NCBI RefSeq assembly: GCF_010091945.1
Contig: NZ_WVIE01000003.1
Coordinates: 1-64,000 of the forward strand
Origin: Myxacorys almedinensis A
Lineage (GTDB): Bacteria > Cyanobacteriota > Cyanobacteriia > Leptolyngbyales > Leptolyngbyaceae
Length of the DNA: 64,000 bases
Direction of reading: 5' to 3'
Below, piece by piece: positions 1-64,000 of the stretch. The translations under genes were made by a program, and so were the position numbers. The notes below the pieces were generated by a model that did not search any database, was not told the DNA's origin, and was given only the letters and a program-made list of their open reading frames with translations. Each line of letters opens with the position of its first letter. Position 1 is the stretch's first letter.

Positions 1-324
1 GGGCATGAGATTTTAGCATTTTCAGCCTATTGGGTTTGCCCCTTTCTTGTCCAATTCTTATCCCGAACTCAGGTTAATCTACTAGCTGCGATGCCTTCGG
101 ACTTGCACACAGCGTTGCACAACGCGCGATTGCACTAGTAGTCTGTCAACGTTGAAATGAGGGACTAAGAGTGGAGGGGTTAGAGAGTCGATGGGTGGAT
201 GGGTTGCTCAGTAATCCAGCCCATCTACCCCTCCACTCATCTACCCTTCCACTCATGCACCCATCAACTTAACGTTGACAATCTACTAACAGCAGAGTTC
301 GGATGAATGACGAGAAGGCTAACA
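1..324. other. Intergenic stretch at the left window edge
   Basis: There is no convincing coding region here. Bases 1-134 show no clear motif. The rest is occupied by copy A of the dispersed CTAG-ended repeat described separately. The stretch lies downstream of the minus-strand cryptochrome gene. Confidence 0.6.
135..289 (+). repeat. MITE-like dispersed repeat, copy A
   Basis: This non-coding element begins CTAGTAGTCTGTCAACGTT and ends with an imperfect inverted copy (AACGTTGACAATCTACTAA). Between the ends are G-rich GGGTGGATGGG-type runs, then an AGTAATC core, then complementary C-rich CCCATCTACCCC-type runs, so the whole unit can fold into a long hairpin. Three related copies occur at 18512-18624, 29045-29179 and 55792-55921, all in the opposite orientation. 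It lies downstream of the cryptochrome gene. No ORF is inside, so any movement would need a transposase supplied in trans. Confidence 0.75.
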
Positions 325-1818
325 TTACTGTCTAGGCTTGGTTTTAGAGATCTCAGACAGTGGCTGGCTCTGGTTATAAATCAGTTCATTTGCCTCGGCT
401 GATTTGAATAAGTCAACCACCGGATTAGGGTAATCCACACCTAGCCTGACGCCAAACCGAGTTTGCTCTACCTCCGTCAGTTTCCACGGCTCATGCACCT
501 GAAAAGCAGGCACATTCGCCAACTTGGGCAGCCAATGTTTTATATAGCTCCCCTGAGGATCGTAGTCTCTCGCTTGCTTGGTGATGTTAAAAAACCGGAA
601 CCCACGGGCATCATTGCCAACGCCTGCGGTGTAGTTCCAGTTGCCCCAATTGCTGCATACGTCATAGTCGATCAGCAGCGACTCAAACCATTCGGCTCCC
701 CAGCGCCAATCGATCCCAAGATTTTTGGTGAGAAAACTGGCAACATTTTGCCGACCGCGATTAGACATGTAGCCCGTCGCGGCGATTTCTTGCATGTTGG
801 CATCGACTAAGGGAAATCCGGTTTTGCCAGCACGCCAGAGATCAAATCGGGTGTCGTCTTGCTTCCATGCGATCGCTCGCCCCTGCATTCCCGAAGCCCG
901 AAAAATATCGTTCCCGTGTTTGGCGCAGATAAATCGAAAATAATCTCGCCAAAGTAGCTCAAAAATCAGCCAATAGGTCGAGTCGTTTTTAACCCGCGTT
1001 GACTCATATGCCTGCACCTCCCAGTAGATGGTGCGGGGCGATAAGCAGCCCAACGCCAGCCACGGCGAGAACTTTGAGGAATAGTCTGCACCGAGCATTC
1101 CGTTTCGCGTTTCCTTGTAAGATTTGAGGTGATCTTGCGTCCAGAAATAGTGCTTTAGCCGCGCTAATCCCTCCGTTTCCCCGCCTTTAAACCGTAAGAC
1201 AGCACGGGGATCAAACTGAGGCTGCTCTACGCCCAACTCCGCTAGGGTGGGCACCTCGCCCACTTCAACTTCTGGTAACGCCTTCAACGGCGGCGGGGCA
1301 GGAAACGTTTCGTAGACTGTCGAAGCTTTCTCGACTTGTTTGCGAAAGCTGGTATAGAGTTCTGGAACATTGTTGATCTCGAAGGGCAAGTCATCGGCGT
1401 GGTAGAGGGTATGACCCCAAAACGATTGAGTGATCACGCCAATTTTGCTCAAGACTTGCTCTAAAGCAGACTCAACCGCCCGTTCCTCAGAAGTCACTTC
1501 ACCATAGAAATAGACCGCCTGCACCTGCAACGCGATCGCAAGTTCGGGAATGATATCTTCTGGCAACCCGCGTCGGATAATCAGATCCCCTTTGAGCGCT
1601 CGCAAATTCTGCCGCAAATCTGCCACGCTTTCTCGTAAAAACTGCGCCCGATAGGCTCCTGTTTTAGGAAAGCCGCGAGAGGTTGTGCCAAACTGTCTTG
1701 GGTCAAAACAGTAAACGGGGATCACCGTTGCTCCCAACTGAAGCGCTTTTATCATCGGCTCGTGGTCTTGAAGCCGTAGGTCATTGCGATACCAAATCAG
1801 AATTCGCTGGTCTGCCAC
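325..1818 (-). CDS. DASH-type cryptochrome / photolyase-like flavoprotein
   Basis: This 497-residue protein has the two-part photolyase/cryptochrome fold. The N-terminal alpha/beta photolyase domain spans about residues 5-170 and starts ILIWYRNDLRLQDHEP. The C-terminal FAD-binding helical domain spans about 290-490 and includes WRDYFRF, TGYMSNRGRQNVASF and SNWGNWNY. The WRDYFRF segment, the RGFRFFNITKQARDYDP segment and the length near 490 residues fit the DASH subfamily, which binds FAD (often with a folate antenna) and repairs cyclobutane dimers in single-stranded DNA or acts in light signalling. The start is GTG at 1816-1818. It stands alone on the minus strand, with a repeat element downstream. 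Choice between DASH and class I CPD photolyase rests on motif recognition. Confidence 0.9.
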   Translation of the reverse strand: MADQRILIWYRNDLRLQDHEPMIKALQLGATVIPVYCFDPRQFGTTSRGFPKTGAYRAQFLRESVADLRQNLRALKGDLIIRRGLPEDIIPELAIALQVQAVYFYGEVTSEERAVESALEQVLSKIGVITQSFWGHTLYHADDLPFEINNVPELYTSFRKQVEKASTVYETFPAPPPLKALPEVEVGEVPTLAELGVEQPQFDPRAVLRFKGGETEGLARLKHYFWTQDHLKSYKETRNGMLGADYSSKFSPWLALGCLSPRTIYWEVQAYESTRVKNDSTYWLIFELLWRDYFRFICAKHGNDIFRASGMQGRAIAWKQDDTRFDLWRAGKTGFPLVDANMQEIAATGYMSNRGRQNVASFLTKNLGIDWRWGAEWFESLLIDYDVCSNWGNWNYTAGVGNDARGFRFFNITKQARDYDPQGSYIKHWLPKLANVPAFQVHEPWKLTEVEQTRFGVRLGVDYPNPVVDLFKSAEANELIYNQSQPLSEISKTKPRQ

Positions 1819-1999
1819 AGTCGCTTTCAGGGTTACGTCATCTGCGATCGTAGCGGGTTTATGAACAAAATGGCTTCATCAACGGTTCATCAATAGGTTT
1901 CTTCAAAAGAATAGAGGGCAAGCCATTTGTGTACTGCTCTGCCCTCTATTCTCTGCCATTGTCCCCTGCCGACCACTAAGAAAACTACCGTTCGTGATG

Positions 2000-2305
2000 T
2001 TAAGCGGCGGGATATGCCAGCACCACGCCTGCGATCGCTTGAGCGATGGAAGGCAGCACAACGCTCTGAACCAGATTCAGAGCTAAGAAGCCTAAAATAG
2101 GAGAAAAATCGATGCCGCCCAACGGTGGAATAATCGATCGAAAAAGATTCAAATAGGGGTCAGTGAGTTGGCTCAACAGCGCAAAAGGCTGCTTGTACCA
2201 ATCGACGGTGGGAAACCAAGTCAGCAAAATTCTGATGATTAACAAAACGGTGTAAATGCTGATAAAGCTATTCAGGGTCGTTAGCAGCAACGCTAAAGCA
2301 TCCAT
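2000..2305 (-). CDS. YggT (Ycf19-like) family membrane protein
   Basis: This small hydrophobic protein of 101 residues has two long membrane segments, about residues 3-30 and 68-95. They are separated by a polar loop containing RILLTWFPTVDWY and a DPYLNLFRSIIPPLGGIDFSPI segment. That loop is characteristic of the YggT family, whose plant and cyanobacterial members are linked to thylakoid or envelope membrane functions. The biochemical role is not settled. The start ATG at 2303-2305 is followed upstream by a short gap to the next minus-strand gene, so the two may be co-transcribed. Confidence 0.88.
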   Translation of the reverse strand: MDALALLLTTLNSFISIYTVLLIIRILLTWFPTVDWYKQPFALLSQLTDPYLNLFRSIIPPLGGIDFSPILGFLALNLVQSVVLPSIAQAIAGVVLAYPAA

Positions 2306-2387
2306 ATTTGTACTTTCCTTTAAGTGTCTAGGGGTTTCCAGAGTTGACCATAGTTTAAGCGATTCTTTGAGAAAGTGGCGAGTGGCG

Positions 2388-2726
2388 CTAGGAATCTTCC
2401 GTCATCGAATTTTCCCGATCCGGATCTATCGCTCGACCGTTGACGTTTCCTAGCTGCTGCCGCACATCGTCAATGGCAGTATTGAGTTGGGCAATCTTAT
2501 CTTCCAAACTCTGGCGAGCTAGCTCGATATTTTGCTCAGACGAGGCTCGTAACGTGCGCTTTCTAGCTTTTAGCGTTTTCCCCGAAGACGATTCAGACGT
2601 GAGCAACGGCTCTTCGGTTGTTTCGTCAGCAGCGCGCGTGAGCAGCGCACCCAAAACTCCGCCCACGATGCCCCCCGCGATCGCGCCTAGAAAAAACCCA
2701 CTTGAAAAGTTATCTTGTTGACTCAT
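2388..2726 (-). CDS. Small glycine-zipper membrane protein (YtxH-like)
   Basis: The ORF is open from 2771, but the ATG at 2724-2726 gives MSQQDNFSSGFFLGAIAGG and puts a membrane-spanning glycine zipper right at the N terminus, as in YtxH-type proteins, so I prefer the 112-residue form. After the single hydrophobic segment (about residues 9-30, rich in GxxxG) comes a polar stretch and then a helical, probably coiled-coil segment near residues 60-95 (QNIELARQSLEDKIAQLNTA). The C terminus is acidic. Function is unknown; a single-pass membrane anchor with a soluble helix is all that can be inferred. Confidence 0.7.
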   Translation of the reverse strand: MSQQDNFSSGFFLGAIAGGIVGGVLGALLTRAADETTEEPLLTSESSSGKTLKARKRTLRASSEQNIELARQSLEDKIAQLNTAIDDVRQQLGNVNGRAIDPDRENSMTEDS

Positions 2727-2965
2727 AGCTGACCCAAGATTCTTCCTCTTATTGTATCGATTGTGGGTCACTCATTACTCTCGGAAAAAAGATTTTTGTG
2801 GGGTGTCAATCCATTTTGCCAGCCCAGTGACCTGTTTTTAGCTAGGATATCGCGAGGCAAAATGGTTCTGCCTGCTGGCTCAATCTGTCGTGGTTTGTCC
2901 GGAATTCTTTGCGCTAATCGCTCTCATGTCTTCCAGTCTCAACTTAAAGGCATCTCAGCAAACTA

Positions 2966-3940
2966 TCAACGGCGCGGCTTGAGCAAGGTTTGAGCATCAG
3001 CACTCAGAGGAATAATTCCTCCCGGATTTAGGGGAAACAGATTTCCGTAATAGTCGCGTTTTACAGCCTCTAAATCGCAGGTATTTTCGACTCCTGGTAG
3101 GTGATATAAATGGCGTAGATAACTGCCAAGATTTGAGTAATCCTCAATGCGGCGAAGGCTGCATTTGAATAGCCCAAAATAAGCCACATCAAATCGAAAT
3201 AGGGTTGTGAAAAGCCTGATGTCTGCAAGCGTTAGCGTCTCTCCACACAGGTAAGGCTGAGTGCCCAGCACCCTATCGATCTCATCTAACGTAGCAAACA
3301 GTTCACGACATGCTATTTCATACGCTTCTTGCGTTTGAGCAAACCCGCATCGATAGACTCCATTGTTTACCGCGTGATAAATCTTATCGTTCCAGATTTC
3401 AATCTTTTCGCGTAGTGATTCTGGATATAAATCTAGCTCTGGATGCGTGGAAAAATCGGTAAAATTGCCGTTTAACATTACAATGATTTCTGCACTTTCA
3501 TTGTTTACGATAGAATTGGTTTTAGTGTCCCACAAAACTGGAACAGTGCATCGCCCTTTGTAATCAGATTTTGCAAGGTGATAGATTTCTGCTAATGTGC
3601 GACACCCATACTCTGGTGTGTCTAAAATCCACCCGCCTTCTACCGGGGAAGGGGAGACAAGAGAGACTGCGATCGCAGCTTCTAAGCCTTTTAGCGATCG
3701 CACAACCAACGTCCGATGTGCCCAGGGGCAACTCATGCCCACAAATAGTTTGTAGCGCCCTGACGCAGGCGGGTAGAGCGCATCGGGATCGGGGCTGATG
3801 GTGTTTCTAAACTCGCTGGCAGGGCGGGTATACTCCCCCGATGGCGATCGCGGCGCGAGGTTAGACATCATCACATGCCATAGGGTTGTCCACACAAATT
3901 TGCCCGATTGAATCACCAGTTTTGGAGGAAGTTTTGCCAT
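2966..3940 (-). CDS. Glutathione S-transferase, glutathionyl-hydroquinone reductase type (Xi class)
   Basis: This 324-residue protein has the catalytic motif GMSCPWAHRT at about residues 68-77, with Cys71 as the expected redox residue. Upstream is the SEFRNTISPDPDALYP segment seen in YqjG/ECM4-type enzymes, and a helical GST C-terminal domain (YLCGETLTLADIRLFTTLFRFD) lies around residues 220-250. Members reduce glutathionyl-hydroquinones using glutathione and are cytosolic. The length, about 320 residues, matches this class and is much longer than ordinary GSTs. The gene begins four bases after the end of the upstream glycosyltransferase, so the two are probably in one transcript, although no functional link is obvious. 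Confidence 0.85.
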   Translation of the reverse strand: MAKLPPKLVIQSGKFVWTTLWHVMMSNLAPRSPSGEYTRPASEFRNTISPDPDALYPPASGRYKLFVGMSCPWAHRTLVVRSLKGLEAAIAVSLVSPSPVEGGWILDTPEYGCRTLAEIYHLAKSDYKGRCTVPVLWDTKTNSIVNNESAEIIVMLNGNFTDFSTHPELDLYPESLREKIEIWNDKIYHAVNNGVYRCGFAQTQEAYEIACRELFATLDEIDRVLGTQPYLCGETLTLADIRLFTTLFRFDVAYFGLFKCSLRRIEDYSNLGSYLRHLYHLPGVENTCDLEAVKRDYYGNLFPLNPGGIIPLSADAQTLLKPRR

Positions 3941-3944
3941 GATG

Positions 3945-4946
3945 CTATCCGCGAGACCGGAGCTTTTTCTTTAGCTTAGCGAACAGAGTTTGCGATCGCA
4001 GGTTCAGCACTCTGATCGGGGTTAGCTCGGCAATATCTGAGGGGTGCTTTTGGGAGTGGTCAAAAAACTCATTGACTTCTTGCAAAATCACTGCAAGTCT
4101 TTTTGTAATAGCATCGGTTCGATGATGGTTTAGAACTGCATCGGGTAACGCATTCGGCGCAAAATTATCAATGCAATTTACAATACGATGCCCATCAAAA
4201 TCTGTCGAATAGCCTGCGATTTTATAGCAGTTAAAGCCCGGATCTAAATAATCTGACAGCCCACCATTGACGCTTGAAAACACCTGACAGCCGCACGCGA
4301 TCGCTTCCATAGGTTGCAAGCCAAACCCTTCACTCACCCCCTGCTGTGCCCAATATTCTGCTGAGTCGTAGAGATAAACTTTTGTACGATTAAATAGCGT
4401 TGAAAGACTGTCAACGTGAGTATCAATCACGCAGACACGACATCGCTGCTGCAATGCTGGAATGAGTTGATGTAATAAATAGCGCGATGATTTGCGAGTG
4501 TGAACCAACACATCGATATTGCGATCGCAATTAAAGTTGCTAAATTCATCAGAAATTTGATTGGGAAGATAATAAATCAAAGAATGGGGCGATCGCTGTC
4601 CCCAATATCCCATCGTGTTACGGCTCACTGCCATGATCGGAATCTTAGCCGAAAGCCGAAAGCCATATTCAGCACTGTGAGCATGGTACAAGACGTGGTG
4701 ATGCTTTAGCCGAGCCACTAGCTTGGGCACATCAAATCCCCAACTTGCCACAAAAATCACGTCATCTAACGTGGGTTGCTGCAACACATCGTCTAAAAAT
4801 AGGGTGTCGGGTTCTCGTTGCCGATAGGTGACAATTTTTGACGCACAAATCGGCTGAGCCAGAGCCAGGGTTTTTAACTCGGCAAACAATCCACCGCAGG
4901 CAAACTTTTGAGTTGTTCCTGGAAGCAAAAAATACAGCGATCGCAT
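3945..4946 (-). CDS. Glycosyltransferase, GT4-like
   Basis: The protein is 333 residues long from the ATG at 4944-4946; an in-frame start nine codons upstream is less likely. The C-terminal half holds the retaining-glycosyltransferase EX7E motif (EGFGLQPME) followed by AIACGCQVFSSVNGGLSDYL, typical of the nucleotide-sugar binding half of GT-B enzymes. The N-terminal half is poorly conserved but contains a Rossmann-like VIFVASWGFDVPKLVARL segment. The acceptor is unknown. It is the upstream member of a tight pair with the GST-like gene (gap of four bases) and is isolated from the large polysaccharide cluster further right. Confidence 0.75.
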   Translation of the reverse strand: MRSLYFLLPGTTQKFACGGLFAELKTLALAQPICASKIVTYRQREPDTLFLDDVLQQPTLDDVIFVASWGFDVPKLVARLKHHHVLYHAHSAEYGFRLSAKIPIMAVSRNTMGYWGQRSPHSLIYYLPNQISDEFSNFNCDRNIDVLVHTRKSSRYLLHQLIPALQQRCRVCVIDTHVDSLSTLFNRTKVYLYDSAEYWAQQGVSEGFGLQPMEAIACGCQVFSSVNGGLSDYLDPGFNCYKIAGYSTDFDGHRIVNCIDNFAPNALPDAVLNHHRTDAITKRLAVILQEVNEFFDHSQKHPSDIAELTPIRVLNLRSQTLFAKLKKKLRSRG

Positions 4947-5043
4947 CTCGTCTGACCTCAACACACTGCCCACAAATCAGCTTACAACGGTAGCATCAAG
5001 AGCGCGCATTGCCACTGAACTGAGCATCATTTCCATAACGCGG

Positions 5044-5412
5044 CTATGGTGCGATCGCGTGCTGCTTCAACTCATCAAGCGACATATATTCAACCGCTGC
5101 TGCATGGGTCGATTCCAGCACCACCGGAGGCGCAACCCCTGCATCTAGCGCTTCCTTCCAGCGAGAGGCACACAAACACCAGCGATCTCCCGGTTTGAGT
5201 CCCGGAAAATCGAACATGGGCACGGGTGTAATCAAGTCGTTTCCCCGTACTTTGCTAAATTCTAGAAATTCTTCGGTCACTTGAGCGCACACAACATGGA
5301 TTCCCACATCTCCTGCACCTGTGCTGCACACGCCATCGCGGTAGTAGCCCGTCATTGGGGATGTGCAACAGACTTCTAACGTACCGCCGAGCACATTTTT
5401 TCCTTGAGTCAT
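5044..5412 (-). CDS. DUF2237 family protein
   Basis: This short soluble protein of 122 residues has the conserved features NVLGGTLEVC, TGYYRDGVCSTG, HVVCAQVTEEFLEFSK, GNDLITP and PGLKPGDRWCLCASRWKEA, which identify the DUF2237 family. The several conserved cysteines suggest metal or redox chemistry, but no activity is established. The start is the ATG at 5410-5412. It lies about 100 bp upstream of the minus-strand glycosyltransferase and could share its transcript. Confidence 0.85.
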   Translation of the reverse strand: MTQGKNVLGGTLEVCCTSPMTGYYRDGVCSTGAGDVGIHVVCAQVTEEFLEFSKVRGNDLITPVPMFDFPGLKPGDRWCLCASRWKEALDAGVAPPVVLESTHAAAVEYMSLDELKQHAIAP

Positions 5413-5453
5413 GGTAGTGGTAAACCTAGGGTGATTCTCTGCTCATTCACTTT

Positions 5454-5492
5454 AAATCAAAGATCTAAATCAAAGATCTAAATCAAAGATCT
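5454..5492. repeat. Tandem repeat, 3 x 13 bp
   Basis: Three perfect head-to-tail copies of AAATCAAAGATCT lie just upstream of the DUF2237 gene start. Each unit contains a BglII-type AGATCT palindrome. The repeat could vary in copy number by slippage and may influence the DUF2237 promoter, which should lie in this interval. Confidence 0.9.
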
Positions 5493-5685
5493 GTCAGAGT
5501 TCGTCCTCCGCCGTTCTAAATCGTCGGCTCGTGCAGGGAGAAAAATCGGAGGAGCTTTAGTCAACTCGCGCGATCGCTCCCTGATGGGGTAGCTGGTAAA
5601 TGATCTCAAAAAAGTTAGAGCATTTATCCGGATAGGCTCTGTACCTTTAGGAATAGTGGAATGGTAGATGCACCCTGATTATTCA

Positions 5686-5709
5686 CCCTGGCTTCGGCTG
5701 GGGTTTTTT
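5686..5709 (+). terminator. Orphan intrinsic terminator-like hairpin
   Basis: CCCTGGC-TTCG-GCTGGGG forms a seven-pair stem (two G-T pairs) capped by a stable TTCG tetraloop and followed by six T residues. This is a good rho-independent terminator on the plus strand. The nearest plus-strand gene starts downstream at 6701 and both flanking genes are on the minus strand, so it has no obvious protein-coding client. Confidence 0.6.
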
Positions 5710-5784
5710 ATTGGCAATTTCCCTGCTTCGCCCGCTCCCGTTTGATTTAACTCCACCCGCTTTCTAGGCGACGCCAGTGATACG

Positions 5785-6414
5785 TCATAACAAGCTTTTG
5801 ACTGCTTCCTTAAGCCAATCATACAGACTGGTTCCTCCGACTACCAAGGCGTAAAGAATCGACAGACTGAGCGTTGCTCCCATCAGGCAAACCACCAGCC
5901 CTGCTAGGCTAATCGCGCCATCATCGTCTAGCAAGCCAAACCCTGTGACGAAAATACCCATCGCAGGCAGCGTGTTGGTTCCCGGAATCGGAATCATCAT
6001 CGAAATTGCCATCAGCGCGATCGCAAGCCCCAACACCGCTCGCCCAGCGCGGCTTGTACAAACAGGCGTCAGGCGCGGCTTTGAGAAATGCTCAATGCGA
6101 CGGAGCCACGGAATTCCAGACTTGACAACGCTTTGCAACCGACCCAGCGCGATCGAGTGACTCAGCACTCGTTGAGGCAGCCACGGGCTTCGAGACCCAA
6201 CGATTAACTGAACTGCCAACAAAAAGATCACCACTCCAAACGGGACAGAATATCCCGGTGCGGGCACAGGCAAGGCTGACGGCAGCGACAGCAAAACCAG
6301 CAGAAACCCAAACGTCCGTTCCCCGGCAAGGCTCAGTACGTCAGACAGGGTGATCCGCTCCGAGGGCGGTTCTTCAAAGAAAAAACGATGGAGGTCTTTA
6401 GAAAGTCGAGCCAT
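5785..6414 (-). CDS. ExoD-type exopolysaccharide synthesis membrane protein
   Basis: This 209-residue polytopic membrane protein starts with a polar segment (LSKDLHRFFFEEPPSERITLSDVLSLAGER shortened here to the ERITLSDVLSLAGER part). Hydrophobic segments follow, including FGFLLVLLSLPSALPVPAPG, VPFGVVIFLLAVQLIVG, VLGLAIALMAISMMIPIPG and GLVVCLMGATLSLSILYALV. The PAPGYS and PIPGTNTLPAMGIF loops are hallmarks of the ExoD family, named after a rhizobial exopolysaccharide gene. Its role in cyanobacteria is not established. The start is the ATG at 6412-6414, divergent from dnaG. Confidence 0.85.
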   Translation of the reverse strand: MARLSKDLHRFFFEEPPSERITLSDVLSLAGERTFGFLLVLLSLPSALPVPAPGYSVPFGVVIFLLAVQLIVGSRSPWLPQRVLSHSIALGRLQSVVKSGIPWLRRIEHFSKPRLTPVCTSRAGRAVLGLAIALMAISMMIPIPGTNTLPAMGIFVTGFGLLDDDGAISLAGLVVCLMGATLSLSILYALVVGGTSLYDWLKEAVKSLL

Positions 6415-6624
6415 GGGGTTAGGGGTTGTAGGGGTTGGAGAGAGTTGGGCTGGGGTGGCATAATCCTACGGGATTGTAGCTCATTCTGATGGGAGAACGA
6501 ATCAGCGATCGCTGAGGTTTTAGAGAGGTGCTACAGATAGCGTTAAATATGCTTAAATAGCAATATATTCGCCATTTGTAGCGTATCTTAGGAGCAGTCC
6601 TGTCCTTTACACGCTAGCGTTAAA

Positions 6625-6653
6625 TTGCTAGATTAAAGTGTAAATGTACTAAT
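6625..6653 (+). promoter_or_regulatory. Possible sigma70-type promoter for dnaG
   Basis: TTGCTA and ACTAAT are 17 bp apart, each matching four of six consensus positions, and lie about 50 bp ahead of the dnaG ATG. This is a weak match in an AT-rich interval and is offered only as a candidate. Confidence 0.25.
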
Positions 6654-6700
6654 TTGCGGCTCATGCATCGTCCTCGAACGCTCTTCACCCTCGCCCTCCT

Positions 6701-8608
6701 ATGAATGTTCCTCGTTTGCATCCAGACACCATCGAGCAAGTCAAACAAAGAGCCGATATTGTAGATGTCGTCTCTGAGCATGTCGTGCTAAAGAAGCAAG
6801 GCAAGGATTTTGTAGGCTTGTGCCCGTTTCACGATGATAAGTCTCCGAGCTTTAGCGTTAGCCCCAGCAAACAGTTTTACTATTGCTTTAGCTGCGGAGC
6901 AGGAGGAAATGCGGTCAAATTTTTGATGGAACTGGGCAAACGCAACTTTGGCGACGTTATTTTAGAGTTAGCCAAAAAATATCAAATTTCGGTACAAACG
7001 CTTCAAGTTGAGGAACGGCAAGAACTTCAGCGGCAGCTTTCGGTGCGCGAGCAGCTTTACGAAATTCTCGCGATCGCGGCTAAATTTTATGAACACGCCC
7101 TCCATCAATCAGGTGGGCGCGCTGCGTTGACCTATCTGCGAGACGATCGCAAGCTCAGTGCTGCCACGATTGGGCAGTTTGGGTTGGGGTACGCTCCGGG
7201 GGGGTGGGAGACGCTGCACAACTATTTGGTAGAGCAAAAAAAATATCCCGTGGCGCTGGTTGAGCAAGCCGGATTGGTCGTTCCTCGAAAAACCGGAGAT
7301 GGATATTACGATCGATTCCGCGATCGCTTGATCATTCCGATTCACGATCTGCAAGGGCGCGTGATTGGCTTTGGTGGTCGTACCCTGAGCAATGAGCAGC
7401 CAAAATATTTGAACTCGCCCGAAACCGAGCTATTTGATAAAGGAAAAACCTTATTTGGGTTGGACAAGGCGCGGGCTGCGATCGCAAAACGCGACCAAGC
7501 CGTCGTTGTTGAAGGTTATTTTGACGTAATCGCCCTGCATACGGCTGGGATCACTAACGCGGTTGCGTCCCTGGGAACCGCTCTCAGCATGGCTCAAGTC
7601 CGGCAACTCTTGCGCTATAGCGAATCGAAGCGCGTGGTCTTTAATTTCGACGCCGATCGCGCCGGAGTCCAAGCGGCAGAGCGCGCGATCGGGGAAGTCG
7701 CCGCCCTTGCTTATCAAGGAGAAGTACGGCTACATGTGCTCAACATTCCCGATGGCAAAGATCCCGACGATTTTCTTCAGTCTCATTCTGCCAACGACTA
7801 TCAAGCCCTGCTGGACGACGCTCCCTTGTGGATCGATTGGCAAATTCAACAAGTCTTGCTGCACAAAGATTTGAAGCAGGCAGATCACTTTGAGCAGGCA
7901 GCAGTCGAGATTGTGTCTTTGCTGGGCAATCTTCCAAATCCCAACTTGAGAACTCACTACATTCAACATGCGGCTGAATTGCTCAGTCAAAATAACAGCC
8001 GACTCATGCCTCAAATTGAGGAAAACTTGCGGCTTCAGGTGCGAGGGCAACGGTGGCACGGGCGATCGCAGAAATGGCAAACTCCCGGCGATCGCACCCT
8101 GCTCGAAGAATGCGAATCTCAACTGCTGCGAATTTATCTCCAGTCTCCAGAGCATCGCTCCCTGATTACAGAAGCGTTAGAGGCTCAAGATTTAGACTTT
8201 AGCTTGTCGCACCATCGCTTCTTGTGGCGGCAAATTCAGGAGATTCAAACAGATCATCAGCCCCAAAATCTAATGGAACGACTGCGCGATCGCTGTACCG
8301 AGTTTCCCCGCGAAATGAATCAAGTCTATGCGCTGTTTGAGCTAGACGAAAAAACGCAACTCGATGTGTTGCGATCGCCTTTGGTGATTCGATCTGCTCT
8401 AGCCGGAATGGAGCAAGTCATGTGCGACAAGCGCCGTCGCCATTTTCTAGACCTATGGAAAGTCACCGATTGTGTGGCAACTCCAGAGCTAGGACAGTAC
8501 TACGTTCAGAAGATGCAGGCAGAAGAACAGCGACTCAGAGAACTCGATCGCCAACGCCGCACAAATTTTGTCGATCTCGTAAAAGTTCCTCTGGAGCAGT
8601 CTATCTAA
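6701..8608 (+). CDS. dnaG: DNA primase
   Basis: The 635-residue protein makes RNA primers for replication. The N-terminal CHC2 zinc-binding domain has ligands Cys40, His43, Cys61 and Cys64, in the pattern CPFHDDKSPSFSV ... YYCFSCGAGGN. The catalytic core follows, with RFRDRLIIPIHDLQGRVIGFGGR and LNSPETELFDKG. The TOPRIM metal site is seen as VVVEGYFDVIALH and FNFDADRAG around residues 268-325. The C-terminal third is the less conserved DnaB-interacting region. Length and domain order are normal. The ATG at 6701 follows an AT-rich upstream region, and the gene is divergent from exoD. Confidence 0.97.
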   Translation: MNVPRLHPDTIEQVKQRADIVDVVSEHVVLKKQGKDFVGLCPFHDDKSPSFSVSPSKQFYYCFSCGAGGNAVKFLMELGKRNFGDVILELAKKYQISVQTLQVEERQELQRQLSVREQLYEILAIAAKFYEHALHQSGGRAALTYLRDDRKLSAATIGQFGLGYAPGGWETLHNYLVEQKKYPVALVEQAGLVVPRKTGDGYYDRFRDRLIIPIHDLQGRVIGFGGRTLSNEQPKYLNSPETELFDKGKTLFGLDKARAAIAKRDQAVVVEGYFDVIALHTAGITNAVASLGTALSMAQVRQLLRYSESKRVVFNFDADRAGVQAAERAIGEVAALAYQGEVRLHVLNIPDGKDPDDFLQSHSANDYQALLDDAPLWIDWQIQQVLLHKDLKQADHFEQAAVEIVSLLGNLPNPNLRTHYIQHAAELLSQNNSRLMPQIEENLRLQVRGQRWHGRSQKWQTPGDRTLLEECESQLLRIYLQSPEHRSLITEALEAQDLDFSLSHHRFLWRQIQEIQTDHQPQNLMERLRDRCTEFPREMNQVYALFELDEKTQLDVLRSPLVIRSALAGMEQVMCDKRRRHFLDLWKVTDCVATPELGQYYVQKMQAEEQRLRELDRQRRTNFVDLVKVPLEQSI

Positions 8609-8655
8609 TCACAAAACTGCTGAGCCACAGTACAGCTTAATTGAGTTACAAGGCA

Positions 8656-9354
8656 TCATCCTTGTAAAGGTGATGGAATCCAGTATTCTGGACGGCGGTT
8701 GTTTTGAATCACTTCATCAAAAATTTTGATGAGCCAGTCTTCAAAAGAGTTGGCAATAATGTGTTCTGCTTGCCACTCTTCAAACATATAATCATGTTGA
8801 CTGTCGAGTACTTTGTACTCTGAATCCGCATAAGTTGTGAGATCAAAACTGCAAAAATCACCTGTACAGATATAGCCTAAATAACAAAAAGCAATATACT
8901 TTTTCTCACCATCATCCTCGACATAAACTTCATCTTGCTCCTGATTAAATGGAACAATAGCACTTGTGCTTTGAATCAGAATTCCGCTATCAGCCCACCA
9001 CGGCGTAGCCTGAGTAATCTCAAATCTAGGCTGATCGATGCAAAAAATATTTGCTCCATTGCTGAATTTCAAAAACTCCTTGTAGCTATCAGGCAAAATG
9101 AATCCAAGCTCTTCTTCACAGCGCTGGATTTCACCCTGAGTAGCAGGAGAATTGAATTTGAACCCTAGTTGAATGTTTTGAGCTTTTAATATTTTTTGTG
9201 CTTGCTCAATCTTTTCTGAAAGCCAGGTATACATAAGGCATTTCAAGCGATCTAGAAATTGGCGTTTACACTCTACGCAGATGTGATTCTGCTTGCCTCG
9301 GCGCTTGCCGTTCTTGCGAATATGAGTCGAGTGGCAGTCGAGACATTCCATCAT
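8656..9354 (-). CDS. SMI1/KNR4 family protein with an IS1 InsA-like zinc-ribbon head
   Basis: This 232-residue ORF looks chimeric. Residues 1-36 contain CLDC and CVEC pairs separated by HIRKNGKRRGKQNHI, closely resembling the N-terminal zinc-binding part of cyanobacterial IS1-family InsA/transposase proteins. From about residue 41 (MYTWLSEKIEQAQ) it becomes an SMI1/KNR4 domain, with QRCEEELGFILPDSYKEFLK, FSNGANIF and a C-terminal FEDWLIKIFDEV. SMI1 proteins often act as immunity proteins for polymorphic toxins or as adaptors. An internal ATG at 9232-9234 (residue 41) could be the original start, giving 192 residues. No matching toxin gene is beside it. Whether the fused head is translated cannot be told from sequence. 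Confidence 0.7.
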   Translation of the reverse strand: MMECLDCHSTHIRKNGKRRGKQNHICVECKRQFLDRLKCLMYTWLSEKIEQAQKILKAQNIQLGFKFNSPATQGEIQRCEEELGFILPDSYKEFLKFSNGANIFCIDQPRFEITQATPWWADSGILIQSTSAIVPFNQEQDEVYVEDDGEKKYIAFCYLGYICTGDFCSFDLTTYADSEYKVLDSQHDYMFEEWQAEHIIANSFEDWLIKIFDEVIQNNRRPEYWIPSPLQG

Positions 9355-9404
9355 GAATCACCTCAGTTCCTCTCTCTATTACGCAACGCCAAAGTTTAAT
9401 CCTA

Positions 9405-9905
9405 TTAATCGCAGAACAGCGTCTCGCGGGTATCGCGCCCTGTCGTTGGGTTTGTGCCCTTTGCGCTCTTGCAGAGGATCGCCAAAGCATCCGATCGCAC
9501 CTGAACATCGGTAAAGTCTGCCCCGTCGATCGTTGCGCCGTCAAACTTGGCATTAAACGCAAATGCTCCTTCTAAAATGGCGTTCGTCAAATTAGCATCG
9601 GTTAGGCGTGCCGCATCAAGCGTGCTGTTACTTAGGTTTGCGCCTTCAAGATTAATTCGCTCTAAATTCGCTCCAAAAAAGCTCACTCCCCGAAGATCGG
9701 TATGACTAAAATTTGCGTCCCGAAGGTTTGATTTTGTAAAGCTTGAATCGGTCAACACTCGTCCTGAAAAATCTTTGCCAAGCAAAAATGCCTTGTTAAA
9801 ATCTTCTGCTAAAGCAGGGGTAGCCCCCCCTCCAAAAATTCCTGCCCAGAAGAGCACCACCCCCAAAAGCTGAGCAAAACCCATCGCGATCGCACGGTGT
9901 TGCAT
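9405..9905 (-). CDS. Secreted pentapeptide-repeat protein, probably thylakoid-lumenal
   Basis: From the ATG at 9903-9905 the protein is 166 residues. The frame is open to 9977, where an extra Cys-rich N-terminal stretch would be added. The N terminus is a signal peptide (FAQLLGVVLFWAGIFGG ... PALA, cut before EDF). The body is a run of A(D/N)LxG/S-type pentapeptides such as SNLRDANFSHTDLRG, NLERINLEGANL and RLTDANLTNAILEGA, predicted to form a right-handed quadrilateral beta helix. The C-terminal tail has two cysteines (LCKSAKG ... ETLFCD), as in plant thylakoid lumenal TL17-type proteins. The function of that family is unknown. Confidence 0.82.
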   Translation of the reverse strand: MQHRAIAMGFAQLLGVVLFWAGIFGGGATPALAEDFNKAFLLGKDFSGRVLTDSSFTKSNLRDANFSHTDLRGVSFFGANLERINLEGANLSNSTLDAARLTDANLTNAILEGAFAFNAKFDGATIDGADFTDVQVRSDALAILCKSAKGTNPTTGRDTRETLFCD

Positions 9906-10083
9906 CGGTGAAAAACAACGTTTAAGACTAGAAACTAGCGACAGGGCGCAGCAAAAAACAACGTGTCTACAACTCATTTTTTACAAGTCAAAACAGAAGG
10001 TTGATAGGAACTCATGATTCGGGAACGTTGAGGCATAACGCAACTCGATCTGGCGTAGCGAATCGATCAGATCTTTGCACTGC

Positions 10084-10569
10084 ATGGCTCAAAACCCGTT
10101 CTTGATCGTACCTGAATCTGTGGACATCCCTGCACCTCATCACCCAACTCACGTAGGAATTTTAGGCGAAAATCTGGTTGCCGAATGGCTGCGATCGCAC
10201 GACTGGCAAATTTTGCATCAGCGCTGGACATGCCGCTTTGGAGAACTCGACCTCGTTGCCCAATTGCCCAAAGAAAAATCCCTGATTGCGTTTGTAGAGG
10301 TGAAAACCCGCAGTCAGAGAAATTGGGATGGTGATGGACTGCTTGCCATTACGCCAACGAAGCAAGCCAAACTTTGGAAAACGGCACAATCATTTCTAAT
10401 CAACTATCCAGATTTAGCCGCTTTGCCTTGTCGCTTTGATGTTGCGATCGTGAGATGCCGCAAAGCTTCTGCGTCAAAGCAGGGGCATAAAGACTGCTTT
10501 AGTCAGAGTGTCGCAGGCTATATTCTGACCCTGCAAACCTACATTCCGGATGCGTTCACGCACGACTAA
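10084..10569 (+). CDS. YraN (UPF0102) family nuclease-like protein
   Basis: This protein of about 161 residues (ATG at 10084; another in-frame ATG lies at 10075) carries the restriction-endonuclease-like fold of UPF0102. The motifs are GILGENLVAEWLRSHDW, then the metal-binding RFGELDLVA and FVEVKTR, with a following ITPTKQAKLWKTAQSFL helix. The D...ExK arrangement (ELDLVA / VEVKTR) is the PD-(D/E)XK signature, and bacterial YraN proteins are thought to be Holliday-junction or structure-specific nucleases. It is monocistronic and converges on the next gene. Confidence 0.85.
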   Translation: MAQNPFLIVPESVDIPAPHHPTHVGILGENLVAEWLRSHDWQILHQRWTCRFGELDLVAQLPKEKSLIAFVEVKTRSQRNWDGDGLLAITPTKQAKLWKTAQSFLINYPDLAALPCRFDVAIVRCRKASASKQGHKDCFSQSVAGYILTLQTYIPDAFTHD

Positions 10570-10588
10570 CCAAAACAACTGACCAAGA

Positions 10589-10978
10589 CTACGCGAGGGT
10601 TTCTGGGCAGTAGCCCAACCCTTGCACAAACTGGTGGCGAAACTCCTCGATTTCAACCCGATCGGGGGTTCCATGAGACACTACCGCCACCTGATAGCGC
10701 TGCATCACCTCAACCGGAGACTGACCTGTTTCAAGTCCCCACAGCACCATCTGAATCCGAATGCCCGGCTGGTAGGGAATCCCCAGTTCTTTCATAAATG
10801 CCTGAAAATCGCCGTCTTGGTCTGTGTCGAGTTCGTGCTCCATTTTAACTCTGACTACCCAACCGTCGATTTGATGAATGACAGTCATAAAGCTGACGGG
10901 CAATTGAGTTCTATTGTGAAGAAACTCAACGATTCTCAGAGTGAGACTGGCATTCGCCAAATAGTAGAGATATTCCAT
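10589..10978 (-). CDS. Conserved-looking hypothetical protein
   Basis: I do not recognise a family with certainty. The most likely start is the ATG at 10976-10978 (MEYLYYLANASLTLRIVEFL), giving 129 residues. The frame stays open to 11083, but the added part is Pro/Cys-rich and looks like read-through. The protein is soluble, with mixed alpha/beta character, and has a DTDQDGDFQAF acidic loop. Nothing indicates an enzyme. It is convergent with yraN (19 bp gap) and divergent from queA. Codon use and HIP1 context look native. Confidence 0.6.
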   Translation of the reverse strand: MEYLYYLANASLTLRIVEFLHNRTQLPVSFMTVIHQIDGWVVRVKMEHELDTDQDGDFQAFMKELGIPYQPGIRIQMVLWGLETGQSPVEVMQRYQVAVVSHGTPDRVEIEEFRHQFVQGLGYCPETLA

Positions 10979-11172
10979 AGGATCGTCCTTACCTAAGCAA
11001 ATGCTACACCTCTTATCTTCGGGCGAATCTTGCTGTTCGTGTAGGGGAGAAGCCCCCGACATCCGATAGGGAACCTCACCCATTTTGAGGTTTAGTAGTT
11101 AATAGATGGCAACCTCTCTGGTTTACCCCTCCTATCTGCCAACCCTCATGATTTAATTGGGAACTGCCGCTC

Positions 11173-12297
11173 GTGAACGAATCTTCCGTGGATGCTGACC
11201 AGTTACTCTCTAGTTATGACTATGGTTTGCCAGAGGGGCAGATTGCTCAGTCTCCGGTCACGCCTAGAGATAGCGCACGTCTACTTGTCGTAGAAGATCA
11301 GCAGCGCCATCGCCATCAGGTTTTCCGCGATTTGCCCGATCTTCTCCGAGCTAACGATCTTTTAGTGTTGAATAACACGCGAGTGATTCCGGCGCGTCTC
11401 TATGGTCAAAAGACGACGGGCACAGCCGTCGAAATTTTGCTGTTAGAGGAGCAGCAGCGAAATCAGTGGTTGGCGTTGGTGAAGCCTGGCAGACGCCTCA
11501 AACCGGGAAGCCAGGTTATCTTTGCCGCCCATCAGCCAACCGGGATCAGCCTTAGAGCCACCGTTGTTGCCAGTGATGAGGCAACTAGAGGGCGAATTTT
11601 GCAGTTTGAGGTATCAGATGGGCGATCGCTGCTAGAAGTGGTCGATCAGTTTGGTCAAATGCCGCTGCCACCCTACATCACAGGCTCCGACTCTGAACCT
11701 GAGCAGTATCAAACGGTGTACGCCGATCGCGTCGGGGCAGTGGCGGCTCCCACCGCTGGGTTACACTTCACGCCAGAATTGTTCAATCGCCTTGATGAAA
11801 AAGGCATTCAGCGCGCCTTTGTGACCCTGCATGTCGGCGTGGGAACCTTTCGCCCGGTAGAGACCGAAGACATCCGCCACCACCAGATGCACGGGGAATG
11901 GATCGAAGTGCCCGAAGAGACGGTGGCGCAAGTTCGAGCGATTAAGGCAAATGGCGGGCGGGTCATTGCGGTGGGAACTACGGCAGTGCGATCGCTAGAA
12001 GGCGCATCTCAATCGGGGGATCTGCGATCGTACTGTGGTAAGACAAATCTGTTTATTTACCCTGGCTATCAGTGGCGCGTGGTAGATGGTCTGGTTACCA
12101 ATTTCCACCTGCCCAAGTCAAGCCTGCTCATGCTGGTGAGTGGGCTGATTGGGCGAGAACGCGCCTTAGACCTTTATCAGGACGCGATCGCGCAGCATTA
12201 CCGCTTTTATTCCTTTGGCGATGCGATGCTGATTTTGCCAGAAGCGCGACTCACATCAGATTCATCGGATCGACATCAATCGTCAAACTCACCGTAG
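11173..12297 (+). CDS. queA: S-adenosylmethionine:tRNA ribosyltransferase-isomerase
   Basis: QueA transfers and isomerises the ribosyl part of SAM onto preQ1-modified tRNA to form epoxyqueuosine. Family motifs are DLLVLNNTRVIPARLYG, MPLPPYI, YADRVGAVAAPTAGLHFTPE, LHVGVGTFRPV, GTTAVRSLE and LVTNFHLPKSSLLMLVSG. The start is GTG at 11173. Most QueA proteins end soon after the FGDAMLIL segment. Here a further 19 or so polar residues (rich in Ser and Asp) are encoded, and they overlap the 3' end of priA on the other strand by 47 bp, so the tail is probably a by-product of the overlap. Confidence 0.95.
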   Translation: MNESSVDADQLLSSYDYGLPEGQIAQSPVTPRDSARLLVVEDQQRHRHQVFRDLPDLLRANDLLVLNNTRVIPARLYGQKTTGTAVEILLLEEQQRNQWLALVKPGRRLKPGSQVIFAAHQPTGISLRATVVASDEATRGRILQFEVSDGRSLLEVVDQFGQMPLPPYITGSDSEPEQYQTVYADRVGAVAAPTAGLHFTPELFNRLDEKGIQRAFVTLHVGVGTFRPVETEDIRHHQMHGEWIEVPEETVAQVRAIKANGGRVIAVGTTAVRSLEGASQSGDLRSYCGKTNLFIYPGYQWRVVDGLVTNFHLPKSSLLMLVSGLIGRERALDLYQDAIAQHYRFYSFGDAMLILPEARLTSDSSDRHQSSNSP

Positions 12298-14734
12298 AGC
12301 CACAGAGCGATCGCAAGTCTGCCAAATTCGGCACTTTAGAACCATCGTGCGATGGAAACTTCAGCAAAATCTGCCATCGATAGCGCTGAGCAACTCTGAG
12401 AATGGTCGCCGGAGCAGGACCTAAAACCGCGTATTGGGTAGACTTCGACAGTTCTACAGCGACTCGCTCTGCGGCTTTTTGCACCGCCACCGCATTCCCT
12501 CCGCTGATCCGAAAGAGCACCAGCTGTCCGTAGGGCGGATACTGCAACTCCTGTCGCTGCTTGAGTTCTGCCGCCACAAAGGGTTCATACTGCTGACGCT
12601 GCACCGCCCCAATGACGGGATGATCCGGCGAGTATGTTTGCAGAATCACTCGCCCTGGTTCTTCGCCTCGCCCTGCCCGTCCTGCTACCTGCACCAAGGT
12701 CTGAAACGCCCGCTCACTCGCTCGAAAGTCGGCGAGATTGAGCAATCCATCCGCAGAGATCACCCCAACGAGGGTGACTTGGGGGAGATCGATGCCTTTG
12801 GTCAGCATTTGGGTGCCCACTAGCAAATCAGCTTTGCGATCGCTAAATTGGGTCAGCAGCGCCCGATGGGAGCCTTTCGCCCGCGTTGTGTCGCTGTCAA
12901 ACCGAATCGCCGTTAAGTCTGGAAACTGCCGCTCCAATTCTTGCATCACGCGCTGCGTCCCACTACCAAACTGCTTGAAATAAGGCGATCCGCACGAGGG
13001 GCAGTGCGGGGGTTGATTTTGAACGTGATTGCAGTAATGACAGCGCAGCCGAGGTTTGGCGTTTTCATGGGTGTGATGAAACGAGAGCGACACATCGCAG
13101 TTGGGGCACTCCATCACGTAGCCACAACTGCGGCACGACACAAAGGTGCTGTGCCCACGACGATGAATGAAGAGTAAGCCCTGTTGCTCTGTTTCTTTGA
13201 GGTGGTGGAGGGCGGTTTGGAGCGATCGGCTGAAAATCGAGCCGTTGCGATCGCGCAATTCTTGCCGCATGTCCACCACCTCAATCTTTGGCATCGGACG
13301 ATTTAAAATTCGCTTTGGCAGCGATACATACTGCGATTGGGCGACTTCTTGATGGCTCGTCACCCAAGATTCTAACGATGGGGTAGCCGATCCCAAAATC
13401 AACGGACAGGCTTCTAATGTTGCCCGCCACTGGGCTACCGTTCGAGCGTGATAGCACGGTGCAGGCTGATCTTGCTTAAAACTGGAGTCATGTTCTTCAT
13501 CGAGAATAATCAACCCGAGGCTTGGCAGAGGCGCAAAAATTGCCGATCGCGTCCCGATCGCGACTTGAGGTGAGCCGCTCAGCATCTGCCGCCACGTATC
13601 AAACCGCTCGCCATCCGAAAGGGCGCTATGGTAGACGCAGACTTGATCCCCAAACCTCGCCCGAAAGCGATCCGTTAGTTGCGGCGTCAAGCCAATTTCG
13701 GGAACCAACACCAACGCAGAGCGCCCTTGCTGCAAAATCGGCGCGATCGCTTGGAGATACACTTCTGTCTTGCCCGATCCCGTGACGCCATGCAGCAAAA
13801 TTTGGGTAAATCCGGTCGCTTGCTGCACCTGCTGAAGGGCAGCCGCCTGATCGGCAGTGAGTGACTTTGCGCCCTCTTCACCCACCTCCGGCAGCCCCTC
13901 CGCTCGTAAAATCTCCCGTGGCTGCAAGATCAAACAGCCCTGCTGCTCTAGCTTTCTTAGCGTTGGTGTCGTCGTTCGGCACAGTTGCAGCAGGTCAGTC
14001 ATCCACATCTCGCCGCCCTGCCGCTTCAGCACTTCTAAAATTTCTCGGTAACGCTCACTGAGTTGCCCTTCTGTGGAAATCAGCGTCACCGCTTGGCGCA
14101 GCTTGGGACGCATTGTTGCTGGTGGTTCTAGATAACTCTCCACCAAATTTTGCTTGAGCAACTCTTGTAAGCCACGATGCGCTCCTTGCACTTGGCGCTG
14201 CACAAACTGCCACGAATAGTCTTTTGTTTTGCTGGCTTTAAGAAGCTCTAGAATGTGCCGTGCGGCTGCCGTTAGCGGAGTCTTCTCATCGTTGAGAAAC
14301 CGAATGCGCCGCTGCGATCGCGCTAACAATCCTGGCGGCAATGCCACTTTCACCACCTGCATCAGCGATGTGTGATAATACTGCGCCACCTGGTTAAGCA
14401 GCGCCCAATACGACGCTGGAAAAAACCCAGCACTCACGATCGCATCGACCGAGCGGATCTGATCGGCGGCTAACTCGGTGGGTCGGGTATCGAGCAACCG
14501 AACGGCGATCGCTCCTACCTGCTGCGTTCCAAATGGCACACTCAAAATATCACCCACCCGTACGGCTAGATCTGGCGGCAAAGCGTAGGTGTAGAGTCCT
14601 TGTGTCCCAGAACAATCGACCAGCACCTCCACCCACTGCCGATCCATCGCAGACCTGTCTATCGCACCGTCTGTGCCCAACCCTGCTCCAGGTAAGCTAT
14701 TGATCAACGAGAAGTCAGACATACTGGCATTCAT
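12251..14734 (-). CDS. priA: Primosomal protein N' (replication-restart helicase)
   Basis: PriA recognises stalled forks and reloads the replisome. The protein has an N-terminal DNA-binding region (WVEVLVDCSG ... LYTYALPPDL) and a winged-helix part. The SF2 helicase core includes Walker A HGVTGSGKTEVY and Walker B ILDEEH, and the zinc-binding insert has CRSCG, CPNC, CHYCN and CPSCG pairs. The helicase C-terminal half includes GTQMLTKGIDLPQVTLVGV and QVAGRAGRGEEPGRV. I choose the ATG at 14732-14734 (827 residues); a TTG at 14812 gives a longer, unusual head and an ATG lies at 14720-14722. The last 47 bp overlap queA tail to tail. Confidence 0.95.
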   Translation of the reverse strand: MNASMSDFSLINSLPGAGLGTDGAIDRSAMDRQWVEVLVDCSGTQGLYTYALPPDLAVRVGDILSVPFGTQQVGAIAVRLLDTRPTELAADQIRSVDAIVSAGFFPASYWALLNQVAQYYHTSLMQVVKVALPPGLLARSQRRIRFLNDEKTPLTAAARHILELLKASKTKDYSWQFVQRQVQGAHRGLQELLKQNLVESYLEPPATMRPKLRQAVTLISTEGQLSERYREILEVLKRQGGEMWMTDLLQLCRTTTPTLRKLEQQGCLILQPREILRAEGLPEVGEEGAKSLTADQAAALQQVQQATGFTQILLHGVTGSGKTEVYLQAIAPILQQGRSALVLVPEIGLTPQLTDRFRARFGDQVCVYHSALSDGERFDTWRQMLSGSPQVAIGTRSAIFAPLPSLGLIILDEEHDSSFKQDQPAPCYHARTVAQWRATLEACPLILGSATPSLESWVTSHQEVAQSQYVSLPKRILNRPMPKIEVVDMRQELRDRNGSIFSRSLQTALHHLKETEQQGLLFIHRRGHSTFVSCRSCGYVMECPNCDVSLSFHHTHENAKPRLRCHYCNHVQNQPPHCPSCGSPYFKQFGSGTQRVMQELERQFPDLTAIRFDSDTTRAKGSHRALLTQFSDRKADLLVGTQMLTKGIDLPQVTLVGVISADGLLNLADFRASERAFQTLVQVAGRAGRGEEPGRVILQTYSPDHPVIGAVQRQQYEPFVAAELKQRQELQYPPYGQLVLFRISGGNAVAVQKAAERVAVELSKSTQYAVLGPAPATILRVAQRYRWQILLKFPSHDGSKVPNLADLRSLCGSTVSLTIDVDPMNLM

Positions 14735-15499
14735 AGACACGCTTTCTTCGGACTTTACAGTGAGCGATCGCCTAGGGCTTGCCGTGCGATCGCAATGTTC
14801 GTTAACAAACAACTATAGAAAAACTTAAGAAAGACAATAAATGGCAAAACTCGCGGTATTCAAACCCTTAATCGAATGTATGTAAACACGCTCCATTCCT
14901 CTATTTTAGCGAGTTACCAAGGGCATAACCCAACGCACCTTCCGTGCCCTTATCAGCAAATTACCTCTGTTCACACTTCTTTTTCGGGTTTTCTCACCAT
15001 TGGTAGAGATGTAAATCTGATTATGTATGAGAGGCTGTTAGGGCAGCAGACAAAAAATAAAAAAAGCTGTTTTGGCAGTTTGTTGCACGGCTTACGAAAA
15101 ACTTTGCTGTCGTCGCTAGAATCTTAAGTGTTCAGTAAGGCTAGAGACATTCGCGAATTGTTCTTCTGTTTTACGGCAGAACTGACAGTTTGCCTGAGTT
15201 GGTCCTGACTCTGTTCATGATCAACGTCCAAGCTCAGCTTTTACTAGAAAACGGTTAAGAAACGTCTTCTAGGAGACGATTCAAGGCGAAGCTTAAAAAC
15301 CTGCAACTTCTTTTCTCAATCATTTCAGTTTCTTTTCCGATCTTTTGTAGGCTGCTCATTTAATAGTGCTGACGCTCAAATTTCAACACTAACTTGAAGG
15401 CTAGGATCATTGATTCTGGATATACAAAAGTATTAGAAAATCTCTATCTTCTGAAATGGAAGTGCTTTGAGCAAAGCTAATCAATAATACGGCATTGAT
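14735..15499. other. Long intergenic region between priA and a sigma factor gene
   Basis: These roughly 765 bases carry both divergent promoters. I see no convincing gene: a plus-strand ORF at 14876-15127 (83 codons) lacks recognisable features. A near-palindrome GTCTTCTAGGAGAC lies at 15263-15276. The length is typical of heavily regulated sigma-factor leaders. Confidence 0.5.
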
Positions 15500-16711
15500 A
15501 TGAACGAGCAAAGCAACAGTTCTCCCACAGAGACTCTCCCCACTCGTACTTTGGACTTTGGAGTAGACGCAGCCGATTCAAATCGGGTTGACCCTCTGCA
15601 CCTAGAGCCAGACATCGATTTTGCAGACGTCCCCTCTCCTGAAGAAGGAGTAGATTTTTCCGGTCTCGATGGCATGGGCGATGATTTAGGGGGTGCAGAT
15701 GAGGTCAGAGATGCGATCGACAAGATTGCGTCGGCGCGATCGGCAGGCTACAGCAAAACGGTTGCTGACGACGCCGTTGGTGCGTTTTTCAAGGAAATGG
15801 CGCGCTATCCTCTCCTCAAGCCAGATGAAGAGGTTGAGCTAGCTCGGCGGGTCAAGTACGTTGTCGAGATGGAAGAGGTGCAACGGCAACTGTTTCAGGA
15901 ACTGGGGCGCACACCGACTAGAATTGAGCTAGCAGAACGGGTTGGCTTGACTGAACGGCAGCTAGAAAGCCGCCTCCATCGCAGTCGTGTGGCAAAGCGG
16001 AAGATGATTCGCTCTAATCTGCGGCTCGTGGTGTCGATCGCTAAGCGCTACCTCAATCGCGGTGTGCCCTTTCTAGATCTGATCCAAGAAGGTGCCTTGG
16101 GACTCAACCGCGCCACTGAGAAATTTGATCCCGACAAAGGTTATAAGTTTTCAACCTATGCCTACTGGTGGATTCGGCAGGGCATCACCCGAACGATCGC
16201 CAATGATGCTCGCACCATTCGGTTGCCGATTCACATTGTTGAAAAGCTCAACAAGCTGAAGAAAGCTCACCGTGAACTCAAGCGAGAACTACAACGCAAT
16301 CCAACCGAGGCAGAGCTTGCCCAAGCCCTGGATTTAACGGTTGAGCAGCTTCAACACCTGCATCAAGTGCGGCGTCAATCGCTCTCGCTTAACCATCGTG
16401 TGGGCAAAGGTGAAGACACGGAATTGATGGATCTTCTAGAAGACGGAGACACCCAATCGCCTGAGTCTCAAATGAGTGAAACCATGCTCCGGCAAGAAAT
16501 TTGGGATGTTTTGGGCAACGTGCTGACCCAGCGTGAGAAGGACATCATTTCGCTGCGCTACGGGCTGACTACTAGTAAGCCTTGCACCTTGGAAGAAGTG
16601 GGCGGCATGTTCAATCTTTCGCGAGAGCGAGTCCGCCAAATTCAAAGCAAGGCGATGCGAAAGCTGCGCCGCCCTCAGATTGCGGAACGATTGAAAGGCT
16701 GGTTGGGCTAG
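15500..16711 (+). CDS. sigC: Group 2 sigma factor, SigC type
   Basis: This 403-residue RNA polymerase sigma factor has an acidic N-terminal extension of about 85 residues. Region 1.2 is [20 protein letters not shown]. Region 2 has [19 protein letters not shown], the -10-recognising [16 protein letters not shown] and NDARTIRLPIH. Region 3 follows, then region 4 with LTQREKDIISLRYGL and the helix-turn-helix [20 protein letters not shown]. The length near 400 residues and the C-terminal LRRPQIAERLKGWL resemble cyanobacterial SigC, an alternative sigma factor tied to stationary phase and carbon/nitrogen status. The assignment within group 2 rests on these features. A strong terminator follows the stop. 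Confidence 0.85.
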   Translation: MNEQSNSSPTETLPTRTLDFGVDAADSNRVDPLHLEPDIDFADVPSPEEGVDFSGLDGMGDDLGGADEVRDAIDKIASARSAGYSKTVADDAVGAFFKEMARYPLLKPDEEVELARRVKYVVEMEEVQRQLFQELGRTPTRIELAERVGLTERQLESRLHRSRVAKRKMIRSNLRLVVSIAKRYLNRGVPFLDLIQEGALGLNRATEKFDPDKGYKFSTYAYWWIRQGITRTIANDARTIRLPIHIVEKLNKLKKAHRELKRELQRNPTEAELAQALDLTVEQLQHLHQVRRQSLSLNHRVGKGEDTELMDLLEDGDTQSPESQMSETMLRQEIWDVLGNVLTQREKDIISLRYGLTTSKPCTLEEVGGMFNLSRERVRQIQSKAMRKLRRPQIAERLKGWLG

Positions 16712-16730
16712 AAAAGTAGTTGCTTTTGAG

Positions 16731-16779
16731 ATATGAGTTTTGGGTGACTTTTTGTGTGGCTCAAAACTCATATTTTTTG
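16731..16779 (+). terminator. Intrinsic terminator after the SigC-type gene
   Basis: A perfect 12-bp inverted repeat (ATATGAGTTTTG / CAAAACTCATAT at 16731-16742 and 16762-16773) encloses a T-rich loop and is followed by a run of T residues. It starts 20 bp after the sigma-factor stop codon. Confidence 0.85.
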
Positions 16780-16921
16780 GGACTTGTGCTTTTTTACACA
16801 GGCTGATCTGCGGTTTTTGCAGGGTTCGGTTCTCTAGATCTAAATTCAGAGGAGAAACACTACAGGTTTATACAAGGTCTACTTTTGGTATCTTCTAACT
16901 TTATGCCTTTTGACTTTATCT

Positions 16922-17452
16922 ATGCTTTCCAACTCAGCAACTTTCAAGATTCGCCTTGCAACTCCTGCGGATGTACCTGAAATTTTCTCGCTCATTCAAG
17001 CCCTTGCTGAGTACGAAAAATTAGCCCACCAAGTCACCGGATCGCCTAAAGAATTGGCGCTGCATTTGTTTGGTGATTCTTCGGAACTTGATCAATCGAG
17101 TCGTCGCTATATCGAAGCGATCGTAGCCCAAGCCTCTGACCAACTCGTAGGCTTTGCCCTGTTCTTTCATAACTATTCCACCTTCCTGACCGCACCCGGA
17201 CTTTACCTTGAAGACCTCTTCGTGCTACCCGACTACCGAGGCATAGGGATCGGTAAAGCTCTGATCACAAAAGTTGCAGAACTAGCGGTCGAGCGAAACT
17301 GTGGGCGCGTTGAATGGAGCGTTTTAGACTGGAACGACTCTGCGATCGCGTTCTACCAGCACCTGGGGGCAACTCTCCTGCCTGACTGGCGCACCTGTCG
17401 AGTCACTGGAGAAGCTCTTGTCCACATGGCAACCCTACAGAGCAACGTCTAA
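16922..17452 (+). CDS. GNAT family N-acetyltransferase, diamine/thialysine acetyltransferase-like
   Basis: From the ATG at 16922 the protein is 176 residues. It is a single GNAT domain: FKIRLATPADVPEIFSLIQ at the N terminus, the FFHNYSTFLTAPGLYLEDLFV strand block shortened to NYSTFLTAPGLYLEDLFV, the acetyl-CoA-binding YRGIGIGKAL loop and WNDSAIAFYQHLGA. The NYSTF and APGLYLEDLFV segments are typical of the spermidine/spermine and thialysine acetyltransferase (SAT1/SAT2-like) branch, so a small amine substrate is likely, but the substrate is inference. It is monocistronic after the sigma-factor terminator. Confidence 0.85.
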   Translation: MLSNSATFKIRLATPADVPEIFSLIQALAEYEKLAHQVTGSPKELALHLFGDSSELDQSSRRYIEAIVAQASDQLVGFALFFHNYSTFLTAPGLYLEDLFVLPDYRGIGIGKALITKVAELAVERNCGRVEWSVLDWNDSAIAFYQHLGATLLPDWRTCRVTGEALVHMATLQSNV

Positions 17453-17522
17453 GCCTTGAAACTGTGTCAAACATTCCCGTATCCTGGTAGTTAATCTCCT
17501 GTCCGTCTTGGAGGATACGATC

Positions 17523-17729
17523 GTGGCAATTTGGATAAACGAGCAGCTTGATCCCGGCGGTCTAATGTATGCCTGCATTGCCTGCCGTGACGAAACTCAA
17601 GCCGAAGCCTGTCATCAGTCGTTTGAAGACAACCTCACCGATAGGCAAAAAGCAGAAGGCTGGGTCGCCCGGATGCGGCAAGTGGAATCGTGGGATGAAG
17701 TCCCCGTCAACTCTTTAAAGCTAGATTAG
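17523..17729 (+). CDS. Small conserved-looking hypothetical protein
   Basis: The GTG at 17523 is preceded by a good GGAGG Shine-Dalgarno at 17510-17514 with eight-base spacing, which decides the start over the in-frame TTG at 17508. The product is 68 residues, acidic and soluble, beginning MAIWINEQLDPGGLMYACIA, with three cysteines and a C-terminal WVARMRQVESWDEVP segment. I do not recognise a named family, but the clear ribosome site and the clean codon use support a real gene. It lies 70 bp after the GNAT gene on the same strand. Confidence 0.65.
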   Translation: MAIWINEQLDPGGLMYACIACRDETQAEACHQSFEDNLTDRQKAEGWVARMRQVESWDEVPVNSLKLD

Positions 17730-17837
17730 CTGACAGCCAAATTGCCCTTCGCCCGTCGATCCGATCATTAAGCATGGCGACACATTTTCGCGCCTCTTCG
17801 CTTAAATAAAATAGGTAGAAACTATAGAGGGGTTGCT

Positions 17838-18515
17838 ATGTATGTCTTGATTGGGGGTGCCGGACTCATTGGGCTGAGTTTGGCGCAGCGATTGGTAGAT
17901 TTGGGGCATACCGTTGCTGTGATCGATATCAGTGCTGCTGCCTGTCATTATGCCCGTGAGCAACTGGGTGTCATTGCCTTCGAGGGGAGTGCTGTTAGCA
18001 CTGAAATATTGCTCGAAGCTGGCATCCGTAAGGCAGATGCTTTGGTTGCGGTGCTGAGAGACGATGCGCTCAACCTAGCGATGGTGACGTTAGCCAAGCA
18101 TTATGGTGTGCCACATATTCTGGTGCGAATGCGGCATAGAGATTTTGCTGGTCCTTACCGGTTTGCGGGGGCAACCCATGTGATCAATGCGATCGAGCTT
18201 GCAGTGTCTACGATGGTGAATGTGATCGAATATCCGGAAGTCGAGTCGATCATGCACTTTGAGCAAGGGCAAATTGAAGTCCTCAAATTGTCCCTTTCAG
18301 GAAACTGTGATGTTGTGGGTCGCAGCGTTGCCGAGGTTGCCCAAGATCCAAAATTTCCCAGGGGTTCCCTGATTATTGGTTATCAGCCTCATGCCCATAT
18401 GGATCTGACGATTCCTAACGGCAGCACTATTTTAGAGCTAGAGTCTACGGTGTTGATTGCCACAAAGCCGGGGTTGATTCATGAAATGGTTGATTTTATG
18501 CAGAAATGTGGCTAG
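17838..18515 (+). CDS. TrkA/KtrA-type K+ transport NAD-binding regulatory subunit
   Basis: This 225-residue soluble protein has an N-terminal RCK/TrkA-N Rossmann domain (glycine motif GGAGLIG near residues 7-13, acidic VIDI at the end of the second strand, FEGSAV, ADALVAVLRDDALNLAMV) and a C-terminal TrkA-C domain (about residues 145-220). Such subunits bind nucleotides and gate a membrane K+ channel or Ktr transporter. No membrane partner is adjacent, so it must work with one encoded elsewhere. Its TAG stop lies inside the CTAG end of repeat copy B, which fills the whole gap to the convergent antiporter gene. Confidence 0.88.
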   Translation: MYVLIGGAGLIGLSLAQRLVDLGHTVAVIDISAAACHYAREQLGVIAFEGSAVSTEILLEAGIRKADALVAVLRDDALNLAMVTLAKHYGVPHILVRMRHRDFAGPYRFAGATHVINAIELAVSTMVNVIEYPEVESIMHFEQGQIEVLKLSLSGNCDVVGRSVAEVAQDPKFPRGSLIIGYQPHAHMDLTIPNGSTILELESTVLIATKPGLIHEMVDFMQKCG

Positions 18516-18624
18516 TAGATTGTTAACTTTAGGTTGATGGGTGAATGGGTGGATGGTTCCGATTACTAGACTCCCGGTCTCCCCCTCATTTCCTAGTCCC
18601 TCATCCACCTTGACAGACCACTAG
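18512..18624 (-). repeat. MITE-like dispersed repeat, copy B, spanning stop codon to stop codon
   Basis: This element of 113 bp is bounded by CTAG on both sides. Its left end is CTAGTAGATTGTTAACTTT and its right end is CCTTGACAGACCACTAG, an imperfect inverted pair. In reverse complement it aligns with copy A (ATGAGGGACTAGGA, AGTAATC core, CCATCCACCC). The left CTAG supplies the TAG stop of the TrkA gene (18513-18515) and the right CTAG supplies the stop of the antiporter gene (18621-18623 on the minus strand). The element therefore occupies exactly the intergenic space. Confidence 0.78.
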
Positions 18625-20231
18625 TCGTCTTCTAAGTTCAGCAGTTGCTGATCGATGGTGCGGGTTCGCGATCGCACAATGTCCTCTGATAAAATGCGTT
18701 TCCGCAACGCATCACTCAGCGCATTTTTTTCAGCCAGCAGTAAGCGCCGCCTCACCGCATCAAATCGGGGTTCGACCCGGCTTCCCTTGTCCCCTCGTCG
18801 GTTGTAAAACTCTCGCAGCGATCGCTCGGCGGCGGCAACCTTCACCTGATAGCTCGATCGCATCTCTTCATAAATCGATTTTGCCAAAACCCCTGCATTG
18901 AGCAGCGTGTCTAGCTCTTCTTGGGCCGCTTTGGCAGTCATCAACTGAGACTGCAACCCTTCGATCCACTGCTGGGTTTCCGAGCCATGGGTGATGTTCA
19001 GACGCTTGACAAACAGGGGAAGACTCAAGGCTTGCCCCACCAATGATAGAAGCACTGCACCAAACACGATCGCAATTAGCGCCTCTCGCCCAGGCAGCGA
19101 TGGCGGTAAACTCAAGACCAGCGCCATTGACAGCGATCCTTTAATGTTTCCTAGAAATAAAACATGTTGCCACTGGAGCGGAATAGGACGATCGATGCTA
19201 CGTACGATCGCGAGCAGGGGATACACCGCAAGAAATCGCCCAGCTTGATACGCCAAAACTGCCAAAAGCACAGCAGGTAACGTGTTCCAGAGCGTCGGCA
19301 CGCTCAGTTCTAACCCAATCAATAAAAAGATAAATGTGTTGACCCCAAATCCTGCGTATTCCCAAAAGCTCAGCACCGTAATCCGACTCGATGCTGAAAT
19401 GCTACGTGGTTCCTTGGGAATTGCGCCAATGGGGAGTCGCTCTAAATTGCCGACCAATAATCCGGCTCCAACAACCGCCACTACACCCGACACGCCCAAC
19501 CATTGACTGAGTTGAAAGGCACCCAGCGCGATCGCAACGGTTAACAAAATGCTGCTCAACGGATCGTCGTCAGACTGGACGTACAGCCCGATCCCCAAAT
19601 ATCCAAGCGTGATCCCAACTGCCAAGCCGCCCAAAATGGTCACCCCAAGTTCCTGAATACCCTCCACAACGCTGACGCTGCCCGTTGTGTTAAATTTCAA
19701 AATCAAACTAAATAAAACTAGAGCGATCCCATCGTTAAATAGACTTTCGCCTTCTACGATCGTAATGAGCCGCGACGGAACTGAAACTTCCTTAAAGACT
19801 GCGATTACAGATACCGTATCGGTGATTGCCAGGATGACACCGACCAACAACGCCGGAATCCACTCAAGCCTTAGCCCAAACTTTAAGCCAACGGCTGTTA
19901 CGCCAACCGCAACCACCACTCCTGGACCAGCAAGTAGCAAAATTGGCTTTAATGTGCTGCGAAGTCGGCTAATGTCAGTATTAATTGCCGCTTCAAACAG
20001 CAAGATTGGCAAAAACAAGTTGATAATAAGCGAAGAATCGAGTCCAACCCGACGGGGCAAAAACTCTGAGATCGCTAACCCTGCCAATACCAAGCCAGTC
20101 ACATACGGTATTCGCAACCGGCGAGACAATAAAGCCACAATCGTGGCAACCAGCAACAAAATGATTAACACTGTCACTAGTTCGGCAAACCGCCCTTGCT
20201 CACGTTCTACTGTTGCAATCAACTGTGTCAT
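18621..20231 (-). CDS. Na+/H+ antiporter, CPA1 (NhaP) family
   Basis: The protein is 536 residues, with about twelve membrane segments in residues 18-410 and a hydrophilic C-terminal tail of about 120 residues. The ion-binding signature is present: ITDTVSVIAVFKEV and EGESLFNDGIALVLFSLIL, the latter carrying the conserved Asn-Asp pair of CPA1 antiporters. The tail is rich in charged helices (RSLREFYNRRGDKGSR) and is probably a cytoplasmic regulatory region. It exchanges Na+ (or K+) for protons in pH and salt homeostasis. It is convergent with the TrkA-type gene, a plausible functional neighbour in ion balance, from which only repeat copy B separates it. Confidence 0.92.
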   Translation of the reverse strand: MTQLIATVEREQGRFAELVTVLIILLLVATIVALLSRRLRIPYVTGLVLAGLAISEFLPRRVGLDSSLIINLFLPILLFEAAINTDISRLRSTLKPILLLAGPGVVVAVGVTAVGLKFGLRLEWIPALLVGVILAITDTVSVIAVFKEVSVPSRLITIVEGESLFNDGIALVLFSLILKFNTTGSVSVVEGIQELGVTILGGLAVGITLGYLGIGLYVQSDDDPLSSILLTVAIALGAFQLSQWLGVSGVVAVVGAGLLVGNLERLPIGAIPKEPRSISASSRITVLSFWEYAGFGVNTFIFLLIGLELSVPTLWNTLPAVLLAVLAYQAGRFLAVYPLLAIVRSIDRPIPLQWQHVLFLGNIKGSLSMALVLSLPPSLPGREALIAIVFGAVLLSLVGQALSLPLFVKRLNITHGSETQQWIEGLQSQLMTAKAAQEELDTLLNAGVLAKSIYEEMRSSYQVKVAAAERSLREFYNRRGDKGSRVEPRFDAVRRRLLLAEKNALSDALRKRILSEDIVRSRTRTIDQQLLNLEDD

Positions 20232-20441
20232 AACCTTCTGACTTACACCCTAGCGATCCTTCGAGATGTGGCACTGCCACCCCTTGACCATACCTGGCTT
20301 CACCATAATTGCTTTAGAACAACATCTCTAAAGATAAGAGATGCCAATCCAATTTTTCTACCGAGAAAGTCCTCCTCTAAACGGTTCATACTGAAGTTTT
20401 CGCGCTTTGTCCTCGATTTATTTTATTAAGGAACGAAATCA

Positions 20442-21701
20442 GTGACTCCAGAAACCCTTGTCAAAACCCCTTCAACGCCTAGCTCGTTCACCACGGCTGA
20501 GTTTGACGAATACGTGATGAAAACCTACGGACGGTTTCCGTTAGTTCTAGAGCGAGGGCAAGGCTGCCGCGTATGGGATGACCAAGGACGAGCCTATCTG
20601 GATTTTGTAGCCGGAATTGCCACTTGTACGCTAGGACATGCCCATCCTGCGATCGTAGCTGCCGTTACCGAGCAAATTCAAACCCTTCACCATGTTTCCA
20701 ATCTTTACTATGTCCGGCAGCAGGGCGAACTAGCCAAGTGGCTTGTAAACCATTCTTGTGCCGATCGCGCCTTTTTCTGTAACTCTGGAGCCGAGGCAAA
20801 CGAAGGGGCAATCAAACTAGCTCGAAAATATGGGCATACCGTTCTAAAGCTTGAGAACCCCGTTATTCTAACGGCTCACGCTAGTTTCCATGGACGAACG
20901 CTTGCCACCATCACCGCTACTGGGCAGCCCAAATATCAGAAGGATTTTAGCCCCCTAGTTCCAGGATTTCATTACGTTCCATACAACGATATTGCAGCGT
21001 TGGAATGCGCGATCGCAGAGCTTGATCATGACCAGCGCCATGTCGCCGCAATTATGCTCGAAGGACTCCAAGGAGAAGGCGGCGTTCGTCCCGGAGATCG
21101 CGCCTACTTCCAGCGCGTCCGGGAAATTTGTGACAAAACCGGCATTCTGCTAATTATGGATGAGGTTCAGGTTGGCATGGGTCGTACGGGCTATTGGTGG
21201 GGCTACGAAAATCTTGGGGTCGAGCCAGACATTTTCACCTCTGCAAAAGGATTGGGCGGCGGCATCCCTATCGGTGCAATGTTGTGCAAATCCTTTTGCG
21301 ACGTGTTTCAACCCGGCGATCATGCCAGCACCTTTGGCGGAAATCCGTTTGCCTGTGGCGTCGCCTTGGCAGTCTGCCAAACCTTAGAAAATGAAAATAT
21401 TTTGACCCATGTTCAGGTGCAAGGTGAGCATCTCAGATCTGGACTGAGACACCTAGCTGAGCAATATCCTACGTTAATCGTAGAGGTGCGCGGTTGGGGC
21501 TTAATTAATGGGATGGAACTTCACGCTGAAGCGAGCTTGACTTCTGCCGATGTTGTCAAAGCAGCCATGCAAGAAGGTGTGTTACTTGTTCCGGCAGGCT
21601 TAAAGGTCGTGCGGTTTGTGCCACCACTGATCGTGACGACCGCAGAAATTGACCAAGCATTACATGCGATCGCTCGTGCCCTTTCTACGCTATCCACCTA
21701 A
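20442..21701 (+). CDS. argD: Acetylornithine aminotransferase
   Basis: ArgD is a PLP-dependent class III aminotransferase that makes N-acetylornithine in arginine synthesis. The 419-residue protein shows FDEYVMKTYGRFPLVLERG near the start, FCNSGAEANEGAIKLARKYG, HASFHGRTLATITATGQ, LEGLQGEGGVRPG, the cofactor-holding IMDEVQVGMGRTG, and the PLP-lysine segment TSAKGLGGGIPIGAML followed by STFGGNPFACGVALAV. The start is GTG at 20442 with an AAGGAA ribosome site. There is no arginine gene next to it, as is usual in cyanobacteria where arg genes are scattered. Confidence 0.95.
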   Translation: MTPETLVKTPSTPSSFTTAEFDEYVMKTYGRFPLVLERGQGCRVWDDQGRAYLDFVAGIATCTLGHAHPAIVAAVTEQIQTLHHVSNLYYVRQQGELAKWLVNHSCADRAFFCNSGAEANEGAIKLARKYGHTVLKLENPVILTAHASFHGRTLATITATGQPKYQKDFSPLVPGFHYVPYNDIAALECAIAELDHDQRHVAAIMLEGLQGEGGVRPGDRAYFQRVREICDKTGILLIMDEVQVGMGRTGYWWGYENLGVEPDIFTSAKGLGGGIPIGAMLCKSFCDVFQPGDHASTFGGNPFACGVALAVCQTLENENILTHVQVQGEHLRSGLRHLAEQYPTLIVEVRGWGLINGMELHAEASLTSADVVKAAMQEGVLLVPAGLKVVRFVPPLIVTTAEIDQALHAIARALSTLST

Positions 21702-21783
21702 TATCTTGGAGGGATCAGGGCACTTCTTTACATCTTTTCTGATGATACATAACCAAAAGCGTCTCCCTCCTGCATTTTTTGTT

Positions 21784-21810
21784 CTCGATTAGAGCAAGAA
21801 TTGGTATAAT
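21784..21810 (+). promoter_or_regulatory. Extended -10 promoter of rpmB
   Basis: TGGTATAAT at 21802-21810 is a perfect extended -10 (TGn plus TATAAT). The -35 region is weak, as is common with extended -10 promoters. Transcription would start near 21817, about 40 bases before the rpmB ATG at 21857. Confidence 0.6.
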
Positions 21811-21856
21811 GAAGGACTGTACTCAACATTTTGTTTACGCAATATCGGAGACCACC

Positions 21857-22093
21857 ATGGCGCGAAAATGTCAGCTTACCGGCAAAACGGCAAATAATGC
21901 CTTTGCTGTCTCTCACTCTCACCGTCGAACCAAAAAACTGCAAGAAGTAAATTTGCAGTGGAAGCGCATTTGGTGGGAATCTGGCAATCGCTGGGTCAGG
22001 TTGCGCCTTTCTACCAAAGCCATTAAAACGCTAGAGCATAAGAGCCTAGATACCTTTGCAAAAGAAGCAGGAATTGACCTGCGCCGTCTGTAA
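21857..22093 (+). CDS. rpmB: 50S ribosomal protein bL28
   Basis: The protein is 78 residues, beginning [20 protein letters not shown] and containing [16 protein letters not shown] and a lysine-rich C terminus, all standard for bL28. The longer frame upstream has no plausible start, and the GGAG at about 21846-21849 precedes the chosen ATG. It is single, with its own promoter and a terminator about 115 bp after the stop. Confidence 0.96.
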
Positions 22094-22794
22094 ATTTTTT
22101 GAAACATAGACCTGTTACGATCGCTAGTTTTTGCAGCGCAGAAATTCGGTCTCCGAGATTAATTTAGCCATTGATCTAAATTGTCTATCTTAGAAAATCT
22201 ATCTTAGAAAAACTGGGGTAATCGTCATCAAACGATCCCCAGTTTTTTATTGACTGTTTCTCTAGAAAGATAAAAACTTTTGAACCCTTGATAGAAAGTA
22301 GAAGGCAAGTGGGTAGCATAAGCGCACTAACCTTTCTATCCGTATCGTATTTTCCAGGTAATTCACTATGGCTTCCATTTTTTGGCTGCGCTGTGGTTTC
22401 CCGATCTAGACTAGGCACAATTTAGAACAGACAAAGCGTTTGACTCGTTTACTTTTTACTCTTTTGGTTTCTAACTTGCGTAAAATTACAGAATTCAAAA
22501 AGCGCTTTTTAGTGCCTATTAAAGGATTATCTTTCCGGAAGAGGTCTATTAAAATTGGTTTCGGTGAACGTTAGAGTTGAGTTGTCAAAACTGTGAAAAA
22601 CTTCACTAACCCAGTGTTCAATAGCCAAATTTACTTTAGGGGTTTAATAAACTTTCTAAAATCTGACTTGACTTTTCTAGAGGAAAACGCAGGAGACTAA
22701 CCTACATCCCTAGGTTCCCTACTCCTTGGCAGACAACTCGTCTACCTACCCCAATCGCTCTCGCACCCTATTTCCTTCTGCCAAATCAGCAGCT
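22094..22794. other. Intergenic region between rpmB and the hpsA-like gene
   Basis: This 700-bp interval holds the rpmB terminator and then about 540 bases upstream of the hps-type operon. A perfect 14-bp palindrome AAAAAGCGCTTTTT lies at 22497-22510 and could be an operator. A small direct repeat TCTATCTTAGAAAA occurs twice just before the terminator. I see no coding sequence except the possible early TTG start of the hpsA-like gene at 22726. Confidence 0.5.
22208..22248 (+). terminator. Intrinsic terminator downstream of rpmB
   Basis: AAAACTGGGG and CCCCAGTTTT pair perfectly, with an inner ATCGT/ACGAT stem, and are followed by T residues. It is about 115 bp after the rpmB stop on the same strand. 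Confidence 0.85.
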
Positions 22795-25700
22795 ATGTCA
22801 CACCGTAAACTCGCACAAGCCATTCAGGGTCTATTTCGCCAGGTTCGGAGACTCTATCGATCGCTAACAAAATCTTTTGTTAACTGGCTTCTCCGATCTG
22901 CGCTTATCAACCAGCACCAGGGAAAGGTTGCACCATCAGGTTTTGTACTACCAACCACGGTTCTGCTGGTGTTGGTTGTATCGTTGACAGTTGGTGCCCT
23001 TACTTTCCGGGCTTACAACCGCAACACACAAGTCATTGGTGAAGCGCAACAGAGGGTGATCTACAATGCAGCTACCCCGGCGGTCGATCGTGCCCGCTCT
23101 AAGATGGAGTTTCTGTTTGACCCTACCCGCGACACTCGCTACCCTGGCGGCGTACCCAGCGAAGAACTGCTCTACAACATGCTGCTCAATGATGGCTCAA
23201 GTAGCATCATCAAGCTTCCGGTTAAAGATAAACAGGGTAATCTGGTAGAAGCTTACGATTTGTCAGATGAGACTCGAATCGACCTTAATGGCGACGGTAA
23301 GAAAGATAACGCTTGGTCGTTTCGCACCGATACCGACAGCGATGGCAAAGCAGATGCAACGGTTGTTTATTCCATCGCGTTGAGAACGCCCTATGATCCT
23401 GAAAAGCCCAAAAAAACGATCAACGAACAGCTAGTTTCTTTGAGCGATAAAGAAAAAGCAAACTTTAACATAAAAGACAAAACTGGAAAAGTAGTCGAAC
23501 CTGCTGCGATCGTGGTGCGTCATGGGCCGCTTAGCAACGATTTAAAGGCGATCGGGTGTACAACCACAGCCGGGAATAGCGCGCCAGAGGGCGGTTGGTT
23601 TGAAGACTCAGCGAATACCTCAATCCTACGCAAAAATTTTCAGGTGGATGCTCTGGTAATTCCAGATGCAGCTAAGTCAACGGCTGTCACGCTAGAGATG
23701 CACCAGGATCGCCAAATTAACCGAGGCAATAAGTGGGGAGCTTGGTTCCGCAACGACTTGGAGATTTATCCCGGTCCTACCTTCAATTGGAACGGTGCGA
23801 TGCACACCGAGGGAAGCTTGATCGTTGGGGGCAGCAGTGGCAAATTTAACGCTCACTTGATTAGTGCCAAAAACTCTTGTGTCTATGAGCCAGCTTCTAA
23901 CTCAGACATCACGGTTACGAGCTATCAAGATAATAACAGTCAACTTCTCTATCAGGGGGTTGCGATCGCGGGAGCGATGAAGACCAACACCACAGCAGGC
24001 AGTGTCGCCATTTATATTCACGGTCCTAAACCAGAAAATAGTGCTAAAACCCTTAATAGTGGTTCTGATGCTGCTAAAAACAATGTCACCCCTATCAATG
24101 TCTCCATTGATCCCAAAAAAGTTTTGACGGAAGACGGCTACACCAATCGATCACAGACAAACAACAGTACGCTGCAAGACTGGAACAACCTAAAAACCAA
24201 AGGCTTAGGAGAACGGATTAAGAATGTCTCCGAGAAAGCGCCTTATGTCGATGATCTCTACCGCGCTGACGATCGCTGGGGTCCGAAGTATAAATATGAC
24301 GACAACAAAGATGGTCAAATTCCTGCTGGCAAAAAAGTAGGAGACGATATTGTTGGCGATCAGTACTCTCGCCTAACGTTACAAAATCCGCCGTCTCTTG
24401 AGCAAAGCAGTGAAGGCGTTGTAGGACTAGATGGATATTGGGAGCGGCGTGCTAGAAGTGCTGGACTTCGCATTCTAGTAGGTGAGCGCTTAGAGCTAGG
24501 TAATCTCAATACTTGGTTTGCACCGCAAAATAAAAATGGCAATGACTTTATTGAATCCGGCGAAACCGAAGGTGATCCCCTCTATCCACCCACTGTAAAA
24601 CCGTATCCGGTTGCATCTTCCGGCACAACTGTAAAACACGTTGACCTGCAACGGCGCTCGCTTCGAGATAATGTTTCAGCAGTTCAATCAACAGCAGTTT
24701 ATCACTTTAATGTAGAGCCAAAAAATCCAGACTATCCGGTTGCGTGTCTTGCTACTACTGCCCATCCTGGTACACCAACGACTCTTCGTCAGTCGATCAA
24801 CTTTATACAAACCCAGTTTGCCAAAGGGGGCGATCCAGCCAGCCCAGAGAACGCCTTTTTATTGACCAACTTTTTTACAGGTCAGGGGACTAACGGTTGG
24901 GAATTTAATCCTCCTGCCAATGACGCCGCCGCGTTTGAGCTTGCAATGAATAGTGATAGCCCATTACGCAAAGCACTAACCAATCTCGCATCCTTTGCTG
25001 GCGACCCAGATGGGGCGTACCCGCCTAAATCCGATGATAAGATTCATCCTTATCCTGCTCTAACAATGTGGGGCAATTTTTCTAATTTGAGAAGAACCCT
25101 AGGCAAGTTAGAAGGAGGCACTCAGTACGCAAACTTAAGCATTGCCGACAAAACCTATTTGCATACGGCTGCTTGCACGCTGGGTAGCCTCGCCTACACC
25201 ATTAGCCAGCTTCAGCAATTTGACCCCTCTAACCCAAATAACGACTTTGTTCCCAGTCGAGCTTTAACTCCTTCACTCAGCCAAAACGGTAGAGTTCTGT
25301 CTGATCTAGCTGGAAGGCTGTTCACCCTAATGGATGGGGAGATCAAAACCGCAAACGGCGGTGATGAAGTCTTGCCAAAGTCTCAGCTAAGTACCTACGG
25401 TTACAAGGAAAATGGCATCTATAGTCCCTCAGATTACAATGCAAAGGATTACTACAATGTTCCGCCGGAGGTGTTTATTGGGGTGTTGAAGCGGCAAATT
25501 GCTGCTGTGTCAGGTTCAGATGTTGAGAATGATCCACGCATTCGGTTAGCTGAGATGATTATGCTGCATCATCAGATTCGGCGCGATCGCACCTTTGGCT
25601 TCCGACCTTCTCCTGCATTTGGAGAGTATGTTGTTAAATATCAAGATGCTTATTATCCCGTCTTTCCAACGGCTTGTGACCCCGATGAATTTACCTTTGG

Positions 25701-28176
25701 GCAACGAGTAGGCGGTGCTGATCCGTTCCAGGGTAATGGTGATGCCACTGACCCAGATCTCAAAATTGCACGCGGCATTTCTTCGGTTAAACTAGCAGAT
25801 GGCTCGCGTGAAGACGCCTCTAATCTGGCAAAACTCAGCCAGAAAGAACTCGGTAAGTACCGACTAGCGCTCTCTCGCCTTTGCGGCACGGTTGATACCC
25901 GTAACTATGAGCCTGGTAATCCTGCTAAACAGGCAACAGTCCTACCCAAGTTCCCTTCGCTACATTATATTTTTCCAGAAAAAGATCATACTCTCACGGG
26001 AGCTATCGAAGACATACCTGGATCGTCCCTGAAATACGATTACCGTCAGCCCGACGGAACGTCGCTTCCTGGCAATCCTGATCCTGAACCCTACATCACA
26101 GATGCATATGTCAAGACCCTTGTTCTGAGCAAACCATTCAGACAAGTTGATGCTGCTCTTCCAGGAACAGCAGGGACAAACAGAGCAAGATTTAGAACTT
26201 TTGAGCCTCAAACGCCCGCTTCTGCAATACCAATCTCAAATATTTCAGCAAATATCAATTCCAATGGCATTAACGGTAGTCTATCGCCGACTACTTCTAG
26301 TAGCCGCCCTTACTTTGTTCCCGATACCAGTGCTCCTCCCGCTTGGACTCCTACAATTCCTTTTCCAATCGAGGACTATTCAGTCGAAGCAGTTGCTCTA
26401 CAGCCCAAGAAGTTAAACGATTGGACATTACCGAAGATGCTTCAGCCAGATCTGCCATCTGGTAGCTACAGCAGCACATTCAAAACAAACGGTCCAACAA
26501 AAACGAGTGCACCCAATTTTCCAACTAACTTTATCGTCACTCCTGATGCGAATGATCCGACAAATCCTAATAAATCTAGCGTCACGGCGGTTCCATTCCT
26601 AGACCGTGCGTTCTTCGATGGTCGCCAATATTTACTCACTCGCTCTCTCGACATTGATCTAGGGATGTTGAGAAACAACTTAGCTGGAACCCAGAATGTT
26701 TGGTTGCCAGAGAGCGGCGTCGTCTACGCTTTCCGGGAAGATGCCATTCGCGAAGACGCAATTAAGCGACCTGATGCCGCCACGGGTATGGATGTGCGTA
26801 ATCTTGCCGAAACCAAAGATCCTAGTGTTGATGCACGCGGTATTTCAACCAAAGCGATCGATTTCTTGCCAGATCCCGATCGTAGGAGCCACGGCTTTCG
26901 GCTGCGGAATGGCGCACAAGTCAAACGCAAAGATGGTCTGATCGATACTGACAAAAACATTCGTGGACTGTCGTTCTTTACGGATCAGCCTGTCTATATT
27001 CAAGGGGATTTCAATCTTCATCAAGACGGCACAGATGACACAGCCGGAGTCGCCATTGAAGAGTTTAAGCAGAAACTACCTGCTAGCGGTCCTTACACAG
27101 CGCAGCAGTTCTACAATGATCGAGTTGATCGAGATGATAGCTTTGCTAAGCCTAATATTGATCGCTGGCGTCCCTCTGAAATTTTAGCTGACAGCATCAC
27201 AATTCTTTCCAGCGCTTTCTGTGATGGAAGTGTCGCTGATAGCTTTGTTCTACCAGCTACGATTCAATCCTCACCCTTTAAACCCGATTACACAATTTCG
27301 ACCAATCAGTCAAATATTGACGGCGATCGAAGGGTATACAACAAAGCTGGTTTGTATGGTCCTGGTTGCCCGTCTAATGGGCGCGGTTCTTTCAACAACC
27401 AAAATCGTCCTAAATCTGCTCTGCAATCAGGAAGAGACTGGATGCGAGAAAATTCTTCTCCCTATACCTACTTACAGCGCAATCTCCTCGACCTGACCGG
27501 TAAGTTCGACTACTGGACTGATTTCACCTCCCCCATCAAAATTTCTCGGGTGGGTCAGCCTTTAGTTGTGGATGCCCAAGCTGGTCTTCCGCTACTAACT
27601 TCTAGACCCGCTACTCCAACAACGGTTCCGCCAACCAATACTGCTGCTCCCTATCCATCGAAAGGAGGTAACTACATTGCTGTAGATGAAGATAATACTG
27701 CGCGCTTGATGACTGCCCAAGAAACCCGGATTAACTCGATTGTTGTGAGTGGAATTCACCCATCTCGAGAGAAGCAAGGATACGGCGGACTTCACAATTT
27801 CCCACGCTTTCTTGAGAATTGGGGGAGCAGAAATCTGTTCTTTGCAGGTTCTTTCCTACAGTTAAATTTCAGCAATTATGCAACCGCACCCTTTGAAACT
27901 GAAACGTGGGAACCCCCTGCGGTAACCACGGGAATTGATAACGAGAGCATTCCTTATTACAGCCCTCCAAATCGCCTGTGGGGGTATGACGTTGCCCTAC
28001 AACTCAGCCCTGCGGGTCCTGCTGCCGCCCGTTTCGTTACATCAGGTAAAGATCGCAGCGAATTTTACAGCGAGCCTCCTGTTAATGATCCATATATTGC
28101 CAAGCTGTGCAAAGCCGTTAAAAACAGCACTGGGCTTATTCCGTCCGGCGTCACCGTAAATTGCCCAGGTAGCTAG
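22795..28176 (+). CDS. hpsA: HpsA-like giant prepilin-type protein (hormogonium polysaccharide locus)
   Basis: The frame is open from a TTG at 22726, but the ATG at 22795 (MSHRKLAQAIQGLFRQV) is the likelier start and gives 1793 residues. A basic N-terminal segment precedes one membrane helix at about residues 50-72 (SGFVLPTTVLLVLVVSL), then TFRAYNRNTQVIGEAQQRVI. The rest is a long extracytoplasmic region rich in Asn, Asp and Pro, with calcium-loop-like stretches (DLNGDGKKD and DTDSDGKAD near 164-187). This layout, together with four pseudopilin genes downstream, fits HpsA of Nostoc hormogonia, needed for polysaccharide secretion and gliding. The gene name rests on architecture and context, not on an alignment. 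Confidence 0.78.
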   Translation: MSHRKLAQAIQGLFRQVRRLYRSLTKSFVNWLLRSALINQHQGKVAPSGFVLPTTVLLVLVVSLTVGALTFRAYNRNTQVIGEAQQRVIYNAATPAVDRARSKMEFLFDPTRDTRYPGGVPSEELLYNMLLNDGSSSIIKLPVKDKQGNLVEAYDLSDETRIDLNGDGKKDNAWSFRTDTDSDGKADATVVYSIALRTPYDPEKPKKTINEQLVSLSDKEKANFNIKDKTGKVVEPAAIVVRHGPLSNDLKAIGCTTTAGNSAPEGGWFEDSANTSILRKNFQVDALVIPDAAKSTAVTLEMHQDRQINRGNKWGAWFRNDLEIYPGPTFNWNGAMHTEGSLIVGGSSGKFNAHLISAKNSCVYEPASNSDITVTSYQDNNSQLLYQGVAIAGAMKTNTTAGSVAIYIHGPKPENSAKTLNSGSDAAKNNVTPINVSIDPKKVLTEDGYTNRSQTNNSTLQDWNNLKTKGLGERIKNVSEKAPYVDDLYRADDRWGPKYKYDDNKDGQIPAGKKVGDDIVGDQYSRLTLQNPPSLEQSSEGVVGLDGYWERRARSAGLRILVGERLELGNLNTWFAPQNKNGNDFIESGETEGDPLYPPTVKPYPVASSGTTVKHVDLQRRSLRDNVSAVQSTAVYHFNVEPKNPDYPVACLATTAHPGTPTTLRQSINFIQTQFAKGGDPASPENAFLLTNFFTGQGTNGWEFNPPANDAAAFELAMNSDSPLRKALTNLASFAGDPDGAYPPKSDDKIHPYPALTMWGNFSNLRRTLGKLEGGTQYANLSIADKTYLHTAACTLGSLAYTISQLQQFDPSNPNNDFVPSRALTPSLSQNGRVLSDLAGRLFTLMDGEIKTANGGDEVLPKSQLSTYGYKENGIYSPSDYNAKDYYNVPPEVFIGVLKRQIAAVSGSDVENDPRIRLAEMIMLHHQIRRDRTFGFRPSPAFGEYVVKYQDAYYPVFPTACDPDEFTFGQRVGGADPFQGNGDATDPDLKIARGISSVKLADGSREDASNLAKLSQKELGKYRLALSRLCGTVDTRNYEPGNPAKQATVLPKFPSLHYIFPEKDHTLTGAIEDIPGSSLKYDYRQPDGTSLPGNPDPEPYITDAYVKTLVLSKPFRQVDAALPGTAGTNRARFRTFEPQTPASAIPISNISANINSNGINGSLSPTTSSSRPYFVPDTSAPPAWTPTIPFPIEDYSVEAVALQPKKLNDWTLPKMLQPDLPSGSYSSTFKTNGPTKTSAPNFPTNFIVTPDANDPTNPNKSSVTAVPFLDRAFFDGRQYLLTRSLDIDLGMLRNNLAGTQNVWLPESGVVYAFREDAIREDAIKRPDAATGMDVRNLAETKDPSVDARGISTKAIDFLPDPDRRSHGFRLRNGAQVKRKDGLIDTDKNIRGLSFFTDQPVYIQGDFNLHQDGTDDTAGVAIEEFKQKLPASGPYTAQQFYNDRVDRDDSFAKPNIDRWRPSEILADSITILSSAFCDGSVADSFVLPATIQSSPFKPDYTISTNQSNIDGDRRVYNKAGLYGPGCPSNGRGSFNNQNRPKSALQSGRDWMRENSSPYTYLQRNLLDLTGKFDYWTDFTSPIKISRVGQPLVVDAQAGLPLLTSRPATPTTVPPTNTAAPYPSKGGNYIAVDEDNTARLMTAQETRINSIVVSGIHPSREKQGYGGLHNFPRFLENWGSRNLFFAGSFLQLNFSNYATAPFETETWEPPAVTTGIDNESIPYYSPPNRLWGYDVALQLSPAGPAAARFVTSGKDRSEFYSEPPVNDPYIAKLCKAVKNSTGLIPSGVTVNCPGS

Positions 28177-28194
28177 TAATCAGGAGTTCTAAAT

Positions 28195-29025
28195 ATGCTG
28201 TTACCTCTCACTCAAAATCTGGGCAAGGCTACTGTGACTCGTGGTATGGCTTTGCAGTTAGCGATCGCCCTAACCCAAGCCCGATCTACAAAGCGCTCGG
28301 ATCAAGGGCTTACCTTGATCGAAGGCTTAGTCGCGATTATTATCGTCACAATCACCGTTGTCAGCATTACTCCTCCTATTTTTTGGGCAACTGGCTCTCG
28401 CGTTCAGACTCGACGGGCAGAGCAAGCCTTGCAACTGGCTCAAGGAGAAATCGATCGAGTCCGCGCTTTAGTTGAGCGAGATAAGTTTGAGCTTGCTGAT
28501 TTGCCGCCTGCTGCGGGCGATGAGGAAGAAGTTCGTAAAGCTGCTACTACTGACCCTGGAATTGCTGCACCAAATAGCGCTCAAGAAAGCAACAAAATTG
28601 TCACAGCAGACCCAAAATGCTCGGCTAACAAATCAAATACGCTGATTCCCGACTCTAAAGAAAAGTACATTCAGGTTGATGTTGATACAGACGGTAGTTG
28701 TGAAGCTGATTTTTTGGTTCAAACGTTCCGCAGTACAGGTCTTAATAGCAGTGGTGATGCCCTAGTCCCAGGAGAAAAGCCGGCTGCATTTGTGATGGGG
28801 GTGAGAGTGTACTCTTTTGTTGCAAGAGACAACTTGAATGCTAATAAAGGTGAGAAAGAGCAAGTTAGCCTGAAAGGAACAACAGGGCTTGGCAACCAGT
28901 TACAACGTCCTTTGGCTGTTCTCTACACAACGGTTGTGCCTAGCAATGCCAGCGCAAATGTGGATCTCTACAGGGCGCTTTGCAAGCCTACTAATGCCGA
29001 TCTTCAAGGCTCCCGTAAGTGCTGA
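28195..29025 (+). CDS. hpsB: Pseudopilin, HpsB-like (GspI/PilV type)
   Basis: This 276-residue protein begins 18 bp after the hpsA-like stop, so it is in the same operon. It has a type III (prepilin) signal: a leader of about 38 residues, then the cleavage site G-LTLIEGLVA and the hydrophobic helix AIIIVTITVVSITPPIF. The Glu at mature position 5 is present. The QALQLAQGEIDRVRALVERD helix after the membrane stretch is typical of GspI/PilV minor pilins. The C-terminal domain is specific and has several cysteines. It would be processed by the prepilin peptidase and assembled in a pseudopilus. An in-frame ATG at residue 18 is an alternative start with a more usual leader. Confidence 0.8.
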   Translation: MLLPLTQNLGKATVTRGMALQLAIALTQARSTKRSDQGLTLIEGLVAIIIVTITVVSITPPIFWATGSRVQTRRAEQALQLAQGEIDRVRALVERDKFELADLPPAAGDEEEVRKAATTDPGIAAPNSAQESNKIVTADPKCSANKSNTLIPDSKEKYIQVDVDTDGSCEADFLVQTFRSTGLNSSGDALVPGEKPAAFVMGVRVYSFVARDNLNANKGEKEQVSLKGTTGLGNQLQRPLAVLYTTVVPSNASANVDLYRALCKPTNADLQGSRKC

Positions 29026-29044
29026 ATAGTTACGCGTTTTAGAG

Positions 29045-29179
29045 CTAGTAGATTATCAACTTTGAGTTAAGGGGTAGATGGGTGAGAGGGTAGAGGGGTG
29101 GATGAGTAAGAGGGTCGATGGAGATGTTACATATGCGCCCATCCACCCATCCATCATTTCAGCCTTGACAGACAACTAG
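29045..29179 (-). repeat. MITE-like dispersed repeat, copy C
   Basis: This element of 135 bp has CTAG at both ends: left CTAGTAGATTATCAACTTT, right CCTTGACAGACAACTAG. Its interior has GGGTAGATGGG-type and CCATCCACCC-type complementary arms. It lies in the only sizeable gap of the hps-type operon (29026-29202), between the hpsB- and hpsC-like genes, and is in the same orientation as copies B and D. Transcripts would carry the hairpin, which could uncouple expression or stabilise one side. Confidence 0.78.
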
Positions 29180-29202
29180 AAAAGCCATCAGGGATAGGAA
29201 CA

Positions 29203-30225
29203 ATGTCTAGACAATTTCTCAAGCAGAGCGTATTTTCGCTTCTGCTGTCATCCAAGCAGAAGAGGAATACTGGCTTTACGATGATTGAGCTTTTGGTTGC
29301 GCTGTTTATCGGCAGCGTGATCACGGGTGGATTGCTGTTTATGGTTGTAAAACTGTTAGAGACAAATCAGCGCGAGGCTTCGCGGAGTGATACTCAACGT
29401 GAAGTGCAAATGGCAATGGACTATATTTCTCGCGATCTCCGTGAAGCTGTTTATGTTTACGATGGGCGCTGTCTAGTTAAAGATAGCGCTGCTGTGAATA
29501 CGAGCCAAAACTGCACTGGCTTGTTGGATTACTTACCCGAGCCAATCTCCGGTGAAGCGACTACCTTGCCTGTTTTAGCATTTTGGAAAGTTGAAGACCT
29601 TCCCCAAAACCTGAAAACTAATTGCAGCAATAATGCAGCAGCTTTTTCTAGCACTGCTGCTCTTCCTGTCGCTGTGGCGGGTGTTCCTTGTATTTCTCGT
29701 CGGATGTACACTCTAGTGGTTTATACATTAGATTGGACTAACGGTGACAACTGGAAGGGCAAAGCTAGAATCAAACGGTACAATTTACCTCAATTTTCTG
29801 ATAGTGCGGGTGCAGGTGGAACTCAGCCAGAGATTACTAAGGGGTGGCTCTATCCAGCCGGAGAGAACACGGGTTTTAATTATTGGCCCAACAATAAAGA
29901 TTACAAGCCCATTGCTGGTTATGTAGTGCCAGTTGCGGCTACGAATGCAAACAATCAGGTTTTACTTGACTTTGTTGATAAAAATCCTTTAATTGGTGGC
30001 GACGTGACTTGCCCCAACGACTATACTGTGACTCCTGCTTCGGCAAGTGCGAGGGGCTTTTATGTGTGTGTGAAGGGTGCAGAAAGCAACGGCAAATTGA
30101 ATCAAGAAGTCATCATCCGCATTCAAGGGAACGTTGCCGGTAGACCAGGAGCAAGTAATGCTAACATTCCGCTTCCCATAGAGACTCGTGTGCTGACACG
30201 GGGCGTATTGAATAAGAATATTTAG
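29203..30225 (+). CDS. hpsC: Pseudopilin, HpsC-like (GspJ/PilW type)
   Basis: This 340-residue protein has a prepilin leader of about 24 residues (basic, KQKRNTG) followed by FTMIELLVALFIGSVITGG. The Glu is at mature position 5. The helix after the membrane segment (REVQMAMDYISRDLREAVYVYDG) is the diagnostic stretch of the PilW/GspJ minor pilins. The rest is a secreted globular domain with paired cysteines (CTGLLDYLPEP, CPNDYTV, YVCVKG). It is separated from the hpsB-like gene by repeat copy C and is followed 24 bp later by the next pseudopilin. Confidence 0.82.
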   Translation: MSRQFLKQSVFSLLLSSKQKRNTGFTMIELLVALFIGSVITGGLLFMVVKLLETNQREASRSDTQREVQMAMDYISRDLREAVYVYDGRCLVKDSAAVNTSQNCTGLLDYLPEPISGEATTLPVLAFWKVEDLPQNLKTNCSNNAAAFSSTAALPVAVAGVPCISRRMYTLVVYTLDWTNGDNWKGKARIKRYNLPQFSDSAGAGGTQPEITKGWLYPAGENTGFNYWPNNKDYKPIAGYVVPVAATNANNQVLLDFVDKNPLIGGDVTCPNDYTVTPASASARGFYVCVKGAESNGKLNQEVIIRIQGNVAGRPGASNANIPLPIETRVLTRGVLNKNI

Positions 30226-30249
30226 GGCTGGCTCAACTGGGAGAGAACA

Positions 30250-30840
30250 ATGAAAAGGCAGAGACTTTCAAGGCGATCGACAGCAGGATTTACGCTCCTC
30301 GAAACGCTAGTGGTCATCATTATGATCGGCGTGATGTTTGCGATCGCGGCTCCTAGCTGGGTAACGTTTACCAATAACCAGCGCTTAAACACAGTTAGAA
30401 GTCAGATTTTTGAAACCTTACGCGCTGCCCAAGCTGACGCAAAACGCACAAAAATTAATCGCGCGGTTGTCTTCGATAACAATAGCAACCGACCTAGAAT
30501 GGCGACTATCCCCGTTTCTGGGGACTCGATGACCAAAGACTCTGGTGCTTTAATTACTAAGACCGAGGTTCAAAATTGGCAGACCGTAGGCAATGGAGAA
30601 ATTGCGCCTGGAACGATTAAGGTAAACGCTGTTCCTGTGCCGGTAAGCCAAAACTTTGATGCATCTGTTTTGTTTGATACCTATGGCAATGTGATCAAAA
30701 TCAACAACGTTGCCCTGCCCACCGAGACCGGCTACAAAATTACTGTAGGAGTCGTCAGTAGTGTTAATCCTCGCCGTTGCATCATGATCAAAACATTGCT
30801 GGGGGCAATGCAGGAAGGGGCGAACGAAGAGTGTCAGTAG
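30250..30840 (+). CDS. GspH/FimT-type pseudopilin (first of two)
   Basis: This 196-residue protein starts with a short basic leader and the prepilin motif AGFTLLETLVVIIMIGVMFAIAAPSW. The conserved AAPSWVTFTNNQRLNTVRSQIFETLRAAQADAKR segment, shortened here to SQIFETLRAAQADAKR, is typical of GspH/FimT minor pilins. A C-terminal CIMIKTLLGAMQEG segment recurs almost unchanged in the next gene (CVIVSSLLGAMRTG), so the two are tandem paralogues. It lies 24 bp after the hpsC-like gene in the same operon and probably corresponds to one of the additional pseudopilins (HpsD-like) of the Nostoc locus, though I do not assign that name. Confidence 0.82.
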   Translation: MKRQRLSRRSTAGFTLLETLVVIIMIGVMFAIAAPSWVTFTNNQRLNTVRSQIFETLRAAQADAKRTKINRAVVFDNNSNRPRMATIPVSGDSMTKDSGALITKTEVQNWQTVGNGEIAPGTIKVNAVPVPVSQNFDASVLFDTYGNVIKINNVALPTETGYKITVGVVSSVNPRRCIMIKTLLGAMQEGANEECQ

Positions 30841-30908
30841 CCTCAGATCTGGGGAACTGCCGTTTAGCGCTTGCTGACTTACTAATTTTATTTGATTGAG
30901 ATTGTTCG

Positions 30909-31520
30909 ATGCAGATACACCATCGCTATTTGAATCAATTGAGGCGATGTGCCAGATCGCATTCCAACCAGGGTAAAAACCGGCACTCAGAAAAAGTCTC
31001 GTTCGATCAGGGTTTGACGTTGCTGGAAATCTTGGTTGTGTTGCTGATAATTGGAGCGATCGCTGCGATCGCGGCTCCCTCTTGGATCTCATTCCTCAAT
31101 AATCAGAAGTTGATCACTGCTCGAAATCAAGTATTTGATGTTCTTCGCCAGGCACAAAGTACCGCCAAGTTACAGCATATTGGGCACGACACAAAATTTA
31201 GGCAATCCGGCGATCGAGTTGAGTGGGTGATTCACCCTGTCGGCGATACTGAGCTATCTACTGCTGAGCTACTGACCCTCCCCTGGAACACTCTAGCCGA
31301 ACAAGTTCAGCTAGATCCGGAAACAACTTTGTACAGAAAAGACAACGTTTACCGAGTTCGGTTCAACGACTACGGCGAAGTAAACGGACAACTGGGGCGA
31401 GTGACTCTCTCTGTTACCTCAGGTCAGGTTAGAAAGCGATGCGTCATTGTATCTAGCCTACTGGGGGCGATGCGTACAGGAGAGAGTCAACCTCAGAAAA
31501 AAGACCCAAAGTGCGACTAA
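30909..31520 (+). CDS. GspH/FimT-type pseudopilin (second of two)
   Basis: This protein is 203 residues with a longer leader of about 35 residues, then DQGLTLLEILVVLLIIGAI and AAIAAPSWISFLNNQKLITA. The segment NQVFDVLRQAQSTAKLQ matches the first paralogue (SQIFETLRAAQADAKR). The Cys in CVIVSSLLGAM near the C terminus is also shared. It closes the hps-type operon, 68 bp after its paralogue, and its TAA stop overlaps the TAG stop of the convergent glgB gene by a few bases (31517-31520), leaving no room for a terminator between them. Confidence 0.82.
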   Translation: MQIHHRYLNQLRRCARSHSNQGKNRHSEKVSFDQGLTLLEILVVLLIIGAIAAIAAPSWISFLNNQKLITARNQVFDVLRQAQSTAKLQHIGHDTKFRQSGDRVEWVIHPVGDTELSTAELLTLPWNTLAEQVQLDPETTLYRKDNVYRVRFNDYGEVNGQLGRVTLSVTSGQVRKRCVIVSSLLGAMRTGESQPQKKDPKCD

Positions 31521-33820
31521 TTTAGAGCTTGGGTTGCTGCGATCTCGCTGAGCGTCTTTTGGCGATCGAGCTTAAAGATTACAGTGGCTAAGGGAGGAAG
31601 GCAGAGATCGAGAGAATAAGAGAAATTTTGGTATGCCCATTCATCCGTCCATTTACCGCCCAAATTGCCCATATTGCTACCGCCATAGTCACGCGCATCG
31701 CTATTGAGAAGCTCTGTATAGAAGCCCGGCTCAGGAACACCAACTCGATAATGGCTATGCGGCTGAGGCGTAAAATTGCACACTGTCAAAATAAAGTCAT
31801 CAGAGTGTTGATCCCGGCGAATGAACGAAACAACGCTGTGGCGATTGTCGCTACAGTCTATCCATTCAAACCCTTCTTGGGCGAAGTCTTGTGTATAGAG
31901 AGCAGGTTCACGACGGTAGAGAGCATTGAGAGCAGACACAAAGCTCTTTAGCTTTTGATGGGAATCAAACTGTAGAAGATGCCACTCTAGATCGCTCCAA
32001 ACATTCCACTCACTCCATTGACCAAATTCCATACTCATAAACAGCGTTTTCTTGCCCGGATGCGTGAACATAAATGCGTAGAGACATCGGAGGTTAGCAA
32101 ATTTTTGCCATTCATCCCCTGGCATCTTACCGATCATATTGCTCTTGCCATGCACCACCTCATCATGGGAAAGCGCCAGCATGAAATTCTCGCTGTGGTT
32201 GTACCACATGCTAAACGTGATGTTGTTTTGATGAAACTGACGGAACCACGGATCCATGTGAAAATAGTCGAGCATGTCGTGCATCCAGCCCATGTTCCAC
32301 TTGAGGTTAAACCCTAGACCGCCAACGTAAGTAGGCCAAGACACCATCGGCCAAGATGTAGACTCTTCAGCGATCGACAAAACGCCAGGAAAGTAGCTGA
32401 AGATCACATGATTCATTTGCCGCAAAAATTCAGCCGCTTCGATATTTTCTCGCCCACCATACTGATTTGTGACCCATTCGCCCTCTTTGCGCTGGTAGTC
32501 AAGATAGAGCATGGAGGCGACCGCATCAACGCGAATTCCATCAATATGATATTTATCAAACCAGAACAGCGCGTTTGCCACGAGGTAATTTCGCACCTCA
32601 TGACGGGCATAGTTAAAAACTAGCGTCCCCCACTCTTTGTGTTCGCCTTTGCGGGGATCCGCGTATTCGTACAAGTGAGATCCATCAAAAAACGCCAGCC
32701 CGTGACCATCTTTGGGAAAGTGTCCTGGAACCCAATCGACAATCACGCCGATGCCGTTTTGGTGACACTGATCGACAAAGTACATGAAATCTTCAGGAGA
32801 GCCATAGCGGGAAGTGCAGGCATAGTGCCCTACGACCTGATATCCCCAAGATCCATCGAAGGGATGCTCTGCGATCGGTAACAATTCAATATGAGTAAAC
32901 CCCAACTCCTTGACATACGGAATCAATTTATCCGCCAATTCTCGGTAAGTTAGGAACCGTGCCCCTGGCTTTAGCTCCGACACGATAACGGCAGGCGACG
33001 TTTCCCCATTGGGTAATGTGGCTGGCTCGGCTGAGGAGGTATGAAGCCAGGAGCCAATATGCACTTCATACACGGAGATGGGTTGAGATAGGTCGTTTTG
33101 CCGTCGTTTCTCGATCCAGTCTTGGTCTGTCCACCGGTAGGCGTCTAGATCCGTGACGATCGACGCTGTTTTGGGACGAGTTTCCTGTTGAAATCCGTAG
33201 GGATCGGATTTTTCGTAGATGTGCCCATCACAGTTTTTGACCTCATATTTGTAGGGCGTGCCAACGCTTAATTCTGGAATAAACAGTTCCCAAATTCCGG
33301 TCGCGCCTTTCCGCATCTGGTGCTTGCGCCCATCCCAGTGGTTGAAGTTGCCAATCACCGAGACGTTGCGAGCGTTGGGGGCCCAAACCGCAAAATAGAC
33401 CCCTGAAATCCCGCTCTGAGTGGTGAAGTGTGCTCCAAGCTTTTCGTAAATGCGATGGTGGTTGCCTTCGGCAAAAAGGTAGGTGTCAAGTTCGGTCAAT
33501 AAGGGGGAACGGAAGGCGTAGGGGTCATAAATAACGCGATCGCTCTCTCCTTCCTTGATCCGCAACTGATAGTTCATCAGGTCGGGAGTATCAATAATGC
33601 ACTCGAAGAAATGAGGATGATGCAGCGATCGCATGGGATGCTCGGTGCGCTGTTCGGGCAACACGACCCACACGGCCTCTGCATTGGGTTGGTAAGCCCT
33701 CACCACCCAAACGGATTTGCCATCTTGCTCACTCTGATGGGGACCTAGCACCTCAAACGGGTCGTGATGCTGGTTCCAAACAATCCGTTCTACTTGGTCG
33801 GGGGCGATCGTCATAGACAT
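31517..33820 (-). CDS. glgB: 1,4-alpha-glucan branching enzyme
   Basis: This 767-residue enzyme introduces alpha-1,6 branches into glycogen. The N-terminal carbohydrate-binding modules are seen in the first 230 residues (DPFEVLGPHQ, FAVWAPNARNVSVIGNFN). The GH13 barrel carries GYQVVGHYACTSRYG, DWVPGHFPKDGHGL, the nucleophile segment DGIRVDAVASMLYLDY, the acid/base segment SIAEESTSWPMVS, and LSHDEVVHGK. The C-terminal beta domain ends NFSYSLDLCLPPLATVIF. Length is normal for the long GlgB form. The ATG is at 33818-33820. It is convergent with the pseudopilin operon with a 4-bp overlap. Confidence 0.97.
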   Translation of the reverse strand: MSMTIAPDQVERIVWNQHHDPFEVLGPHQSEQDGKSVWVVRAYQPNAEAVWVVLPEQRTEHPMRSLHHPHFFECIIDTPDLMNYQLRIKEGESDRVIYDPYAFRSPLLTELDTYLFAEGNHHRIYEKLGAHFTTQSGISGVYFAVWAPNARNVSVIGNFNHWDGRKHQMRKGATGIWELFIPELSVGTPYKYEVKNCDGHIYEKSDPYGFQQETRPKTASIVTDLDAYRWTDQDWIEKRRQNDLSQPISVYEVHIGSWLHTSSAEPATLPNGETSPAVIVSELKPGARFLTYRELADKLIPYVKELGFTHIELLPIAEHPFDGSWGYQVVGHYACTSRYGSPEDFMYFVDQCHQNGIGVIVDWVPGHFPKDGHGLAFFDGSHLYEYADPRKGEHKEWGTLVFNYARHEVRNYLVANALFWFDKYHIDGIRVDAVASMLYLDYQRKEGEWVTNQYGGRENIEAAEFLRQMNHVIFSYFPGVLSIAEESTSWPMVSWPTYVGGLGFNLKWNMGWMHDMLDYFHMDPWFRQFHQNNITFSMWYNHSENFMLALSHDEVVHGKSNMIGKMPGDEWQKFANLRCLYAFMFTHPGKKTLFMSMEFGQWSEWNVWSDLEWHLLQFDSHQKLKSFVSALNALYRREPALYTQDFAQEGFEWIDCSDNRHSVVSFIRRDQHSDDFILTVCNFTPQPHSHYRVGVPEPGFYTELLNSDARDYGGSNMGNLGGKWTDEWAYQNFSYSLDLCLPPLATVIFKLDRQKTLSEIAATQALN

Positions 33821-34000
33821 GAAGCTTACCTACCTTAAAAAAACAGTTGCTTATAGCCATAAAAAATGTAGCGATCCAAAGTTAAGGATCTGTAATAAAC
33901 CGTAGCAAATCATTGTAAAAGCCACAAATGATTGGTGGCTTACCCTTCCAATCATAGATCTTGTTCGTAGATTGACACTAAATGTGTGTATTTAGACTAT

Positions 34001-34032
34001 AAAAAGCCCCCAATCCAAGCTAGAAGGGGGCT
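34001..34032 (-). terminator. Intrinsic terminator downstream of the PSRP-3 gene
   Basis: Read on the minus strand, AGCCCCC pairs with GGGGGCT and is followed by TTTTTAT. It lies about 60 bp past the PSRP-3 stop and before the glgB leader, so it separates the two minus-strand genes. Confidence 0.8.
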
Positions 34033-34093
34033 AAAGGATAGATCCCATAGAACGCAAACACGCCTTTGCCAGCGATGAAGCGGAGTAACTAGG

Positions 34094-34393
34094 TTAGGCG
34101 CTACCGGTGAATGTAACTTCTGGAAACTTAGATTGAGCCTCCGACATGGGGCGCTTTCTGCCCTCTTCCTGCCAGTAATTAATCACCTCGGTAGCCTTGT
34201 TAAGCAACTCAACCCGATCAACTTCTGTGATCCAATGCTTTTTCTCTAACTCGGTCTTCAACTGTTCCCAAGCATCGTTGCGGGGCCAAAAGAAATAGGA
34301 CGTCAGGGGGCTTGTCCCTTTCCCTACGACTTGATCGACCGCCAGTGCGACGTTCTCTTCTAACCAGAGAACCTTTAGAATAAACTTCGACAA
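34094..34393 (-). CDS. 30S ribosomal protein PSRP-3 / Ycf65 (cS23)
   Basis: This 99-residue protein is recognised by [40 protein letters not shown] and [26 protein letters not shown], the conserved core of Ycf65/PSRP-3, a small-subunit ribosomal protein found only in cyanobacteria and plastids. The start is the ATG at 34391-34393 and length is normal for the family. The gene is single with its own terminator. It is a strong lineage marker for this window. Confidence 0.95.
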
Positions 34394-34498
34394 AATCTAA
34401 CCTCCAGCGCAGTCCCAAGCTTTCTTACTACAGTCTGTCATTCTACCGCACACTTTTAGTAGATGATGGAAATCTCTCAAATTGCGGCGAGGATTGCT

Positions 34499-35287
34499 AT
34501 GAATCGTGCTAATGCGATCGTTGTGTTTGATATTGACGGTGTGATTCGGGATGTGGGGGGGTCTTATCGTCGTGCCCTTGCCGATACGGTAGAGCACTTT
34601 ACCAACGGATGCTATCGCCCCTCTCCCCAAGAGATTGACGCCCTGAAATCGGAGGGGCTTTGGAACAACGATTGGGAAGCTTCCCAAGAGTTGGTCTATC
34701 GATACTTTGAGGCACAGGACACCCCTCGGAGTGCGATCGCGCTCGATTACCAAGAGTTGGTTGCATTCTTTCAATCTCGCTACCGTGGGGCTGACCCAGA
34801 GCATTGGACAGGATACATTTGTCAGGAGCCGTTGTTGCTAGAGGCGCAGTACTTTGATGGGCTAACCAAAGCGGGGATTGGATGGGGCTTTTTTAGCGGA
34901 GCCACCCGTGCTTCGGCAACCTACGTTTTGCAAAAACGGCTGGGCTTACAAAATTTGGTTTTGGTAGCGATGGAAGATGCACCCGGAAAACCTGATCCGA
35001 CCGGACTTTTGCAAACGATTCACCAGTTGGATGCCCAATCTCCGTCAATTCCCGTCCTCTACATTGGCGATACGATCGCGGATATTTATACGGTCAACAA
35101 TGCCGCCGCGATGCAGACCGACCGACGCTGGATTGGGGTCGGTGTCTTGCCTCCCCATATCTATGCAGCGAAAGACCAGAAGGATGCCTACGCTGAGATG
35201 CTTTATGGGGCGGGTGCGATCGCGGTTTTAGACACAGTGCAAGCGTTGACGCCAGACAAGATTGCTCAGTTAGTGACGGGCGAGTGA
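34499..35287 (+). CDS. HAD superfamily hydrolase (subfamily IA-like, TIGR01548-like)
   Basis: I prefer the ATG at 34499 (262 residues), which places the catalytic motif VVFDIDGVIRDVGGSYRRA at the N terminus as usual; an in-frame ATG at 34463 adds twelve residues. The nucleophile and acid aspartates are in the DIDGV motif. FFSGATRAS corresponds to motif II and MEDAPGKPDPTGL with YIGDTIADIYTV to motifs III and IV. It resembles a cyanobacterial HAD family sometimes annotated near imidazoleglycerol-phosphate-dehydratase-like proteins, but the substrate is unknown. It ends one base before the convergent TPR gene. Confidence 0.85.
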   Translation: MNRANAIVVFDIDGVIRDVGGSYRRALADTVEHFTNGCYRPSPQEIDALKSEGLWNNDWEASQELVYRYFEAQDTPRSAIALDYQELVAFFQSRYRGADPEHWTGYICQEPLLLEAQYFDGLTKAGIGWGFFSGATRASATYVLQKRLGLQNLVLVAMEDAPGKPDPTGLLQTIHQLDAQSPSIPVLYIGDTIADIYTVNNAAAMQTDRRWIGVGVLPPHIYAAKDQKDAYAEMLYGAGAIAVLDTVQALTPDKIAQLVTGE

Positions 35288-35288
35288 G

Positions 35289-36113
35289 TTATCGGAGGCT
35301 GAGAAATTTTTCGAGGGCTGTCACCATGGTTGGAGGCCACCGCCGCACGGTTTTGACCCAGTTGATGTCTTTGTAGCGGTTGTCGAGTCCTACGGCAGAA
35401 ACCCACTGGCTCTCGGCTTCTCCTATTTTGCCATGGCTCCATAAGGTGGCGGTGAGGGCGGCTCTCATGTCGGCAAAGCGGGGATATTTTCGCACCAGGT
35501 TTCGCATGTTGCGAATGGCGTCCTCGGTCTGCCCCAATTGATATTGGGCAAGGGCATGATTGGCGCGGGCAAAGGCGTAATCTGGGGCTAACTCAAAGGC
35601 TTTTTGGTAGTCAGCAAGGGCGGTTTCCCACTGTCCGAGACCGGCATTGGCGTTGCCGCGATTGTTAAACGCGGCGGGATCACTGGGATCAAGGTCTAAC
35701 ACATGGTTGTAGTCTGCGATCGCGGCTTCCCAGTTTCCCAACCCCTCCAGCGCAGCGCCACGATTAAGATAGGGATCAGGAGCATCGGGGGCGAGTTCCA
35801 TGGCTTTGTCGAAGTCTGCGATCGCAGATTCTAGCTTGTTTTGGCTCACTTTTGCGTTACCGCGATTGCTCCAGACCGCCGGATTATCAGGCATGAGAGT
35901 AATGATATCTGTCCAGCGCTGCTCTGCCGTTGCAAAATCGCCCTTATTTGTTGCATCAAAAGCGTTTTGCCGGAGGCTGGAGAGGGTTTCAAAGAATTCT
36001 TGAGCAGAAGGTGGCTCAAAGTCTGACTCAGCCGCCAGGGCAGGGAGCGCACTCAAGCACAGAGAACTAACCAGCAGCAGCACCAAGATTGACTTCAGCA
36101 CTTGACGAATCAT
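35289..36113 (-). CDS. Secreted TPR-repeat protein
   Basis: From the ATG at 36111-36113 the protein is 274 residues. It has a clear signal peptide (MIRQVLKSILVLLLVSSLCL ... ALA) followed by about five to six tetratricopeptide repeats, for example FATAEQRWTDIITLMPDNPA, NRGNAKVSQNKLESAIADF, NRGAALEGLGNWEAAIADY and NRGNANAGLGQWETALADY. Location is probably the thylakoid lumen or periplasm, where TPR proteins act as assembly scaffolds. The frame is open upstream to 36203, but that part is a 3 x 21 bp tandem repeat and is unlikely to be translated. The gene lies just downstream of ruvB on the same strand. Confidence 0.82.
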   Translation of the reverse strand: MIRQVLKSILVLLLVSSLCLSALPALAAESDFEPPSAQEFFETLSSLRQNAFDATNKGDFATAEQRWTDIITLMPDNPAVWSNRGNAKVSQNKLESAIADFDKAMELAPDAPDPYLNRGAALEGLGNWEAAIADYNHVLDLDPSDPAAFNNRGNANAGLGQWETALADYQKAFELAPDYAFARANHALAQYQLGQTEDAIRNMRNLVRKYPRFADMRAALTATLWSHGKIGEAESQWVSAVGLDNRYKDINWVKTVRRWPPTMVTALEKFLSLR

Positions 36114-36129
36114 GAAGACGCTCCAAATA

Positions 36130-36192
36130 GGTTGAGATAAAAATAATTTAGGTTGAGACAAAAATAATTTAGGTTGAGACAAAAATAATTTA
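36130..36192. repeat. Tandem repeat, 3 x 21 bp
   Basis: Three head-to-tail copies of GGTTGAGACAAAAATAATTTA (first copy with one change) lie between the ruvB stop and the TPR start. Because the unit is 21 bp it stays in frame and creates a repeated LFLSQPK peptide in the open frame upstream of the TPR gene. It may affect the ribosome-binding or promoter region of that gene. Confidence 0.9.
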
Positions 36193-36202
36193 AAACAGAA
36201 CA

Positions 36203-37390
36203 TTAAGACAGCAACATGAGTTGGCTTTCGGGAGGCTGATATCCCAGATGCTTCCAGGCAGCAGCAGTGGCAATCCGTCCTCGCGGAGTGCGACTGAGGT
36301 AGCCAATTTGCATCAAATAGGGTTCGTAGACCTCTTCGATCGTTTGAGCATCTTCTCCGGTCGAGGCAGCGAGGGTGTCAAGCCCCACAGGCCCACCGTT
36401 GTGCCGCTCGATCATAAAGCTGAGCAAGCGCCGATCCGTCCAATCTAAGCCACAGGGATCGACATTGAACAGTTGCAGCGCCTCAGATGCGATCGCTTGG
36501 TTGACCTTGCCGCTCGCTTTCACCTCCACATAGTCACGCACTCGTTTTAACAATCGATTGGCGATGCGAGGTGTGCCGCGTGACCGGCGGGCAATTTCTT
36601 CGGCCCCGCAGTACGTCACAGAGGTTTTTAATAAAACGGCAGTTCTAAGGACGATTTCCGTCAGTTCATCGAGTTCATAAAACCGCAGCCGTTGGACTAA
36701 CCCAAAGCGATCGCGCAACGGAGATGTGAGCGACCCGACCCGTGTGGTTGCCCCGATCAGGGTAAAGGGAGACAACTTTAGCGACTGAGTTCGAGCAGAG
36801 CTTCCTTTGCCCAAAATAATGTCAACCCGAAAATCTTCCATCGCCGGATAAAGAATTTCTTCGGCAACGCGCGACAAGCGGTGAATTTCATCGATAAACA
36901 GCACATCTCCGGGCTGTAGACTTACCAAAAGCCCCATCACATCTCGGGGGCGTTCTAAAGCAGGAGCACTCGTGATTTTGCACTGCACCTCTAGCTCAGT
37001 TGCTAAAATCAGCGACATCGTGGTTTTTCCGAGACCAGGAGGACCATAAAGCAGCAGGTGATCTAACGATTCTTTTCTCGCTTTTGCCGCTTGAATGGCG
37101 ATTCCTAAAACTTCTTTAAGATCCTTTTGTCCGATGTAGTCTGCTAGGCGTTGGGGACGGAGTTTTTCTTCTTGCTTGCCATGCTCTTCGGGTTCCGAAT
37201 CGGCTTTCAAGATAGCATCACGACCTCGACCCCGATCTTCAGGCTCAGCCTGCTTGGCAGCCGTGCGAGGAGGTTTGGGGGGTTTACCGCCACTAGAACC
37301 GCTCTCCACACTCAACGGGAGGTTCCCGGACTGTGCAGCATCAGAATTGTCTGGCTCAGGAGACTGCTTTTTAGAAGAAATGATCGCCAT
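36203..37390 (-). CDS. ruvB: Holliday junction branch-migration ATPase RuvB
   Basis: RuvB is the motor of the RuvAB complex that moves Holliday junctions. The core is standard: [18 protein letters not shown], Walker [12 protein letters not shown], Walker [12 protein letters not shown], sensor segment [22 protein letters not shown] and the C-terminal winged helix [20 protein letters not shown]. From the ATG at 37388-37390 it is 395 residues, compared with about 340 in most bacteria. The extra 60 residues are a low-complexity, charged, Pro/Gly-rich N-terminal extension. A start four codons upstream is also possible. It is divergent from the next gene. Confidence 0.96.
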
Positions 37391-37426
37391 AATTGAGAAC
37401 AATCATACTGTAGACCTTCAAAAAAT

Positions 37427-37966
37427 ATGGAGATTTCACCGCGTTTTCTGGTTTCTGACCCAATTTCTTTTGAGCAAGCGATCGATCTGACTCAATCGCT
37501 GATGGCAGAATTACAACACAACCCGGTAACAGAAGCAGAGCTTGAGAGCATCATAACTGCCCTGGTTCAAAGTGAAAATGGCGCACGAGGATTTTTCGTT
37601 ACCTATCTCACCGATGAGCAATCCCTAGCCGATCAACCGTCCTCGCCTGTGGTGGCGGCGCTGCGATCGTCCCCGGCGATCGTCAGTGAATTGTTGGTCA
37701 AAAATCTTGCCATGTCAACTGCTATGAAGGTGGCTCATACACGGAACCAGAACCCAGAGTTAGCCGCCGGCTCAAATCGAGTACAAACCCGCACGCTGGA
37801 ATTAATCCGCCAGACACAAATTCCAGATGTCTCCGTCAAACTAGAGCAGTTGGGTCAAAGTGCAGAGACCGAGAGCGGCGAGTATCAGAGCTTCCTAAAG
37901 CGCTGGAACTATGATGAAGATCAACGAAGAGCGATCGCCCACGTAGTTTCTACGGTCGTGACCTGA
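37427..37966 (+). CDS. Conserved-looking hypothetical protein
   Basis: This 179-residue soluble, mostly helical protein starts MEISPRFLVSDPISFEQAID and contains ENGARGFFVTYLTDEQ, a VSELLVKNLAMSTAMKVAH helix and a C-terminal FLKRWNYDEDQRRAIAHVV. I do not recognise a named family. The ATG at 37427 is 36 bp from the ruvB start on the other strand, so the two genes share a divergent promoter region. There is no signal peptide or membrane segment. Function is unknown. Confidence 0.65.
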   Translation: MEISPRFLVSDPISFEQAIDLTQSLMAELQHNPVTEAELESIITALVQSENGARGFFVTYLTDEQSLADQPSSPVVAALRSSPAIVSELLVKNLAMSTAMKVAHTRNQNPELAAGSNRVQTRTLELIRQTQIPDVSVKLEQLGQSAETESGEYQSFLKRWNYDEDQRRAIAHVVSTVVT

Positions 37967-38006
37967 TATTCTGACAAGAATTGTGTCGTTTCTAACGCGA
38001 TCGCGG

Positions 38007-38060
38007 TTTGAGCCGATTCACTTGAGCCGATCAGTTTGAGCTAATCCGTTTTTTGAGCTA
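38007..38060. repeat. Degenerate tandem repeat upstream of the ABC permease
   Basis: About four imperfect copies of a 13-15 bp unit (GTTTGAGCCGATTCA, CTTGAGCCGATCA, GTTTGAGCTAATCCG, then TTTTTTGAGCTA) lie just ahead of the polysaccharide-export operon, between a HIP1 site and the permease start. They could be operator sites or simple slippage products. Confidence 0.55.
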
Positions 38061-38078
38061 GGCGAGGAAAATCACGTT

Positions 38079-38936
38079 TTGTTAAACTCTGTCAAAGCTG
38101 CCACCCGTAGCGCGGCTAAAAGCTTGCAACAAATCCCCGTCCTGCGACCGTGGTGGGTAAAGCTTGACCTGCTCAAAACCCTCGTTCAGCGAGATTTAGA
38201 CGCCCGCTATAAAGGCTCGGTGCTGGGCAACGCCTGGTCATTGTTAAATCAGTTGGCTCAGCTATTGGTTTACACTTACCTGTTTTCGATGGTGCTCAAT
38301 CTCAAACTAACGCTGAAAGGGATTCCTGCTAATGACTTTACCTTTGGGCTATGGCTCTTTGCGGGTCTCATTCCTTGGACTGCCTTCATCGCAGGACTCA
38401 GCCAAGGGGCAAATTCTGTGATCTCCCAGCCAAACTTAGTCAAAAAAGTTGTGTTTCCCCTGGGCTTGCTGCCCCTTGTGCCCATTCTTTCGGCATTTGT
38501 TGAAAGTACGATGGGCTTGATGTTGCTGATCACCTTTGTGGTGTTCTTCATGCAAACCCTGCATACTACCCTCTGGCTGTTCCCTTTGGTTTGGGTGCCG
38601 CAATTGCTGCTTACAGCAGGGCTGAGCTATCTCGTTGCCGGATTAACCGTTTTTTTAAGAGACATTCCCCAGACAGTGGGCGTAATTCTCAATCTCTGGT
38701 TTTATGTCACACCCATTGTGTATCCGGCAACGTTAATTCCTGAAAACTTAAGATTTTGGGTGTTTTGGCTCAACCCTATGACTGCGATCGTCGAACTATA
38801 TCGAGATTTAGTCTTGGTTGGAGAAATCCAGCATTGGCAGGAATGGGGTGTCGCAACAGGCGTCTCTATTTTTATTTTCGCGATCGGAGCTACAGTCTAT
38901 CGGCGATTGCGTCCTGCCTTTGCCGATGTGCTGTAA
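38079..38936 (+). CDS. Polysaccharide ABC transporter permease (Wzm type)
   Basis: This 285-residue ABC-2 type permease has about six membrane segments and the typical start of polysaccharide exporters (LKTLVQRDLDARYKGSVLGN). The TTG at 38079 is used, with an AGGAAA ribosome site eight bases ahead. LWLFAGLIPWTAF, VFPLGLLPLVPILSAFVES and FYVTPIVYPATLIP are conserved loop segments. Together with the next gene it would export a lipid-linked polysaccharide across the inner membrane in the Wzm/Wzt pathway. It opens the polysaccharide cluster. Confidence 0.9.
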   Translation: MLNSVKAATRSAAKSLQQIPVLRPWWVKLDLLKTLVQRDLDARYKGSVLGNAWSLLNQLAQLLVYTYLFSMVLNLKLTLKGIPANDFTFGLWLFAGLIPWTAFIAGLSQGANSVISQPNLVKKVVFPLGLLPLVPILSAFVESTMGLMLLITFVVFFMQTLHTTLWLFPLVWVPQLLLTAGLSYLVAGLTVFLRDIPQTVGVILNLWFYVTPIVYPATLIPENLRFWVFWLNPMTAIVELYRDLVLVGEIQHWQEWGVATGVSIFIFAIGATVYRRLRPAFADVL

Positions 38937-38984
38937 CATCTGAGTGATCCGAGGTGTGAGCGTTAGAGGAAGCAACACAGCGTT

Positions 38985-40292
38985 ATGGGTGAAAGCATTA
39001 TTTCTCTGAAGAATGTTTCCAAGTGCTTTAAGCGATATGCAAAACCTGCCGATCGGTTGAAAGAAGTTTTTGTCCCTAGACATAGCGGAGCAGAAGAATT
39101 TTGGGCGCTGCGAGATATCAACCTCGAAGTAGAAAAAGGGTCGACCCTTGGGCTTGTGGGTCAGAATGGGTCTGGCAAAAGCACGCTCTTACAAATTGTG
39201 GCGGGCACTCTCACGCCGACCTCTGGAGATGTTCAGGTAAAAGGTCGCATTTCAGCGTTATTAGAATTAGGCAGTGGATTCAATCCAGAATTTACAGGAC
39301 GGCAAAATGTCTTTTTCAACGGACGAGTTTTAGGGCTAAGTCAAGACGAAATTGGGCGAAAATTTGACGGTATTGCTGCCTTTGCCGATATCGGAGCTTT
39401 TATTGACCAACCCGTAAAAACCTATTCTAGCGGGATGTTTATCCGCTTAGCTTTTGCAGTAGCCATCAATATTGATCCGGATATCTTGATTGTAGATGAA
39501 GCCTTAGCTGTAGGAGATATTTTTTTCCAGGCAAAATGTTACAAAAAGCTTGAGGAATTGCAAGATCGAGGCATCTCAATTCTGTTTGTTTCTCATGACA
39601 CGGCAACTATTCAAAGCTTGTGCGAAGAAGGAGTTTTACTCCATCATGGACAGATTGTGTGTCGTGATGTTCCTAGCGTTATCTCTAGTAAATACTTTCA
39701 GTTGTTTCGGACGGAGCATGAGCAGCTAAATCAGAGCGATAAACCTGTAGAAGCTGACGTTCCAAAAACTAAGCAAAATAACCCGATCGCACTTTCGCGC
39801 GATCAGCGCATTACGAACGGAAAAGCCACCATTCGAGAAGTTTATATTACAGATACCCTAGGACAATCGAAAACGACGTTTGAAATTGGCGAAACGCTGC
39901 AAGGGCGAATTATTGTCGAGTTTCACGACAACTGCTATGACGTGTCTATTGGGTTGGCGTTGCGCGATCGCTACGGGCGGCTCCTGTTTGGAAAGCATAC
40001 CTGGTATGACGATCCAGGGCTGATTCCTATTGTTCATAAAGATGAGATTATCGAGTGTATGATCAGGTTTGAGCTAAATATCCAAGCCAATGAATACTTA
40101 GGGCTAATTGGCATTGCAACCCATCGAAGCGAGATAGACTACGACTCATTGGATATTCTTCAAGATGCGTTTGTGATCCAAGTGATCGGCACGAACCAGA
40201 GTTGGGGCATTACCAAAGTGCCAGGAACAATTGAAATTCGGCACAAAAATTTGGTAACGCCTCAATCGTTGATGGCAGAAGGAGTTGAATAA
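38985..40292 (+). CDS. Polysaccharide ABC transporter ATPase with Wzt-type C-terminal domain
   Basis: This 435-residue protein has an N-terminal ATPase domain with Walker A LVGQNGSGKSTLLQI, signature TYSSGMFIRLAFAV and Walker B ILIVDEALAVGD, then the H-loop VSHDTATIQ. Residues from about 275 to 420 form an extra beta-rich domain (ATIREVYITDTLGQSKT, SIGLALRDRYGRLLFG) like the carbohydrate-recognising C terminus of Wzt, which binds the glycan end to be exported. The pairing with the permease 48 bp upstream supports the role. The glycan specificity cannot be read from sequence. Confidence 0.92.
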   Translation: MGESIISLKNVSKCFKRYAKPADRLKEVFVPRHSGAEEFWALRDINLEVEKGSTLGLVGQNGSGKSTLLQIVAGTLTPTSGDVQVKGRISALLELGSGFNPEFTGRQNVFFNGRVLGLSQDEIGRKFDGIAAFADIGAFIDQPVKTYSSGMFIRLAFAVAINIDPDILIVDEALAVGDIFFQAKCYKKLEELQDRGISILFVSHDTATIQSLCEEGVLLHHGQIVCRDVPSVISSKYFQLFRTEHEQLNQSDKPVEADVPKTKQNNPIALSRDQRITNGKATIREVYITDTLGQSKTTFEIGETLQGRIIVEFHDNCYDVSIGLALRDRYGRLLFGKHTWYDDPGLIPIVHKDEIIECMIRFELNIQANEYLGLIGIATHRSEIDYDSLDILQDAFVIQVIGTNQSWGITKVPGTIEIRHKNLVTPQSLMAEGVE

Positions 40293-40341
40293 GTCGTAGA
40301 AGATTCGGCTGTTGTCGTTCCGAAATTGCACCTAGCAAGCC

Positions 40342-41013
40342 ATGCAAGAAATTCACCCCTTCCTCAATCCTCATCCTTGTGATCCCCATTACATTGCTCG
40401 ATTCAGCATGCTGCAAGGATTATCTGCGATCGCGCCTACCGTCAGGGGGCGAGTGCTAGATATCGGAAGCGGGCATCTTCGTGGATATGAAGGCTTATTT
40501 AAGCCCTATGTTGATGAATATTTATGTTTAGATCGACAAAATATTCCAACCGTAGATATATGCTCAGATTGCTATGATATTCCGCTAGATAGCCATTCTT
40601 TCGATAGTATTGTTTCTACTCAAGCGCTTGAGCATTTAGACACGCCTGCTGCCATGCTCGAAGAGTCGTATCGATTACTAAAACCAGGAGGGCGGCTCAT
40701 TCTTACGGCTCCGATGACATGGGGCACCCACGAAGAACCGTACGACTTCTATCGCTACACCGAATTTGGGATTCATCATCTGCTCAAGCACGTTGGGTAC
40801 ATCGACATTACTGTGGAACCCCTTGAGGGATTAATGGCGACCATTGTTCAGATTTTGATTGATGAGTACCATTTTGAATGGCGCGCTAGAAATAAAAAGA
40901 TGTGCGATTTTTTCATCAGACATCTCAATGCGATCGCACTTCGATTAGACCGAAAATTTCCAACCCGTCGCATTTGCCTCACCTATCTATCCGTAGCTGT
41001 CAAGCCCGTTTGA
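40342..41013 (+). CDS. SAM-dependent methyltransferase, class I
   Basis: This 223-residue protein has motif I VRGRVLDIGSGHLRGYE, motif II FDSIVSTQALEHLDTPAAM and the following LLKPGGRLILTAPM, a standard Methyltransf_11/12 core. It lies directly after the Wzt gene and before another methyltransferase, so it probably decorates or caps the polysaccharide, but the acceptor is unknown. Capping methyl or phosphate groups are known to end O-chains in Wzm/Wzt systems, which makes a terminating role a reasonable guess. Confidence 0.82.
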   Translation: MQEIHPFLNPHPCDPHYIARFSMLQGLSAIAPTVRGRVLDIGSGHLRGYEGLFKPYVDEYLCLDRQNIPTVDICSDCYDIPLDSHSFDSIVSTQALEHLDTPAAMLEESYRLLKPGGRLILTAPMTWGTHEEPYDFYRYTEFGIHHLLKHVGYIDITVEPLEGLMATIVQILIDEYHFEWRARNKKMCDFFIRHLNAIALRLDRKFPTRRICLTYLSVAVKPV

Positions 41014-41025
41014 ACTCGTTGAATC

Positions 41026-41877
41026 ATGTTTGATATCAATCTTGCTGGACCTTGGACTCCCGACATGTATGCGGAACATCTCCCCGATGCGATCGCGTTT
41101 GATGAAACGCTGATTCGCACCGTCATTCATGCATGTCAACCGCGCACTGCCCTCGATTTGGGATGCGGATTGGGATACTTTGTTCAGTTTCTTAGAGCAG
41201 AAGGCATGGAGGCTTGGGGGGTTGAAGCTGCCGATATGGGCGCTGCCTTCAAAGCTCCGGGGTTTCAAATTCAACGCGATCTCAGCACTCCGTTTGACTT
41301 AGAGCAGAAGGCTGATCTGGTCATTTGTTTGGAAGTTGTCGAACATATCCCCCCCTCCCTTGAAGACGTTGTATTTGATAATATTGTGCGCCACGTCGGT
41401 CAGTACCTCCTCTTTAGTGGTGCAACTCCGGGACAGCAAGGCACGGGACATATTAATGAGCAACCGGAGAGCTATTGGTTTGCTCATCTGGTGCGCCGGG
41501 GGTTACGCCTGATTCCCGATCAAACGATTCAGATCCGTCTTGCCAGTCAACTGCCGTGGTACGCCAACAACGCCTCACTGTGGGAGTGGGCACTGCCGCA
41601 AGAGAGAGCCATTGGGATTTCTGAGCGAGATAGCCAGATTCTAGAGTGCCGTCGTCAACTGCATGGGGCACAGCAATCTGCTGAAGTTCAGACAACATTG
41701 AAGCAGTCTTTAGAACAACGAATCTACCATCTTGAGGTAGAACTGGCGTCTGCTCAACAATTGGCAGAAAATGCACGCATTGAGATTGCCGCTATGAAGA
41801 CTAGCAAATTTTGGAAAGTGCGATCGCGCTGGTTTCACCTCAAACGTTTCTTCGGGTTGGCAAATGATGATCAATAA
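41026..41877 (+). CDS. SAM-dependent methyltransferase with coiled-coil tail
   Basis: The protein is 283 residues. The methyltransferase part covers about residues 1-195, with TALDLGCGLGYFVQFLRAEG, LVICLEVVEHIPPSLED and LLFSGATPGQQGTGHINEQ. The C-terminal 80 residues are a coiled coil (LEVELASAQQLAENARIEI) ending in MKTSKFWKVRSRWFHLKRFF. The same kind of tail is found on the next two genes. The start is the ATG at 41026, 12 bp after the preceding gene; the 3' end overlaps the next gene by 14 bp, so they are translationally coupled. Confidence 0.82.
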   Translation: MFDINLAGPWTPDMYAEHLPDAIAFDETLIRTVIHACQPRTALDLGCGLGYFVQFLRAEGMEAWGVEAADMGAAFKAPGFQIQRDLSTPFDLEQKADLVICLEVVEHIPPSLEDVVFDNIVRHVGQYLLFSGATPGQQGTGHINEQPESYWFAHLVRRGLRLIPDQTIQIRLASQLPWYANNASLWEWALPQERAIGISERDSQILECRRQLHGAQQSAEVQTTLKQSLEQRIYHLEVELASAQQLAENARIEIAAMKTSKFWKVRSRWFHLKRFFGLANDDQ

Positions 41878-42823
41878 CTCATCCGAGCAACTCCCGCTCT
41901 CGATCGTGATTCCTTGCTTTAATCAAGGTGAATTTATTGGAGAGGCGCTCTCTAGTATTGAGCAGTGTCGCGACCCCGTTTATGAAATCATTATTGTGAA
42001 TGATGGATCAACTGATCCCTTCACCATCAATGTATTCAACCATCTAAAACAGCAGGGCTACACCATCCTTAATCAATCAAATCAAGGACTAGCTTGCGCT
42101 CGAAATAATGGAATTGCTAACGCTCAAGGGCAATATATTCTAGCTTTAGATGCTGATAACAAGATTAGACCAGCGTATATTTACAAGGGAATTGAGATAC
42201 TTGATCATGATCCTGAGATTGGAGTTGTCTATGGAGATGCAGAATATTTTGGAGAGCGCAACGACAGATTAACCGTTGCAGATTTTGATGCAGATCGATT
42301 GCTGTTAGGGAACTACATTGATGCTTGTGCCGTATTTCGTAAAGGGGTTTGGGAAGAATGCGGTGGCTACGACGAAACGATGCCACTTCAAGGCTATGAG
42401 GATTGGGATTTGTGGCTAAATGCAATGCAGAAAGGCTGGAAATTCTACCATGTGCCCGACGTGTTGTTTGACTACCGAGTTCGCTCTGGCTCCATGATTA
42501 GCATCTGTAAAATTCCTGAGAATAAAAAGAAGCTAGTCAACTATGTCTGTACAAAGCATCGCGATTTGTATACGAGAAATCTTGCTTACCTCATTGCTGA
42601 AAAAGATTGTCTAGCAGACGCTTGTTGGAATGAGGCTCAACAGTTACGCACTCAGCTTAATCAAGCGCAGGCAGAGTTAGAACAGAGTCACCAAGCGATC
42701 GCAACTAGCTATGAAAAAATCAGAGCGATGGAGAGCAGCAGATTTTGGCAGTTTAGAACGCTGTGGTTTCAATTGAAGCGAGCATTAGGGTTACTGACTA
42801 CCGATGTACTTAAAACTAGATAA
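41864..42823 (+). CDS. Family 2 glycosyltransferase with coiled-coil tail
   Basis: This 319-residue protein (ATG at 41864 or 41867) is a GT-A inverting glycosyltransferase. Key features are LSIVIPCFNQGEFIGEALSS, IIIVNDGSTDPFT, NQGLACARNNGIANAQGQYI, the LALDADNKI DxD-like metal site and GYEDWDLWLNAM, the acceptor-base region. After residue 265 comes a coiled coil and the shared tail RAMESSRFWQFRTLWFQLKR. It probably adds a sugar to the growing chain at the inner membrane. The acceptor is unknown. It overlaps the upstream methyltransferase. Confidence 0.88.
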   Translation: MMINNSSEQLPLSIVIPCFNQGEFIGEALSSIEQCRDPVYEIIIVNDGSTDPFTINVFNHLKQQGYTILNQSNQGLACARNNGIANAQGQYILALDADNKIRPAYIYKGIEILDHDPEIGVVYGDAEYFGERNDRLTVADFDADRLLLGNYIDACAVFRKGVWEECGGYDETMPLQGYEDWDLWLNAMQKGWKFYHVPDVLFDYRVRSGSMISICKIPENKKKLVNYVCTKHRDLYTRNLAYLIAEKDCLADACWNEAQQLRTQLNQAQAELEQSHQAIATSYEKIRAMESSRFWQFRTLWFQLKRALGLLTTDVLKTR

Positions 42824-42838
42824 AGACGAATTATCAAC

Positions 42839-44251
42839 ATGGCAAAAAGGGTTGTTTGCACTGTCATTACAAAGAGTTTCTTAGCTCATGCTCGCACCTT
42901 AGCCGAATCGTTGACTGAGCATAATCCTGATGTTGAACTGTATGTTTTACTTGCTGACCGCATAGACAACTATTTTGATCCGTCTTTAGAGCCGTTTCAC
43001 CTGATTCAGTTAGAGGATCTTCCAGAATTTGATGTCGTGAGTCAAATGTGTTTTTACTACACACCCTTTGAATTGTGCTGTGCATTGCGAGGCTATCTTC
43101 ATGAGTATATTTTCCGTCACACATCTGCTGAAAGCTGGATCTTTTTAGATGCAGACATCATGATATTTCATTCCCTTGACAAGATTTTTGAGCAGGTTGA
43201 GGAAGCTTCTATTGTACTAACCCCCCATCTTCAAAGTCTCTCTATGCCAGTAATAGAGGCAGATCTCGAAATTGCTATTCTTAATGCTGGGTTATATAAT
43301 GCTGGATTTGTTGGACTAAAGAGAACAGCAGAAGCCCTCAAATTTATTACCTGGTTTAAAGAGCGATTGCAGGACTACTGCTTCAATGATGTTGCTGTAG
43401 AAAATACGAGAGGTCTGTTTGTGGATCAACGATGGTTGAACTTAGCCCCTCTCTACTTCAAAGATGTGGCTTTGCTTCTAGATGCGGGTGCAAATTTAGG
43501 GCACTGGAATCTTTTTGATCGGACGTTAAAACTGACCCAAGATCACAGAATTACAGTGAATCAGCAGCCTTTGTTCTTCGTTCACTTCAGTGGATGGGAT
43601 ATTGCAAACCCCGATCGGATCTCAAAATACAGCGTGCGCTACGATAATGCAGACATTTTGGTGTGGAAGCATATCTCAATACCGTATCGAGAGAGACTAC
43701 TCAAAAACGGGTATGAAACTACTATTCAATATCCTTGTGCCTTCGATTCTTTTGAAACAGGAGAACCAATCTCTCGTACAATGCGCCGACTGTATTATGA
43801 CAACGTAACGAAGGGAATGGTTCAACCCGAATCACCATTTGCCGATCCGGCTTATTTCCACGAGCAGCCGTACATTCCCAGCGAGAGCAAAGTGCTGCTG
43901 AGAGAGAAAGTGGTGCGATCGCAGGAATATATTAATGAACTCAACGAGGAGTTATCGTCAACTCAGGCTTCTTTTGCCGAAACTCAAGCAGAACTGGCTT
44001 TGGTGAAAGGGGTTTTGCCGCAAACCCAGGTAGAACTACTGCAAGCTCAAACCGAGTTAACCCACCTTGAAACACGCTTGGTTCAAACTCAGGCAAAACT
44101 TACACAAACGCAGTCAGAACTAGCGCAGGCTCAAATAGAGTTGGAGCAGTTTCAAACTATGCTTGAAGAAATTAAACAGAGTAAACTTTGGGCAATCAGA
44201 GAAATTTGGAACCGGTTTAAGCAAATTGTAGGTTTCAGTGGTAATGGATGA
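42839..44251 (+). CDS. GT8-like nucleotide-sugar transferase with coiled-coil tail
   Basis: This 470-residue protein begins AKRVVCTVITKSFLAHARTL and has the GT-A metal site WIFLDADIMIFHSLDKI. FVDQRWLNLAPLYFKDV and FFVHFSGWD follow, as in GT8-like or nucleotide-diphospho-sugar transferase families. Residues 365-440 are a coiled coil of degenerate repeats such as TQAELALVK, LLQAQTELTHL and TQTQSELAQAQIELEQF, ending in the shared tail KQSKLWAIREIWNRFKQ. The sugar donor is not evident. The gene is 16 bp after the GT2 gene in the same operon. Confidence 0.82.
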   Translation: MAKRVVCTVITKSFLAHARTLAESLTEHNPDVELYVLLADRIDNYFDPSLEPFHLIQLEDLPEFDVVSQMCFYYTPFELCCALRGYLHEYIFRHTSAESWIFLDADIMIFHSLDKIFEQVEEASIVLTPHLQSLSMPVIEADLEIAILNAGLYNAGFVGLKRTAEALKFITWFKERLQDYCFNDVAVENTRGLFVDQRWLNLAPLYFKDVALLLDAGANLGHWNLFDRTLKLTQDHRITVNQQPLFFVHFSGWDIANPDRISKYSVRYDNADILVWKHISIPYRERLLKNGYETTIQYPCAFDSFETGEPISRTMRRLYYDNVTKGMVQPESPFADPAYFHEQPYIPSESKVLLREKVVRSQEYINELNEELSSTQASFAETQAELALVKGVLPQTQVELLQAQTELTHLETRLVQTQAKLTQTQSELAQAQIELEQFQTMLEEIKQSKLWAIREIWNRFKQIVGFSGNG

Positions 44252-44291
44252 TAAATTGATACCTGTGTAATTGTAGGAAGTGGAATTTGCA

Positions 44292-44894
44292 ATGACAAGG
44301 CGTGTTCTATCTCAGTTAAATCAAGTTGAACGCATAGATAAACTTGAGTTGAGCGACGAAGTTGAAATAGAAGAACAAAGTTTATTAGAACGTTTGACGG
44401 ATGTTTACAATGAATCCATTGCTTGCCTCGAACCCAAACTTATTTTGATAGAAGAGCCGCCATTGATTGAGAAAAAGCCATTGGTTGATCAAAAGCCATT
44501 GCCTAACATTACGAACGTAGAAGTAGATGGCAACTATCTACTGTTTTTCAACGATATTTACAAAAATAGATTTAGTGCCTGGTTAAAGCAAATTTTGAAG
44601 TTGTTAACTTGGTCTACTTTAAAGCGCCAGGTTTATTTTAATTCCGCAATTCGTGAACTGGTGTATAAACTCATGCAGCAAAACTATGAGTTTCGTCTAC
44701 AGCAGCTAAAAGTCCAGTCTAAGGTTTCTGATTTAGAGCAGCAGGTACAGCAGCTTTCTGAGCAGGTTGAAAGGCTTTCATCTGTTAATCATCAAGCGAT
44801 AAATTTATTAGAGTCTATTCATCAAGGGAAACTGGAGAGCCGACACGACTTCAAAAAGATGGTTGACGATCGCGAGACGCAATCGCTTAAATAG
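44292..44894 (+). CDS. Coiled-coil protein of unknown function in the polysaccharide cluster
   Basis: This protein of about 200 residues (ATG at 44292; a GTG at 44280 is also in frame) has no recognised enzymatic domain. It has a Pro-rich linker (EEPPLIEKKPLVDQKPLPN), a short hydrophobic patch (AWLKQILKLLTWSTLKR) and a C-terminal coiled coil (SDLEQQVQQLSEQVERLSS). It sits between two glycosyltransferase genes, so a scaffold or chain-length role is possible. This is inference only. Confidence 0.62.
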   Translation: MTRRVLSQLNQVERIDKLELSDEVEIEEQSLLERLTDVYNESIACLEPKLILIEEPPLIEKKPLVDQKPLPNITNVEVDGNYLLFFNDIYKNRFSAWLKQILKLLTWSTLKRQVYFNSAIRELVYKLMQQNYEFRLQQLKVQSKVSDLEQQVQQLSEQVERLSSVNHQAINLLESIHQGKLESRHDFKKMVDDRETQSLK

Positions 44895-44962
44895 GTAACT
44901 TGTTAAGTAGGCAAGCTAAAGGCTATTAAAATGACGTTGGAAATTACGAGGTGGTGTCATTA

Positions 44963-47503
44963 ATGAGGATCGGAATTGACATTCAAGCTCTACAAACAGA
45001 AAACTCTAGAAATAGAGGTATCGGTCGTTATACTCGGTCAGTTATTGAAAATTTGCTGTCTGGATTTCCCAACAACAGCTATCATATTTTCGCAAACAGA
45101 ACGCTCCGTGCACCTGATATTGATCCTCAAATCTATCCTTATACCTATGTTAATTATGAACAGATTGGAAGCTCAGAAATCAACGATTTGCTATTAAAAA
45201 CTACGTTCTCGTCAGATAATATTGATGCCGTTTTTATTCCAAGTCCAATGGAGGAGTTGGATGCTACAATTCCAAGCTATAAAAACTTTTGTAAGCAAAC
45301 TTTCGTTATTTGCTATGATTTGATTCCGCTTTTGTTTCAAGATCGGTATCTATCTGATCCAACGATGAATAGCTTGTACATGAAACGCCTATTGAATGTA
45401 CAAAATGCAGATTTTATATTTGCCATTTCCGAATCGACTCGCCAAGATGCAATTAAGTATCTTAATGTTGCTCCTGACAAAGTTTTGAATGTGTCAGGCG
45501 GTGTTTCTTCGTTTTTTAAACCGATTGATGCCTGCGATCGCGCCCGATGGCTTGAAGGATTTGCCCAGAAATTTGGAATTACTAAACCCTTCATTCTTTA
45601 TACTGGCGGGGAAGATTGGCGAAAAAACATTGAAGGGTTAGTGAAAGGATTCTCTAAACTGCCTACAGATCTCAGAAACTCCTACGAACTTGTCATTGCT
45701 TGCAAAGTTTCTGATTTGTTTGCTAGGGAACTCAAAGGGTTAGCTTCATCCTTAGGCATTGAGCAGTCCTTTATCCTAACCAATTACATTACAGATGAAG
45801 AATTGAGGGCATTGTACTCAACCTGTTCACTGTTTGTTTTTCCGTCGTTTTATGAAGGATTTGGGCTACCCTTGCTAGAAGCGATGGCATGTGGTGCGCC
45901 TGCGATCGCAAGTAATCAGTCTTCGCTCCCAGAAATTTTAGGTGTTCCAGACCAACTCTTTGACCCGTCTTCTAATGAAGATATAGCGAGAGTAATGCAG
46001 AGGATTTTGTCTAACGAGCCTCTCAGAAAACGCGCTGCAGAAGAATCACTTCAGCAAGCGCTAACGTTCACCTGGAACTCTGTCGCTCAAAAAATAGCTG
46101 ATGTTTTTGCAGACTATAAGCCCCTCGATCGAACGACGATTCTATTTAATCGGATTAACCATAAAGAATCCAAAATTCAAGCCGCCTATTTTAGCCCGCT
46201 CAAGCCGTTAAAATCTGGAATTTCGGATTATAGTCAAGATCTACTACCGGTATTAACTCAACATTTTGATCTTGATCTTTATCACGATGAAGGGTATTCG
46301 CCTCAGCTTACGTCAGACCATAATTTGTATTCATATACTCAATTTGAGAAGCAAGCTTTATCCAAAGAATATGAAGCTCTCATCTATCAGATAGGAAATA
46401 GCGAGTTTCATTTTTATATGTATGCTCAATTGGCAAGATACTCTGGTATTTCAGTTTTACACGATTACTATTTAGGAGGGCTGATTAACGCGATTAGCCT
46501 TTTTCGACCAGAATTAGGAGTAACGCTTGCAGGTGAATTAAAACACAACTATGGAGAAAAGAAAACATCTGAGATATTAGACTTACTTCAAAGACAAAAG
46601 TTAGATATTTCTCAAGATTTTCCCAGGCTTGGCATTTACCTAAATCGAAGAATCTTTACTCGATCTCTTGGCGTGATTGTGCACAGTGTATGGGCTTATA
46701 AAATGGCTATAAAGGCTTATGCTTATGATAATGAGTGCATTGTTCATATTCCGATCGAAGTTCCTCCTTTTCCAATTCAGCAAAGCGTACAAGAGGTTCG
46801 CTTTCAATTAGGGATTCCGACGGAAAGTACAGTTATTTCAACGCTTGGATTTGTGCATCAGACAAAACGAGCATTGCCTATTTTAAGTGCCTTTAAAAAA
46901 TATGTTGCTCATTATCCTTCAGCCTATTTAGTCTATGCAGGCGGCACTGAATATCTCGAAGCAATTGATCTCAACAATGAAATTAAGAAACTGGGATTAG
47001 AGAAACAGGTTAAGGTTACTGGATTTATTAGCTCAGCAGACTTTCATCGGTACATTGCTGCTAGTGATATCTGTCTTAATTTAAGATTTCCGTTTAATGG
47101 CGAAAGTTCAGCTTCTTTAGTACGAACTTTATCAGCTAGAAAACCGACTGTGGTGACAGATATTGGCTCTTTTGCTGATTTTCCTGACGATGTTGTTTTC
47201 AAAATTCCTCAGCCTGATCAAGCAGACGAAGTTGAAGAGATTTTTAAAGCATTGCTTATCTTGACTGAAAATTCGGAATGCCGAGCCTCCCTTGGAACAA
47301 ATGCTGAGAAATATGTAACGCGTGAACATGCGCCGGAGCGATGTGCGCGACTTTATGCCGATTTTGTGAAACAAGTCCTGCGATCGCGGCAAGCAAAACG
47401 TAAACTCTTAGTTGATCACGTTGGTCGAGAACTGGCAAGCCATTCTACAGACGATGCCCAGGCGCTCCTTACCTGCTTTGCTAAAGCGATTGATACAAAC
47501 TGA
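44963..47503 (+). CDS. Double GT4 glycosyltransferase
   Basis: From the ATG at 44963 the protein is 846 residues. The N-terminal half (about residues 1-380) is a complete GT4 enzyme: IGIDIQALQTENSRNRGIGR, FILYTGGEDWRKNIEGLVK and the EX7E motif EGFGLPLLE. The C-terminal half (about residues 395-800) starts AAYFSPLKPLKSGISDYSQD and has a degenerate active site: GESSASLVRTLSARKPTVV lacks the second Glu of the EX7E motif. The second domain may bind rather than transfer. It probably elongates the exported glycan. AT-rich codon use is noticeable in this section, but HIP1 sites occur, so a very recent import is unlikely. Confidence 0.85.
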   Translation: MRIGIDIQALQTENSRNRGIGRYTRSVIENLLSGFPNNSYHIFANRTLRAPDIDPQIYPYTYVNYEQIGSSEINDLLLKTTFSSDNIDAVFIPSPMEELDATIPSYKNFCKQTFVICYDLIPLLFQDRYLSDPTMNSLYMKRLLNVQNADFIFAISESTRQDAIKYLNVAPDKVLNVSGGVSSFFKPIDACDRARWLEGFAQKFGITKPFILYTGGEDWRKNIEGLVKGFSKLPTDLRNSYELVIACKVSDLFARELKGLASSLGIEQSFILTNYITDEELRALYSTCSLFVFPSFYEGFGLPLLEAMACGAPAIASNQSSLPEILGVPDQLFDPSSNEDIARVMQRILSNEPLRKRAAEESLQQALTFTWNSVAQKIADVFADYKPLDRTTILFNRINHKESKIQAAYFSPLKPLKSGISDYSQDLLPVLTQHFDLDLYHDEGYSPQLTSDHNLYSYTQFEKQALSKEYEALIYQIGNSEFHFYMYAQLARYSGISVLHDYYLGGLINAISLFRPELGVTLAGELKHNYGEKKTSEILDLLQRQKLDISQDFPRLGIYLNRRIFTRSLGVIVHSVWAYKMAIKAYAYDNECIVHIPIEVPPFPIQQSVQEVRFQLGIPTESTVISTLGFVHQTKRALPILSAFKKYVAHYPSAYLVYAGGTEYLEAIDLNNEIKKLGLEKQVKVTGFISSADFHRYIAASDICLNLRFPFNGESSASLVRTLSARKPTVVTDIGSFADFPDDVVFKIPQPDQADEVEEIFKALLILTENSECRASLGTNAEKYVTREHAPERCARLYADFVKQVLRSRQAKRKLLVDHVGRELASHSTDDAQALLTCFAKAIDTN

Positions 47504-47565
47504 AATGCTTAAGACTGAAGCCTAGAATGCAAGCCTTGCTCTAAACCTAACTGAGGTTATAAAGA

Positions 47566-48624
47566 ATGTCAGAAATTAAGAGACTCATGCCATTATTTAT
47601 TAAAGATCTTCTTAAAATCTTATTAAATATAGCACCTCCACCACGTCATTCCAACTTTGAAGAATCTAAGTTAGACACGCTTGAAGAATCTAGAAAGCAG
47701 TTAGAAATAATTAGTAAGCTTAATTTTGAGATTTTAACTTTACAGCGCCGTTTGGCTTTAGTAGAAGAGCGACTACATCAGTCTTCTGACTCGGCTTGCC
47801 CCAATCTAAATTGTTTTGATATCAAAACCATGGTATGCCAATATGAACACTTCAATACACCCTGGTTTTATCGCTGGGATCAAGAAATTTCCTTGGGCGG
47901 AGGAACTAATGCTTTGCCCCGCACGTTTCACCGAAAACTTTGGGAATGGTATGCGATCGCTCAAGCTTTATGGGAGCGGGGTTTCTTGGATGCAACTAAG
48001 AAAGGATTAGGATTTGCAGTCGGAACCGAGCCATTGTCGTCATTATTTGCTAACTATGGAGTAACGGTTTTAGCGACGGATTTAGATACAAATAACCCAG
48101 ACGCAGAGGCTTGGAAAACAACAAATCAGCATGCTGATTCTTTAGAAAGTCTATGGAGCGAACATATTATTTCACGAGATGCATTTATGGAGCGAGTCCG
48201 TTTTCAAAATGCTGACATGAAGAATTTGGTAGGCATTGAAGAGAAGTTTGATTTTGTTTGGAGTTCGTGTGCATTAGAACATTTAGGTAGCTTAGAAGAA
48301 GGAATAAATTTTGCTATCAATTCATCTAAACTGCTCAAACCCGGGGGGATTGGAATTCATACAACAGAATTTAATGTAGCATCAAATGACGCGACGCTTC
48401 TAGACGGTTCTAATGTCATTTATCGTAAATGTGATATTGAAGAACTAGACTATAAACTGCGGAAACAAGGAATGTGTTTAGAAGAAATGGACTTTCGACC
48501 AGGTACCAGTTTCGACGATCGGCAATACGACACTCCGCCTTACTATGTCTCCGGTCATCAACATATCAAACTTGCCCTCGCTGACCACATCGCAACGTCT
48601 TTAATTTTTATTATTTACACTTAA
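47566..48624 (+). CDS. SAM-dependent methyltransferase-like protein
   Basis: This 352-residue protein begins with a helical segment (residues 1-80, QRRLALVEERLHQSS) and then a class I methyltransferase-like core. KKGLGFAVGTEPLSSLFANY corresponds to motif I, then VTVLATDLDT, FDFVWSSCALEHLGSLEEG and LLKPGGIGIHTTEF. The ordering fits the methyltransferase fold, although the glycine-rich motif is unusual. It is in the same run as the glycosyltransferases. Substrate unknown. Confidence 0.75.
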   Translation: MSEIKRLMPLFIKDLLKILLNIAPPPRHSNFEESKLDTLEESRKQLEIISKLNFEILTLQRRLALVEERLHQSSDSACPNLNCFDIKTMVCQYEHFNTPWFYRWDQEISLGGGTNALPRTFHRKLWEWYAIAQALWERGFLDATKKGLGFAVGTEPLSSLFANYGVTVLATDLDTNNPDAEAWKTTNQHADSLESLWSEHIISRDAFMERVRFQNADMKNLVGIEEKFDFVWSSCALEHLGSLEEGINFAINSSKLLKPGGIGIHTTEFNVASNDATLLDGSNVIYRKCDIEELDYKLRKQGMCLEEMDFRPGTSFDDRQYDTPPYYVSGHQHIKLALADHIATSLIFIIYT

Positions 48625-48691
48625 GCTTCTACTTTTTAGATTTTGCCAGTATATTCTTTACTCGATAGTTTCATCGCACAAAGTGAGCAGC

Positions 48692-49657
48692 ATGGCAAAG
48701 AAAGCTTTAATCACTGGATTAACCGGACAAGACGGATCGTATCTAGCTGAACTCCTCGTTGAGAAAGGTTATCAAGTCTTTGGGTTGGTGCGGCGCTCTA
48801 GTTCTGGCAACCTCGATCGCATCAGCCATCTCTCTGACAAAGTACAGATTCTTTCTGGCGACTTGCTTGATCAGTCCTCGCTGATGGATGTGATTACCGA
48901 GTCTAGCCCCGATGAAATTTATAACTTAGCGTCTCAAAGCTATGTTCCCCTATCGTGGACACAACCCGCTTTAACAGCAGAATATACTGCACTAGGGGTG
49001 TCCCGCTTGCTCGAATCGATTCGGCGCTGCAAACCCGATGCCCGCTTTTATCAAGCTTCTAGCAGCGAAGTCTTTGGGCAACCGGATGAATCGCCGCAAA
49101 CTGAGCGGACTGCCTTTCGTCCTCGCAATCCCTATGGCGTGGCTAAAGCCTATGCTCATTGGATGACCGTTAACTATCGGCAAAAATATGGGTTGTATTC
49201 CTGCTGTGGCATTACTTATACCCATGAGTCGCCGCGCCGAGGGACAGAGTTTGTGTTTCGCAAAATCACTCTCGCGGCTGCCATGATTAAGTTGGGTATG
49301 AGCCACGATCTCAAGCTAGGAAATCTTGATGCTCGGCGGGATTGGTGCTACGCCAAAGATGCGGTTCATGCAATGTGGGTCATGTTGCAGCAAGACAAAC
49401 CCGATGATTTCATCATTGCTAGTGGGGAAACTCATTCTGTACGCGAATTGGTTGAATGTGCGTTTCGGTGTGTTGGTTTGGATTGGGAGAACTATGTCTC
49501 TGTTGATCCAGCATTCTACCGCCCCGATGAAGCCGTTCAACTGATTGGATCGATTGATAAAATTGGCAAGCAGTTAAACTGGCAGCCTCAATATTCGTTT
49601 GAGCAACTTGTAGAGTTGATGGTTGACCATGATCTGAAACGGTTGAGTGAGAAGTAA
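48692..49657 (+). CDS. gmd: GDP-mannose 4,6-dehydratase
   Basis: Gmd makes GDP-4-keto-6-deoxymannose, the precursor of GDP-fucose, GDP-rhamnose and related sugars. The protein is about 321 residues from the ATG at 48692 (a GTG at 48683 is in frame). It has ALITGLTGQDGSYLAELLVE with the NADP-binding glycine motif, FGLVRRSSSGNLDRI, FYQASSSEVFG, the catalytic YGVAKAYAHWM (YxxxK) and LGNLDARRDWCYAKDAV. Most Gmd proteins are somewhat longer, about 350-370 residues. It suggests that the exported glycan contains a 6-deoxyhexose of the GDP series. Confidence 0.92.
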   Translation: MAKKALITGLTGQDGSYLAELLVEKGYQVFGLVRRSSSGNLDRISHLSDKVQILSGDLLDQSSLMDVITESSPDEIYNLASQSYVPLSWTQPALTAEYTALGVSRLLESIRRCKPDARFYQASSSEVFGQPDESPQTERTAFRPRNPYGVAKAYAHWMTVNYRQKYGLYSCCGITYTHESPRRGTEFVFRKITLAAAMIKLGMSHDLKLGNLDARRDWCYAKDAVHAMWVMLQQDKPDDFIIASGETHSVRELVECAFRCVGLDWENYVSVDPAFYRPDEAVQLIGSIDKIGKQLNWQPQYSFEQLVELMVDHDLKRLSEK

Positions 49658-49732
49658 TCGATGAGTTGAACTAATCTCGTGTTGCGAAACATCTGATGAG
49701 AAAGTTAGAACTATTGCTCTACAAAATTGCTA

Positions 49733-49764
49733 ATGCTCAACATTACTAATGCTCAACATTACCA
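49733..49764 (+). repeat. Direct repeat, 2 x 16 bp, over a start codon
   Basis: ATGCTCAACATTACTA is followed by ATGCTCAACATTACC, two head-to-tail copies with a 16-bp period. The first ATG (49733) opens a short decoy frame that stops after eleven codons, and the second (49749) is the start of the real glycosyltransferase. Because 16 is not a multiple of three, the two starts are in different frames. Confidence 0.85.
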
Positions 49765-50906
49765 TTGATGCAACGCCTGTTTTGCCTAAGCCAAGCGGAA
49801 TTGGTTTTTATGTGGTGAACTTAATTCGAGCATTGGAGGAGTTGCAGCTTGCACAAGAATCACCCGACTTTGCGATCGATCTCATTTATCAAATTAGTTT
49901 AAAGGGCTGGCTCAAAGGCAATTTTTCTTGTCCTGAACCACTTCAGGAGTTTGAAAATCTGCGGCTTTTTCCATTACCTGTAAAAGCAACAAATCTCTTT
50001 ATTAAGTTTCCTCCATTGTTCTTACCTTATTTTGAAGGCTCTTTTGGCTTTTCAGATATTTTTCATGGGACGAACTATACGGTTTTTCCCTTTAGAAAAA
50101 GTAAGCGAGTTTTATCAATCTATGATTTGACATTTGTGAAGTATCCGCAGTTCACAAATTCTACCGTTAAAGCCTATGCAGAACGGGTTAAGCAATGCCT
50201 TCAATGGACTGATTTGGTGTTAACAATTTCTCATAGTTCTAAACAAGATATTGTTGAATTGTTGGGTGTGCCCGCAGAGAAAGTTTGGGTGACGCCGCTT
50301 GCGAGCCGCTACTCGGTTGGAGAGTGCGATCGCGCGCCTCTTTCCTCTGTAAATTACGATTTTTCTAAGCCATATATTCTATTTGTGAGCACGATCGAGC
50401 CTCGAAAAAACATTGCTACGTTAATTGAGGCGTTTGATCACTTAAAAGAAAAATATCACCTTGAGCATCAACTGGTGTTGATTGGTCAGAAAGGCTGGTT
50501 GTACGAATCGATTTTTGAACGAATAGCGCGATCGCGTTACAAAACTGATATTCATCACCTCAGTTATTTATCGGATGAACACGTTGCATTGTTTTATGCA
50601 AACGCTGACGTGTTTGTTTACCCGTCTTACTACGAAGGCTTTGGGCTGCCTGCCCTAGAAGCGATGACCTTGGGCGCGCCTGTTGTTACCTCAAATGCCT
50701 CTTCGCTGCCCGAAGTGGTCGGAGACGCAGCCCTATTGGTAGATCCCAATTCGGTGGACGATTTGACAGAGGCAATTTTGCAAGTTGTTAGCAGTTCTTT
50801 GCTCAGAGATAAATTAATTGAAAAAGGAAAAGAACGGGCAAAATTATTTTCTTGGAACCATACTGCTAAAGAAACGCTAAAAGCTTATAAACTGCTAATG
50901 TCCTGA
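49749..50906 (+). CDS. GT4 family glycosyltransferase
   Basis: This 385-residue protein has ITIDATPVLPKPSGIGFYVV at the N terminus, ILFVSTIEPRKNIATLIEAF in the linker and the EX7E motif EGFGLPALE with MTLGAPVVTSNASSLPEVVG. These are standard features of mannosyl- or rhamnosyl-type GT4 enzymes. The start is the second of two duplicated ATG sites. It is followed 10 bp later by another GT4 gene and both probably act on the polysaccharide of this cluster. Confidence 0.9.
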   Translation: MLNITIDATPVLPKPSGIGFYVVNLIRALEELQLAQESPDFAIDLIYQISLKGWLKGNFSCPEPLQEFENLRLFPLPVKATNLFIKFPPLFLPYFEGSFGFSDIFHGTNYTVFPFRKSKRVLSIYDLTFVKYPQFTNSTVKAYAERVKQCLQWTDLVLTISHSSKQDIVELLGVPAEKVWVTPLASRYSVGECDRAPLSSVNYDFSKPYILFVSTIEPRKNIATLIEAFDHLKEKYHLEHQLVLIGQKGWLYESIFERIARSRYKTDIHHLSYLSDEHVALFYANADVFVYPSYYEGFGLPALEAMTLGAPVVTSNASSLPEVVGDAALLVDPNSVDDLTEAILQVVSSSLLRDKLIEKGKERAKLFSWNHTAKETLKAYKLLMS

Positions 50907-50915
50907 TTCTTTCTG

Positions 50916-51992
50916 ATGGTCTTGTCTGGTCAACTCTTGGTTAATTTATCGTTTTTGGCATCAAAGCCGACGGGTCACACGGTTTATGCTAAAAATCTTC
51001 TGATTGCTTTAGAATCGCTCGATCCGGTTTTGTTGATTGGGCAAGCTTTGTCCAATTTCCGCTGTTATCAAATTTCAGATCAGTTAACTCCCGATCAAGG
51101 TACGAAAGGGCATTTTTCTCGTCTTGTTTGGAACCAGTTTAGTTTGCCAAAACTCTATAAAAAACTCCAGGGAAATCTACTTTTTTCTCCCATTCCTGAA
51201 GCGCCTCTATATTCAAATTGCCGCTATATTGTGACGCTCCATGATTTTATCCCGCTTAGATTTCCCCGCCTAACATCGCCTCTAACAGCGTATTTTCGTT
51301 TCTATGTTCCCCAGATTTTAAGACAGGCAGAACATATTTTATGCGATTCAGAATCAACGGCGAAAGATGCCTTTGATTTCTATCAAATTCCGCATTCAAA
51401 AATGACGGTTGTGCCAATTTCTTATGATCAGCAGCATTTTCGATTTTTAAACTTGCCGACTCAACATTATTTCCTTTACGTAGGTCGTCACGATCCTTAC
51501 AAGAATTTAGAGCGGTTGATTTCGGCTTTCGCAACGTTAAGCGATCGCGAGTCCGAACTTTGGATTGCTGGATCTTCTGACGATCGCTACACTCCGGTTT
51601 TACTGGCTCAGGCAAAAGAATTAGGCGTGGGGCATCGGGTCAAATTTTTGAGCTACGTTCCTTATTCAGAACTACCGATTCTGATGAATGGAGCGATCGC
51701 ACTTGTGTTTCCAAGTCTTTGGGAAGGCTTTGGCTTGCCTGTGCTTGAGGCGATGGCGTGTGGAACGCCGGTGATCACCTCGAATCTTTCGTCAATTCCT
51801 GAAGTGGCAGGTGAGGCGGCGATGTTAGTTGATCCCTACAACGGAGCCGCGATCGCTGGAGCTATGCAGACCATCCTCAGTGATCCGAGCTTGCGGACTC
51901 AACTTCGGCAAAAAGGACGCGATCGCGCCGCCCAATTTAGCTGGCAAAAAACTTCTGCAACCACGGCTGCCATTCTCAGCCGATACCTTTAA
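50916..51992 (+). CDS. GT4 family glycosyltransferase
   Basis: This 358-residue GT-B enzyme has [40 protein letters not shown] and the EX7E motif EGFGLPVLE within [20 protein letters not shown]. It closes the plus-strand polysaccharide cluster and overlaps the stop of the convergent SMR-like gene by four bases. It is similar in layout to its upstream neighbour but is not a close copy, so the two probably act on different linkages. Confidence 0.9.
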
Positions 51993-52357
51993 TTTTTAGC
52001 AAGCAGCAGAACCACGCCGCAGACAATAAATGCCATACCAAAAAGCCGCACTAGAGGAATTGCCTCGCCAAACATAAAGTGACCGATCAAAATCGAAAAG
52101 ATATACTGCAACGCCACCGCAGGAGCCAAAACGCTGAGATTGACGCGAGTGAGCAGCAAAATATAAAGCACTGCTGCAACGCCATAAAAGGCTAAGCCAA
52201 TGACGAGTTCAGGCGTTGTTGCGATGCCAATCACATGTGCGATCGCGTTACTGGCAGTGAGTTTGCCCAACTTGAGCGCACCTGACTTCAGAAAGAATTG
52301 CCCACTGATGCCCGCCCCGATCGAGATTAAAAACAGCAAAAACTCTTGAACAGTCAC
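51989..52357 (-). CDS. Small EamA/SMR-type membrane protein
   Basis: This 122-residue protein has four predicted membrane segments (EFLLFLISIGAGISGQFFL, PELVIGLAFYGVAAVLYILL, VLAPAVALQYIFSILIG, LFGMAFIVCGVVLLLA). It has the size of small multidrug resistance or undecaprenyl-phosphate-aminosugar flippase subunits. Because it sits next to a glycosyltransferase cluster, a lipid-linked sugar flippase role is possible; no partner subunit is present. The 3' end overlaps the convergent GT4 gene by four bases. Confidence 0.75.
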   Translation of the reverse strand: MTVQEFLLFLISIGAGISGQFFLKSGALKLGKLTASNAIAHVIGIATTPELVIGLAFYGVAAVLYILLLTRVNLSVLAPAVALQYIFSILIGHFMFGEAIPLVRLFGMAFIVCGVVLLLAKN

Positions 52358-52401
52358 ACCAGATCCTTTAATAGAATAGCTATGATTCTCAGTCTACAGT
52401 G

Positions 52402-53460
52402 CTACTTATTACTCTCCGGATAGATCAAAATTTTGTAGGTTTCTGGAGTGGGTGCGATCGCTTGGTCAACGGCTATGCCCAAATCTGCGAGGGGGTAGCG
52501 ATCGCTCACCAAGGCATCGACATCAATGCGATGGTGAAATACGATATCTGCGGCCAATGCCTGAACTCGGTACGAAGAACTGTAGCTGCCGATCAAATCG
52601 ATTTCTCTGCGATACAAAATGTTGGGATTGATCGGAATTTCTAGCTCATCGGGAAACTCTGCGAAGAAGAGAATTTTTCCCCCTTTGCGGGTGCACTCCA
52701 AGGCTTGAAAAAAGGCTTTATCGCTCGGAACCGCCAGAAGCGCCACATCTGCCCCCATGCCGCCCGTCATCGCCTGAATCTTGGCAGATAACGTTGGATC
52801 GCGGGCATCAAAAGCGGCTTCCGCCCCGACGCTGAGAGCTTTTTCAATGCGAGATGGAATCAGATCCGTTGCGATCGCCCGTGCCCCAAAATAGTTGACC
52901 AGCATAATAAACATCAGCCCGATCGGTCCTGCCCCTGTCACCAAAACGGTCTGTCCTGGCGCGATCTGCGCTTTTTTCACCGCTTTCAAACAGCAGTTTG
53001 TCGGCTCTACAAAACTGGCTTGCTCAAACGTCACATTCTCTGGAATCTCGATCAGCCCGCCGTTTCGCACAATATGACCGGGAACCTTCACATAGTCGGC
53101 AAAGCCGCCGCCACTGGGCGAAAACCCCGCTGTTGTGGTGATGTTTTTGTAGACCTCGCACATCGAGAAATTTTCATTGAGGCAGTAAGCGCAGTGCATA
53201 CAGGGGATGTGGTGCAGCACAACCACGCGATCGCCCACCGACCACCGATTAACTTCAGATCCGATCGCCGCGATCGTGCCTGCCGTCTCGTGCCCAAAAA
53301 TTCGCGGTGGCTCGTAGAGCGGATATTTGATTTTTTTGATGTCAGATTGACATAGCCCCACCACGCGAACTTGCACCAACACTTCATCGCTGGCAATCTC
53401 AGGGAGTGGCACGTCTTCGTAGCTGAGTTGATCGACGCCTCGAAATACCTGCGCTTTCAT
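52402..53460 (-). CDS. Zinc-dependent alcohol dehydrogenase (sorbitol/threonine dehydrogenase-like)
   Basis: This 352-residue MDR-superfamily protein has the catalytic-zinc region VVGLCQSDIKKI and FGHETAGTIAAIGSEV. The structural-zinc loop is CMHCAYCLNENFSMCE, and the Rossmann motif is VLVTGAGPIGLMFIMLV followed by ATDLIPSR, which suggests NAD(H) preference. It oxidises a sugar alcohol or other secondary alcohol. The start codon is 77 bp from that of the divergent FAD oxidoreductase, so both may be controlled together and act in one catabolic route. Confidence 0.9.
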   Translation of the reverse strand: MKAQVFRGVDQLSYEDVPLPEIASDEVLVQVRVVGLCQSDIKKIKYPLYEPPRIFGHETAGTIAAIGSEVNRWSVGDRVVVLHHIPCMHCAYCLNENFSMCEVYKNITTTAGFSPSGGGFADYVKVPGHIVRNGGLIEIPENVTFEQASFVEPTNCCLKAVKKAQIAPGQTVLVTGAGPIGLMFIMLVNYFGARAIATDLIPSRIEKALSVGAEAAFDARDPTLSAKIQAMTGGMGADVALLAVPSDKAFFQALECTRKGGKILFFAEFPDELEIPINPNILYRREIDLIGSYSSSYRVQALAADIVFHHRIDVDALVSDRYPLADLGIAVDQAIAPTPETYKILIYPESNK

Positions 53461-53537
53461 AGGAATTTCTTGAAAAACCGTTCGATAGTGACTGTACCAT
53501 TAGCTGTTGTCCTGTGGGGTTCGCTTTTTTAGGGGCT

Positions 53538-55331
53538 ATGAAAATTCTTCAAACTGAAGTGTTGGTGGTAGGTGGAGGCACAGGAGGCACAGCCGCTGCG
53601 ATTCAGGCGGCGCGGCGAGGGGCACACACGATTTTAGTGAGCGAGTTTGCGTGGCTAGGCGGAATGCTAACGAGCGCAGGCGTTTCTGCCCCGGATGGCA
53701 ATGAGCTAGAAGCCTTTCAAACGGGATTGTGGGGCGCATTTTTGCGTGCTCTAGAGCAGCGTCAACCTGGCGGATTGGATAACGCTTGGGTCAGTTTTTT
53801 TACGTATGAACCCCGCATTGGTGCAGAAATCTTTGCCGAGTGGGTTGCCCAATTGGCTAACCTTGACTGGATCGCAGGTCAGGTTCCCCTGGAGGTTTTG
53901 AAAGAGGGGGAACGGGTGACGGGGGTTCGCTTTCGCGATATTACCGTGTTTGCCAAGGTGACGATCGATGGTACCGAGTTAGGAGATCTGCTGGCGCTAG
54001 GAAAGATTCCCCATCGCTGGGGCTGGGAATTTCAGTCTGAATGGGACGAACCGAGCGCGCCGCGATCGCACACTTCTTTAACAGAACGCTATCCGGTGCA
54101 GGCTCCCACATGGGTTGTGATGCTCAAAGATTTTGGAGCCGAGATTGCCCCTAAAATTCCGCCGCCGCCACAGTACACTTCACAACGGTTTGCAGGAGCG
54201 TGGGAAAACTACGGCAGCGAGTCTTTTCTAAACTACGGGCGGCTGCCCCAGGGTCAATTTATGATCAATTGGCCGATTCACGGCAACGACTACGGAGAAG
54301 GCGTCGAACGGCTGATTGGCGATGCTCAGCAGAAATCCGAATTTCTACAAGCTGCCCTTTGGCATGCTCAAGGCTTTGCTCACTTCATTCAAACTCACCT
54401 CGGTCGGCGTTATGGTCTGGCAGAAACCGTGTTTCCCAAAGTGTCTGAAAGCATGGGTGGCGGCGCGTTTGCCCTGCATCCTTACTATCGAGAGAGCCGC
54501 CGCCTGATCGGGCGGGTCACGGTTTGCGAGCAAGACATTTTGCCCCAAGGCACGATCGCCCCCCTGCCGATCGCCATCACCGCTGAGGGCTGCGAGACCG
54601 TAGAAACCTGGTGTGAAGCGATCGCTATCGGCAACTATGCCAACGATCATCACTACCCTAGCGGCGATATTCCCCTCAAGCCAAAATCGATGCGGTGGGG
54701 CGGGCGCTGGACAGGAACCCCCTTCACGATTCCCTACGGCAGCCTCGTATCGGCAACCGTAGACGGCTTTTTAGTATGCGAGAAAAATATTTCGGTGTCG
54801 CACATTGCCAATGGTGCAACCCGCTTGCAGCCCCTTGTTTTAGGGATTGGGCAAGCGGCGGGCATGGCGGCAGCGCTATGCATCGAACACAATTGCCAGC
54901 CGCGAGAACTGCCCGTGCGATCGCTGCAAAATGCCCTCCTCGACGATGCCTCAGCGCCCGCCGCCATCGTGCCTCTCCTCAACCTGCCGCCCACCCATCC
55001 CGACTGGCAGTTTTGGCAGCACTACTACCTCAACAACCCCGAAAGCTACCCAACCAATGGGTATTGTCCTCTATCTTCTCGCCCTCTTTGGCGTCAGCGC
55101 CAGCCAGGGTTTCGTTTTTCTGGTACATTTCACCGTCAGGCTGACCAACTCTATTCTCTGACGATGGAAACCCAGACGACGGAAACTCTAGATCAGCCCT
55201 GGTCACTCGTCACGCTTAGGGCTGAAATAAATGATACGCTCTATCAGTATCCATCGACCGTGGAATTACTTACCGTCTCAGGTACAATGAACAGTGCTGG
55301 GCGGTGGCTCCTCGTAGAATCTCTTGAGTGA
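53538..55331 (+). CDS. FAD-dependent oxidoreductase (FAD_oxidored type)
   Basis: From the ATG at 53538 the protein is 597 residues, beginning MKILQTEVLVVGGGTGGTAA, the dinucleotide-binding GxGxxG motif for FAD. The EFAWLGGMLTSAGVSAPDG segment and DGTELGDLLALGKI are typical of the FAD_oxidored family, as is GVERLIGDAQQKSEFL. The C terminus (about residues 500-597) is a small beta domain. The substrate is not known. It is divergent from the alcohol dehydrogenase, with 77 bp between the open reading frames. Confidence 0.82.
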   Translation: MKILQTEVLVVGGGTGGTAAAIQAARRGAHTILVSEFAWLGGMLTSAGVSAPDGNELEAFQTGLWGAFLRALEQRQPGGLDNAWVSFFTYEPRIGAEIFAEWVAQLANLDWIAGQVPLEVLKEGERVTGVRFRDITVFAKVTIDGTELGDLLALGKIPHRWGWEFQSEWDEPSAPRSHTSLTERYPVQAPTWVVMLKDFGAEIAPKIPPPPQYTSQRFAGAWENYGSESFLNYGRLPQGQFMINWPIHGNDYGEGVERLIGDAQQKSEFLQAALWHAQGFAHFIQTHLGRRYGLAETVFPKVSESMGGGAFALHPYYRESRRLIGRVTVCEQDILPQGTIAPLPIAITAEGCETVETWCEAIAIGNYANDHHYPSGDIPLKPKSMRWGGRWTGTPFTIPYGSLVSATVDGFLVCEKNISVSHIANGATRLQPLVLGIGQAAGMAAALCIEHNCQPRELPVRSLQNALLDDASAPAAIVPLLNLPPTHPDWQFWQHYYLNNPESYPTNGYCPLSSRPLWRQRQPGFRFSGTFHRQADQLYSLTMETQTTETLDQPWSLVTLRAEINDTLYQYPSTVELLTVSGTMNSAGRWLLVESLE

Positions 55332-55376
55332 GCCATGCTAGCCCTAAGGCAAACAATAATTAAGTGTGCGAGATTA

Positions 55377-55396
55377 CTGAATTTCAGCGAATTCAG
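55377..55396. promoter_or_regulatory. Short inverted repeat upstream of the patX-like gene
   Basis: CTGAATT and AATTCAG are separated by six bases, about 70-90 bp ahead of the patX-like ATG. It could be an operator, but the arms are short and AT-rich, so it may be chance. Confidence 0.25.
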
Positions 55397-55466
55397 GCAA
55401 TTCGTCCTGATCAATTCTGGGACGGTCTGAATCAAGGAATAGATACCCTGATTCAGATTGAATCCT

Positions 55467-55655
55467 ATGCGTGCTCAAACTTCTGTTGTCTTGTCAGGTT
55501 GCCTGATTGCTTGCGCGATCGCAGGCATCTCTGCGATCAAACATTCTGCTTTTTCGTTGCCTCAGTTCAGTGCTGCTCATCCCTCTCAAAATACTTACCT
55601 TAGCCACCGAGGTAGCGGACGCATCGAAGGAACTGACATGCATTTCCTAGCTTAA
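55467..55655 (+). CDS. patX: PatX-like secreted peptide precursor with an HRGSGR motif
   Basis: The ATG at 55467 gives 62 residues: a short basic start, a hydrophobic export-like segment (TSVVLSGCLIACAIAGISAI, about residues 6-24), a linker, then YLSHRGSGRIEGTDMHF. The RGSGR pentapeptide, residues 48-52, is the effector sequence of PatS and HetN that binds HetR, and the HRG(S/T)GR form with an N-terminal signal is characteristic of PatX. PatX genes are typically found close to hetR, and here hetR starts 505 bp downstream on the same strand. This combination is what supports the call. The upstream ribosome site is poor, and the overlapping frame at 55364-55603 is not thought to be real. Confidence 0.82.
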   Translation: MRAQTSVVLSGCLIACAIAGISAIKHSAFSLPQFSAAHPSQNTYLSHRGSGRIEGTDMHFLA

Positions 55656-57066
<1,411 letters not shown>

Positions 57067-57166
57067 AACTGACCCCTTCTTCTGCCTTCTCGCGTCCGTC
57101 AAAGCGCTGTCAGCCAAACCGGGTCTGTTGAAATGCTGTTGATTTCGATAGAGGTTAGCCCAGAGG

Positions 57167-58411
57167 TTAGCCCTCTGGTGATTCCGGCTTGTTTGGACTC
57201 AACAAGATTAACTGTTGCGCCTGCAACTCACGCACCTGTTTTAGCGGCAGCGGAGCCTCTTGCAAAAGCTCCTGAACAGAGCGCGGTTTCCTTGAAGTTG
57301 TGCTCTGCGCTAATTGTGCGTGATTGGTATCGCAAGCCTGGATAAACCGAAACTCTTCTTCCGATAAATTGACAAGCTGATAGTCGTAATTAAACAACGT
57401 CCGACTTTCCCACCCATCCATACAGGGGCTGCGATCGGGAATTGCCGTGAGCAGCACCTCATCAGATGACCAATCGGCTAGAGGCAGGTCGCCGTGGGCG
57501 AGGAAGAATTCGTAATGGGTGACCGATTCTGGATCGAGGAGTTCGATCAGGCGATAGCGCTGACGATCGCTGAGGTGTTGGGTGCGCTCTAAGAGTTCAG
57601 GATTTTTCTCTAGCAACCGCTCGATTTGCCATAGGCGCGGATTGGAGAAGCCCAGAAACCTTAGACCAGAGGCATCGATTAGGTCAAACAGCGTATCGAT
57701 GGTGTAATCCACCTCTTGCGGATGGACGTACATATCCGCAAAGCATTCATCTCGCTGATTTTCCATCGACCAGCGTTCACGTTCGCGTCTGACCAAGCGG
57801 TTGTTTTCTGGCAAGGTTGCAAACAGTTGCCGACCGACGGATACGCCATCGCGGTAGTCTCCTTTACGATCGCCTTGAAGCAGTGCGATCGCAGCTTGCA
57901 TTAGCTGAATTTCCTGCCGCCCTAGCTCTGCATAGACAAACCCATGCAAAAGCCCGCCGGGGGCAAGTTTGGTTGCCAACGCCTGAATTCCGCGTGCCGG
58001 ATCAGGCAAGTGATGCAACACACCGACACAGTTGATCAAGTCAAACATGCCGGGAAGTTGATCGGCATCATAAAGGCTGAGATTGTGAAACTCGGCGCGG
58101 TTTGCTCCGGAGCGCTGGCAGCGTTCTTTTGCCACTGCCAAGGTTCCTGGGCTGAGATCAATCCCGACGACTGCCGCTTGAGGATTGAGATGGACGAGAT
58201 ACTCCGTTCCAACCCCCGTTCCGCATCCTGCGTCAAGAATCCGAATTGCTTCTCGTTCTGGCTTTTGCCCAGTACAAAAGTTGTAGGCAGTTAGCCAATT
58301 CCAGCGCCAGTTGTAGCCCGGAGGGGGTTCATCTAGCAACGGCTCAGGCGGAAATGGGTAAGTGTTGTAAAGTTCTGCGACGGCAGCGCTAATGCTTTGA
58401 GAATCTGGCAT
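57167..58411 (-). CDS. SAM-dependent methyltransferase with a C-terminal extension
   Basis: From the ATG at 58409-58411 the protein is 414 residues; the open frame upstream to 58552 is not compelling. The class I methyltransferase core covers about residues 1-200: AELYNTYPFPPEPLLDEPPP, IRILDAGCGTGVGTEYLVHL, AVVGIDLSPGTLAVAKERC, FDLINCVGVLHHLPDPARG and KLAPGGLLHGFVY. The C-terminal 210 residues are a separate domain with EVDYTIDTLFDLIDASGLRF and a winged-helix-like end (SVQELLQEAPLPLKQVRELQ). The YNTYPFPPEPLL opening is shared with a cyanobacterial methyltransferase group whose substrate I cannot name. It is convergent with hetR. Confidence 0.8.
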   Translation of the reverse strand: MPDSQSISAAVAELYNTYPFPPEPLLDEPPPGYNWRWNWLTAYNFCTGQKPEREAIRILDAGCGTGVGTEYLVHLNPQAAVVGIDLSPGTLAVAKERCQRSGANRAEFHNLSLYDADQLPGMFDLINCVGVLHHLPDPARGIQALATKLAPGGLLHGFVYAELGRQEIQLMQAAIALLQGDRKGDYRDGVSVGRQLFATLPENNRLVRRERERWSMENQRDECFADMYVHPQEVDYTIDTLFDLIDASGLRFLGFSNPRLWQIERLLEKNPELLERTQHLSDRQRYRLIELLDPESVTHYEFFLAHGDLPLADWSSDEVLLTAIPDRSPCMDGWESRTLFNYDYQLVNLSEEEFRFIQACDTNHAQLAQSTTSRKPRSVQELLQEAPLPLKQVRELQAQQLILLSPNKPESPEG

Positions 58412-58700
58412 GACAGACAACGTTGATGGCAGGCTAACGTAGTCTAGTGTCTCATCTGGCGAGTATTCCTGCTGAAAATGGAAGAAGAGATCGTGATGTG
58501 ACTGGTTAGCGCTGTGACTGGTTAAAAAATCGCAGTTCTCGCCCCACAGCAATCTATAGCAACTTATAAAGCAACTTATAAAGACAGCGCGAATCGTCTA
58601 CGGACGGTTTCTACGCATTTCAGAAAACTGGCGAGGTTTGCCAAAATAAGTGCAGTAGGCTGAATACAGTGGGCTGCAAATCAAACACGAATTGAACACT

Positions 58701-59024
58701 ATGGATAACAATAATTGGCTGACTCAGCTAGTCATGCTTGGCATCGGCACCACTTCTTTGATGGCAGAGAAGCTAAAAGAAGTCAGCGATCAATGGGTGA
58801 GCGAGGGCAAGCTAAATCCGGAGCAGGCAAAGGGCTTTGTCGATGATTTGATGAAGCAAATGAAGACAGAGCAAGGCGGATTTGAGGCGCAAATGCAGCG
58901 CCAACTGCGGAATGTGCTGATGGATTTGGGCGTTCCTCGCCAAGCAGAGATGGATGAGTTGCGCGGGCGGCTTGATCGCCTAGAACGCCAGATGCGAGAT
59001 TTAGAGAACAAACTCTGGAAATAG
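58701..59024 (+). CDS. Phasin-like coiled-coil protein
   Basis: This 107-residue protein (ATG at 58701) has an amphipathic N terminus (WLTQLVMLGIGTTSLMAEKL), then EVSDQWVSEGKLNPEQAKGF, as in phasin or polyhydroxyalkanoate-granule-associated proteins. A leucine-zipper-like C terminus follows (MDELRGRLDRLERQMRDLEN). Proteins of this type coat storage granules or bind other helices. No PHA synthesis gene is nearby, so granule association is an inference. Confidence 0.7.
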   Translation: MDNNNWLTQLVMLGIGTTSLMAEKLKEVSDQWVSEGKLNPEQAKGFVDDLMKQMKTEQGGFEAQMQRQLRNVLMDLGVPRQAEMDELRGRLDRLERQMRDLENKLWK

Positions 59025-59101
59025 ATGATAGGGCTGAAGCGTAGGGTTCGGTGGCACAATGAGAAAGCCTATTTCAGCAGATCATAGTTCAGGAGATCAT
59101 T

Positions 59102-59626
59102 GTGAGAGAAATTCTGATTAGCTTGGGAGTGATGCTGGCGTGCTGTGTGGTGCTTTTGGTTGCACAACTGACTAATCGCAGCGCTGCGATCGCATCCCCC
59201 CTGCCTACAACCGAACCCATAACGATGGTTGCTCAAGCCGCAGATTTAAAGCCAATAGCTGCCCCGACCGAACCGATTGAGGAGAAAACACCTGTGACGA
59301 CCGATTCTGGATTGCAATACACTGATTTGGTAGAAGGAACGGGCGCTTCGCCCACCAAGGGACAGAAGGTAACCGTCCACTACACCGGAACGTTAGAAGA
59401 CGGGACAAAGTTTGACAGTTCCCGCGATCGCGGTCAACCGTTCGATTTTAAGATCGGGGTTGGTCAGGTGATAAAAGGGTGGGATGAAGGCGTCAGTAGT
59501 ATGAAAGTGGGCGGTCGGCGTCAGTTAGTTATTCCGCCAGAGTTGGGATATGGGAGCCGAGGGATTGGGCCCATTCCGCCCAACGCGACTCTGCTGTTTG
59601 ATGTGGAATTATTGAACGTCAGCTAG
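59102..59626 (+). CDS. FKBP-type peptidyl-prolyl cis-trans isomerase, exported
   Basis: This 174-residue protein starts at GTG 59102 with an uncleaved anchor or signal peptide ([19 protein letters not shown]), then a linker of about 40 residues. The FKBP domain follows from about residue 65: [59 protein letters not shown] and [20 protein letters not shown]. All the active-site positions of FKBPs are present. It would help protein folding in the periplasm or thylakoid lumen. Confidence 0.93.
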
Positions 59627-59738
59627 GCATTTTGGCGCTGCTGATGGTGGGTATGAGCTTTGAGGATGACGATTAGGCACGAGTTGCTGTCGCCTTCAAA
59701 GCTTATAGGTGATTGCTTGTTGAATTTGTCATCGATGA

Positions 59739-59768
59739 GTAGGGGCGCGCCATGGGGTGCGTCTCTAC
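59739..59768. repeat. REP-like hairpin (GTAGGGGCG type)
   Basis: GTAGGGGCGC pairs with GCGTCTCTAC through G-T pairs around a 10-base loop. GTAGGGGCG hairpins of this kind are widely dispersed in cyanobacterial genomes. Right after it, GTTTAGACCATT occurs twice with a 13-bp period (59773-59797). Confidence 0.55.
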
Positions 59769-59840
59769 CAGTGTTTAGACCATTTGTTTAGACCATTCGC
59801 GATCGCGCTAAAAAGGCTTGGATACAAGGTCAAAAGGCGA

Positions 59841-61010
59841 TCACTCCTGCTGACTATCTGGTAGGTTATACACGCGTCCTTTCCAGGCTCCGCCTTGCCC
59901 GCGCCAATGTCTCACCGCAGAATCCATCGTCATCAGCAGGTATAAACTTGCGATCGCCGGTAAACAAGCCCCAAACCAAAGTGAACAATTATAAAATTTA
60001 ATAATTGGCAAATAACTGATCGTCATCAACGCATAGGTTAACAACCCGACCAATGCTAAACCTGCGTTTCCTACAATTGCTCCTACAACAAGACTGACAA
60101 TGGGGATTAGGTAAACAAGGATCAGGCCAACTACAGTTCCAAGCAGCAAAAAAGGCGAATACTGTAGCTGCGTATAGGCAGTGCGAGCAACCATCGTCCA
60201 AATGGTGTCTAAGGAGTCGTACGGACGCAGACTTTTTGTAGCTGACGCTAGCCCTAACCAAATTCGGCGCGACCCACTGAATTTAATCTGGTGTGCCAGC
60301 GCACAATCATCGATCAACGCCTGGCGAATCGCCTCCATGCCGCCTATCCGAACGAGTGCCTCTCGACGAATCAGGCTACAGCCCCCTGCGGCAGCCGCGA
60401 TCGCAGAGGTTGGCTGGTTTGACCACCGAAACGGATAGAGCTTCGCAAAAAAGAAGACAAACGCCGGAATTAATAGATTTTCCCAGAAACTCTCGCAGCG
60501 CAGGCGCACCATCAGTGACACCAATTCGCGATCGTCGTTCACCGCTTTAGCAACCAGCTTACTTAGGTTAGTTGGCTCATGCTCAATGTCTGCATCTGTC
60601 AACAGCACATAGTCAGGCTGAAACGCCATCGCCTGCTGAATGCCTTGTTCTAGCGCCCACAGTTTGCCTGTCCAGCCCGGTGGCAGCGATGCTGCCGCAA
60701 TGATGTGCAACCGGTGAGATTGACCCAGCGAGATCGCCGTTTCTTTGGCAATATCCGCCGTGCGATCACGGCTGTGGTCATCGACTAAAAAAATCGTTAG
60801 CGAGCCAGGGTAGCGTTGAGTAAGCAGCGATCGCATCGTCACTGCAATGAAATCCGCTTCGTCCCGCGCCGGAACCACAACACAAACCGAGGGCGCAGGC
60901 GCGATCGGCTCCTCCCGAAGCTGTTGGTCTGTTCGCCAAAACCAACCTCTAAACCCCAACAAATAGATCCAAATGACCAACGACAGAATAGCTAACCCTA
61001 ATTCATTCAT
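59841..61010 (-). CDS. Membrane glycosyltransferase, HpnB-like GT2
   Basis: This 389-residue protein has an N-terminal membrane anchor (LAILSLVIWIYLLGFRGWFW), then a GT2 catalytic domain: VCVVVPARDEADFIAVTMRS, IFLVDDHSRDRTADIAKE, PPGWTGKLWALEQGIQQA, the metal-binding LLTDADIEHEPTNLSKL and AAAAGGCSLIRREALVRIGG. Three to four C-terminal membrane segments follow. The order and the PPGWTGKLWA and DADIEH motifs match the hopene-associated glycosyltransferase HpnB group. No squalene or hopanoid genes are adjacent, so the lipid acceptor is not confirmed. Confidence 0.85.
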   Translation of the reverse strand: MNELGLAILSLVIWIYLLGFRGWFWRTDQQLREEPIAPAPSVCVVVPARDEADFIAVTMRSLLTQRYPGSLTIFLVDDHSRDRTADIAKETAISLGQSHRLHIIAAASLPPGWTGKLWALEQGIQQAMAFQPDYVLLTDADIEHEPTNLSKLVAKAVNDDRELVSLMVRLRCESFWENLLIPAFVFFFAKLYPFRWSNQPTSAIAAAAGGCSLIRREALVRIGGMEAIRQALIDDCALAHQIKFSGSRRIWLGLASATKSLRPYDSLDTIWTMVARTAYTQLQYSPFLLLGTVVGLILVYLIPIVSLVVGAIVGNAGLALVGLLTYALMTISYLPIIKFYNCSLWFGACLPAIASLYLLMTMDSAVRHWRGQGGAWKGRVYNLPDSQQE

Positions 61011-62074
61011 GGAAAATTTAGGCTTTCAGAATTTGGCAGAGTCGATGATGCATGTCAAAGTTTCCCCACTTTTAAGTCGCTCCTCGCCTCAGTTGTTGGC
61101 TAAAAACGCTATGGGGACTTGAAAAATACAGATTCAAACGGCTAGATTTGCTCTCACCCTAGCACTGCCCTGCATGGGAGAAAGCAAGAAAAGTTTTCCC
61201 TCTCCCACCTATGTTCGACCTGCAAACGCTTCGACTTGCTGCCCAAACATAGGACTTAACCGCCGACGCGCCCTCTAGATGGGATTCACGCCCCTGGTCG
61301 TCTCTGCACCTTGCTTAAATGCACTTAAATGCCCATCAGCTTCTCATTAATTGGCTATGTTTTCAAGCGGCTCTGAGCATCTGTGATAGGGTCGCCGCAT
61401 CGCAAACGGAACATCACAACCCCCAAGAGAGTCTCTCGCCTAATGCTTCCAAATCTTCTGTCCAATTTCTCTATACGGTAACGACGTGCAAATGGATGCT
61501 GTTGCGAGTTACGGCAAAAAAGTAAGGTGTTAGGTAACTCTTTTATCTGTGACTCAGCACCCAGATTGCTGCCCTTGACTTGAGTAAAAGCACTTACATC
61601 CTTTCTTCGCGCTTCGTTAAGACTCACTTTTGCATCGTAGATTGCCTTTCACACAAGTTAACGCCAGAAGAATGATTATAAAAAGCTTATTTATTTTTAA
61701 TTTATTTCTTTAAAAGATGTTTCTGCCCTTGATTTTATCTACTGATTCGATTACTAATTCCTCAATGCTGATATGGGTGATTTCACCCAAGAAATAGCTC
61801 CTCCGCGGCTGCCACTCTTTCTTGGGTCGGTTTGACGGTTCAGCAAAAATAACTAACATGCCAACTTGCCCCAAATTTACTTCTTCCGTGTAGGTACTGA
61901 TTTTTTATTTGAAAGCAGCATGATATTAATTTAGCAACAAAAACGGAAAGGCTCGATCAAAAAACAATCAAAGAATCGATCTTTTCCAGAAAAGCTGTGA
62001 GCAACTTGCACAAAGTAAGCTACAGTTGGAGTCAAATTTTTAAGGCGTTAATTCCCCCTTTGGCGTGACCTCAA
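61011..62074. other. Long intergenic region upstream of a sigma factor gene
   Basis: I see no convincing gene in these 1064 bases. Short ORFs at 61319-61525 (plus) and 61355-61627 (minus) have no recognisable features. A perfect dyad GGGTGA-TT-TCACCC lies at 61775-61788, about 290 bp ahead of the sigma gene, and the region around 61675-61735 is very AT-rich. A long untranslated leader or an unannotated RNA is possible. Confidence 0.5.
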
Positions 62075-63079
62075 ATGACAACTCAATCCCCCGCTAAATC
62101 TTTGACTGTTGACCCGTTTGCTGTCGATACCGATGTTGATACGATTGATGTCGATACTTCTGATATAACCGCCCTTGAAGATGAAGATCTTTCTCCCGAA
62201 GGATTAGCAAAAGCATTGCGCGGTAAAGCAGGCGAGTATATGGGTCTATCAGATGACTCGGTTGGAATGTTTTTACGGGAAATGGCTCGCTACCCATTGC
62301 TTACTCAAGCTCAAGAAATTGAACTGGCGCGAGAAATTGCCAAAGGCGGCATCAAAGGTGAACAGGCAAAACGGAGATTAGTTAGAGCAAACCTTCGCCT
62401 TGTGGTGTCGATCGCTAAGAAGTATCTCAATCGCGGCGTGCCGTTTTTAGATCTCATCCAAGAAGGAGCGATGGGATTGATGAGAGCGGCAGAAAAGTTT
62501 GACTATGAGCGGGGCTATAAATTCTCAACCTATGCATACTGGTGGATTCGCCAAGGCATTACCCGTGCGATCGCATCTCAATCTCGGACGGTGCGGTTAC
62601 CGGTGCATATGGTTGAAAAACTGAACCAGGTGCGGAAGGTGCGGCAATCGCTGTCTCAAACCTTGGGACGCAAGCCCAATAAGGCAGAACTCGCCGCCGC
62701 GCTTGATATGGATGAAGACAAACTAGAACAGGTTCTAGATGTCAGTCAGCGCACGTTGTCGCTTCATGCGTGGGTTGGGCGAGACGAAGATACGGAACTG
62801 ATGCAGTTGATCGAAGATGCCGACAATGTTGCCCCCAATGACAACTTAGACCACAAATTGTTGTGCGATCGCCTCGGTTCTGTTCTCGAACATTTAAGCG
62901 ATCGCGAGCGGGAAATTATCAAGCTCAGATTTGGCTTAACCGATGGTCAGCACTATACCTTGAGTGAAATTGGGCAAATTTATGACTTATCGCGGGAGCG
63001 CGTGCGCCAGATTCAGGCAAAGGCGATGCGTAAGCTACGTCATCCTCGCCGCCAAGCCTTGCTAAAAGACTGGATGTAA
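62075..63079 (+). CDS. Group 2 sigma factor (RpoD-like)
   Basis: This 334-residue sigma factor has an acidic, Asp/Thr-repetitive N terminus ([15 protein letters not shown]) and region 1.2 [20 protein letters not shown]. Region 2 contains [19 protein letters not shown] and [19 protein letters not shown]. Region 4 has [19 protein letters not shown] and the helix-turn-helix [19 protein letters not shown]. It is shorter than the other sigma factor in the window. I cannot say which group 2 subtype it is; the VRQIQ helix resembles SigA/SigC-like proteins rather than the common VRQLE of SigB/D/E. A 1-kb leader suggests complex control. Confidence 0.92.
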
Positions 63080-63693
63080 ATGAATGGCGGCTTCAGGTTT
63101 AAGGTGATTTCGACGGTACGAATGCTGGTGTAATAGCCATATTTTGTCCCGATCGATTCAGTGCAAATAAGATACTCAGACTCCATTTCACCGTTGGCTG
63201 ATCTAACTGCTTTGCTCTCAAGCTTGAGTTCTAAGTTAGTTGCTAAGAGTAATGTAGAGCGTTGCCTGAGTTGCCATTAGTCAACAATTACCATTAGGCA
63301 GTTCGCTAAAAAGGTTGTAGTTCAACCAAATCGACAATTCAAATCGACGGTTCAAATTGGCTTTTTTCTGCGATCGCGGCGATCAGATTAGCAGTTTGTC
63401 CCTAGAAATGCTCAGATTATGGTGGCTTGACCAGACTGATCAAGCGATCGATTTCAATTCATGCTTGCAAAAAATTGCTGCTCTTAGTTCGATTTCAAAC
63501 CTATAAATGGTTTTTCAACTAACCCAATCAAGGAAGCTTCATAGACTATTTACATCGGGGCTAAACTGCGGTTACATCTACGCCGAATTGCGTAACTTTA
63601 CGGCTTTTGGGGCAGCTTCTTGCAACACCTAAATTAACGTAATCCCTTCGGTAGAGGACTGCAAATGCACAAAGTTCTACACTTTTACAACGA
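63080..63693. other. Intergenic region between the sigma factor and a response regulator
   Basis: No gene or clear motif is visible in these 614 bases. There is a small imperfect direct repeat (AAATCGAC-AATTC / AAATCGAC-GGTTC) near 63328-63357. It presumably carries the response-regulator promoter. Confidence 0.45.
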
Positions 63694-64000
63694 ATGAGTA
63701 ACTCTGCCCGATTGCGTCCTATGTTGTCTTGTGAGCAAAAAGTGTTGCGTGTCTTAGTTGTCGATGATCATGAGCTAACCCGCTTTAGCCTAAAGTTAGC
63801 TCTTCAAAGTCAAGCCGATATTGAATTGGTAGGCTTGGCGAGTAATGGTCGAGAGGCTGTAGAAATGGCGAACCGCTATTCGCCAGATGTGATTATTCTG
63901 GATCTGCAAATGCCAGTGATGGATGGACTCACCGCTTCGTCAGAAATCAAGACTCTGTATCCCAACACCCGCATCCTTGCTTACTCGTCTCTCGAAGACC
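63694..64000 (+). CDS. Response regulator receiver domain, truncated by the window end
   Basis: Translating the last 307 bases from the ATG at 63694 gives an N-terminal receiver domain. It has LRVLVVDDHELTRFSLKLAL (acidic pocket DD), the phosphoacceptor segment VIILDLQMPVMDGLTAS with Asp in LDLQMP, and RILAYSSLED at the cut. The DDHELTRFSL pattern is typical of NarL/FixJ-type regulators, so a C-terminal DNA-binding domain is expected beyond the window. No histidine kinase is adjacent. Confidence 0.88.
   Translation, partial: MSNSARLRPMLSCEQKVLRVLVVDDHELTRFSLKLALQSQADIELVGLASNGREAVEMANRYSPDVIILDLQMPVMDGLTASSEIKTLYPNTRILAYSSLED

Follow-up and report, generated by a model that had tools for sequence, protein, structure and literature searches.

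Convergent genes and the inserted element

Two convergent genes are separated by a short repeated element, copy B, in the window, the whole 64,000-nucleotide stretch analyzed here from Myxacorys almedinensis A (contig NZ_WVIE01000003.1, positions 1 to 64,000). The gene at 17838..18515 on the forward strand encodes a TrkA-type K+ regulatory protein of 225 aa with Pfam domains TrkA_N and TrkA_C. The gene at 18621..20231 on the reverse strand encodes a CPA1-type Na+/H+ antiporter of 536 aa with the Pfam domain Na_H_Exchanger. Each gene ends within a CTAG. The left CTAG (18512..18515) holds the TAG stop of the TrkA-type gene (18513-18515, forward strand), and the right CTAG (18621..18624) holds the antiporter stop (complement of 18621-18623, reverse strand), as a preliminary description of this DNA had noted. 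Both CTAGs are read in the sequence as copies of the insertion target, and a 4-bp duplication is shown at the family level. Between them lie the 105 bp of copy B proper (18516..18620), whose IS630-type ends TAGATTGTTAA and TTGACAGACCA form an imperfect inverted repeat. The left terminal inverted repeat, TAGATTGTTAA (18516..18526, forward strand), corresponds to the family consensus TAGATTGTCAA, and the right one (18610..18620, reverse strand) reads TGGTCTGTCAA inward.

The same genome contains a second, paralogous convergent trkA-antiporter pair (C6:87901-89377) without the element, and its TrkA frame seems to extend beyond the antiporter stop. Elsewhere in the window, three nearly perfect 21-bp tandem repeats of TAGGTTGAGAYAAAAATAATT are found at 36128-36192.

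The MITE family and its transposase

Copy B is a MITE, a non-autonomous DNA transposon that is short, noncoding, and present in high copy number. The genome, a 4.96-Mb draft in 85 contigs, was searched for copies, which were gathered by locus. The exact end sequence CTAGTRGNYTGTCAA has 94 matches genome-wide (45 + 49) while the reversed control pattern has 0, so the ends of copy B are beyond chance. With one mismatch allowed there are 167 matches. At least 60 paired, non-overlapping copies are present; their median length is 117 bp, most span 54 to about 280 bp, and they have no coding capacity. The ends are asymmetric, beginning TAGATTG and TGGTCTG. The interior holds a variable CATCCACT-like tandem repeat whose number differs among the copy at C9:12916-13101 and other copies in the genome, accounting for much of the length range of 90-180 bp. 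The window has further copies at 135-289 (left flank CTAG, right flank CTAA), at 29045-29179, and at 55799-55921, the last of which has lost its left end. Rearranged or back-to-back ends also exist (locus L238).

Larger elements with the same ends encode a transposase of the IS630 family. These elements of about 1.2 kb (about 1,215 bp) are found in genomes G346, G008, and G025, the last with many copies, and they share the ends T[A/G]G..TGTCAA with the MITE. The MITE therefore has terminal inverted repeats in common with an autonomous element. The element of G346 codes for an HTH domain, plus a DDE_3 domain in an overlapping frame. Its transposase is assigned to the IS630 family by NCBIfam NF033545 with 134.9 bits (cut-off 100) and matches PF13358 with 77.6 bits (cut-off 28.6), and the autonomous partner has the expected DDE transposase of IS630 type. 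The separation of the HTH and DDE parts into two overlapping frames in this element (1661-2880 of locus L230, contig C82) suggests programmed frameshifting.

An intact cognate IS630 with the MITE ends was not found in the 85-contig draft of the window's genome, which has only remnants and contig-end fragments; the transposase that moved copy B is for this reason one we infer. At least one exact MITE end occurs in 126 of 390 genomes drawn from the class, a count in which singletons can be due to chance, and about 16 of the 390 carry two dozen or more exact ends. A literature search covering few subscription papers found neither a description of this family nor any report of IS630 elements with a 4-bp CTAG duplication.

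The junction in relatives

The congener G001 has the orthologous gene pair without the element, with a 4-bp overlap between the two genes. G001 is the sole congener compared, and the pair is 82% and 77% identical to that of the window at the DNA level. Its junction reads ...TGCGCTTAATCATCC..., and the overlap (GCGCTTAATCATCC) is a TTAA palindrome that forms the TAA stop of the TrkA-type gene on one strand and the TAA stop of the antiporter gene on the other. If the element and one of the CTAGs are taken out of the window, what is left has the architecture of G001, with CTAG in place of TTAA. Copy B thus has both a target site duplication and an empty site in a relative. The preliminary description held that the genes once shared a single CTAG. 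The shared 4-bp palindrome with both stops is indeed present in G001, but its letters are TTAA, so CTAG is the most likely target at the time of insertion rather than one seen directly in a close relative.

Both reading frames have been preserved across the insertion, as had been proposed, and this is visible directly. The C-termini in the window and in G001 are QKCG* and QNCA* for the TrkA-type protein and LEDD* and LEDD* for the antiporter. Both alignments reach the end, and the C-terminal length of each protein is equal in the two genomes.

Exact 4-bp shared stops are rare among the other junctions. An in-frame check found them at four junctions only, besides copy B: G001, and relatives with CTAA (L151), CTAG (L161), and TTAG (L168). 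L161 is from a distant cyanobacterium, and its shared-stop overlap is exactly CTAG. The comparison with relatives that had been suggested as a check thus gave shared stops in these four, but at many other junctions the genes lie 6 to about 1000 bp apart or overlap by 35-44 bp. The lone CTAGs at many distant junctions were considered as shared stops and rejected, since most of the TrkA frames there continue and overlap the antiporter gene by 35-44 bp. A shared-stop architecture at the time of insertion is well supported by the comparison of junctions.

Separated or rearranged trkA-antiporter junctions in many relatives, together with copies such as L238, could also fit a history in which the element is older than the meeting of the two genes. 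A rearrangement would then have joined two flanks ending in CTAG, and the fit from stop to stop would be incidental. This is very improbable: the pair in G001 is likewise convergent and overlaps by 4 bp, neither C-terminus has lost residues in the alignments, and this convergent arrangement is ancient among cyanobacteria. Insertion into shared stops remains the preferred reading. Other copies can also be compared with the congener. The copy at L030 gives a second ungapped empty-site alignment over its junction (L248 in the congener), with CTAG where the congener has TTAG. Two more copies align over their junctions with G001: L099 has CTAG for CTAA, and L108 has CTAG..CTAA where the congener has CTGA.

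The length of the target duplication

Copies with flanks other than CTAG distinguish a 4-bp duplication from a duplication of TA. At copy B itself the expected empty site is identical under either version. The duplication made by canonical IS630/Tc1/mariner elements is TA, and IS630 prefers CTAG (PMC2170065 and its references). In the window's own genome, 37 of the 46 copies with TA at both junctions are flanked by CTAG on both sides. Pattern scans of 16 genomes were used to collect other flanks. Identical 4-bp direct repeats were found in 24 of the 25 pairs whose two flanks both differ from CTAG; these pairs come from six genomes. The matching flanks include GTAG..GTAG, CTAC..CTAC, CTAT..CTAT, ATAG..ATAG, and CTAA..CTAA. 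Among the 24 are a copy from the window's genome (C22:273086-273255, GTAG..GTAG) and an autonomous IS630 (G025:C1:5723635-5724854), and two to three more 4-bp matches occur among ends that were initially unpaired. Because these pairs match over 4 bp, the duplicated unit is 4 bp. The 4-bp duplication that had been proposed from copy B is therefore real for the MITE/IS630 family, and the TA-only duplication of canonical IS630 is not what these NTAN repeats show, with the split between 2 and 4 bp less clear in the window's own genome.

The flanks that differ on one side show a different pattern. In the window's genome the difference is at the outer base in 8 cases and at the inner base in 2, and among unpaired ends in the 16 genomes, with doubtful ends removed by hand, the counts are 85 outer and 29 inner. 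This excess is at odds with a plain 4-bp duplication followed by later mutation. The CTAG duplication predicted for other copies is seen in most copies with intact TA; the one-sided differences in the same genome fall mostly on the outer base. A simple duplication, whether of 4 bp or of TA, does not account for an outer-base excess of about threefold alongside matching pairs. Given this excess, a 4-bp duplication in the window's own subset is no more than likely. A subfamily in genome G050 with the left end TGTTCTGTCAA may be TA-only.

The same MITE history could be combined with duplication of TA alone, in which case CTAG would be the preferred target, with the element itself supplying the inner G in each TAG. 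Such an insertion would regenerate TAG in any TAA or TAG stop. The transposase does belong to the IS630 family. According to PMC2170065 and its references, IS630 itself enters CTAG at the TA, and the duplication made by ISY100 is TA. The 8 to 2 outer-base differences, the TTAG..CTAA and CTAG..CTAA copies of G050, and the L108 copy with its CTGA congener point the same way. However, duplication of TA cannot yield 24 of 25 identical 4-bp repeats at non-CTAG flanks, one of them in the window's genome, and copies in G025, G260, and G159 already indicate that both outer bases were duplicated at non-CTAG NTAN sites. A TA-only conclusion drawn from the one-sided differences of the window's genome was overturned at the family level by the matching non-CTAG pairs of other genomes, and this version is unlikely.

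Stop codons as insertion sites

Insertions at stop codons are common in the family. In 20 of 60 copies the terminal TAG is exactly the stop of a long reading frame (60 codons or more), and the ends fall in phase 0 in 21 cases compared with 4 and 4 in the other phases (p = 2e-5). Among CTAG sites that lie outside gene bodies and are not part of an element, 19 of 370 (5%) are at stops in 464 kb of the same genome; the two fractions rest on different criteria, and the gene caller behind the second was simple. Several of the frames ending at TAG resemble natural C-termini by eye, for example those of MutM-like and dihydrofolate-reductase-like proteins. Copy B is the sole one of the 60 copies seen to end two genes. 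At another copy (L021, C5:37214) a 474-codon open frame enters the element in another phase, possibly a gene whose original C-terminus was replaced by this copy. The abundance of stop insertions is best explained by CTAG targeting combined with purging of insertions elsewhere.

The contrast between 20 of 60 copies and about 5% (19 of 370) of other CTAG sites, and the ability of copy B to fold end to end, might instead indicate that the element was retained at convergent gene ends for its use as a terminator in both directions or as a hairpin affecting RNA stability, rather than as a neutral scar. The folding energy of copy B is no better than that of shuffled sequences (z 0.29), and on this ground a stable RNA structure or terminator was rejected. 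No poly-T tract was seen, and the enrichment at stops is equally expected if insertions elsewhere are purged. Retention for such a function is improbable, and a neutral insertion is preferred.

Discussion

Copy B is very probably a MITE moved by an IS630 transposase into a shared-stop 4-bp NTAN target, with duplication of the 4 bp and no change to the proteins. In this history an IS630-family (DDE) transposase would have moved the non-autonomous element into a palindromic NTAN, most likely CTAG, where the convergent stops overlapped. Staggered strand transfer and gap repair would have duplicated the 4 bp, leaving each gene a complete TAG on its own side of the element and neither protein altered. 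Each gene would have kept its own stop without coding loss because the insertion duplicates the four shared bases. The transposase responsible would since have been lost from the genome, or be unassembled in the draft. As an event, copy B is a MITE insertion of an ordinary, familiar sort, whose history is unusually easy to read and whose target duplication is slightly unusual and possibly atypical for IS630.

The family resembles known elements in most respects. As with Nezha and the MITEs of Anabaena sp. 90, its members are short, noncoding, present in high copy number, and mostly intergenic, with terminal inverted repeats; its asymmetric ends and variable minisatellite-like interior may set it apart from them. 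RUP of Streptococcus pneumoniae is an IS630-Spn1-related MITE of about 100 bp that is thought to be mobilized in trans by an IS630-family element, and it duplicates TA. RUP is thus similar in size and in its IS630-family mover, but has another host and another end sequence. Like IS630 and ISY100, the autonomous partners have an HTH and DDE_3 transposase of the IS630 family, with inverted-repeat ends identical to those of the MITE, and insertion is likewise centered on TA, with a strong CTAG preference in the MITE family. In contrast to the TA duplication of IS630 and ISY100, the copies described here have matching 4-bp NTAN duplications in several genomes, and at least one relative's element (L230) differs in having its transposase split over two overlapping frames. 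Sailor (DD82E), of the ITm superfamily, makes a 4-bp TATA duplication (PMC8533490), a precedent within the IS630-Tc1-mariner group for duplicating 4 rather than 2 bp; the target is TATA there and CTAG/NTAN here.

Gene ends may be places where such elements can accumulate. It is conceivable, at somewhat less than even likelihood, that a widespread cyanobacterial IS630 branch makes 4-bp NTAN duplications centered on CTAG and enters TAG or TAA stops, overlapping or single, without changing the protein, so that gene ends and shared-stop overlaps are safe harbors for MITE accumulation. The locus is a clean natural record of transposition, in which the empty site with its shared stops, the duplication of the target, and the integrity of both proteins are all legible from the DNA. 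For an element that targets CTAG, stop codons can serve as harmless landing places, and insertion there separates genes that formerly overlapped. In this IS630-family group the duplication appears to be 4 bp long rather than TA, and intact copies in living relatives make this directly testable.
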